Assembly: GCA_944358235.1 (NCBI GenBank) | Contig: CALVQL010000005.1 | Coordinates: 1-35,348, forward strand | Source: an uncultured Bacilli bacterium | Lineage (GTDB): Bacteria; Bacillota_I; Bacilli_A; RF39; UBA660 | Direction of reading: 5' to 3' | DNA length: 35,348 nt | Shown here: positions 1 to 35,348 of the stretch, piece by piece | Layout: every line of letters starts with the position of its first letter | Position numbering within the stretch: the first letter of the stretch is position 1 | The notes under the pieces: model-generated | Told to the model about the DNA's origin: nothing | The model's input: only the letters and a program-made list of their open reading frames with translations | Databases searched by the model: none | Made by a program: the position numbers and the translations under genes

Positions 1-44
1 TTTCACGCATGCATTCATGGGTTCAAATCCCGTACGGGTCACCA
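1..44 (+). tRNA. tRNA-Glu (UUC), 3' part only
   Basis: The window opens inside a tRNA. Visible are the end of the anticodon loop (TTC then A, C), the 3' anticodon strand, a 5-nt variable region, a T arm at 17-33 (ATGGG, loop TTCAAAT, CCCGT), the 3' acceptor strand at 34-40, discriminator A41 and an encoded CCA at 42-44. The acceptor end ACGGGTCACCA is the one I recall for Bacillus tRNA-Glu. The 5' half lies outside the window, so the identity rests on the partial anticodon loop and the acceptor end. Confidence 0.85.
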
Positions 45-77
45 ATTTGATTTTCAACTTCTTTTTTAGAAGTTTTA

Positions 78-104
78 AAAAACTGCTCTTAATGAGCAGT
101 TTTT
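78..104. terminator. Bidirectional terminator after tRNA-Glu
   Basis: An 11-bp stem (AAAAACTGCTC paired with GAGCAGTTTTT, loop TTAAT) has T-rich sequence on its + side and an A run on its - side. It can end both the rightward tRNA transcript and the leftward surface operon, whose last stop codon (103-105) touches it. A smaller hairpin, AACTTC/GAAGTT, sits at 56-73. Confidence 0.85.
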
Positions 105-879
105 ATTTTTCATTAGAAACAATGATAAAATTAGAGGCAAGTGCATGTTTTTCCGAATTAATCGTATAAAAATATCCAAATACCGAAAATACAAATGCTC
201 CAATAAAATTAACTACCAAATCTTTCATTGTATCATTTATACCAATATCGAGATATCCACCCTCGACGACAGTTAAAACATTATCATTAGAATCATACAA
301 TATAGTCTTATTGATATCTTTGACGACAATTGCTCGATTACTAGCTTCCGGATCTAAAGAGACACTAGAAATTCTATCGACAATTTGATCTTTTTGCATA
401 TCTATCAAGAATACTTTATCCATTGTGTATTCAAAAAACTCCCATACGACACCAATCGTCATCGAGAAACAAAACGCTACTAAAGAAAGATACGCCGGTG
501 ATAACTTAATATGCTTGCTATTCTTGTTTAAAAGATTAAAAAGAGAATATCCTACTCCGGCAGCTAAAAAACCATTTATCGTATGAAGCATTGTATCCCA
601 AAAAGGGATAATGCCATAAAAGTTATTTATTTCTCCTAGAATTTCTGCACTAAAAATGAAAAAATATACTATTATTTCAAAGACATCAGGAAGTTTAATC
701 TGAAATTTACTTTCAATAAATGTTGGCAAAGTGAATAATACCAGAGATAGAAAACATAAAAGGACATTATTTATCTCTCCTCTTAACATTTCCAAAATCA
801 TACACAATATTACCAAAATACGTAAAATCAAATAGATAGCAATAGTACTTTTCTTATTTTCGCGATAGGCAGATAGCAT
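103..879 (-). CDS. Multi-pass membrane protein, DUF2238/YjdF-like
   Basis: A 258-residue protein with about six hydrophobic segments. The motifs WDTMLHT (about residue 94), GVVWEFFEYTMD (about 143) and DTMKDLVVNFIGA (about 217) resemble the conserved His/Asp/Glu-rich membrane motifs of the YjdF/DUF2238 family, whose function is unknown. It is the last gene of the leftward deacetylase operon and its stop abuts the terminator. The start is uncertain. The ATG at 879 has no clear ribosome-binding site. An ATG at 901 has GGAG 7 bases upstream but is one base out of frame because of an A8 run; with seven A's the protein would gain seven residues (MSKFSKK) and a good start. Family assignment is by motif recall only. 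Confidence 0.6.
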   Translation of the reverse strand: MLSAYRENKKSTIAIYLILRILVILCMILEMLRGEINNVLLCFLSLVLFTLPTFIESKFQIKLPDVFEIIVYFFIFSAEILGEINNFYGIIPFWDTMLHTINGFLAAGVGYSLFNLLNKNSKHIKLSPAYLSLVAFCFSMTIGVVWEFFEYTMDKVFLIDMQKDQIVDRISSVSLDPEASNRAIVVKDINKTILYDSNDNVLTVVEGGYLDIGINDTMKDLVVNFIGAFVFSVFGYFYTINSEKHALASNFIIVSNEK

Positions 880-912
880 TTTTTTTACTAAATTTACTCA
901 TCACAAAACTCC

Positions 913-1590
913 TTAACACAACTGATTTGAAGCTTTATAAGCTTCATAATCTAAAGACGACACTATTTCATAATCATTAAAACTTTTACTATTCATATCA
1001 TAGATATACTGAACATTAGCAATTACAATAGTATCCCCGGCATAATCAAACGAACATATATCATAATCACTATTATTGACGTAAATTCTATCATCATCGA
1101 CGATCCTCGTATCAAAGGCAAATCCAATATCTTCAAATATAAGATTATCGTCAATAGATACAAATCTGTCCTCTATCGAATCGATAATTTCAAACTCGTT
1201 GTTATATAAATCATAGATGATTATATACGATTTAAATGACGCCTTTAAATTACACGATAACACTAACAGTCTTTCATTATAAAGCGCAAAATTACGATTT
1301 AAGATAACATCCGAACATATATCTATATCATTTATCTTAAGTATTCCATCACTATACTCGATAATATGCTCTTCAAAATTCATCGAAAAATTACTATCTA
1401 ACTCACGATTTATAGCAAAAGCTTGATAATTACTACCATTATCTATACTCGAATACCCTTCAGCTGTCGGAGCAAGTGTCGTTGTCGTAAGAGACTCACT
1501 AGGAGAATCCGGTACAATTAATAACGCAATCACACTAATCGCTACGATTAATATAGTAAAGACTAAAAGTGTCAAAAGAAGCTTTTTCAC
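913..1590 (-). CDS. Membrane-anchored protein of unknown function
   Basis: 225 residues, starting at GTG behind AGGGTGAT. One N-terminal hydrophobic segment (about residues 4-27) is followed by a Thr/Ser-rich linker and then an acidic domain of about 180 residues, rich in Asp, Ile and Tyr and presumably outside the membrane. I see no lipobox Cys, so it is probably a signal-anchored protein rather than a lipoprotein. I recognise no family. The upstream neighbour ends at 1615 and the downstream gene follows its stop immediately, so it is likely cotranscribed with the polysaccharide deacetylase and may belong to the same envelope function; that link is inference from position only. Confidence 0.65.
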   Translation of the reverse strand: MKKLLLTLLVFTILIVAISVIALLIVPDSPSESLTTTTLAPTAEGYSSIDNGSNYQAFAINRELDSNFSMNFEEHIIEYSDGILKINDIDICSDVILNRNFALYNERLLVLSCNLKASFKSYIIIYDLYNNEFEIIDSIEDRFVSIDDNLIFEDIGFAFDTRIVDDDRIYVNNSDYDICSFDYAGDTIVIANVQYIYDMNSKSFNDYEIVSSLDYEAYKASNQLC

Positions 1591-1614
1591 TAAATCACCC
1601 TATCATTTTTTTTA

Positions 1615-2601
1615 TTAAACAACTCGAGATATCGCATCAAGGACATATTCTCCATCATTCAAAACAAAGACGTATCTAACTTCCGAGAGCGAATCTATAT
1701 AACTTTCGCCATCCTCGCTATAATCTCCCAATTCTTCATTAGTATTATATATATTATAAATTTTTCCATCACTTACTAATGCAACCGAAGCCGTGATGAT
1801 TATCTCATTATCCTCCTCAGTAATATCGGTCACAAAATTTACAACATCTTGATCTTCTAGATCTTTATCACTTATCGCAATATAAAATCCTTGACGTTGA
1901 GAATAGACGTAACTCATGCCATCAACAGTAAAATTGACGAATTCAAAATTATTATCTACACCAAATATCGTCACATATTCCTCTTGCAAGCGTGATGATT
2001 CAAAGGAGTATATCATATTATCGACAGTAATATCGTCATCACTAAGATTTTTATAACTCATAGCTAATTTATCAGTTATATCAATATCAGCAGCATCATA
2101 AGCGCCTTTCAACAATTCCAAATTGGTAACATGAACATTATCTAAAAGATAACTATAATTTTCTATATACCATTCTCGATCCTTCACAATCTCTTCATTT
2201 GTATTTTCTTGTGAAGGATTTTCATCCTCACCAACTTCGACAATGCGATATCTATTGAAAAAAGTCAATTCACCGGCTCGATAAAGACGATAAGTTAAAA
2301 AGAGTGATAATCCAATTAAAACAAGTATATAAACCGATAGACGAAAAATCTTAAAATTCTTTCGAGAAATCAAGCGTTTCTGATCTTTGCGTATCGTCTT
2401 TTCGAGTTCCTCTTTCAATTCCTTACCAATTTCATCTTTTATCTTTTCTTTATAGTTGTCATCAAAATCTCTTTGAACACTTTCCTTTATATCTGCGCTC
2501 AATTTAGTAATGATTTCTTTTTTTATATCCGAATAAATATCTTGAATTAATTTTTCTTTTTCTTTGTTCTCCAAAACCTCTTCATTTTTCTTACGTGCCA
2601 T
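1615..2601 (-). CDS. Coiled-coil, single-pass membrane protein of unknown function
   Basis: The start at 2601 is chosen because GGAGG lies 8 bases upstream; an in-frame codon at 2652 has no such site. The 328-residue product begins MARKKNEEV. It has a highly charged Lys/Glu heptad-like region (about residues 5-80, likely coiled coil, cytoplasmic), one membrane segment (about 86-105), an acidic linker, and a C-terminal domain of about 190 residues predicted outside the cell. I recognise no family. The layout (cytoplasmic coiled coil, one membrane pass, outside domain) resembles bitopic proteins of division or wall machinery, but nothing proves that. It lies directly behind the deacetylase gene in the same operon. 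Confidence 0.65.
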   Translation of the reverse strand: MARKKNEEVLENKEKEKLIQDIYSDIKKEIITKLSADIKESVQRDFDDNYKEKIKDEIGKELKEELEKTIRKDQKRLISRKNFKIFRLSVYILVLIGLSLFLTYRLYRAGELTFFNRYRIVEVGEDENPSQENTNEEIVKDREWYIENYSYLLDNVHVTNLELLKGAYDAADIDITDKLAMSYKNLSDDDITVDNMIYSFESSRLQEEYVTIFGVDNNFEFVNFTVDGMSYVYSQRQGFYIAISDKDLEDQDVVNFVTDITEEDNEIIITASVALVSDGKIYNIYNTNEELGDYSEDGESYIDSLSEVRYVFVLNDGEYVLDAISRVV

Positions 2602-2653
2602 GCTAAAACCCTCCATATACCCTATTATAAAATAGTCTTCCCAATTTAGCAAA

Positions 2654-4099
2654 CTAATTATTTATCGGGTGATGAACAGTTGGCGACATCTCATCTAAAG
2701 CTTTAAAAGTGTAACCGTTAGCTAAACCATAATTTATAATATCCTCTAAAGCCTCAGCCGTATGTTTCTTAATATCGTGCATTAAAACGACAGCATTTTT
2801 TTTACTTTTCATTCCGGAAATTACGTTATTATATATTTGCTCTTTATTGGCGCCAGCAGCATCCTCACTATCGACGTTCCAATCGAAGTATATATACCCA
2901 TCCTTCGTCATTCTATCGCTTATAGCACTGACGACTCCACTGGCATATTTCTTACTAACAGTATTACTACTACCACCAGGGAATCTAAACAAACGAGTCC
3001 TCTTACCAGTATATTTTTGCACGATATCATTCATATCATTAAAATCTTTCATATAAGTTTCGACACTTTGATAAATCGACCATTTATGTGTCAAAGTATG
3101 CACCGCAACAGTATGCCCTTCTTCTGCTTCGCGACTGAGAAGATGAATATATTTCGGAAACTGATTAGTAACGAAGAATGTTGCTTTGACATTATATTTG
3201 GCTAAAATATCGAGAATTTCTTCAGTATATACTCCCGGTCCATCATCAAAAGTTAAATATACAACTTTATCATCTTGTTGAGGGTTGGTACTTGCCCCGT
3301 TATATTCATAGACAACTACTGTTCTTTTTTTTATAGCGGTTTTACCGGTTGATGAACTAACCTCATAGATAACCTCGTATTCTCCCGGAACATTCACATC
3401 GACATTGTGCGATATCTTTATATCCTCATCAATACTCTTTCCACAGCCGTCAGAAGCATAAGCTCCCTGCTCGACATACTCTGCTCCCTTTTTCAAATAC
3501 ACTACTTCATTACCGACTAGCTCGATAATCGGCGGAACTTCATCTGTATAGGTAATTTCCACAGCAACTTCGGTTAAATTGCCACTTGAATCACTAACAG
3601 ATAATATAATCCTGTCATTTTCACGTATCTCCTCAACTTTATCTGTTATTACCCCATCATAGTCGTCTACAGCTGTATATTCCAAATTTATATTGCTTTC
3701 TTTATCACAATAATATATCTCTACAGGATTCTTACTGACATTAATTACTGGCTTTGTAGTATCAACTACCGAGATATTTCTCTTTAAAACGAATTCCTCA
3801 TCATTATAATTTATATGATATACCAATTCATAATCGCCCAAAACCTTAACGTTAATGTCATTGTCGACAGTATAATTATACTCTTTTTCATCGACAACCC
3901 GATCATTAATCATTATCTTAAAACCTGGATCTATATAGTTCGAATTAAGAGGAAGATATTGTTGTTCACTGCCGACTAAATCGACGGAAATTATCTCTTC
4001 TTCACGCAATAAAAAGAAACTAATTCCAAAAGAAATTATAACGACAAACAATAATAGAAAAAAGCGATACTTATTAATTCCTAATTGAACCATTTTCAT
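2654..4099 (-). CDS. Membrane-anchored polysaccharide deacetylase with Ig-like repeats
   Basis: A 481-residue NodB-fold enzyme predicted to remove N-acetyl groups from a wall glycan, most likely peptidoglycan GlcNAc. Domain order: membrane anchor (about 12-31), three Ig-like (DUF5011/Big-type) repeats (about 38-115, 120-185, 190-265), then the catalytic domain (about 278-475). Motifs visible: TFDDGP (general base and metal Asp), HTLTH (metal His pair), RFPGG, DWNVDS and LMHD, so all five NodB motifs are present and the enzyme looks active. The start at ATG 4099 follows GGAGG by 8 bases; longer in-frame starts would run through the promoter. First gene of the surface operon. The Ig-like repeats probably hold the catalytic domain away from the membrane. 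A xylan or chitin-like substrate cannot be excluded. Confidence 0.88.
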   Translation of the reverse strand: MKMVQLGINKYRFFLLLFVVIISFGISFFLLREEEIISVDLVGSEQQYLPLNSNYIDPGFKIMINDRVVDEKEYNYTVDNDINVKVLGDYELVYHINYNDEEFVLKRNISVVDTTKPVINVSKNPVEIYYCDKESNINLEYTAVDDYDGVITDKVEEIRENDRIILSVSDSSGNLTEVAVEITYTDEVPPIIELVGNEVVYLKKGAEYVEQGAYASDGCGKSIDEDIKISHNVDVNVPGEYEVIYEVSSSTGKTAIKKRTVVVYEYNGASTNPQQDDKVVYLTFDDGPGVYTEEILDILAKYNVKATFFVTNQFPKYIHLLSREAEEGHTVAVHTLTHKWSIYQSVETYMKDFNDMNDIVQKYTGKRTRLFRFPGGSSNTVSKKYASGVVSAISDRMTKDGYIYFDWNVDSEDAAGANKEQIYNNVISGMKSKKNAVVLMHDIKKHTAEALEDIINYGLANGYTFKALDEMSPTVHHPINN

Positions 4100-4107
4100 A
4101 TAAACAA

Positions 4108-4127
4108 CCTCCGACATTATTATACCA
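4108..4127 (-). promoter_or_regulatory. Promoter and SD of the deacetylase operon
   Basis: An extended -10 (TGG-TATAAT, 4119-4127) lies just before the SD GGAGG (4108-4112). No good -35 is seen. The predicted start point falls at about 4112, giving a very short leader. Confidence 0.6.
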
Positions 4128-4162
4128 TATATTGCAATTTTCACGCCATTTACCTTACATGT

Positions 4163-4195
4163 TTACAAAAAAAGAACGTCTCATCGAGACATTCT
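4163..4195 (-). terminator. Terminator of the mraZ-ftsI operon
   Basis: A 10-bp stem with one G-U pair (4173-4182 with 4186-4195) is followed on the - strand by a run of seven T's. The stem includes the TAG stop of the last gene. Confidence 0.88.
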
Positions 4196-4976
4196 AATTA
4201 ACGGGTTTTAAATTTAAGATAACTTGTTTTAAATCATCAATTTCTTCAAAAGTTTCCGAAATATTATCAATATATTCAGCGCCTTTCCAACCAAAAGGAA
4301 AATCATTTATATAAACATCTTTATTTTTCCAATCGATATACCCTACGACGTCATTTCCAATGACAATTAACGGAAAATATCGATTATAGAACCTAAAAGA
4401 AGGAGTCATATTATTTCCAACACAGTCTTCTGCAATCATGCGACGAAAAGATGCATTCTCAGGAGTATTATTTTCTAAATAAAGTTCATAAGAAGTATCA
4501 TTACTATCGAGGTTGACGACATAACCTCCATCTTTTAAAGACACACTGACAATTTGCGTCATAACAACGTTAAAATTGTGATATTGCCTCATCAACAACG
4601 ACAAAAAATCACAGACATCTCGAATCTTTAATTCGTATTTTCCTTCTAGATATCTTGCATTCTCATCACACAAAGTTACACTTGTACGAGCAAACGAAAA
4701 ATCAGAAAGAAATTGATAATACTTTCGATCATATGAAGCTAAAGCGATTATTCTTTTATCGACAACCCCTAAAGACATCATCTCACCATTTAAAGAAGAA
4801 AAATCAGCAGATATATGTTCTTTCAAAAAATTATATTCTGACGAATCATATCGTACACATAATTCATGAAATTGTTCAGTAGAATCGATAAGTTTCAATA
4901 TTATTCCGTTTTCACCAATTGAATGGCGATACACCATACAATTTATAAAAACCGGCTCAAATATATTATTTTTCAC
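4194..4976 (-). CDS. Unrecognised protein at the end of the division operon
   Basis: 260 residues, GTG start, with AGGA about 10 bases upstream. No signal peptide or membrane segment is visible, so it is predicted cytoplasmic. Composition is mixed, with Asp/Asn-rich stretches and no nucleotide-binding or catalytic motif that I recognise. It begins 12 bases after the stop of the preceding single-pass membrane protein and ends in the operon terminator, so it is very likely cotranscribed with mraZ, rsmH, ftsL and ftsI. That context suggests a role linked to division or septal wall synthesis, but this is inference from position alone. Confidence 0.65.
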   Translation of the reverse strand: MKNNIFEPVFINCMVYRHSIGENGIILKLIDSTEQFHELCVRYDSSEYNFLKEHISADFSSLNGEMMSLGVVDKRIIALASYDRKYYQFLSDFSFARTSVTLCDENARYLEGKYELKIRDVCDFLSLLMRQYHNFNVVMTQIVSVSLKDGGYVVNLDSNDTSYELYLENNTPENASFRRMIAEDCVGNNMTPSFRFYNRYFPLIVIGNDVVGYIDWKNKDVYINDFPFGWKGAEYIDNISETFEEIDDLKQVILNLKPVN

Positions 4977-4988
4977 AAATCATCAGTC

Positions 4989-5567
4989 CTATTTCGTAAC
5001 TTTAGTTGTATCAACTTTAAAATCATAATAAACATCTGCGGACGTCGAACCTTCTTCCGTCGATGCTTTAATTACAAAGTGTAAATTATCCATATATTTT
5101 AACACTTCACTAGTAAAGAAATACTCACTCTTATCTGCTTCAGCAAAGCTCCACCCACTCATTTCATCTACAACATCTTTTAAAGAAGTACTATTTTCCA
5201 ATGAATTACTACGCGTCGCTAACTCGATATAATTGTTTTTACTATCGACGACATAATATCCAATTTGATATGAATATATATCTTGATCATCAGCCAAATA
5301 TAAGGCATTTGATGCATAAAAATAATTCATATCACCATTAGTAAAATAATGAATATTAGCAACTTGTACCTCTTCCTCGTCGACATATCCTACAAATATT
5401 CTGTTTTTAGCATTATATTGTGATATGTATATAACTAAAAAGGCATTAATAAATAGTAATACTACAATTAAAGGAACAGGGCTGTTAAAGAATTTCTTCA
5501 ATCCTCGAACAACCCCCGGAGTTTCTTTCTTTTCGATTTTCTTCTTGCTTTTATCATTCTTCGTCAT
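4989..5567 (-). CDS. Bitopic membrane protein of unknown function next to ftsI
   Basis: About 192 residues. The N-terminus is strongly basic (Lys-rich, residues 1-25), followed by one membrane segment (about 32-52, PLIVVLLFINAFLVIYI) and an outside domain of about 140 residues rich in Tyr, Asp and Ser. The start is ambiguous: ATG at 5567 (AAAGG 8 bases upstream), ATG at 5573 and GTG at 5576 are all in frame and overlap the end of ftsI by up to 23 bases, which points to translational coupling. The topology matches bitopic divisome subunits such as DivIB/FtsQ, but I see no POTRA-like or other known domain. No family recognised. Confidence 0.65.
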   Translation of the reverse strand: MTKNDKSKKKIEKKETPGVVRGLKKFFNSPVPLIVVLLFINAFLVIYISQYNAKNRIFVGYVDEEEVQVANIHYFTNGDMNYFYASNALYLADDQDIYSYQIGYYVVDSKNNYIELATRSNSLENSTSLKDVVDEMSGWSFAEADKSEYFFTSEVLKYMDNLHFVIKASTEEGSTSADVYYDFKVDTTKVTK

Positions 5568-7731
5568 CTTCATCACCTTTTCCTGTCACCAACGATCCGG
5601 GACTAGTATTTACTAGATTTGCAACAATCGTCGAATTCAAGTCTATTATATCACCTGCATTATAGTTTGTCGATTGAATATAACCGTATCCAATCAGTTC
5701 ATATTTAATTCCGACGATATTACAGAAACTGATAAATTCACTACTACTCCATCCCATAACATCTGGCATCGTAATCTGTGATCCATTCGTAATCAAGAAC
5801 ACTTTAGAACTCTGTAAAGTCGTCGTATCGGCTTCCGGATATTGACCAATTACAACATCACCATCACCAATAACAATCGGTGTTACTCCAAGTTTTCCCA
5901 ACTTAGCTGAAGCTGAAATTGTTGTAGTATTAATAAAATTATCGACAGTTATTACTTTAGAATCATCTTTCTCACTTGGTCTTTCATCAAAATTACGGTA
6001 TTTAGCGACACTTTCAACTAACTCTTTAATAATAGCTCCCATCTTAGAACTATTACCTTGAAAGTCTTTTACGGCAACATAGATAATATATTCAGGATCT
6101 TCTTTTGGAAATATTCCCGCAAACGAACGAATAACATTATACGTACCAGTAACATACTGTCCATCATCACCAATATAATTAGCAGTTCCAGTTTTTCCAA
6201 TTAAACGCACAGCATCAGTATGATAAACAGCTCCAGTTGCAGCCGAATCTTCACCATTTACCGTCAAATCGAGTAACTCGATCATTTTATTTACCGTCGA
6301 TGTCGAATAAACTTTTGCTACCTCATTACGTTTACCTTGGTAAACTGTTTCGCCAGTGTTGGGATCCTCGATCTTATCGATAATATATGGTTTTAAAACT
6401 GTACCATCATTTGTCAAAGCAGTTAGAGCTTGAATCATCTGAATAGGAGTTACCGTTATTCCTTGGCCATATGATGCTGCAGCAAGTTCTGTTCCATATT
6501 GAATATCAACTTCTCCTTTATACTCATTAGCTAACTCAATACCCGTTTGAGCACCGAATCCCAAACTAGTATAGTAATTACTCAAAGTTTTTATTCCTAA
6601 CCTCTGAGCCAGCATAATAGCAGCAACATTAGAAGAATAAGTAAAACCGGTATCAAATGTTATCTCGCCCCAACCGACACGATTCCAATCCTTTATAGTA
6701 TAATCATCGACAGTTATAGTTCCTGACTTATAAGTTTCTGTTCCATCATACTTTCCTTCTTCAATTGCCGACATAAACGAAAATATCTTCATCGTACTAC
6801 CAGGTTCATAAGTATATGAAGTCAACGGATTATTATAATTCGTAATATTTAGTTTATTTGGATCAAAACTTGGACTAGTAGCACTTCCAATAATTGCTCC
6901 CGTCTTCGCATCCGCAACCGTCAACGACACCCAACTCGGATCATATGCCTCAAATTCCGTAACAGCATTTTCCAAATACAATTGAACGTTAGCATCTAAA
7001 GTTAAGTAGACATCCATACCATCCTCAGCCGGAGTAGTATAAGTCATTCTATCTGCCATTTGATAACCATACGCATCCTTTTGATAAGTGATAGAACCAT
7101 CAGTTCCTTTTAAATAACGATCAGTGTACCCTTCTATACCTAACTCTCCAACAATCTCTTCAGACCCATCATATTTCTTGGCATAACCGATGACATACGA
7201 AGCAAAATCGCCATTAGGATAATATCTTTTTGACGTCTTAGTAAAATCAATACCAGGTAAAGAGAGAGCCTCAATTTGCTGTTTAGTTATCTCACTAATT
7301 CCTCTACCACCAGGACCTAATTCAACTTGATATAAATCGCTATTTAAAAGGCCTAATATATACTCCTTAGTCATGGTTTCATCCAATTTAATGAGAACTT
7401 CCGATAAAGCTTCAGCCGTCATCTCTTTGTCGACAACATGTTTAGGATATCTCTCATCAGTTGTACGGCTATCCGAAAGATAAGCAATAACCGTATAAGA
7501 ATTCGTATTTTGAGCAAGTGCGGTACCATTACGATCGTAAATTGCTCCACGTGATGCTTTTAAGGTACGCGTAGCAGTTGTACGACTTTCTGCAAGTTCT
7601 GTCAGATTAGTACCTTCAACTTCAGTTGCTAAAGCAACATATCCTAGCTTTACAAAAAAAAGAGCAAACAAAAGGACAATACAAAGAATAAATATCCAGT
7701 TTATTTTAATTGTATTGCCCTTAAATTTCAT
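5554..7731 (-). CDS. ftsI: Septal peptidoglycan transpeptidase (PBP2B/FtsI) with PASTA repeats
   Basis: A 725-residue class B penicillin-binding protein that cross-links septal peptidoglycan on the outer face of the membrane. Visible: membrane anchor (11-33), the dimerisation-type sequence RGAIYDRNG (61-69), and the transpeptidase domain with STMK (catalytic Ser312), SSN (366-368) and KTGTA (513-517). Two C-terminal PASTA repeats follow (about 593-655 and 656-712), ending in an acidic tail. All catalytic motifs are intact. AGAGG sits 7 bases before the ATG. It follows ftsL by 22 bases in the standard mraZ-rsmH-ftsL-ftsI order, which favours the vegetative division enzyme (pbpB). A SpoVD-like sporulation paralog has the same architecture and cannot be excluded on sequence alone. 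Confidence 0.93.
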   Translation of the reverse strand: MKFKGNTIKINWIFILCIVLLFALFFVKLGYVALATEVEGTNLTELAESRTTATRTLKASRGAIYDRNGTALAQNTNSYTVIAYLSDSRTTDERYPKHVVDKEMTAEALSEVLIKLDETMTKEYILGLLNSDLYQVELGPGGRGISEITKQQIEALSLPGIDFTKTSKRYYPNGDFASYVIGYAKKYDGSEEIVGELGIEGYTDRYLKGTDGSITYQKDAYGYQMADRMTYTTPAEDGMDVYLTLDANVQLYLENAVTEFEAYDPSWVSLTVADAKTGAIIGSATSPSFDPNKLNITNYNNPLTSYTYEPGSTMKIFSFMSAIEEGKYDGTETYKSGTITVDDYTIKDWNRVGWGEITFDTGFTYSSNVAAIMLAQRLGIKTLSNYYTSLGFGAQTGIELANEYKGEVDIQYGTELAAASYGQGITVTPIQMIQALTALTNDGTVLKPYIIDKIEDPNTGETVYQGKRNEVAKVYSTSTVNKMIELLDLTVNGEDSAATGAVYHTDAVRLIGKTGTANYIGDDGQYVTGTYNVIRSFAGIFPKEDPEYIIYVAVKDFQGNSSKMGAIIKELVESVAKYRNFDERPSEKDDSKVITVDNFINTTTISASAKLGKLGVTPIVIGDGDVVIGQYPEADTTTLQSSKVFLITNGSQITMPDVMGWSSSEFISFCNIVGIKYELIGYGYIQSTNYNAGDIIDLNSTIVANLVNTSPGSLVTGKGDEDDEE

Positions 7732-7753
7732 AACGTTACCTCTTTCGCTTATA

Positions 7754-8047
7754 TTATTCGACTACTACTATATTGTCATTATTATAACTTAGTCCATAAG
7801 CTTTTGCAACATCTTGAATAGTCGATAAACTTGCTAACTCATCGACTTGCATCGAAAGACTAGCGTTAATGTTTTCCTGTTCTTCTATTTGTTGTCTAAG
7901 CTTTTCCACCTCGATATTTGAACTAGATAAACTAGCACTAGAATAGACTATTACAACAGGAGTGAGTACTGCAAAAATTGCAATCAATGTCATAATTAGC
8001 TTTTCTCCTTTGCGCAATTTTATAACCGGTCCTGTCGTCTTTTTCAT
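7754..8047 (-). CDS. ftsL: Cell division protein FtsL
   Basis: 97 residues: a short basic cytoplasmic tail, one membrane segment (about 18-38), then a leucine-zipper-like coiled coil (about 45-75, EVEKLRQQIEEQE) and a short C-terminus. FtsL sequences are poorly conserved, so the call rests on size, topology and the position between rsmH and ftsI. In Bacilli FtsL forms a complex with DivIC and DivIB that activates the FtsW-FtsI synthase. The start lies 1 base from the rsmH stop, and its SD is inside rsmH. DivIC has a similar layout, but the location makes FtsL the better name. Confidence 0.85.
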   Translation of the reverse strand: MKKTTGPVIKLRKGEKLIMTLIAIFAVLTPVVIVYSSASLSSSNIEVEKLRQQIEEQENINASLSMQVDELASLSTIQDVAKAYGLSYNNDNIVVVE

Positions 8048-8048
8048 T

Positions 8049-8963
8049 TTAATCTACCCTTTCTATTACTCTTAACTTTGCACTCTTCGAGCGACTATTT
8101 TCCTTTATCTCCTCTTCTATAGGAAGAATCGGCTTTTTATTCACCACTTTTATATGTGGACGATACTCTAAGGGGATATTTGGAAGTCCCTTTACTAGAG
8201 GATCGATTTCACTTTCACACTTAAAAAATTTCTTGACAATTCTATCTTCTAACGAATGGAATGTAATTACACACATTCGCCCATTTGGTTTTAACATATC
8301 AACAGCTTGCGGCAAAACCTCTTTTAAATAATCGAGCTCATGATTAACTTCAATACGAATAGCTTGAAATATAACTCGTTCAGGATGTCTCGTAAGAAAA
8401 TATTTCTTAGGAACACACCCCTTTATGACCTCAACTAATTCCATCGTAGTATTTATCGGTCGATTTTTCACAATTGCCGAAGCAATCACTTTAGAAAATT
8501 TCTCTTCAGCATAGCGATAAAATATATCTGTAAGATCAGCAACATTATACGAATTTACAATGTCAAATGCGCTCATCTTTTGTCTTCTATCCATTCGCAT
8601 ATCTAAATGTGCATCCTTCATAAAAGAAAATCCTCGTTCAGCATCATCAATCTGCGGAGAAGAAAATCCTAAATCCAGAAGAATTCCATCAACTTTTGAT
8701 ACGCCAATTTCGTCCATACATTTTTTTAAATCCTTAAAATTTGCATGAATTATTTGGAAACAATCGCTAATAGCACTTAATCGCTTTGAACTGAACTCTA
8801 TTGCTTGATCATCTTGATCAAAACCATACAGATATCCAGTTTTAATTCTTTTTAAAATTTCAGAACTATGTCCTCCATATCCCAAAGTACAGTCGACATA
8901 TATTCCATCTTCATGAATATTCAAATTTTCAATAACTTCTTCGAGCAAAACACTTTTATGCAT
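8049..8963 (-). CDS. rsmH: 16S rRNA (cytosine1402-N4)-methyltransferase RsmH
   Basis: A 304-residue SAM-dependent methylase (formerly MraW) that methylates C1402 in the ribosomal P site. Motifs: HKSVLLEEVI at the N-terminus, the SAM-binding YVDCTLGYGGHS, the acidic GFDQD, DGILLDLGFSSPQ, and the C-terminal FHSLEDRIVK. Length is normal for the family. The start is placed at ATG 8963, preceded by TAGGTGAT; an in-frame GTG at 8972 lies inside that SD. It overlaps the end of mraZ by 8 bases, so translation is probably coupled. Confidence 0.96.
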   Translation of the reverse strand: MHKSVLLEEVIENLNIHEDGIYVDCTLGYGGHSSEILKRIKTGYLYGFDQDDQAIEFSSKRLSAISDCFQIIHANFKDLKKCMDEIGVSKVDGILLDLGFSSPQIDDAERGFSFMKDAHLDMRMDRRQKMSAFDIVNSYNVADLTDIFYRYAEEKFSKVIASAIVKNRPINTTMELVEVIKGCVPKKYFLTRHPERVIFQAIRIEVNHELDYLKEVLPQAVDMLKPNGRMCVITFHSLEDRIVKKFFKCESEIDPLVKGLPNIPLEYRPHIKVVNKKPILPIEEEIKENSRSKSAKLRVIERVD

Positions 8964-9396
8964 TAAAATCACCTACAGAGAATAAATTTTCGGCGATATC
9001 AGATAATTGATCTTCGTTATCACTGATGAATTTATCCCATGATTCCTTCGCCCATATTTCTAAACGATCGTTAGCGCCGATTATAACGCACTCTTTCGTT
9101 ATATCGGCGTATTCGATCAAGGGGGAGGTAATACTAACTCGACCAGAACGATCGAATTCACACATAGCAGCACCAGATAAGAAGAAACGTGTAAAATTAC
9201 GGGCATCTTTTTGCGTAAAAGGCAATGTCTTTAACTTATCGACTATCTTATTCCACTCGACAAGTGAATAGACGAAAAGACATTTATCCAAACCGCGAGT
9301 TACAATGAAGCTTTCCCCTATTTCCGAACGAAATTTTGAGGGAATAACTAAACGGTTTTTTTCATCAATGTTGTGATGATATTCACCCATTAGCAT
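8956..9396 (-). CDS. mraZ: Transcriptional regulator MraZ
   Basis: 146 residues with two AbrB-like (SpoVT-type) DNA-binding folds. The N-terminus MLMGEYHHNIDEKNR closely matches the Bacillus form MFMGEYQHTID. The second half carries the typical SGAAMCEFDRSGRVSI. MraZ binds direct repeats upstream of its own operon and usually represses it. I place the start at ATG 9396, with GGGGG 6 bases upstream. An in-frame upstream ATG reads through the operator and has no SD; ATG 9390 is a poorer alternative. First gene of the division operon, autoregulated through the three GTGG boxes immediately upstream. Confidence 0.95.
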   Translation of the reverse strand: MLMGEYHHNIDEKNRLVIPSKFRSEIGESFIVTRGLDKCLFVYSLVEWNKIVDKLKTLPFTQKDARNFTRFFLSGAAMCEFDRSGRVSITSPLIEYADITKECVIIGANDRLEIWAKESWDKFISDNEDQLSDIAENLFSVGDFNA

Positions 9397-9405
9397 TAAA
9401 ATCCC

Positions 9406-9430
9406 CCACTTTCTTCCACAATCTACCACT
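9406..9430 (-). promoter_or_regulatory. MraZ operator: three GTGG direct repeats
   Basis: On the - strand [A/T]GTGG occurs three times with an exact 10-bp period (cores at 9426-9429, 9416-9419 and 9406-9409). Regularly spaced direct repeats just before mraZ are the known kind of MraZ target. They lie in the leader, downstream of the predicted start point, and the last one merges with the SD. Confidence 0.8.
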
Positions 9431-9440
9431 GTATACATCA

Positions 9441-9469
9441 AATATACTACTTTCTATATATAAGCACAA
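9441..9469 (-). promoter_or_regulatory. mraZ operon promoter
   Basis: TTGTGC (9464-9469), a 17-bp spacer and TATATT (9441-9446) on the - strand. The predicted start at about 9434 sits just before the MraZ boxes. Confidence 0.6.
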
Positions 9470-9502
9470 GAAAAAATTACACTTTTTTCAAATTTTACGT
9501 AA

Positions 9503-9528
9503 ACAAAAAACTAGTCTTACGACTAGTT
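9503..9528 (-). terminator. Terminator of the yqeG-yqeH-mutL operon
   Basis: A perfect 8-bp stem, AACTAGTC/GACTAGTT with loop GTAA, followed by a T run on the - strand. The mutL stop codon lies in the stem. Confidence 0.9.
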
Positions 9529-11286
9529 CATAACTCTCTTAAACATTCGTTCTAATTCATAACGAGTAAACGTAATAATTGTCGGACGTCCATGCGGACA
9601 GTTGTACGGATTATCACACAATACCAAGTCGTCTAGTAAGTTCTCGGCCTGTTCTAATGTGATTGCTTCATTTCCCTTAACACTCATCTTACATGCCATA
9701 GTAGCAGCAATATGATCCTGAAATTTAACGCGATCAAAAAGATACTTCCCTTCGATAATTATATCGAATATTCGCTTAACACTTTCCGTTTCTCTTCCTT
9801 CAATAAGCCATGTCGGATGTTCCGTAACTAAAAAAGTATTTATTCCAAATTCTGTAACTTTAAAACCGAGTTCTTCTAAAACATTTAGATTATCTTTTAT
9901 TTTTAAATACTCAGAACTCGATAATTCGATTGTAATTGGAACGAGCAACGAAGTCGTATGAACCTCGTTCTCCCTCAACGAATTTAATACTTTCTCATAA
10001 TTGATACGTTCCTGAGCAGCATGTTGGTCAATCATATACATACCATCCTGATTTTGCGCAATAATATAAGTTCCTAATACTACTCCAACTGGATATAACT
10101 CGAGTTTTTTTATCAAGACATTTTCTTCTTCGGTAGCGCGCACCGAATCTTCTCCATTTTCGTCTTTTGGTAAAATTACTTCTTTAAAGTCCATATCTGT
10201 TTGAATCGTATTTTCATAATGTTCCGTCTCTTCTTCGACAAATGGCATACTAATCTCATTATAAGTCGGTTCCGGAACTTTTACTTCAATTTTCGGCACT
10301 AACAAACTTTGACGCAACGCATGCCCAATCGTATCTTTTATGAGATTATTTAATTCATCTATCTTTGAAAACTTAATATCCTGTTTTGTCGGATGAATAT
10401 TGACATCGATCAAAGTCGGATCAGTATCGATATTGATTACTACTACAGGATATTTAATATCCGGTTTAAAAGTAAAATAGCCATCATTAATAGCTCTATT
10501 AACATCGACATTTTTGACAATTCGTCCATTGACAATCGTCGTCATGTGATTGCGATTGGACTTTAAAATCGCCGGTTTACATATATACCCGCTAATATCA
10601 TAATCATCATTACTCGCCTTTATTTCGATCATATTTGAGCTGACGGAATAACCATATACTTCATGAATCGTCTTCAGTAAAACTCCACTACCCGAGGTAA
10701 ACACAATACGTCGGTCATTATTCGAAAGAGAAAAAGAAATAGAAGGATTAGATAGAGCCAACTTTTCGATATACGAAGTTACATTCGCAAGTTCTGTTGC
10801 ATCGCTCTTCAAATATTTTAAACGAGCCGGCGTATTATAAAATAGATCAGCTATTTCAATCGTCGTTCCCTTTCTGGCATCCGTCATATCCTCTGTTATG
10901 AATTCTCCTCCGTGAATGACGATATGTGTTCCAACACTTCCCTGTCCAGTTTTTAAATCAACTTTTGAAACGCTAGCAATACTTGGCAATGCTTCTCCTC
11001 TAAATCCCAAAGTATTTATAAAAAACAAATCATCTTCACGTAACAGTTTGCTAGTTGCATGTCGTTGAAAAGCCAGACGTGCATCATCTTTATCCATACC
11101 ATTACCATCGTCACTCACTCTTATCAAGCGCGTTCCACTATCGATTAAATCGACAGTAATCGTCTTACTATTGGCATCGATGCTATTTTCTACTAATTCT
11201 TTAACGACACTGCTAATTCTTTCAACGACTTCACCAGCAGCAATTTTATTAGCAAGATTCTCACTCATTACATGAATTTTACTCAT
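9523..11286 (-). CDS. mutL: DNA mismatch repair protein MutL
   Basis: A 587-residue GHKL ATPase that couples MutS mismatch recognition to strand incision. N-terminal ATPase motifs: NKIAAGEVVE, ELVENSIDA, DDGNGM, HATSK and GFRGEAL. The C-terminal dimerisation domain has DQHAAQERINYE, the metal-binding endonuclease motif of MutL from species without MutH, plus ACKMSVKG and CPHGRPT, so it should be endonuclease-competent. The acidic linker (about 340-390) is usual. The start is ATG 11286, with GGAGG 5 bases upstream; an in-frame TTG at 11298 lies before the SD. It overlaps yqeH by 8 bases. mutS, its usual partner gene, is not next to it here. Confidence 0.96.
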   Translation of the reverse strand: MSKIHVMSENLANKIAAGEVVERISSVVKELVENSIDANSKTITVDLIDSGTRLIRVSDDGNGMDKDDARLAFQRHATSKLLREDDLFFINTLGFRGEALPSIASVSKVDLKTGQGSVGTHIVIHGGEFITEDMTDARKGTTIEIADLFYNTPARLKYLKSDATELANVTSYIEKLALSNPSISFSLSNNDRRIVFTSGSGVLLKTIHEVYGYSVSSNMIEIKASNDDYDISGYICKPAILKSNRNHMTTIVNGRIVKNVDVNRAINDGYFTFKPDIKYPVVVINIDTDPTLIDVNIHPTKQDIKFSKIDELNNLIKDTIGHALRQSLLVPKIEVKVPEPTYNEISMPFVEEETEHYENTIQTDMDFKEVILPKDENGEDSVRATEEENVLIKKLELYPVGVVLGTYIIAQNQDGMYMIDQHAAQERINYEKVLNSLRENEVHTTSLLVPITIELSSSEYLKIKDNLNVLEELGFKVTEFGINTFLVTEHPTWLIEGRETESVKRIFDIIIEGKYLFDRVKFQDHIAATMACKMSVKGNEAITLEQAENLLDDLVLCDNPYNCPHGRPTIITFTRYELERMFKRVMN

Positions 11287-12259
11287 TTGTACCTCCAAAC
11301 ATCGATTTACGAACTTCGATATTTTTTGATGGTATATTTGTAGTTATGTTGCACCTTCTCTTAACAGAAAGGAATCCTATACCGTATAAGACAAGATCCA
11401 TATTATCATGATCCAACTTGACGATATAATTAAGATCTGGAGCAGCTCGATAATATTTTTTCACATTCTTAGCACATGATGCATTAGTATAAAAAGTTAC
11501 AGCAGTATCATTATCAAACTTGACAAAATACTTACCATCGAGCAAAGAAAGAGTTTCTCCCATCTTTATTTGCATCGAATAAGCCGTAATCTTTTTGCCA
11601 GAGACGTCATTCTCTAAAGAATCAGGAAGAATAAATCCCGGTGAATCGATTAGCATAATATCATCCGCAATATTTACCCTTATAAAATCCAAAGTTGTAT
11701 TCGCACGAGAATTTACGGTAATACGGTTCGTTTTAACTCCGGTTATGTCGACCAAATCATTTATCAAAGTCGATTTGCCACTATTAGAAATACCTAATAT
11801 ATAAGCTTCTCTTATTCCGTTATTCCTTAAATAATTAAGTATCACCTTCGCTCCATGAAAGCTATTTCCCCCTTTTAATTTAATATCACTCGTAATTCCA
11901 TAATAATTACGTATATAATCGATTATTCGCTCTTTTACGATATGCTTAGGAATTAATTCACATTTGTTGACAATTAAGACTTTTCTCTTGGTAATTGAAT
12001 CAAATATTTTAATAACTTCTTTATTTAAATTCAAAAAATCGACGAGAAATATTACAAAGCGTTGATCTTTATTAACTTTATTGATTATTTCTTTGATATC
12101 TTTAGGTGTTTCTAAATGATTATTTTCTCCATAGTGCATCATTCTAAAACAACGCATACAATATTTTGCGCTATCCATCTTCGCTTCTGGAACATATCCT
12201 ACTTTATTCTTATCATCAGATTGCAACTTTACACCACAACCAAAACATATCTTATTCAT
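11279..12259 (-). CDS. yqeH: Circularly permuted ribosome-assembly GTPase YqeH
   Basis: A 326-residue YqeH/RbgA-related GTPase needed in Bacilli for 30S subunit maturation. An N-terminal treble-clef zinc finger is visible (CFGC at 5-8 and CMRC at 34-37). The G motifs come in permuted order: NKCE (G4) first, then GISNSGKST (G1/P-loop), then DSPG (G3). The G4 motif ends in Glu instead of the usual Asp. It is somewhat shorter than the Bacillus protein (about 366 residues). It lies in yqeG-yqeH-mutL with 8-base overlaps on both sides, and AGGAAGG precedes the start. Confidence 0.92.
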   Translation of the reverse strand: MNKICFGCGVKLQSDDKNKVGYVPEAKMDSAKYCMRCFRMMHYGENNHLETPKDIKEIINKVNKDQRFVIFLVDFLNLNKEVIKIFDSITKRKVLIVNKCELIPKHIVKERIIDYIRNYYGITSDIKLKGGNSFHGAKVILNYLRNNGIREAYILGISNSGKSTLINDLVDITGVKTNRITVNSRANTTLDFIRVNIADDIMLIDSPGFILPDSLENDVSGKKITAYSMQIKMGETLSLLDGKYFVKFDNDTAVTFYTNASCAKNVKKYYRAAPDLNYIVKLDHDNMDLVLYGIGFLSVKRRCNITTNIPSKNIEVRKSMFGGTNE

Positions 12260-12776
12260 AATACCTTCCTCTCACAAAAAGATCTTTCTTCATCAAGTGT
12301 TTAATAACAACATTTTCGAGCTTACGATTAAACTTCGTTACAGCAAATTCATCAGTACTTATCGGATTTACGAGAATTGAAGTAAAATTCATCCTATTAG
12401 CTCCAAAAATATCAAAAAATAGTTGATCCCCTATACAAGCAATTTGATTATCTTTAAGATCATATACTTTCATAACTTTCTTATATTTTCTCTTAAGAGG
12501 TTTAAAAGACAGATAACAGGAATCAACGCATAGCAACTCTTTAAATGGCATAACTTCCTTTTTAAAATTATTACTCATTATAACTAATTTAAAATTCATA
12601 TCTTTTAAATCCTCAAACAGATCTTTAATCTTTCTAGTTGGACTTTTGATAGCATCTGGTGCTATCGTATTACTTAAATCAAAGATCAGGCACTTTATTC
12701 CACTTTTTTTCAAAGCTTTATAATTGATATCGTAGATACTCTTAAAATACTTATCAGGAACAAATTTATCAATCAT
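12252..12776 (-). CDS. yqeG: YqeG-family HAD-like hydrolase with altered motif I
   Basis: 174 residues from ATG 12776, giving MIDKFVPDKYFKSIYDI, which matches the Bacillus YqeG N-terminus. In-frame ATGs at 12782 and 12788 are possible. HAD motifs: motif I reads DLSNT where the family normally has DLDNT, motif II is VIMSNN, motif III is a Lys in FKPLKRKYKK, and motif IV is GDQLFFDI. The nucleophile Asp is kept but the acid/base Asp is replaced by Ser, so ordinary phosphatase activity may be lost or changed. YqeG is typically encoded just before yqeH, as here, and probably acts on a phosphorylated lipid or ribosome-related substrate; its substrate is not settled. Confidence 0.85.
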   Translation of the reverse strand: MIDKFVPDKYFKSIYDINYKALKKSGIKCLIFDLSNTIAPDAIKSPTRKIKDLFEDLKDMNFKLVIMSNNFKKEVMPFKELLCVDSCYLSFKPLKRKYKKVMKVYDLKDNQIACIGDQLFFDIFGANRMNFTSILVNPISTDEFAVTKFNRKLENVVIKHLMKKDLFVRGRYYE

Positions 12777-12804
12777 AGACATCACCATTCCATATATATT
12801 TTTT

Positions 12805-12833
12805 ATTATATCAAATTTTCCTATCGATGACAC
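12805..12833 (-). promoter_or_regulatory. Promoter of yqeG-yqeH-mutL
   Basis: GTGTCA (12828-12833), 17 bp, then TATAAT (12805-12810) with TGA before it (extended -10). The -35 directly follows the T run of the upstream terminator. Confidence 0.7.
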
Positions 12834-12858
12834 AAAAAAAGGGAAATAAATTTCCCTT
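12834..12858 (-). terminator. Terminator after the VirB2-like gene
   Basis: An 8-bp stem (AAGGGAAA/TTTCCCTT, 4-nt loop) followed by seven T's on the - strand. Confidence 0.88.
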
Positions 12859-12863
12859 ATATT

Positions 12864-13514
12864 TTAAGAACCACTTACAGTATCAAGCGATATATTTATA
12901 CAGGTATCAGTCGAAGTATCCCAACTACATTGATTATTATGAGAATTTTCACGGTTACATTCGCTTCGCGATACATAGTATCCACAATCAACCGTTAGAG
13001 CTTCTCTTTCCTCATCAACAGTCACATCCTCACGACGACGGCATACCTTATCGTTAGCATCCCACGAACAGATGTCGGTATTCATAGAACATTTATTTTC
13101 ATCAAAATAAGAGCAATGCTTACTCTCTTCAGCAGAAAGTTCGATCTCCGAGGTATCAACTTCAAAATCACAGCCACCATTCGCATCCCAAACATCTGCC
13201 ATTTGCATGATAATATCGACTAAAACTGGTAAGAAAAACAATATCACCGCATATACTAGACGTTTTGCAAAACGCTTGGCAACTTTCTTCATGTCAGCAG
13301 CAACATCACCTTTGGTAAGGGCCATAATTGCTTCATAAATGGAATAACCGACAACTAAACAAGGAGCAACTATTTTAAAAATTTTTAAAACCCCCGTAAG
13401 ATCTTTGGTAACCCGTGCTCCCAATGGACAGTCAGCAAAAACATTATCAGCAAATACAAAAGATATCACGACGACAAACACCAAATATATAACTAGATTT
13501 CTCGATTTTTTCAT
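12864..13514 (-). CDS. VirB2/TrbC-like two-helix secreted membrane protein with Cys-rich repeats
   Basis: 216 residues. A signal peptide ends near VFA (residue 27). Two hydrophobic helices follow, one within KIFKIVAPCLVVGYSI (about 45-65) and one around LVYAVILFFLPVLVDII (about 92-112), separated by a basic loop. This hairpin resembles the VirB2/TrbC pilin-like families often annotated as conjugal-transfer pilins in Bacillota and mycoplasmas. The C-terminal 100 residues are unusual: two tandem Cys repeats, each with four Cys and a shared C-SWD-x(5)-C ending (x7/x6/x8 and x8/x9/x8 spacing between Cys). No other type IV secretion gene is nearby. It has its own promoter and terminator, so it is monocistronic, divergent from the sigma factor gene. 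Function unknown; the family link is by topology. Confidence 0.6.
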   Translation of the reverse strand: MKKSRNLVIYLVFVVVISFVFADNVFADCPLGARVTKDLTGVLKIFKIVAPCLVVGYSIYEAIMALTKGDVAADMKKVAKRFAKRLVYAVILFFLPVLVDIIMQMADVWDANGGCDFEVDTSEIELSAEESKHCSYFDENKCSMNTDICSWDANDKVCRRREDVTVDEEREALTVDCGYYVSRSECNRENSHNNQCSWDTSTDTCINISLDTVSGS

Positions 13515-13530
13515 AAAATCACCTAATTAG

Positions 13531-13559
13531 ATTATAGTAAAACTCCTATTATTATGCAA
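13531..13559 (-). promoter_or_regulatory. Promoter of the VirB2-like gene
   Basis: TTGCAT (13554-13559), 17 bp, TATAAT (13531-13536); the leader carries TAGGTGAT before the ATG. Confidence 0.65.
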
Positions 13560-13621
13560 GTTATTTACACTTATTTTAACATTTATTTACGAGTCAATCA
13601 TATAAATTATTAGGTGATTAA

Positions 13622-14314
13622 ATGGTTTTCTTAATACATATCCTAAATCTCTTATCTTTTACATTTGGTTCGTACTCTATTAATGTATTTCCCAATCCTC
13701 TATCTAAAGAAGAAGAAGAAAAACTCATCAAAAAGATGATGAATAACGACCGCGAAGCTCGAAATAAATTAATCGAACATAATTTACGACTCGTCGCTCA
13801 CATCGTCAAAAAATTCGAACGTTTCGAAAATAATACAGATGATCTCATAAGTATTGGCACTATCGGACTTATAAAGGGAATCGACTCTTTCAAACCAGAT
13901 AAGAAAAATCGCATTACTACATATGTTGCTCGATGCATTGAAAATGAAATACTAATGTATTTTCGCGCCAACAAGAAAAACAACAACAACGTATCGTTAA
14001 ACGATTCCATTGGTTACGACAAAGACGGAAATGAAATAAACCTCATCGATGTAATCAAAGCCAATAACGTCGACATCATCGAAGAACTACATACCAAAGA
14101 TAATATCGAGAGCATCAACAAATTCTTAAATATATTAACTCCTCGTGAAAAAGAAATAATTATTAAAAGATTTGGCCTTTTTAATACTGATGAACTAACA
14201 CAGAAAGAAATTGCTGAAGAATTAAATATCTCTAGATCATATGTATCACGCATCGAAAAACGGGCCATTTCCAAAGTATATCGAGAATTTAAAAAGAAAA
14301 AAAAGGAATTTTAA
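13622..14314 (+). CDS. sigK: RNA polymerase sporulation-type sigma factor, pro-SigK-like
   Basis: A 230-residue sigma-70 family protein. It matches Bacillus SigK closely: a hydrophobic leader of about 20 residues, then FPNPLSKEEEE, NLRLVAHIVKKFE, DLISIGTIGLIKGIDSF, TYVARCIENEILM and NDSIGYDKDGNEI in regions 1.2-2, and the region 4 helix-turn-helix SQ-type motif ISRSYVSRIEKRA. The hydrophobic N-terminus is equivalent to the pro-sequence that SpoIVFB removes from pro-SigK in the mother cell. The gene is complete and uninterrupted (no skin-type insertion). The start follows TTAGGTGAT by 4 bases. SigE, the close paralog, is an alternative, but the FP-PLS motif and the 20-residue leader favour SigK. 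No other sporulation gene is in the window, so whether the host sporulates is open. Confidence 0.85.
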   Translation: MVFLIHILNLLSFTFGSYSINVFPNPLSKEEEEKLIKKMMNNDREARNKLIEHNLRLVAHIVKKFERFENNTDDLISIGTIGLIKGIDSFKPDKKNRITTYVARCIENEILMYFRANKKNNNNVSLNDSIGYDKDGNEINLIDVIKANNVDIIEELHTKDNIESINKFLNILTPREKEIIIKRFGLFNTDELTQKEIAEELNISRSYVSRIEKRAISKVYREFKKKKKEF

Positions 14315-14321
14315 AATTCCT
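14295..14321 (-). terminator. Terminator of the XRE-family gene
   Basis: The palindrome AGGAATTTT/AAAATTCCT (14304-14321) is followed on the - strand by a long T run. It overlaps the end of sigK but lacks a T run on the + strand, so it should stop only the leftward transcript. Confidence 0.75.
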
Positions 14322-14556
14322 AATCTAACGGTCTAAAGAATTCACGAATATCTACGTTTAATACTTTAGAAAATTGCCATATGGTTCCTAACGAAAATGT
14401 CTGATGATATTTTTTACTTTCTATATTCATAATAAAACCTTGCGAATACGTACTCAATAAAGCAAGTTTTTCTTGTGTTATTCTCTTCTTTTTGCGAATA
14501 CGACGCAAATTTTGGCCAACTAAATAATAAACATAATTTTCATCATTCATATTCAT
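14320..14556 (-). CDS. Small XRE-family (Cro/CI-type) helix-turn-helix regulator
   Basis: 78 residues, almost entirely one HTH_3 domain: GQNLRRIRKKKRITQEKLALLS (helices 1-2), YSQGFIMNIESKK (recognition helix and the turn after it), and FSLGTIWQFSKVLNVDIREFF (helices 4-5). Such single-domain proteins act as small repressors. The start is ATG 14556 behind GTGGTGAT; an in-frame GTG at 14568 lies inside that SD. Convergent with sigK and divergent from the small gene at 14681, which is a plausible regulatory target but unproven. Confidence 0.88.
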   Translation of the reverse strand: MNMNDENYVYYLVGQNLRRIRKKKRITQEKLALLSTYSQGFIMNIESKKYHQTFSLGTIWQFSKVLNVDIREFFRPLD

Positions 14557-14621
14557 TATTATCACCACTTCTTATACATTTATTTTCCCACAAGAAAGCA
14601 GTTATTTTTCTCATCCATTCG

Positions 14622-14651
14622 TTGATAAAAAGTACTCTATTATGCTATAAT
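14622..14651 (+). promoter_or_regulatory. Promoter of the small gene at 14681
   Basis: TTGATA (14622-14627), 18 bp, TATAAT (14646-14651) with TGC before it (extended -10). Confidence 0.75.
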
Positions 14652-14680
14652 AAATGCATATCATAAAGGAGACGCTTTAT

Positions 14681-14953
14681 ATGTTGCCAATAAAAAAAGT
14701 AAAAAGTTGGTTAAACGATGATGAATTAGTAAAATGGCGATATTTTGATTATCACAACTCCATAGATTGCTATTTTGAAAATATGATAGCGAAAAAAACT
14801 AATTTAAAAAGAGAATATATAATCATCTGGTTTGCCAAAAGAAACAAAAGGACAAAAGAGTTTGATACCTTTTATTTTCAATATCTTGGAAATTATTATG
14901 CCTTAAAAAAAGATAAAATAAAAAAAATCACACGTAATGATATTTTCAAATAA
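14681..14953 (+). CDS. Small basic protein of unknown function
   Basis: 90 residues, rich in Lys, Tyr and Phe, with no signal peptide or membrane helix. Aromatic-rich stretches such as YIIIWFAKRNKR and FDTFYFQYLGNYYALKK suggest a small beta-sheet domain. I recognise no family. The start at 14681 follows GGAG by 9 bases; an ATG at 14654 lies at or before the predicted transcription start and is unlikely. It has a strong promoter and a strong terminator of its own. The XRE-type regulator diverges from it across about 120 bases. Confidence 0.7.
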   Translation: MLPIKKVKSWLNDDELVKWRYFDYHNSIDCYFENMIAKKTNLKREYIIIWFAKRNKRTKEFDTFYFQYLGNYYALKKDKIKKITRNDIFK

Positions 14954-14979
14954 AAAGTCAGGAATTTCTTCCTGACTTT
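14954..14979. terminator. Bidirectional terminator
   Basis: An 11-bp perfect stem (AAAGTCAGGAA/TTCCTGACTTT, loop TTTC) with a T-rich flank on the + side and an A run on the other. It serves the converging genes on both sides, and the TGA stop of the leftward gene lies in the stem. Confidence 0.88.
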
Positions 14980-15614
14980 AACTTTAATATAACACCAATT
15001 TCCAATAATATTATCGCTTCACCGAGAATAATGTGATTAAAGCTATTTATTATTTCATCTATTATTGCAATATCAAATGTAATACCCAAATATATGAAAC
15101 CATATATAATTAACAATATTCCAAAACTCATCATAAAAATCCATGAAAGATCATGTTTTTTCTTCGTCTTCAAGAAAATAGAACCGACCACAAAAATAAC
15201 TATCAATGTAACAAAATAAGTGATATAAATAATAACATTCATAGAGTACTTATCAAAGAATCCATCAAAGTGAATATTATTATCATAGATCATTTTGATA
15301 GTATTCGCATCACTAATACTATCGACATATATTTTCGAAGATAACGCATCATTACGAATAAATTTATCGCGAACAAAATTATCAATATCATGTTGAATAT
15401 CATCAATAGATATCGAATAATCACAATTGCTATCATAGTTTTCTACATCCCGGCGAATATTTTTTAAAACCTCTTCATAATAATTGAAATCGCGTAATTT
15501 TTTTATTACATAATTATCATTACACAAAGTTAGAGAAATAGTTGTCAAAAAAAGCGTAAAACTAAATAGTATTGCTAAAAACAGATTAAAAAGAACCTTT
15601 TTTATACGTATCAC
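14958..15614 (-). CDS. Four-helix membrane protein of unknown function
   Basis: 218 residues: one N-terminal membrane helix (about 8-31), a soluble segment of about 90 residues beginning NDNYVIKKLRDFNYYEEVLKNI, then three helices (about 126-147, 155-178, 185-212). This layout, with an NYY-like motif after the first helix, is one I have seen in unnamed Bacilli membrane proteins, but I cannot name a family. It overlaps the VanZ-like gene by 4 bases (GTGA), so translation is probably coupled by re-initiation. The GTG start has AAAAGG only 3 bases upstream, so the exact start is uncertain. It ends with TGA. Confidence 0.65.
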   Translation of the reverse strand: MIRIKKVLFNLFLAILFSFTLFLTTISLTLCNDNYVIKKLRDFNYYEEVLKNIRRDVENYDSNCDYSISIDDIQHDIDNFVRDKFIRNDALSSKIYVDSISDANTIKMIYDNNIHFDGFFDKYSMNVIIYITYFVTLIVIFVVGSIFLKTKKKHDLSWIFMMSFGILLIIYGFIYLGITFDIAIIDEIINSFNHIILGEAIILLEIGVILKLKSGRNS

Positions 15615-16060
15615 CTACCTTTTAAATAGATAATCTTATGGTAAAGATAAATGGCAAGCATACCTGCACTACTATCTAATAATACATCGCTTATTTGTGA
15701 ACTTCTACCACCGACATAAAATTGGTGAACTTCATCAGTTATCGCATAAAGTATAACTAAAGAAGCCGATATTATCGTCGTATAACGTCTTATACCCCAA
15801 ATATAAAGTGCATTCATTATCAGAAGACCTAAGATAAAATAGACAAAAAAGTGCGCCAATTTACGAACTATAAAAGAATACTTATCGACAATAGCATCCA
15901 TCCTTGGAGAATCAACATCGATATCAGTTATTAAATCAGCAACTCCCGTAATTACTTGATCAGATAAACCTTGAGAATCATCGCCATTCTGATTGGAAAA
16001 GCTAAAAATCAATATCATCCAAATAAAAACCAATAAGATTGCCGATATTTTTTTTATCAT
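15611..16060 (-). CDS. VanZ-family membrane protein
   Basis: 149 residues with about four membrane helices. VanZ-family marks: WMILIFSFSNQ near the N-terminus, RKLAHFFVYFILGLL in the middle, and DEVHQFYVGGRSSQISDVLLDSSAG near the C-terminus. Family members include the teicoplanin-resistance accessory protein VanZ, but most are uncharacterised, and nothing here suggests a vancomycin cassette. The start codon shares a base with the stop of the preceding gene, and its TGA stop overlaps the next start, so three genes form a tight operon. A role in envelope stress or lipid handling is only inference. Confidence 0.88.
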   Translation of the reverse strand: MIKKISAILLVFIWMILIFSFSNQNGDDSQGLSDQVITGVADLITDIDVDSPRMDAIVDKYSFIVRKLAHFFVYFILGLLIMNALYIWGIRRYTTIISASLVILYAITDEVHQFYVGGRSSQISDVLLDSSAGMLAIYLYHKIIYLKGR

Positions 16061-16665
16061 TAAAAATCCGTCCTATCGGCAATATAAGAATCGGCAACCC
16101 TTAAGAACTCTTTGATATATTTCATATTAAAATCAACCTCCTCTTTAGCCGGAGAATTAAAATCATACTGACATAGAAGATCATCAAAATTAGCACTATC
16201 AGTAATAAAACGTTCCCACGAATTAATAGCGCCATACTTAGTATCTATTTTCTTATACCAGCTAAGATTAAAATCAGTCACATCTTCGATATAATCCATC
16301 TTCAAAAAACGCTCTTTAGCAATATCGACACAACGAGGAGGCAAAAACACACTCGATATATAACCAATTCTAACAAAAGAACATCCAAACTCATTCAATG
16401 TATCAACGACATCGAATATAATTGATGCCAATCTTTCAAAGCAATTATGATTGACGACAATAGTAAAAGTTAATAAATTGGCTTGAATTTGAAAATCCTT
16501 GTTTTCATTAAACACAATTAGTGGATTTTTTTTATTTGCAGTTTCTGGAAGTATTAAAGGATTTCCCAACTCTTCATATCTGTTGGATAATTCCTTAGCA
16601 ACATCTAATGGTTTATAAACCGTATTATGCTTAAAAAATAATACTACTTCTTTTGTATCCTTCAT
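16060..16665 (-). CDS. Cytoplasmic protein of unknown function
   Basis: 201 residues, no signal peptide or membrane helix. A central alternating pattern (LLTFTIVVNHNCFERLASIIFDVVDTLNEFGCSFVRIGYI in outline) suggests two beta strands flanking a helix. I recognise no family with confidence; the layout vaguely recalls TIGR04255-type proteins. First gene of the three-gene operon with the VanZ-like and four-helix proteins, behind AAGGTGAT and an extended -10. Confidence 0.6.
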   Translation of the reverse strand: MKDTKEVVLFFKHNTVYKPLDVAKELSNRYEELGNPLILPETANKKNPLIVFNENKDFQIQANLLTFTIVVNHNCFERLASIIFDVVDTLNEFGCSFVRIGYISSVFLPPRCVDIAKERFLKMDYIEDVTDFNLSWYKKIDTKYGAINSWERFITDSANFDDLLCQYDFNSPAKEEVDFNMKYIKEFLRVADSYIADRTDF

Positions 16666-16681
16666 AAAATCACCTTATATT

Positions 16682-16690
16682 ATTATACCA
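16682..16690 (-). promoter_or_regulatory. Extended -10 promoter of the VanZ operon
   Basis: TGG-TATAAT on the - strand, followed by AAGGTGAT and the ATG at 16665. No clear -35. Confidence 0.55.
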
Positions 16691-16731
16691 AAATATTCAT
16701 CTCATTTCATCTATAACCAAACACAAAAGAT

Positions 16732-18579
16732 TTAATCACCATAATAATTAGTTAAAAGAATACTTCTGTTCTTGCGAATATTATAATTTACTTTCGTTAA
16801 AATTGCTTCATTCGACAAAGTACAGTCTTTACTAGCAATATATGTTCCGTCAGAAAACCACACAAAGTCATCATGAGCTTCATCAAAGACATCAGTTCCC
16901 ATATAATTTAGGGGATCATAATCGATTCCTAACATATTGAGTAAAGTCGGCAAGATATCAGCAGTATCGAGAATCGTATCTACTTCTTCCGCTTCGATAT
17001 CTTCACTCCAAATAACAAATGGCGTATTTTGTAATTCTTTACGATCATTAATAACTCCCTTTTTTGCTGCTACATAATCCGAGTCACTATATCCATATAC
17101 ATAATGATCCGAAACTAAGACAATAACTGTATCATCCAACAAATCACGCTCTTCGAGTTCATCTAAGAGATTAGCAATAGCATTATCAGTATCACGTGCA
17201 AGTGAACGATACACCATTTCTTCCTCCGAATAATCCCCTGTAACATATTCATCTAAAGTTTTATAGACTTTATTATCAGTTGTATATTCGAGATGCGCAG
17301 AATATGTAGTTATAAACGCCATAAATTTGTCACTTGAAAACATCAAATCGAGAACATCATCATCAGAAAACATTACCGAATCACTGAAATAATTCTTATC
17401 AGGATCCAAAATTCCTTCATCTTGCAAATCATACAACGAATAATGATGATTATATCCTAAAAGACGGTGAAAATTCTTGCGATTATAAAACTTTCCTGAA
17501 TTAGCATGGAAACTATTAACCGTATATCCGTTTCTACTTAAAACATTAGCAAGACTATATTTATAATCGACATCGTCAATATCATATATCGTATCTTTCT
17601 CACTTATAGCATACATACCGGTATTACAAGCAAATTCTGTATTAATCGTCTGCCCCCCATTGAAAAATGGCGAATAACGATTTGTAAAATTAATTCCCGT
17701 CTCCATCATATGGGATAAAGTCGGCATCGTTTCTTCATCGACAATCCAACTATCAATACTCTCCATCATTATATAAATAACATTTTTATCTTCAAATATT
17801 CCTGTATATTCATTATCTCTATGTGTCGTTCCATAAATACGGTTATATTCATCGATTGAATTTTTTAATTCCGTTTTATCAATAGTAACTAAATTATAAA
17901 AATACTTATAGACCGCTCTAAAATGATATTCATAAAAACCACTGACAAACATCGCTGTATTAGGATTAGTAAAATTCTCATAGATATTACGTGCATTGTA
18001 ATTTTCTTTCCATGAATTAGCTTCAGCCAAACTTCCCAAAGCAATATAACTCAATGAGCGCATCGTCAAAATCATCGCGATAGCAATAACTACAACCACT
18101 TTTGATGGACGAAAGACATTTTTACACTTATGAGCATCTCTATTTATATAGACAATCAAACCTATCAGTAAAAGCGATACAACATTAGTAAGTATCATGC
18201 CAATATCCATATTATAAAATATTGCCGTAACGTATTGCAGACCCTCACCAGCCACAAATAAGTCCGACAATATCATGAATTTACCTAACTGTTGAACATA
18301 ACATATTTGTGCAAAAAACAATACATTCCAAAAAAGTCCTAGGATAACAAAGACCAAATTTCTACGCCTTTTAGGAACGATATAGCACAAGAACATCATA
18401 GTAAATATCCACGAAAGGGAAAAACCTAACCAAATAAGATTATATTTAAGTTCCGTAAATCCATAGGCTTCTACAGATATTAGGCCACGTGTAAAAAAAT
18501 TCATATATATAGCCAATACCAAAAGTGCTAAGAAATATAAAAAAAACGAAATTGTATCACGATTAATAAATCTTTTCAT
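16732..18579 (-). CDS. ltaS: Lipoteichoic acid synthase-type sulfatase-fold enzyme
   Basis: 615 residues from ATG 18579. Five N-terminal membrane helices (to about residue 180) and an outside alkaline-phosphatase/sulfatase-fold domain. Catalytic features (numbered from the GTG nine bases upstream): Glu276 in MMESI, nucleophile Thr314 in NGGQTINTEF, and Asp494-His495 in LVSDHY, matching the metal ligands and Thr of LtaS. The enzyme would polymerise glycerol-phosphate from phosphatidylglycerol. A paralog such as an LTA primase or phosphoglycerol transferase for another glycan has the same motifs, so the substrate is inferred. There is no good SD before the ATG; an in-frame GTG at 18588 sits where the promoter predicts the 5' end, so a leaderless start is possible. 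Confidence 0.88.
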   Translation of the reverse strand: MKRFINRDTISFFLYFLALLVLAIYMNFFTRGLISVEAYGFTELKYNLIWLGFSLSWIFTMMFLCYIVPKRRRNLVFVILGLFWNVLFFAQICYVQQLGKFMILSDLFVAGEGLQYVTAIFYNMDIGMILTNVVSLLLIGLIVYINRDAHKCKNVFRPSKVVVVIAIAMILTMRSLSYIALGSLAEANSWKENYNARNIYENFTNPNTAMFVSGFYEYHFRAVYKYFYNLVTIDKTELKNSIDEYNRIYGTTHRDNEYTGIFEDKNVIYIMMESIDSWIVDEETMPTLSHMMETGINFTNRYSPFFNGGQTINTEFACNTGMYAISEKDTIYDIDDVDYKYSLANVLSRNGYTVNSFHANSGKFYNRKNFHRLLGYNHHYSLYDLQDEGILDPDKNYFSDSVMFSDDDVLDLMFSSDKFMAFITTYSAHLEYTTDNKVYKTLDEYVTGDYSEEEMVYRSLARDTDNAIANLLDELEERDLLDDTVIVLVSDHYVYGYSDSDYVAAKKGVINDRKELQNTPFVIWSEDIEAEEVDTILDTADILPTLLNMLGIDYDPLNYMGTDVFDEAHDDFVWFSDGTYIASKDCTLSNEAILTKVNYNIRKNRSILLTNYYGD

Positions 18580-18594
18580 AATGACCACAAACCA

Positions 18595-18603
18595 ATTATA
18601 GCA
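18595..18603 (-). promoter_or_regulatory. Extended -10 promoter of ltaS
   Basis: TGC-TATAAT on the - strand. The predicted transcription start is about 18588, at or within 9 bases of the possible start codons. Confidence 0.65.
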
Positions 18604-18621
18604 TATTTACAAATTAAAGAC

Positions 18622-18645
18622 AAAAAAGGAACTATCGTTCCCTTT
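18622..18645 (-). terminator. Terminator of the cyclophilin gene
   Basis: A 9-bp stem with one G-U pair around loop GATA, ending in a T run on the - strand; it overlaps the stop codon. Confidence 0.8.
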
Positions 18646-19249
18646 AATCCAACACTTTTATCGTCGTAATAACTGGCTGTTCATCAGATGCGATAGTACC
18701 GTTATCATCAATAGGTTCAGCATCACTCGCAATTTTATCGACGATGTCCATTCCTTCAGTAACATGACCAAAGGCCGCATAACGCGAATCCAAATGAGTT
18801 GAATCCTCTTGAACAATAAAGAATTGACTTGATGCACTATCATAATCACTAGCGCGCGCCATTGAAATTACTCCTCGTTCATGGGATATATTATTTTCAA
18901 CACCATTTAAAGAAAATTCTCCTTTAATAGTTTCTGAAGATCCACCAGTTCCATCTCCCGCAGGATCTCCTCCCTGAATCATGAATCCCTCGATTATACG
19001 ATGAAAAGTCAAGCCATCATAAAAACCGGAATTTGCCAAATTTATGAAGTTAGTGACCGTTATCGGAGCCGTATCAGCATCTAATTCAACATATATATCA
19101 CCATAATCTTCGACAGATATCACTACATTATGTATTCCACTCATCAACTCTACTTCCTCCTCTTTATTCTCGCGACTTGATAAATATACAGATAACCCGA
19201 TAAACAGGATTATTATCAAAAATATAATTATACCTTTATTATCTTTCAT
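18644..19249 (-). CDS. Membrane-anchored peptidyl-prolyl cis-trans isomerase (cyclophilin type)
   Basis: 201 residues. A signal anchor (about 6-24) is followed by a complete cyclophilin domain: FHRIIEGFMIQGGDP, the GTGGSS loop, SASSQFFI and FGHVTEGMDIVDKI. The FHR Arg and the QFF phenyl pocket, which make up the proline-isomerase site, are present. It should act outside the membrane on folding of exported proteins. The start is ATG 19249 behind TAGGTG; an in-frame GTG at 19258 lies inside the SD. Monocistronic, with its own promoter and terminator. Confidence 0.93.
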   Translation of the reverse strand: MKDNKGIIIFLIIILFIGLSVYLSSRENKEEEVELMSGIHNVVISVEDYGDIYVELDADTAPITVTNFINLANSGFYDGLTFHRIIEGFMIQGGDPAGDGTGGSSETIKGEFSLNGVENNISHERGVISMARASDYDSASSQFFIVQEDSTHLDSRYAAFGHVTEGMDIVDKIASDAEPIDDNGTIASDEQPVITTIKVLD

Positions 19250-19267
19250 TTCTTTCACCTATTTATT

Positions 19268-19296
19268 ATTATACTAGCATTTTATAAAATTAACAA
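19268..19296 (-). promoter_or_regulatory. Promoter of the cyclophilin gene
   Basis: TTGTTA (19291-19296), 17 bp, TATAAT (19268-19273). Confidence 0.75.
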
Positions 19297-19303
19297 ATTT
19301 TTT

Positions 19304-19331
19304 AAAAATAAAAGAATAGCCACGCTATTCT
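19304..19331 (-). terminator. Terminator of sepF-divIVA
   Basis: An 8-bp perfect stem, AGAATAGC/GCTATTCT with loop GTG, followed by a T-rich tract on the - strand; it includes the divIVA stop. Confidence 0.88.
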
Positions 19332-19756
19332 ATATCAATTTTATCTAAATCATCGACTATTTCTGCTTGTTGTTCGATCAAAGTACGAATACGACGTTTA
19401 TATGTAATAATATTTCTACGCAAACGAGCACTTTCCTCTTCGATGTGCTCAGCTTTCATAAGAGCATCGTTAATAATTCGATTGGCATTCTTCTTAGCCT
19501 CTGTAACAATCAAGTCGCCTTCTGATAGTGAGCTTTGCTGAATTTTGTTAGCAGCTTCTTCTGCCATAACAACCGCTCTATTCAAAGTAGCATCCATTTT
19601 TTTATAATGTTCAAGCTCTTTATTCAAACGGTCTATTTCCAAATCTTTCTGCTTCATCTTCGTAATCATGTCATCGACTTTATCGACGACATCATCGACA
19701 AAAGCATTAACTTGATGAACGTTATAGCCATTCAAGCTCCTATCAAATTTTTTCAT
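19325..19756 (-). CDS. divIVA: DivIVA-family pole/septum protein
   Basis: 143 residues. The N-terminal lipid-binding DivIVA domain is visible (FDRSLNGYNVHQVNAFVDDVV, with the conserved F-x5-GY pattern) and is followed by long coiled coils to the C-terminus. DivIVA binds curved membrane at division sites and recruits division and wall factors. It is encoded 29 bases after sepF; in most Bacilli ylmG and ylmH lie between them, and both are missing here. GAGGTGAT precedes the start. GpsB is a shorter relative with the same N-terminus, but the length and sepF context favour DivIVA. Confidence 0.92.
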   Translation of the reverse strand: MKKFDRSLNGYNVHQVNAFVDDVVDKVDDMITKMKQKDLEIDRLNKELEHYKKMDATLNRAVVMAEEAANKIQQSSLSEGDLIVTEAKKNANRIINDALMKAEHIEEESARLRRNIITYKRRIRTLIEQQAEIVDDLDKIDIE

Positions 19757-19785
19757 TATTACATCACCTCAAAGTGTTGCCAATT

Positions 19786-20187
19786 CTAAAAATCCATCTC
19801 GTCTTCAATCTTTGCTTTATTCTTTTTATCGCTTTCTTCTTCACTTATACGTCCTTCGACATCGACATTCTTAGGAGTACATAAGTAAATACCGTTCCCC
19901 AATTTTTGTAAATCACCACCAATAGCATAAAGCGTTCCACTCAAAAAATCGATAATACGCTTCGCTTGATCAGCAGTAACACGTTTTAAATTGACAACAA
20001 CAGAATTTCTGCGTTTCAAATGATCGGCAATCTGTTGACTTTCTGAGTATGCTCTTGGCTCTACGAGAATCATCTTATTTCCGCTTTTACTAGATGACTT
20101 ATCATTATTTTCATATGATTCATCTTCGACATCTACTCCATCATCATTAGATGGAAACAACGCTTTTTTTAATGAGTCTAACGCCAT
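19786..20187 (-). CDS. sepF: Cell division protein SepF
   Basis: 133 residues. A short N-terminal amphipathic stretch ([11 protein letters not shown]) could bind membrane, a low-complexity acidic/Ser linker follows, and the SepF domain (about 40-115) has [29 protein letters not shown] and [17 protein letters not shown]. SepF polymerises into arcs that tether FtsZ to the membrane. The start at ATG 20187 follows GGAGG by 7 bases. Operon with divIVA. Confidence 0.95.
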
Positions 20188-20203
20188 CAAAACACCTCCA
20201 TAC

Positions 20204-20247
20204 GTTTACTATATATACTATATCATAAAAAGCAAAATATAGTAAAC
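20204..20247 (-). repeat. 11-bp inverted repeat around the sepF-proximal -10
   Basis: GTTTACTATAT (20204-20214) and its complement (20237-20247) flank an extended -10, TGA-TATAGT (20217-20225 on the - strand). ACTATAT also recurs at 20217-20223, so the half-site is present three times. It could be an operator or a leader hairpin. Confidence 0.6.
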
Positions 20248-20268
20248 AATTTTTATTAATTATCACAA

Positions 20269-20314
20269 ATTATAGCTAAAACTCTCTTTTTATCAAGTAC
20301 CGTTAATTATACCA
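20269..20314 (-). promoter_or_regulatory. Two further upstream promoters of sepF-divIVA
   Basis: TTGATA (20291-20296), 16 bp, TATAAT (20269-20274); and upstream of it TGG-TATAAT (20306-20314) at the end of the glyQS terminator. With the -10 at 20217 there are three candidate start points. Confidence 0.55.
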
Positions 20315-20341
20315 TAAAAAGTGGTTTAAAACACCACTTTT
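20312..20341 (-). terminator. Terminator of glyQS
   Basis: A 9-bp stem (AAAAGTGGT/ACCACTTTT) followed by T's on the - strand; it overlaps the glyQS stop, and its T run leads straight into the distal sepF promoter. Confidence 0.82.
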
Positions 20342-21693
20342 TTGTTAACATAGTCGACAATCTCTGAAACATCGAGAGTAATCTGTTCCATAGTATCACG
20401 ATCACGTAAAGTAACTTTACCATTTTCTAACGTCTCATCATCAATCGTTATAGAATAAGGCGTTCCAATTGCATCTTCACGACGATAACGTTTTCCGATA
20501 TTCCCTGTCTCATCATATGTAACCATGAAATGCTTCGACAAATCCTCAGCTAACTTCGTCGCATACTCACCATGAACCTTCTTTATTAACGGCAATACAG
20601 CGACTTTATATGGTGCTAAACATGGTTTTAAACGTAAAACTACTCTCGTATCACCATTTTCTAACGTTTCTTCATCATAAGCTTCCGATAATAAAGCTAA
20701 CACCGTACGATCCAAGCCATAAGTCGACTCAATTATATAAGGTATAAAACGTTCATTTGTTTCTGGATCCAAATATCCTTGATTAACTCCACTAAATTCT
20801 TGATGACGACTCAAATCATAATCCGTACGATTATGTGTCCCATTTATCTCGCCCCATCCAAATGGAAATAGATATTCAATATCACATGCTGCTTTAGCAT
20901 AAAAAACCAACTTCTCATGATCGTGGAAACGCAACTTTTCCTCTGGTAAACCTAAATCCATAAAGAAACGTTTTCCGTATTCTTTAAAATAATCGTATAA
21001 TTCCGTATCTTCTCCTTCCTTACAGAAAGTCTGATACTCCATTTGTTCAAATTCGATAGTTCTAAAAGTAAAGTTACCCGGTGTAATCTCATTACGGAAA
21101 GCTTTACCAATCTGCCCGATCGAGAATGGCAACTTAGCACGCATAGTTCTCTGAACATTTAAGAAATTGACATACTCTCCTTGAGCATTCTCAGGGCGAA
21201 GATAAACTTTATTTTTACTATCCGCAGTTACTCCACGATATGTTTCAAACATCAAATTAAACTGACGAATATCCGTAAAATCACTATGTCCACATTTTGG
21301 ACAAGGAATCTTATTATCGCGAATATATGCCAATAATTCATCTTGACTCATACCATCCGCATGAGCATCACTATTCCACTCATCCACTAAATTATCGGCA
21401 CGAAAACGCATTTTACAATGCTTACAATCGATTAAAGGATCGGCAAATGAACTGACATGTCCACTAGCTTCCCATACTCTAGGATGCATCAAAATATCGG
21501 CATCAACTTCATAAGCGTTAGCACGTTCTTGAATAAAACGCTTACGCCAGCAATCCTTAACAGTATTCTTTAAACGACTTCCTAAAGGACCATAATCCCA
21601 AGTATTTGCAAGACCACCATATATTTCACTTCCTTGAAATATAAAGCCATACTGTTTGCAATACTTCACTAATTCATCCATATTTTTAATCAT
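20326..21693 (-). CDS. glyQS: Glycine-tRNA ligase, dimeric class II type
   Basis: A 455-residue single-chain alpha2-type GlyRS, charging tRNA-Gly in the cytoplasm. Class II motifs: GLANTWDYGPLG near the N-terminus, motif 2 around FRNEITPGNFTFRTIEFEQMEY, and motif 3 at GLDRTVLALL. The zinc-binding insertion CKHC...CPKC is present, and the C-terminal anticodon-binding domain begins at CLAPYKVAVLPL. It overlaps the LOG-like gene by 8 bases. Expression is controlled by the T-box leader upstream. This is the form found in staphylococci and mollicutes, not the tetrameric GlyQ/GlyS pair. Confidence 0.96.
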   Translation of the reverse strand: MIKNMDELVKYCKQYGFIFQGSEIYGGLANTWDYGPLGSRLKNTVKDCWRKRFIQERANAYEVDADILMHPRVWEASGHVSSFADPLIDCKHCKMRFRADNLVDEWNSDAHADGMSQDELLAYIRDNKIPCPKCGHSDFTDIRQFNLMFETYRGVTADSKNKVYLRPENAQGEYVNFLNVQRTMRAKLPFSIGQIGKAFRNEITPGNFTFRTIEFEQMEYQTFCKEGEDTELYDYFKEYGKRFFMDLGLPEEKLRFHDHEKLVFYAKAACDIEYLFPFGWGEINGTHNRTDYDLSRHQEFSGVNQGYLDPETNERFIPYIIESTYGLDRTVLALLSEAYDEETLENGDTRVVLRLKPCLAPYKVAVLPLIKKVHGEYATKLAEDLSKHFMVTYDETGNIGKRYRREDAIGTPYSITIDDETLENGKVTLRDRDTMEQITLDVSEIVDYVNKKVVF

Positions 21694-22243
21694 CTTCTTT
21701 TAACCTCTTTTCTAAATTATATAAATATAAATTCAAACTATTAATATCCGTTACAATATCGAATAGTTTTAACTCTCTTTCACTTACAAAATTCTCTTTA
21801 TAAGCATTTTTAAGAAAATTGATAATGGGACTGAAAAAATGTTCATAATTAAATAATATAATTCTCACATCGCTCTTATGCATTCTCACCTCATCGACAA
21901 AGGTAAAAAACTCTGCTAAAGTTTCAATTCCTCCAGGTAAGATAAGACATACTTGACTAGACTTATAAGCTTTTTCAATACGTTGCATAGCATTAGTAGT
22001 AACATCATAAGCATCGACTTCTAAACTACTTAATATATCAGTATTTTTTATATCGACAATCGCCTTTGTTCGAGCACTCTCGTATTTAAAAGCCATATAC
22101 GTTTTTCCCATCATTCCCGTATCATATCCACCAAAAACCAACTTATGCCCTTCTTTAGCTAAGGCATCAGCAACCTCAGTTGCTAAATCACGATATTTCA
22201 AAAGGACATTATCTTTAAAAGAACTAGCAATATATATTCTCAA
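21686..22243 (-). CDS. LOG-like (lysine-decarboxylase-fold) nucleotide-binding protein
   Basis: 185 residues with a Rossmann-type fold. The N-terminus is RIYIASSFKDN, followed by LVFGGYDTGMMGKTYMA and the signature LPGGIETLAEFFTFVDEV, a variant of the PGGxGTxxE motif of LOG phosphoribohydrolases; the usual Gly before Thr is Glu here. LOG enzymes release adenine from nucleoside monophosphates, but many members are only predicted. The start is TTG 22243 with AAGGAG 7 bases upstream; longer in-frame reading would translate the T-box itself. It shares the glycine-responsive leader with glyQS, which is unusual. The substrate is unknown. Confidence 0.78.
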   Translation of the reverse strand: MRIYIASSFKDNVLLKYRDLATEVADALAKEGHKLVFGGYDTGMMGKTYMAFKYESARTKAIVDIKNTDILSSLEVDAYDVTTNAMQRIEKAYKSSQVCLILPGGIETLAEFFTFVDEVRMHKSDVRIILFNYEHFFSPIINFLKNAYKENFVSERELKLFDIVTDINSLNLYLYNLEKRLKEDD

Positions 22244-22256
22244 ACAATCACTCCTT

Positions 22257-22365
22257 AAAAAAAGAGGACAATACTGTATGGGCGTCCTCAAACGCTGTCC
22301 CACCATACTTTGTCCTCTTTATAAATATATAGCTCTGAGCTTTCCACACTCGTCATCACTTCATA
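22257..22365 (-). ncRNA. Short T-box leader (glycine-responsive, inferred)
   Basis: On the - strand the region before the LOG-glyQS operon contains GGTGGGACAGCG, matching the T-box consensus GGUGGNACCGCG at all but one fixed position. It folds as a T-box antiterminator: helix GTATGG/CCATAC, the 7-nt bulge TGGGACA, upper helix GCG/CGC, loop TTTGAGGA (22276-22308). GAGGAC in that loop can instead pair with GTCCTC (22269-22264) before seven T's, forming a terminator; the same GTCCTC strand also fits an upstream AAAGAGGACAA (22310-22320). A GGA (Gly) triplet followed by A at 22345-22343 is a candidate specifier. The leader is only about 105 nt, so Stem I must be very short. Confidence 0.75.
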
Positions 22366-22371
22366 TACGAA

Positions 22372-22400
22372 ATTATAATACTTTTTTTTTTATTTGTAAA
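22372..22400 (-). promoter_or_regulatory. Promoter of the T-box / LOG / glyQS operon
   Basis: TTTACA (22395-22400), a 17-bp A-rich spacer, TATAAT (22372-22377). The start is predicted at about 22365. Confidence 0.78.
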
Positions 22401-22402
22401 TA

Positions 22403-23893
22403 TTATGCTTGATAAGTTTTGATCAATTCAAATTTGTATCCGTCAAGTGATTTGTCACTATCCATAACCTCGATGAACTTAAGATAACCATTCGGATTAT
22501 TTGCCATTAATATCTCAATTACTTTCTGATAAAATGACAAATATTGTTCCTCACTCATATTTCCCGCTTCTACTTCTATTTTAAAACAACGATTGAGTTC
22601 TTGAACCAATGGTAAAGCTTCATCCACATAAGCAATATCCGCCATCACCTGAAGCATGCTATAATCGAATTCTTTAAATTCTAAGAATTTTTTTAAATCA
22701 TCATATCTTACTACATTCCAAAGAAAAGAAATTTCCTTTTCGTTTGTTAAAAATTCTTCAAGGTCAAAAGAGGCATCAGCAAAACGTAAGGAATCGTATA
22801 TAAACGTCGCTGGCTCACGGAACACATGACGAACTGGTCCTACTCTAAGAGATTCGACATAAAGATAAAGAAGTATTCGATCAGATTCATTATTATAATC
22901 TATTACCTCACCATTTTGATAGACAAAATCAGTTAACTTCTTAAAATAAACATTATCTGTAATATCATTAGCAGTTCCATCTTCTATCTTATAATAATAC
23001 TTTTGATCCGTATTCTTTATCAGAAAATCAAACTCTTCCGAAAAAAGTCTCGCCTCGAAATCGACATCATGATAATCTATTCTAAAATTTTCTTCAAAAG
23101 CTTTACATATCGCCGCATCTACTTCAGATAATATTTCTTCACTATTAGCATTTAGAACATCTAAATTTAAAATTACGCGCTCTCCTCCCGTATAAATAAC
23201 AACATCATAACCGTCGAGAGCATACATCCAATTCAACGGATAAAACAATAAATAATCTCTGATTTTAGCCTGAATAGCATCCGGTTCTATATTATTAACT
23301 TCATCATATAATTGTTTTGCTAAGAAACAGCCATTTTTAAAAGATAATAATTCTTTTAGAAAATCCACATTAACTTTGTCATAAGAAGAAAAATCTTTTG
23401 TTTTCAAATTAGTCGTTACTATCTTAAAAGTACTAGTGTATTTATTATTTTTAAAATATACTGTAAGATATTTGAGAATATCTTCTTTTAATAATCCATT
23501 TATCGATTCATTTTTATCCATAATTGTATTAAGGTAATCGATTTTATCGACTAACTCCTCTTCCGAATCAAGATATTCTTGATATTCTTCATCTTGTTTG
23601 CGATAACGATTTTCCTCTACCATATCTAAAAGAGAAATCGCCAAAAGGCATGCAACAAGTCGATACTCCCACTTTTTTAAATTTTTTTCACTTTTTTTTA
23701 AACGAGCGTCAAGACTCAAATCAGTATTTAAAAGATCGACGAGTTTCATAACCTTGATTTCATCATTATCAACTTCTAATACCGTTTCTGCATTTATTTT
23801 ATAAAATTTACCAGTCTTCCGATCAACATACAATCGATATTCACTGCCGTTTTCTTTTTGTATTCCAATTTTTTCAAATCTACTTTTTTTCAT
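22403..23893 (-). CDS. Large orphan protein of unknown function
   Basis: 496 residues. After an N-terminal segment that looks like a small beta domain (YRLYVDRKTGKFYKI) comes a charged stretch, one hydrophobic helix (about 77-92, RLVACLLAISLLDMV), a coiled-coil-like acidic part (EENRYRKQDEEYQEYLDSEEELV), and a long mostly helical C-terminal region. I recognise no family and no catalytic motif. AAGGGAT precedes the start. It follows a small membrane protein by 18 bases and shares its promoter, so the two probably act together. There is no clear terminator before the downstream T-box promoter. Confidence 0.6.
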   Translation of the reverse strand: MKKSRFEKIGIQKENGSEYRLYVDRKTGKFYKINAETVLEVDNDEIKVMKLVDLLNTDLSLDARLKKSEKNLKKWEYRLVACLLAISLLDMVEENRYRKQDEEYQEYLDSEEELVDKIDYLNTIMDKNESINGLLKEDILKYLTVYFKNNKYTSTFKIVTTNLKTKDFSSYDKVNVDFLKELLSFKNGCFLAKQLYDEVNNIEPDAIQAKIRDYLLFYPLNWMYALDGYDVVIYTGGERVILNLDVLNANSEEILSEVDAAICKAFEENFRIDYHDVDFEARLFSEEFDFLIKNTDQKYYYKIEDGTANDITDNVYFKKLTDFVYQNGEVIDYNNESDRILLYLYVESLRVGPVRHVFREPATFIYDSLRFADASFDLEEFLTNEKEISFLWNVVRYDDLKKFLEFKEFDYSMLQVMADIAYVDEALPLVQELNRCFKIEVEAGNMSEEQYLSFYQKVIEILMANNPNGYLKFIEVMDSDKSLDGYKFELIKTYQA

Positions 23894-23911
23894 CTTTATC
23901 CCTTCATCGTA

Positions 23912-24160
23912 CTATAGTGTTTTACGCAAGTCATTATCGATAACATCTTCGAAGACTGTGTTATAGACTTCCTCGTACTCTCCATTCATAATGCAATCAT
24001 ATAACATTTCAAGATCATTTTCATCCATCTGATATAAGGCTGAACTAATATAACCTAAAGAATCATCAAACTCCTCCACTTTGCGTAGAAGTGCCAAAAA
24101 GAGCAGAAGAACTAACGTAATAATAGCAATCATACGTTTTCTTTTAAACTTATTTTCCAT
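23912..24160 (-). CDS. Small single-pass membrane protein
   Basis: 82 residues: basic N-terminus (KFKRKR), one membrane helix (about 9-26), then an acidic tail rich in Asp, Glu and Tyr. No family recognised. AAGGGGAT precedes the ATG. First gene of a two-gene operon with the 496-residue orphan. Confidence 0.65.
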   Translation of the reverse strand: MENKFKRKRMIAIITLVLLLFLALLRKVEEFDDSLGYISSALYQMDENDLEMLYDCIMNGEYEEVYNTVFEDVIDNDLRKTL

Positions 24161-24185
24161 AAAATCCCCTTTTCAATCTCAATAT

Positions 24186-24213
24186 ATTATACACATAATC
24201 GTTAAAATAGCAA
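24186..24213 (-). promoter_or_regulatory. Promoter of the two-gene orphan operon
   Basis: TTGCTA (24208-24213), 16 bp, TATAAT (24186-24191), beginning just after the priA stop. Confidence 0.65.
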
Positions 24214-24225
24214 TGAATTTCACTA

Positions 24226-26406
24226 CTATATATGCAAAGGATCAATATCTATTTCCAAATTAACATCCTTATTAAATACATATTCACTATCGATATATTT
24301 TAAACTATCCATCAATTTATCATCTTGACGATATTTAACAATAAGTTGAAAACGATAGACGTTATTTATTCGAAACATTCGAGCTGTTGTTGGACCTAAG
24401 CATATAGAACTGGCAGAGATATTATTGCGTAAATAATTAGCGATTTTTGTGGCTTCTTTACTGGCGGTTTCATAGTTTTTACTCAATACTTTAATTCCAA
24501 CTAGATAATAATACGGTGGATATCGTAACTGCTTTCGCAAATTCATCTCATACTTATAGTTTCCTAAATAATCATTTTTTTGAACATATCTCAAAGTCTT
24601 ATTATCCGGATTAAAAGTCTGAATAACCACTTCACCAGGTAAATCATGTCTTCCGGCACGACCACTAACTTGACTCAGCAACGAAAAAGTATTCTCACCA
24701 CTTCGAAAATCCGGTATATTTAGCGATTCATCAGCATTGATTATACCGACCAAGGTAACTAGTGGGAAATCAAAGCCCTTAGAAATCATTTGTGTCCCTA
24801 TAATGATATCATATTCATGATTTTCAATATTTGTTATTATTTTTTCATAAGATCCTTTTCGCGAAGTCGTATCAGTATCCATTCGAACAACTCGATACGA
24901 CGGATATAACTCTTTTATATAACTTTCTACTTTCTCGGTCCCAAGTCCATAATCACGAATCGCTCTTTCATGACACTCTGGACAGATCTCACTATTAAAA
25001 GTCGTATACCCACAATAATGGCATCGTAAATGATTACTCGACTTATGATATGTAAGAGTTATATCACAATGCGGACACTTATATGTATATCCACAACTTT
25101 GGCACATCATTATCGTCGAATAACCTCGCCGATTTAAAAGAAGCATAATCTGTTCTCCTCGTTCCAAACACCCCATAATTTTCTCTTTTAAGAAATCCGA
25201 AAGAATCATATTGCGCTTTTTATATTCCGAAGCCATATCGACGATATGAATCGTCGGCAATTTAGCATTACCAATACGATTTTGCAAAGAAAGATAATTA
25301 TATACTCCCTTCATAGCACGTGCCATCGATTCTAATGACGGAGTAGCCGACCCTAATATAACTGGACACTTATGATAAGAAGCTCGCCACTTAGCTATAT
25401 CAATGGCATTATATCGTGGATTATTTTCCTGTTTATAGTTCGATGAATGCTCTTCATCAATGATGATTATCCCAATATTCTTAAGAGGTGTAAATATTGC
25501 CGAACGTGTACCTACAACAATAGATACTTCATCATTCATAATCTTTTTATATTCATCATACTTTTCACCATCCGATAAATTAGAATGAAATATCGCAACT
25601 TGCTCTCCAAAACGTTCATAAAAACGCTTGACAATTTGCGTAGTCAAACTTATTTCTGGAACGAGAACTATTGCTCGTTTGCCATCTTTTAAAACTTCTG
25701 CGACCAAATGCATATAAACTTCTGTCTTACCAGAACCAGTTACTCCATGTAATAAGAATACTCCATACTCATTTTTCTTCGAAACAACCGCATCAAACGC
25801 TACATTTTGTTCATCAATTAACTCGCGTTTTTTAGCATCCGTACACACCGGATTAATACGGTAAACACTTTCTTTTCTACATTTCACTAATCCAACTGCA
25901 AGCAATTTTTCTAAACTCGAACTTGGAATATCCTTTTTTAAGAGTGGCCCATTCTTTAAACTTTCGAGAATTTCTATCTGTCTTTTAGAACGCATATTAT
26001 GAAGTATATATGTATCAACATCAGTTAGTGATGCGCTCAAATAGACATAATTTTTATATAAATTATAATCTTCTTTACTGTTATTAACTTTTAATGCTGT
26101 TGGCAGCATCGCTTGATATGCCGTTATTAAAGAACAAAGTGTTTTTTCTTGAATATACTTGCCCAATTCCATCAATTCTGAATTTAAAACAAAATCTTTA
26201 GTTACTATCGCTATGATATCCTTTGTTTCCTTATTCGGTTTATCGTCATTTATAGCAACGACAAAGCCATTTATCTTTTGCGCTCCAAACGGAACATACA
26301 CTTTCATACCGACTTTTACATCATCGATCAAAGAATCCGGAATATGATAGGTAAAAGTTCTATCTAAAGTTTTGGCACCATATTGTACTAAGACATCAGC
26401 ATACAT
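24226..26406 (-). CDS. priA: Primosomal replication restart helicase PriA
   Basis: A 726-residue superfamily 2 helicase that reloads the replisome at stalled forks. Motifs: the N-terminal 3'-DNA-binding domain (YADVLVQYGAKTLDRTFTYHIP), Walker A GVTGSGKTEVY, DEEH (motif II), GSATPS (motif III), and the two zinc knuckles CQSCGYTYKCPHC and CHYCGY...CPEC, then the GRAGR helicase motif VI. The start is ATG 26406 with GAGGAG 7 bases upstream; in-frame ATGs further upstream lie in or before that SD. Slightly shorter than Bacillus PriA (about 800 residues) but with all domains present. Confidence 0.96.
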   Translation of the reverse strand: MYADVLVQYGAKTLDRTFTYHIPDSLIDDVKVGMKVYVPFGAQKINGFVVAINDDKPNKETKDIIAIVTKDFVLNSELMELGKYIQEKTLCSLITAYQAMLPTALKVNNSKEDYNLYKNYVYLSASLTDVDTYILHNMRSKRQIEILESLKNGPLLKKDIPSSSLEKLLAVGLVKCRKESVYRINPVCTDAKKRELIDEQNVAFDAVVSKKNEYGVFLLHGVTGSGKTEVYMHLVAEVLKDGKRAIVLVPEISLTTQIVKRFYERFGEQVAIFHSNLSDGEKYDEYKKIMNDEVSIVVGTRSAIFTPLKNIGIIIIDEEHSSNYKQENNPRYNAIDIAKWRASYHKCPVILGSATPSLESMARAMKGVYNYLSLQNRIGNAKLPTIHIVDMASEYKKRNMILSDFLKEKIMGCLERGEQIMLLLNRRGYSTIMMCQSCGYTYKCPHCDITLTYHKSSNHLRCHYCGYTTFNSEICPECHERAIRDYGLGTEKVESYIKELYPSYRVVRMDTDTTSRKGSYEKIITNIENHEYDIIIGTQMISKGFDFPLVTLVGIINADESLNIPDFRSGENTFSLLSQVSGRAGRHDLPGEVVIQTFNPDNKTLRYVQKNDYLGNYKYEMNLRKQLRYPPYYYLVGIKVLSKNYETASKEATKIANYLRNNISASSICLGPTTARMFRINNVYRFQLIVKYRQDDKLMDSLKYIDSEYVFNKDVNLEIDIDPLHI

Positions 26407-26426
26407 AAGCATTCTCCTCATCAATT

Positions 26427-26435
26427 AGTATAACA
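26427..26435 (-). promoter_or_regulatory. Extended -10 promoter of priA
   Basis: TGT-TATACT directly after the T run of the preceding terminator. Confidence 0.5.
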
Positions 26436-26456
26436 AAAAAATGGGCTTTCGCCCAT
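26435..26456 (-). terminator. Terminator of the FIST-ALDH-SDR operon
   Basis: A 6-bp G/C-rich stem, ATGGGC/GCCCAT with a GAAA tetraloop, and a T7 tract on the - strand. Confidence 0.88.
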
Positions 26457-26461
26457 TAAAA

Positions 26462-27220
26462 TTAAACAGCCGTATATCCACCGTCAATCGGTAAGATTAC
26501 TCCCGTGACATAACTGGCCTCTTCACTACCTAAGAAAATAGCACCAGCATTTAACTCACCAGCATTACCATATCTTCCAACAGGAACGGTAGCTTTCATG
26601 TACTGTGTAAATGAATCAGTAATCAATGTTTCATGCGTAAGTTCGGTATCAAAATATCCCGGACAGATTGCATTACAAGTTATGCCATATTTAGCTAACT
26701 CAGCAGCAACGGCACGAGTAAAATTGATTACACCACCCTTGCTTGTATGATAAGCAACAGTATCCATTGCCATATTACCAACCATACCATACATCGAAGC
26801 AATATTGATAATACGTCCATAATTATTTTTCTTCATGATATTCGCAAATGCACGAGTGACATAGAAGACACTATCCATATCTGTTGCAATAGTAAACTTC
26901 CACTCCTCATCACTCATATTTAGAACACCGTTATTTTTAGCGCTTCCGGCACAATTAACAAGAACATCGACACGTCCAAAGTGTTCTTCTACCTTAGACG
27001 CTGCTGCATTTACTGAAACGACATCAGTAACATCACACTTTATAGGAAGAAAATCTCCTCCATATTCTTTTAGACGTTCGGCAATCTCAACTAAACGTTC
27101 TTCACGACGTGCAAGCAAAGCAATTGATGCACCCATTTTAGCAAAACCTTCAGCCATTTGAAGTCCTAATCCTGATGAAGCACCAGTTATTACGACTACT
27201 CTACCTTTATAATTAAACAA
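26462..27220 (-). CDS. Short-chain dehydrogenase/reductase
   Basis: A 252-residue classical SDR. The NAD(P)-binding motif TGASSGLG (13-20), NCAG (about 89-92), catalytic Ser in NIASMYG, the YHTSK Tyr/Lys pair, and the C-terminal SYVTGVILPIDGGYT are all present, so it should be active. An Arg pair after the second beta strand (LLARREERL) favours NADP(H). It resembles gluconate 5-dehydrogenase and FabG-like enzymes; the substrate is unknown. It starts at TTG with AAAGG 9 bases upstream. Last gene of the FIST-ALDH-SDR operon, 14 bases after the aldehyde dehydrogenase. Confidence 0.9.
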   Translation of the reverse strand: MFNYKGRVVVITGASSGLGLQMAEGFAKMGASIALLARREERLVEIAERLKEYGGDFLPIKCDVTDVVSVNAAASKVEEHFGRVDVLVNCAGSAKNNGVLNMSDEEWKFTIATDMDSVFYVTRAFANIMKKNNYGRIINIASMYGMVGNMAMDTVAYHTSKGGVINFTRAVAAELAKYGITCNAICPGYFDTELTHETLITDSFTQYMKATVPVGRYGNAGELNAGAIFLGSEEASYVTGVILPIDGGYTAV

Positions 27221-27234
27221 GTATATCGACCTTT

Positions 27235-28671
27235 CTACTTCGTAATATTTTTTAAGATAACCGTCTTAGTACGTGACATTTCACGTAACGTCGTCATAAT
27301 TCCTTCATTACCAATTCCAGAATATTTCCAACCACCAAACGGTTGCTCGAATGATCTAAAGAAGCTTGCACCATTTACGACAAAGCCACCACATTCGAGT
27401 TTTTCGCTAACCTTAATAGCTTTTTTCATATCACTAGTAATTATTCCGCCAGATAGACCATAAATTGATTGATTAGCAATTTCGATAGCTTCATCAATCG
27501 AATCAAATCCAATAATAGGAATTACCGGACCAAAGATTTCCATATCTTTTGCTACCGCCATATCCTTTGTTACACCGTCTAAAATCGTCGGTGTATAGAA
27601 GGCTTTATTTCTTTCCCCACCGATAACTAGTCTGGCACCTTCCTCTATTGTTTGATTAACTTGTCTTTCGACTTCTTTAGCAGCTTCCTCACTAATTAGG
27701 CATCCAAATTCCGTCTCCGGATCACTTGGCATACCATATTTTATCTTTTTGATTCGTTCGATCATCTTCTCGATAAATTGATCTTTAACCGAATTTTCAA
27801 CTAGGAATCTCTTAGAAGCACAACAAACTTGACCTGTGTTGTAAAGACGTCCCCAGACAGTCTCTTCAACAGCTAAATCCAAATCGCCATCAGCACAGAT
27901 GATGAATGCATCGTTTCCTCCAAGTTCTAAAGAACTATGGGCACAATGCTCAGCACAATTACGCGCTGCATCAATTCCGGCCTCAGTACTTCCAGTAAGT
28001 GTTACCATATCGACTTTAGGATTCTTCGTAAGAGCGGTTCCAATTACTGAGCCAGATCCATGAACAACTTCGATGACTCCGGCTGGTACCCCTGCTTCTA
28101 CTAACAATTCAACATAAGCCGTTAACGTAAGCGGATTAACACTTGCTGGTTTTAAGATAACTGAATTTCCCATTAATAGTGCTGGAGGTACTTTATTAAT
28201 AAATATATCACTTGGGAAATTAAAAGGAATTATTGCAACGACAACTCCCAATGGTTGTTGAATAGTATATTGTATCGTGTTTTCCTGACCAGCCTCAGTT
28301 CCACGATATATTACATTTCCATAATCGTGTTTAACTCTTTCGACATAAGCCGGAACACCAATTTGAATATTTCTTACTTCATTATAAGCTTCTTTTAAAG
28401 GCTTACCAGTCTCATCAGAAAGTAATTTAGCAAGTTTATCTTCATCACGTTTAACTAATTCAGCAAAATGTGAAATAATTTCACATCTCTCAACAACAGA
28501 CTTATTCTCCCAACTCTTTTGCATTTCACGTGCACAATCGACAGCACGATTGACATCTTCAACTGTTAAACTTGGAACTGTATCGACAAGTTCACCAGTA
28601 GCGGGATTGATAACATCGATTGTCTTTCCATCAGAAGAATCGACCCACTCTTTTCCTATTAAACTCTTCAT
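27235..28671 (-). CDS. NAD(P)-dependent aldehyde dehydrogenase, succinate-semialdehyde type
   Basis: A 478-residue ALDH superfamily enzyme oxidising an aldehyde to the acid. Seen: PFNFP and ILKPAS (cofactor site), TGSTEAG, ELGGND (general base Glu), NTGQVCCASKR (catalytic Cys in a Cys-Cys pair), and the FGPVIPI and PFGGWKYSG motifs near the end. The NTGQVC-ASKR stretch resembles the YneI/Sad group of succinate-semialdehyde dehydrogenases, but ALDH substrate prediction from motifs is weak. It lies between a FIST-domain sensor and an SDR enzyme, which suggests a short pathway from an alcohol or keto compound through an aldehyde. AGGAG precedes the start. Confidence 0.9.
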   Translation of the reverse strand: MKSLIGKEWVDSSDGKTIDVINPATGELVDTVPSLTVEDVNRAVDCAREMQKSWENKSVVERCEIISHFAELVKRDEDKLAKLLSDETGKPLKEAYNEVRNIQIGVPAYVERVKHDYGNVIYRGTEAGQENTIQYTIQQPLGVVVAIIPFNFPSDIFINKVPPALLMGNSVILKPASVNPLTLTAYVELLVEAGVPAGVIEVVHGSGSVIGTALTKNPKVDMVTLTGSTEAGIDAARNCAEHCAHSSLELGGNDAFIICADGDLDLAVEETVWGRLYNTGQVCCASKRFLVENSVKDQFIEKMIERIKKIKYGMPSDPETEFGCLISEEAAKEVERQVNQTIEEGARLVIGGERNKAFYTPTILDGVTKDMAVAKDMEIFGPVIPIIGFDSIDEAIEIANQSIYGLSGGIITSDMKKAIKVSEKLECGGFVVNGASFFRSFEQPFGGWKYSGIGNEGIMTTLREMSRTKTVILKNITK

Positions 28672-28688
28672 TTATCTCCTCTTTTCTA

Positions 28689-29849
28689 TTATTTACCAAA
28701 TCCTGTAAACGACAATGACAAGCCACCTACAGTATTAGCAGAATGTTCATGAGTTCCATATTCACCAAAAGTAAATACCATTAAGAATTCCTTATCCTTA
28801 GTAATCTCTTTAACTCTTGGATAAATTTCTTCTTCTTTAAATACTAATTGAAGTCCTAATCTACGACCACCACAATGTACTAATAAATAACTCTGTGGTT
28901 CTTCATTCATCATCGAATTCAATTCTTCGATTGTCTTAGGATTGGCACTTACCATTTCTTCTGGTTCCATATGAAGTTGGATAATTGCCGTCTTCGGCAT
29001 CAATTTAGCACCGATATTCATCGACAAATCTTCATTAGCAAACATCGGATGACGTACAGCTGTTACTGATCCAATCGGATCTTTTACACCTAATGGATTG
29101 AATATCGTCTCTGTTAATAGATTATTTCCCATTACCTCATCGACATTCTTATCCGTCCATCCACAATATTTTTCTACTGCTGGAACGCCATCAATTGTAA
29201 CTAATGTACGATCATTCTTTACCTCTGTAATGATACCGACATTATCAGTTTCATTATATTGTCCAGTATAGATATTCTTCATCTCGGCATCGGTTGCAAA
29301 TAGAGCAATTGCACATCCATCAGCAAATACTTTATCATCAACGATAACGCTCCAATTTCCTTCAACTGTATTATCAGCAGCACTTCCACCAAATACTGGA
29401 ATCTTACCAACAACATCTTGAACACCTAAGAGATATTCCTCTTCTTCTTTTGGACTAGCAGTCATGAAGAAATAATTTGGCTTTCTCTCGCCTAATTCTC
29501 TCATAGCTTCACGTGCCAAACGACGGCCAATTTCGCGTGCTGACTCATTAGTTTTTTCACTTCCAGAAACACCAACGAAAACGTCACCACCAAAGCTCAT
29601 CATTCCAGAATATCCTGTCTCATCGTTCAAGTATCCATCTTGTGTACAAATTGCTGCACTACTAGTACAACCAATTATATGAGCACCACTAACGCTCTTT
29701 ACCCCTTCAATGATCTTCCCCTGATCCATTACACAAGAAGTAAAGAGTAAACCAACTTTTGCCGTACTCAAATTAGCCATAGTAGCAGTCTCTACACCGT
29801 TTTGAAAACTATCACTATTACGACTATAACCAACTTTCGTATTTAACAC
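28689..29849 (-). CDS. FIST-domain sensory protein
   Basis: 386 residues made up of FIST_N (about 1-190) and FIST_C (about 200-370) with nothing attached. FIST_N marks are IIGCTSSAAIC and the GSAADN region; FIST_C has LLVHCGGRRLGL near the end. FIST domains are thought to bind small ligands such as amino acids and are usually fused to signalling modules; here the domain stands alone. No membrane segment is seen. It starts at GTG with AGGAGG 8 bases upstream. First gene of the operon, followed by ALDH 17 bases later, so it may sense or hold a substrate or product of the two enzymes. Confidence 0.85.
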   Translation of the reverse strand: MLNTKVGYSRNSDSFQNGVETATMANLSTAKVGLLFTSCVMDQGKIIEGVKSVSGAHIIGCTSSAAICTQDGYLNDETGYSGMMSFGGDVFVGVSGSEKTNESAREIGRRLAREAMRELGERKPNYFFMTASPKEEEEYLLGVQDVVGKIPVFGGSAADNTVEGNWSVIVDDKVFADGCAIALFATDAEMKNIYTGQYNETDNVGIITEVKNDRTLVTIDGVPAVEKYCGWTDKNVDEVMGNNLLTETIFNPLGVKDPIGSVTAVRHPMFANEDLSMNIGAKLMPKTAIIQLHMEPEEMVSANPKTIEELNSMMNEEPQSYLLVHCGGRRLGLQLVFKEEEIYPRVKEITKDKEFLMVFTFGEYGTHEHSANTVGGLSLSFTGFGK

Positions 29850-29888
29850 TATATCGACCTCCTTTGTTAAATAAACTATTACTTGGCT

Positions 29889-29910
29889 AGAGTAGAAACG
29901 ATTCTACCCT
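29889..29910. promoter_or_regulatory. Palindromic operator at the FIST operon start
   Basis: AGAGTAGAA and TTCTACCCT (9 bp, one G-U/mismatch) flank ACGA, giving a palindrome with a central CG (GAAACGATTC), as in LacI-family operators. It lies at the predicted transcription start. No T run follows, so it is not a terminator. Confidence 0.6.
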
Positions 29911-29916
29911 ATAATT

Positions 29917-29945
29917 ATTATAAATTAATTTATTTTTTTTATCAA
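29917..29945 (-). promoter_or_regulatory. Promoter of the FIST-ALDH-SDR operon
   Basis: TTGATA (29940-29945), 17 bp, TATAAT (29917-29922): near consensus with ideal spacing. Confidence 0.8.
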
Positions 29946-29964
29946 TTCTTAGAAATAATATTGA

Positions 29965-29993
29965 CAAAAAAAAGATAAACTTAAGTTTATCTT
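29965..29993 (-). terminator. Terminator of the zinc-ribbon gene pair
   Basis: A perfect palindrome (AAGATAAACTT/AAGTTTATCTT, effective stem about 9 bp) followed by eight T's on the - strand. Confidence 0.88.
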
Positions 29994-31932
29994 AATACAC
30001 TGTTGTATCTGTCGGTGTAATCGTTTCATCAGTAACCGTTGTATCAGTTTGTGAAGCATTTGGATCAGTCGTTACTGCATTTGGATCAGTTGGTGTCGTT
30101 ATCGGAAGTAACTGTTGTAAATAAGGACCGACAATCAATCCTAAAGTTCCAAATTGTGAAACGCTATTTATAATCTGTTGTTTTTCAACATCAGATAAAT
30201 AACGATAATCGACACTATTTCGAACATTTACCTCTTCGACATTTGGATTTACATCCTCTACTACTCCCATCGACACTTCGATATTAGCAGCAGTTCCATC
30301 ACTGTAGAATACTGCCGTAACACTTACTGTACTTTCGCGAGTTGTAGAAGTATTTTTTTCAGTAGAAGTAACATCCATATTTATCATTTCTTGATCGTCT
30401 TCTCTAACAGATAAACTATATCCATTCGTTATCGGGAATAAGTCGATAATGTTAGTAGTATCATCTTCTGTATCCATAGTACAATGTACTCCTAAGAATT
30501 CATCACCTAACATTTCTGTATATATCTCGATTACCATCGAATTATTGAGTAAATAATCATCATTATCGATCATTGCATCCAAGTTTGATTCGATAGTTGC
30601 AACATCTTCACCAGAAACTTTAGCCATTTCTTCTAATGCTGTATTATTATTTTTTAACGTATTAACAAAAGCACGAATCATACTTTTCTGATTAGCTTCC
30701 GTAAGATTCATCGTAATAACATTTGCTTTTTGTGTTGAACCATTAATGTCGACATCTTTTATAGTTTGACTATAGTTAGAAGCTTTTAAAGCTGATTTAA
30801 TTGCTGTTTTATAAGCATTAATAATCAAAGCATAGTTTATATCGTTTTGTTCAACTCCAGAAAATAACTCGTCATATCCTTCAATCGGATAAGAGATATA
30901 TTTTTCAAAGAAATTCTGGAATAACAAATACATCTTTGAATCATAAAGATAAACCTCGAGATTCAATTCTTCTTCCAATAATTCTTGTCCTAAATTCAAA
31001 CTTTCGACATTTACGGTCGTGTCTACTAATTTCTTTGATAGATCAAAGGCATATTTCCCATTTAATGCAAAACCGAATTGTTGATCATCAGCTCCGATGG
31101 TAGCATCAATCGTGTATGATCCACTTCCAAGCTCAACATTCTCATTTTTTACCCCATTCGTAAATGATAATAAACCATTGACGACCTTGTCGATACGTGT
31201 ATCACCACTTCTGAATTCATAGAAATAGACAAACACACCACCGCCAATAAGAGCAAGCAAAATAACTGCAATAACGATTATTAATATTAATTTACCTTTT
31301 TTCTTTTTCTTCGGTTCCGCTGGTGTCATCGTTGCAATTTTTTCACCAGATACAACCTGTCCTTGATTCGCAAGAACTTGCGCCTCATTAGGATTAGCAT
31401 TAATTGGTGGTTGTGGCGGAACCATTCCATTGTTTGATGATACCCCAGAATTTTGATTTACAGTATTTCCTACAGGAGCTGGATTTACTGGTTGTGAATT
31501 ATTTATCGCTCCAACATTATTTAAAGAATTTTCACTTGGCTGTAAAGGCGTTGAAACTTGTCCGACGCTAACCGTCGAAGTCGTTTCTGCCGGTCTTCCT
31601 TGAACTGGCGTTCCTGAACTCATCATTCCATCCGAAGATTGCACCGTACCAGTTGACACAGAATTATTAGTTGCACCAGTATTAGAAGAAACTGCCGAAG
31701 CAAAACTCATTCCCTGATCCTGTGGCAAAACTGGTTGCGAAGGAGTCTCAGGGATTGCACTAGTCATCGAATTTTGTTCACTAGAAGCAACCGGTGGCGG
31801 TGTCATTACTGGTTCAGATGGTTTAACATCATATACAGGAGTAGCTGGTGCTTCCGGTTGAACCTTAGAATTACAATAAGGACATACAACCGAAGCATCT
31901 GGTATTAAATTTCCACATGATATACATTTCAT
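29992..31932 (-). CDS. Zinc-ribbon membrane protein with outside domain (paralog 1)
   Basis: 646 residues. The N-terminal zinc ribbon is CISC...CPYC (residues 3-6 and 17-20). A long low-complexity Pro/Ser/Thr/Asn/Gln linker (about 25-205) is followed by a basic stop-transfer stretch, one membrane helix (about 215-238), and an outside domain of about 370 residues ending in a Thr/Asp/Pro tail. The zinc ribbon must be cytoplasmic. The outside domain is similar to that of the neighbouring 499-residue protein: matching SG-Y-(L/I)D, G-YA-D and a later L-(T/L)-AN/AQ block. I recognise no named family for it. AGAGGGAT precedes the ATG. A role in envelope sensing or assembly is possible but not shown. 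Confidence 0.7.
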   Translation of the reverse strand: MKCISCGNLIPDASVVCPYCNSKVQPEAPATPVYDVKPSEPVMTPPPVASSEQNSMTSAIPETPSQPVLPQDQGMSFASAVSSNTGATNNSVSTGTVQSSDGMMSSGTPVQGRPAETTSTVSVGQVSTPLQPSENSLNNVGAINNSQPVNPAPVGNTVNQNSGVSSNNGMVPPQPPINANPNEAQVLANQGQVVSGEKIATMTPAEPKKKKKGKLILIIVIAVILLALIGGGVFVYFYEFRSGDTRIDKVVNGLLSFTNGVKNENVELGSGSYTIDATIGADDQQFGFALNGKYAFDLSKKLVDTTVNVESLNLGQELLEEELNLEVYLYDSKMYLLFQNFFEKYISYPIEGYDELFSGVEQNDINYALIINAYKTAIKSALKASNYSQTIKDVDINGSTQKANVITMNLTEANQKSMIRAFVNTLKNNNTALEEMAKVSGEDVATIESNLDAMIDNDDYLLNNSMVIEIYTEMLGDEFLGVHCTMDTEDDTTNIIDLFPITNGYSLSVREDDQEMINMDVTSTEKNTSTTRESTVSVTAVFYSDGTAANIEVSMGVVEDVNPNVEEVNVRNSVDYRYLSDVEKQQIINSVSQFGTLGLIVGPYLQQLLPITTPTDPNAVTTDPNASQTDTTVTDETITPTDTTVY

Positions 31933-31974
31933 AAATTATCCCTCTTTACTTCTTTCTATTTTCTTACTATAACC

Positions 31975-32003
31975 ACTATAAACTATTTCCAAGCAATTTT
32001 CAA
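31975..32003 (-). promoter_or_regulatory. Possible internal promoter of zinc-ribbon paralog 1
   Basis: TTGAAA (31998-32003), 17 bp, TATAGT (31975-31980). An inverted repeat AAACTATT/AATAGTTT overlaps it. No T run follows, so read-through from the upstream paralog is also likely. Confidence 0.5.
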
Positions 32004-32008
32004 TAGTT

Positions 32009-33508
32009 TTATGAAACATTATCTGTCGTAGTTACAGAAGAAACATCTTCTTTTGGACAAGTAATGATTTCGCTTGTTCCATCGTTATCGACACGACAAG
32101 TACAGGTATCCTCACCATCATTACAGACGCAATTATAAGCTGTTCTACAACGGTCATTAAAAAGTGCTCCAAACTCTTCTAGCCAAGATACATCTTCCAA
32201 TAATGGCGATAAATTAGTTCGAACAGTATTGTAATCTTCAACCGAGAAATCACGAATATTTTTATAGTCTGTGATATCCTCTCTATTAATGACAACTTGT
32301 TTCTGGTCTTCAGCTTCTAAAGTTGCTTCAAAATTCAAACTTTCCGAAGAATACACAACATCATATGTTTTCAATATATGATCCTGATAATCCCTTTCTG
32401 TATATGTAAGATCCATTTCAAAGACAGTATCATCTTCGACGATATAATAAAGATACAATCGATTATCCCCTATTTCTACTCGCCAGATCGTATCTGCAAT
32501 ATCTTCCTCATCAAATATAACCTCTATACGATATATATTATTAGCATTATAATAGATTGCTATTTCACTACGATAATCACTACTTCCACTATAAGCATAT
32601 TCCGCAGTTGTCGAATAATTTTTCAAAATCGTAATAATTTCATCAGTCGTCTGATCTCTTAGACGCGAAAGTTCATTTAAAAAATTCGAATCTTCGATCA
32701 AAGTCGCATAAAAAGTCGTCAGAAACACACGTTTTTGCGCATTATCTAAGACGAGGTTTAATTTAGTAACTTGTAAAGTTTCACCACGATGCTCGATTTC
32801 CTCTAAAGTCGTCTCATAATTCATCTGTTCTAAAGCTGCATTACAAGCAGAAGCAATACTGCTGACTAGAGTTGTAAGATTATAATTCCTAGTTGAGAGC
32901 AACCCATACGGATCATCAAGAGGAAATAAGATATACGTACTACCTAATACTTGCGGTGATGAAAAGAATAGTTCATTATTCTCAAGATAACTAGTAAAAC
33001 TGAAATCTTTACTTTCTAAAATTATTCCTCCCGTACTCTCTTGCGGATCACGCATAATCCCAGTCAATCGTGCAACTTTACTCGCAATATCCAGAGCATA
33101 TTCTCCACGATATTCTGTAGCTTCGCCATTGATATTTAAATCGAGTTCATATTCTCCACTATACGTTGCTGCATCATCAAAATAATTATCATTCAAATAT
33201 TCAGAGACATATGTCACAACATCCGTAAATACCATATAATCCGGACGATTACTACCACTAAAAAGCGAAAGAATCAACGCTCCAAATATAATAATTACGA
33301 CTACGATTACACTAATTCCTAGAATAACCACTTTTTTATTTTTAGGTTCTTTAATATAAGCAACTAAAGTACTCTTCTTATCATAATCTGTATCAGAAAT
33401 ATTTCCAAAATCAGTAACCGGTTTCGCATTTGGATCGATTACTTCTTTACAAAAAGGACAGACGACAGAAACCGAAGGTACAGTACTACCACAATGGTTA
33501 CATTTCAT
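32009..33508 (-). CDS. Zinc-ribbon membrane protein with outside domain (paralog 2)
   Basis: 499 residues. The N-terminal zinc ribbon CNHC...CPFC (3-6, 17-20) matches the paralog downstream, but the linker to the membrane helix (about 55-82) is short and lacks the Pro/Ser/Thr-rich region. The outside domain (about 95-450) has the SGEYELDLNI, GEYALDIASK and LNLVLDNAQKR segments that align with the paralog. The C-terminus is Cys-rich (six Cys between about 450 and 490, in CRTAYNCVCNDGEDTCTC), probably disulfide-bonded outside the cell. AGGAGG precedes the ATG. It has its own promoter and no terminator before paralog 1. Confidence 0.7.
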   Translation of the reverse strand: MKCNHCGSTVPSVSVVCPFCKEVIDPNAKPVTDFGNISDTDYDKKSTLVAYIKEPKNKKVVILGISVIVVVIIIFGALILSLFSGSNRPDYMVFTDVVTYVSEYLNDNYFDDAATYSGEYELDLNINGEATEYRGEYALDIASKVARLTGIMRDPQESTGGIILESKDFSFTSYLENNELFFSSPQVLGSTYILFPLDDPYGLLSTRNYNLTTLVSSIASACNAALEQMNYETTLEEIEHRGETLQVTKLNLVLDNAQKRVFLTTFYATLIEDSNFLNELSRLRDQTTDEIITILKNYSTTAEYAYSGSSDYRSEIAIYYNANNIYRIEVIFDEEDIADTIWRVEIGDNRLYLYYIVEDDTVFEMDLTYTERDYQDHILKTYDVVYSSESLNFEATLEAEDQKQVVINREDITDYKNIRDFSVEDYNTVRTNLSPLLEDVSWLEEFGALFNDRCRTAYNCVCNDGEDTCTCRVDNDGTSEIITCPKEDVSSVTTTDNVS

Positions 33509-33537
33509 CGAACTACCTCCTTCTATAATCTATATAA

Positions 33538-33566
33538 AGTATAAGCGATACCTCAAAAAAATTCAA
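33538..33566 (-). promoter_or_regulatory. Promoter of the zinc-ribbon pair
   Basis: TTGAAT (33561-33566), 17 bp, TATACT (33538-33543). It is divergent from the polymerase promoter, about 20 bases away. Confidence 0.7.
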
Positions 33567-33586
33567 CGTAAACTTTTAGCAAGGTA

Positions 33587-33615
33587 TTGATTTTATCGAA
33601 CAAATGTACTATTAT
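33587..33615 (+). promoter_or_regulatory. Promoter of the SOS polymerase gene with LexA-like box
   Basis: TTGATT (33587-33592), 17 bp, TATTAT (33610-33615). Inside the spacer, 33597-33610 reads CGAACAAATGTACT. It matches the Bacillus LexA/DinR consensus CGAAC-N4-GTTYG except at two positions, and it lies where a repressor would block polymerase. Confidence 0.7.
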
Positions 33616-33635
33616 ACTTTTAGAGGTGTTTCTCT

Positions 33636-34901
33636 ATGGAGCAATTAGCTAAATCGCGAAATATTTTGTGTATCGATCTTAAAAGTTTCTTTGCTTCTGT
33701 CGAATGTGTCGAACGTCAACTCGACCCTTTTAAAACTCCTCTCGTCGTATGTGATCCCAATCGCAATGGTGCTATAACCTTAGCAGTCAGTCCTTTCCTA
33801 AAGAAATTTGGAGTAAAAGGCCGTACCCGTGTATATGAACTACCGACAAACATCGATATTATCAAAGTTCCACCACGAATGCGTCTATATCAAGAAAAAA
33901 GCAAACAAGTTATCGACATATATATGAATTTCGTCGCCGCCGAGGACATTCACATCTATTCTATCGACGAGGCATTCTTAGATGTGACTAATTATCTTCA
34001 CCTATACCAAAAAAGTGATACCGAATTAGCACAAGATATTCTAAAAGAAATCTATGAGAAGACTGGTCTTACAGCAACGGTCGGTATTGGCCCTAATCTC
34101 TTACTAGCCAAAGTAAGTATGGATATCGAAGCCAAACACAATTCGAGCAATATTGCTAAATGGGAATACGAAGATATTAAAACTAAACTCTGGTCAATTA
34201 CACCTTTGTCTAAAATGTGGGGAATTGGTCCAAGAATGGAAAAAAGACTTCAAGCTTTAGGAATGTACTCAGTAAAGGACATTGCTACATCAGACAAGAA
34301 CTATTTAAAAGCTAAATTTGGAGTTCTTGGAGAAGAATTGTGGTATCACGCTAATGGAATTGACACATCATCAGTATCCGAACTCAACACTCAAGTTGCT
34401 AAAGATAAAAGTTTTTCGCATTCTCAAGTTCTATTCAAAGATTATTATGATCATAACATCTATCTGATAATCATCGAAATGATCGAACTACTATGCAGAA
34501 GGCTTCGCAATCATAAAATGGTCACTGGACTAATCGGATTCGGTATAAGCTATTCCAAATCAATTGGTGGAGGTTTTTATCATTCGATAAAACTAGATAC
34601 TCCAACAAACGATGCTGACGTAATATATCGAACATGTATGCACATTTTTGACCGCTATTACCAAAACAAACCGATTAGAAAAGTTTCAATAAGTATTGGA
34701 CACTTAAAGGATGATTCTTTCATCCAACTTACGATGTTTGAACCCATCGAAGAAATCGAAGATAAAAACAATATCAACCGCGCCATCGACGAAATAAAAG
34801 ATCGCTTTGGTCCCAACACAATATTAAAAGCTTCTAGTTTATTAAAAGATTCAACTATCAAAGAACGCAATTTAAAAATAGGAGGTCATAATGCTGAATA
34901 A
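33636..34901 (+). CDS. Y-family translesion DNA polymerase, UvrX/YqjW type
   Basis: A 421-residue Y-family polymerase that copies past DNA damage with low fidelity. Catalytic motifs are CIDLKSFFASVEC (metal Asp, steric-gate region) and SIDEAFLD (catalytic Asp-Glu pair). The helix-hairpin-helix MWGIGPRMEKRLQALGM and the little-finger domain follow. The C-terminal QLTMFEP is a sliding-clamp binding motif. Similarity to UvrX/YqjW (plasmid UmuC/ImpB branch) rather than chromosomal DinB is suggested by PLVVCDPNRNGAITLAVSP and by the YolD-like partner. The LexA-like box in its promoter implies SOS induction. GAGGTG lies 9 bases before the ATG. It overlaps the next gene by 11 bases. Confidence 0.92.
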   Translation: MEQLAKSRNILCIDLKSFFASVECVERQLDPFKTPLVVCDPNRNGAITLAVSPFLKKFGVKGRTRVYELPTNIDIIKVPPRMRLYQEKSKQVIDIYMNFVAAEDIHIYSIDEAFLDVTNYLHLYQKSDTELAQDILKEIYEKTGLTATVGIGPNLLLAKVSMDIEAKHNSSNIAKWEYEDIKTKLWSITPLSKMWGIGPRMEKRLQALGMYSVKDIATSDKNYLKAKFGVLGEELWYHANGIDTSSVSELNTQVAKDKSFSHSQVLFKDYYDHNIYLIIIEMIELLCRRLRNHKMVTGLIGFGISYSKSIGGGFYHSIKLDTPTNDADVIYRTCMHIFDRYYQNKPIRKVSISIGHLKDDSFIQLTMFEPIEEIEDKNNINRAIDEIKDRFGPNTILKASSLLKDSTIKERNLKIGGHNAE

Positions 34902-35214
34902 TTCATCATTAAGATGGGCGCCATTCAATGCCCTAATAGATTCGAAAGAAGTCAAAGAAGAGTTATCATACAAACGTAATAGTATTGCTCGCCCAACTCT
35001 ATCGCCCGATCAAATTGAAGAATTTGAAAGAATCATCATCGACGCTTACAAGTCAAATCTCCCTATTGAAATACAGTATTACCAGAACGCTCACGCTAAA
35101 ATATTAATCGGAAGAATATCTAAAATAGATGCTTTGGAAAAAAAACTTTCTCTAACCGATGGAGCGACCATCTATTTTTACAATATTATCAATATTTCTT
35201 ATAAAAGTACTTGA
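34891..35214 (+). CDS. YolD-like protein, partner of the Y-family polymerase
   Basis: 107 residues. RWAPFNAL near the N-terminus, the acidic/helical middle, and the Sm-like small beta-barrel region (IEIQYYQNAHAKILIGRISKID) match the YolD family (B. subtilis YqjX/YolD). In Bacillus such genes follow uvrX or yqjW and are thought to act as UmuD-like partners or regulators of the polymerase, though the mechanism is not settled. The start ATG (34891) has AGGAGG 4 bases upstream, inside the polymerase gene. It ends in TGA, and the tRNA-Ala promoter overlaps that stop. Confidence 0.85.
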   Translation: MLNNSSLRWAPFNALIDSKEVKEELSYKRNSIARPTLSPDQIEEFERIIIDAYKSNLPIEIQYYQNAHAKILIGRISKIDALEKKLSLTDGATIYFYNIINISYKST

Positions 35215-35239
35215 AATTTATATTTTAATATGCTAAAAT
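35211..35239 (+). promoter_or_regulatory. tRNA-Ala promoter
   Basis: TTGAAA (35211-35216), 17 bp, TAAAAT (35234-35239) with TGC before it. The -35 overlaps the TGA stop of the YolD-like gene. Confidence 0.8.
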
Positions 35240-35254
35240 CTATTTATCCGTGTT

Positions 35255-35331
35255 GGGGAATTAGCTCAGCTGGCTAGAGCACCACGTTTGCACCGTGGGG
35301 GTCAGGGGTTCGAATCCCCTATTCTCCACCA
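35255..35331 (+). tRNA. tRNA-Ala (UGC)
   Basis: A complete 77-nt cloverleaf. The acceptor helix GGGGAAT/ATTCTCC contains the G3-U70 pair that is the identity element for Ala. The anticodon arm CCACG-TTTGCAC-CGTGG carries TGC at 35289-35291, the T arm is AGGGG/CCCCT with loop TTCGAAT, and the CCA end is encoded (35329-35331). Further tRNA genes may follow beyond the window edge. Confidence 0.97.
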
Positions 35332-35348
35332 AAATGGATTTTAACCCT

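Follow-up and report, generated by a model that had tools for sequence, protein, structure and literature searches.

Which genes follow ftsI in the division operon of an uncultured Bacilli bacterium, and do they serve the septal wall? The window analysed here is a whole contig of 35,348 nucleotides from a draft genome of 1.07 Mb in 90 contigs (85.6% complete). Open reading frames and family searches place yqeG, yqeH and mutL on its minus strand, then mraZ, rsmH, ftsL, ftsI and two further genes, P0002 and P0001. This agrees with the layout proposed in the earlier note, in which a gene for a bitopic membrane protein overlaps ftsI and is followed by a second gene and a terminator; open reading frames, families and the hairpin all confirm it. 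The features of the locus are as follows.

9406 to 9429, minus strand: three GTGG boxes at 10-nt spacing just upstream of mraZ, a putative MraZ operator (pattern scan)
8956 to 9396, minus strand: mraZ, with the start set at the ATG at 9396 by comparison with relatives
8049 to 8972, minus strand: rsmH (mraW), by family match
7754 to 8047, minus strand: ftsL, matching TIGR02209 over the cut-off
5554 to 7731, minus strand: ftsI, class B PBP; the top NCBIfam score is PBP2x, below the cut-off of that model
4989 to 5573, minus strand: P0002, bitopic protein, conserved partner gene of ftsI (ORF 4989 to 5576)
4194 to 4976, minus strand: P0001, 260 amino acids from a GTG start; ORFan, with no predicted transmembrane helix according to an earlier reading of the sequence
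4173 to 4195, minus strand: intrinsic-terminator-like hairpin and T-run overlapping the P0001 stop codon (sequence scan)
2654 to 4144, minus strand: polysaccharide deacetylase with surface Ig-like domains (Pfam), past the terminator; a homologue lies close to P0002 in several relatives
1615 to 2652, minus strand: protein of 345 amino acids, past the terminator; homologues lie close to P0002 in relatives

The ftsI product carries transpeptidase and dimerisation domains and two PASTA stretches. The P0002 frame encodes 195 amino acids counted from the GTG, with alternative in-frame ATG codons at 5573 and 5567, and overlaps ftsI by 14 to 23 nt according to the start codon used; 12 nt separate its stop from the P0001 start. 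Codon statistics indicate that both are genes, since the log-odds in their own frames (0.247 for P0002, 0.215 for P0001) are similar to those of the neighbours while the other five frames are negative. The chance of 260 stop-free codons at this GC content is about 2e-9.

The two genes had also been assigned to a shared promoter controlled by MraZ. The GTGG triplet in front of mraZ is the sole occurrence in the window and was found in 0 of 100 shuffles, with a pattern that was composed after the sequence had been inspected; a stricter GTGGG pattern had given no match. The triplet is retained in 10 of the 11 relatives checked, the first box being altered in the remaining one. The MraZ site of Mollicutes consists of direct repeats of AAAGTG[T/G] according to an excerpt of PMC8475190, and the third GTGG box fits this repeat as given there. 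MraZ control of the operon promoter is plausible.

A further suggestion was that P0002 and P0001 replace mraY and murD. We find no support for it, as this genome has its mraY on contig C9 and its divIB on contig C41, and the gene after ftsI varies among relatives. A strong FtsI-like match was obtained in 55 of 58 family genomes and one locus was surveyed in each of 53; the survey omitted two genomes, namely one whose locus is truncated at the end of a contig and another that gave a distant match only. Four of the 53 loci, including the window, carry P0002 behind ftsI. The others carry varied genes, including some that resemble pilin, TasA or transporter genes (by eye). In 52 loci an ORF of 70 amino acids or more lies downstream of ftsI; none of these loci showed a match to MraY in the stretch inspected, which extended to about 2.5 kb at most and was shorter near contig ends. 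A dcw core block ending after ftsI is therefore common in the sampled family and not peculiar to this genome.

A position that tolerates such different genes may be easily occupied. On this view P0002 would be an envelope protein of general function that took up the place behind ftsI in the ancestor of its clade and has stayed there through inertia, tied to division by co-transcription only. The assortment of genes in other genera speaks for this, as does a second bitopic family of about 178 amino acids found at the same position or one gene further in four other genera (L095, L116, L118 and L125). This family was considered as kin of P0002 and rejected (profile comparison probability 1.9). 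What argues against a mere tenant is that, among sampled clade members with visible context, the gene after P0002 changes and P0002 itself is never displaced from ftsI. We regard this explanation as improbable.

P0002 has no match in Pfam or NCBIfam, so its distribution was followed with profiles of its own. It is present in all nine genomes of its genus and in 11 of 11 genomes of a neighbouring genus, g43. A 9-row profile run against 291 family genomes from 150 genera gave strong matches (E at most 4.9e-17) in 16 genomes of six genera; the other 10 of the 26 matching genomes (E of about 2e-4 to 9e-4) were treated as chance matches and not counted, their context not inspected. With a 21-row profile and 288 genomes of the order, strong matches (E at most 1.3e-9) were obtained in 19 genomes, and the weaker ones (18 of 37 matching genomes) were excluded in the same way. 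Because strong matches are confined to so few genera (6 of 150), P0002 is no core part of the divisome.

Within its range the gene is tightly bound to its neighbour. The expectation that its order would be conserved in relatives is borne out, with ftsI immediately upstream of the P0002 homologue in 31 of 32 loci where the upstream gene is visible. These comprise 25 of 26 loci examined (24 of the 25 with ftsI; L057 starts at a contig end) and seven more loci of g43 (7 of 7). The single exception, L058, is a remote homologue with a helicase-like gene upstream (by eye). Taking a dcw gene to be one that belongs to the mraZ-rsmH-ftsL-ftsI block or directly adjoins it, P0002 qualifies in these 31 loci, and in genome G132 it lies inside a near-complete dcw cluster.

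P0002 is also co-inherited with ftsI. We built an FtsI tree of 50 rows from 24 P0002 carriers and 26 of the 49 surveyed non-carrier loci, a non-carrier being a locus with no profile-matching ORF downstream of ftsI within the stretch inspected. Of the carriers, 23 from six genera form one clade with support of 100/98. The remaining carrier, G132, stands apart next to a non-carrier with modest support (85/64). The simplest reading is a single gain in the clade ancestor followed by retention, and the G132 copy would either date from before that gain or have been acquired independently. In G132 the order is mraZ-rsmH-ftsL-ftsI-X-mraY-cysS-murG-murB-divIB-queH-ftsA-ftsZ, where X is a P0002-like gene of 243 amino acids; names were given by eye from protein starts, except for ftsI and mraY, which were identified by BLAST. 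The MraY of G132 is 61% identical to that of the genome studied here. It follows from this order that the P0002 family sits within a division cluster proper, alongside a separate divIB.

The coexistence with divIB bears on the possibility that P0002 is a diverged DivIB/FtsQ, to which its DivIB-like topology and kind of gene neighbourhood might point. Besides G132, where both genes lie in one cluster, eight of the nine genus genomes encode a separate POTRA_1 protein elsewhere; in the four of these loci that were read, a murG-like gene precedes it (by eye). No POTRA or FtsQ match was found in P0002 or in 21 family members. We therefore reject this identity, which we consider scarcely credible. 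In the four divIB loci of the genus (L112 to L115), queH-like, pilin-like and further shared genes follow divIB (by eye).

An AlphaFold model built from 21 sequences (mean pLDDT 87.1) shows residues 1 to 16 at low confidence, then a short helix, a transmembrane helix at residues 33 to 56 and, starting at residue 58, an outer domain rich in beta strands. The N-terminal tail is basic: counted from the ATG at 5567, its first 28 residues include 10 K/R versus 3 D/E, and an orientation with the N-terminus inside and the C-terminus outside therefore fits. Searches of PDB folds returned generic sandwiches of Ig-like or SOD-like type (best Foldseek E 0.015; VIA Z at most 6.6 over 93 residues, rmsd 3.4), and no family was ruled out on this basis. 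Glu146 is invariant among 22 rows of the family, and Asn31, Gly106, Tyr108 and Leu132 are nearly so. P0002 diverges faster than its neighbours, mean identity in the nine genus genomes being 49% compared with 66% for FtsI and 72% for FtsL. Identity at codon position 2 (0.72) exceeds that at position 3 (0.47) in the same genomes, which is a sign of purifying selection.

FtsL, DivIC and DivIB resemble P0002 in having one transmembrane helix on the N-terminal side, an outer C-terminal domain and a gene encoded together with ftsI. Unlike them, P0002 is confined to a few genera and has no match to those families. It cannot be placed with FtsL or DivIC by Pfam DivIC or TIGR02209, neither of which matched, and the gene at 7754 to 8047 is FtsL.

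Relatives of the outer domain were found in another kind of protein. A class-wide search with a widened P0002 profile gave matches in 19 of 395 genomes, and six places among the weaker matches were examined further. Several of these weaker relatives have an N-terminal HTH_3 domain, then a transmembrane stretch and then an ectodomain of the P0002 type. One is encoded in the same genome on another contig (G000:C6, 236 amino acids; L174, 28036 to 28476), with counterparts in G044, G050 and G185 (L176, L178 and L163). Compared with a profile of these HTH-transmembrane-ectodomain proteins, the 21-row P0002 profile gave a probability of 95.1 (E 3.2e-8) over 147 columns that take in the transmembrane stretch, at 16% identity. 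With the widened profile, to which two remote rows belong, the probability was 97.4 (E 1.5e-11) over the ectodomain only, and the control against the unrelated bitopic family gave 1.9. The regulator rows were picked through the widened-profile match, so these values are somewhat flattering; the 21-row profile did not report the own-genome paralogue at E 0.001. These comparisons support a shared descent of the transmembrane helix and ectodomain of P0002 with those of membrane-bound HTH_3 (XRE-type) regulators. The regulators share with P0002 the transmembrane helix and a related extracytoplasmic domain; P0002 differs in lacking an HTH match, in having only a short basic N-terminal tail and in being encoded behind ftsI. 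A related beta-rich region occurs in a lipoprotein-like protein of another family of the class (L160 in G440), in which a lipoprotein-like N-terminus (by eye) replaces the transmembrane anchor; no ftsI was seen within about 1.5 kb on either side of it.

This kinship raises the alternative that P0002 is an envelope sensor or the partner of a regulator, i.e. an HTH_3-regulator module without its DNA-binding head, which monitors the cell surface, perhaps pairs with the HTH paralogue and owes its place in the ftsI operon to matched expression, not to a part in the divisome. The presence of an HTH_3 relative in the same genome and in three others, together with profile scores far above the control, would favor it. 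However, the paralogue lies on a different contig, the choice of regulator rows and the miss by the narrower profile weaken the comparison, and linkage to ftsI that is fixed in six genera and found inside the dcw cluster of a seventh points to division. We regard this alternative as unlikely.

For this one clade of uncultured Bacilli, we prefer to see P0002 as a lineage-specific accessory of the complex that builds the septal wall, with a probability of roughly one in two. This reading draws on gene order and inheritance bound to ftsI, on a fitting topology and on an ectodomain that is otherwise used on membrane-bound regulators. P0002 is the X of a mraZ-rsmH-ftsL-ftsI-X operon, probably under MraZ control, and would be made together with FtsL and FtsI. 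One helix would anchor it in the membrane, its beta-rich ectodomain may contact FtsI/FtsL or the new wall, and the protein could tune or position septal synthesis. We infer the septal location, the contact with FtsI/FtsL and the effect on wall synthesis. Counting against such an accessory role are the few genera, the fast divergence, the variable position behind ftsI and the related ectodomains encoded away from ftsI. A more elaborate version makes P0002 a lineage-specific divisome subunit whose transmembrane helix and ectodomain, shared with a transcription regulator, act as a surface-sensing module gating FtsI, possibly paired with the HTH paralogue so that the state of the septal wall feeds back on transcription. 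We consider this version doubtful.

The dcw cluster is widely conserved and wall synthases have diversified in Firmicutes, according to an excerpt of PMC10693644. Since the cluster is so widely conserved across bacteria, a new gene fixed directly behind ftsI throughout a clade offers a strong lead towards a regulator of septal wall synthesis not described before. The kinship of P0002 with the outer part of DNA-binding regulators makes a link between the state of the septum and gene control directly testable. The best-ranked literature matches included none on the P0002 gene, which does not by itself establish novelty in print.

The earlier note had seen new divisome or septal-wall factors in both genes. 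For P0002, linkage to ftsI agrees with this and the role is inferred, whereas for P0001 nothing ties the gene to division. Nor is P0001 conserved behind ftsI, as had been expected for a cytoplasmic member of the operon. It is present in one of 193 family genomes, its own, and absent from the eight other genus genomes, where the sole match (G005, E 0.003) runs through six stops. Across 395 class genomes the search returned the own locus and two weak matches (E 3.9e-4 and 0.006 per genome), taken as chance, and no credible homologue was found in either set. No usable match was obtained in Pfam, NCBIfam, PHROGs, PADLOC, PDB sequences, viral contigs or plasmids. P0001 is therefore an ORFan, specific to this genome within the searches made, and its single-sequence structure model is poor (pLDDT 44).

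Two apparent likenesses were rejected. In G050, an ORF at the end of a contig, downstream of P0002, resembled P0001 by eye, and 10 of 500 shuffles scored equally high; used as a query against 243 genomes, this ORF found its own locus and scattered weak matches in 48 genomes. An internal repeat formed by the two halves of P0001 was equalled by 18 of 500 shuffles. P0001 is probably co-transcribed with the operon and is probably a passenger, because it is situated between P0002 and the terminator whereas the operons of relatives seem to stop directly after P0002. A strict ungapped scan placed a terminator directly behind P0002 in two of 11 relatives, and hairpins with T-runs in further relatives were judged by eye only. 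In the sister genomes the gene after P0002 is a deacetylase in three, a papain-like peptidase in three and another gene in one, and one locus ends with the contig (by eye; deacetylases checked).

In genera g1 and g43, homologues of the products of 1615 to 2652 and 2654 to 4144 lie in the neighbourhood of P0002 and form a second recurring block. Elsewhere in the window, three genes at 26462 to 29849 are adjacent and on the same strand; two of them, judged by eye, encode an SDR-like oxidoreductase and an aldehyde dehydrogenase-like protein, and Pfam identifies the product of the third as a FIST-domain protein.
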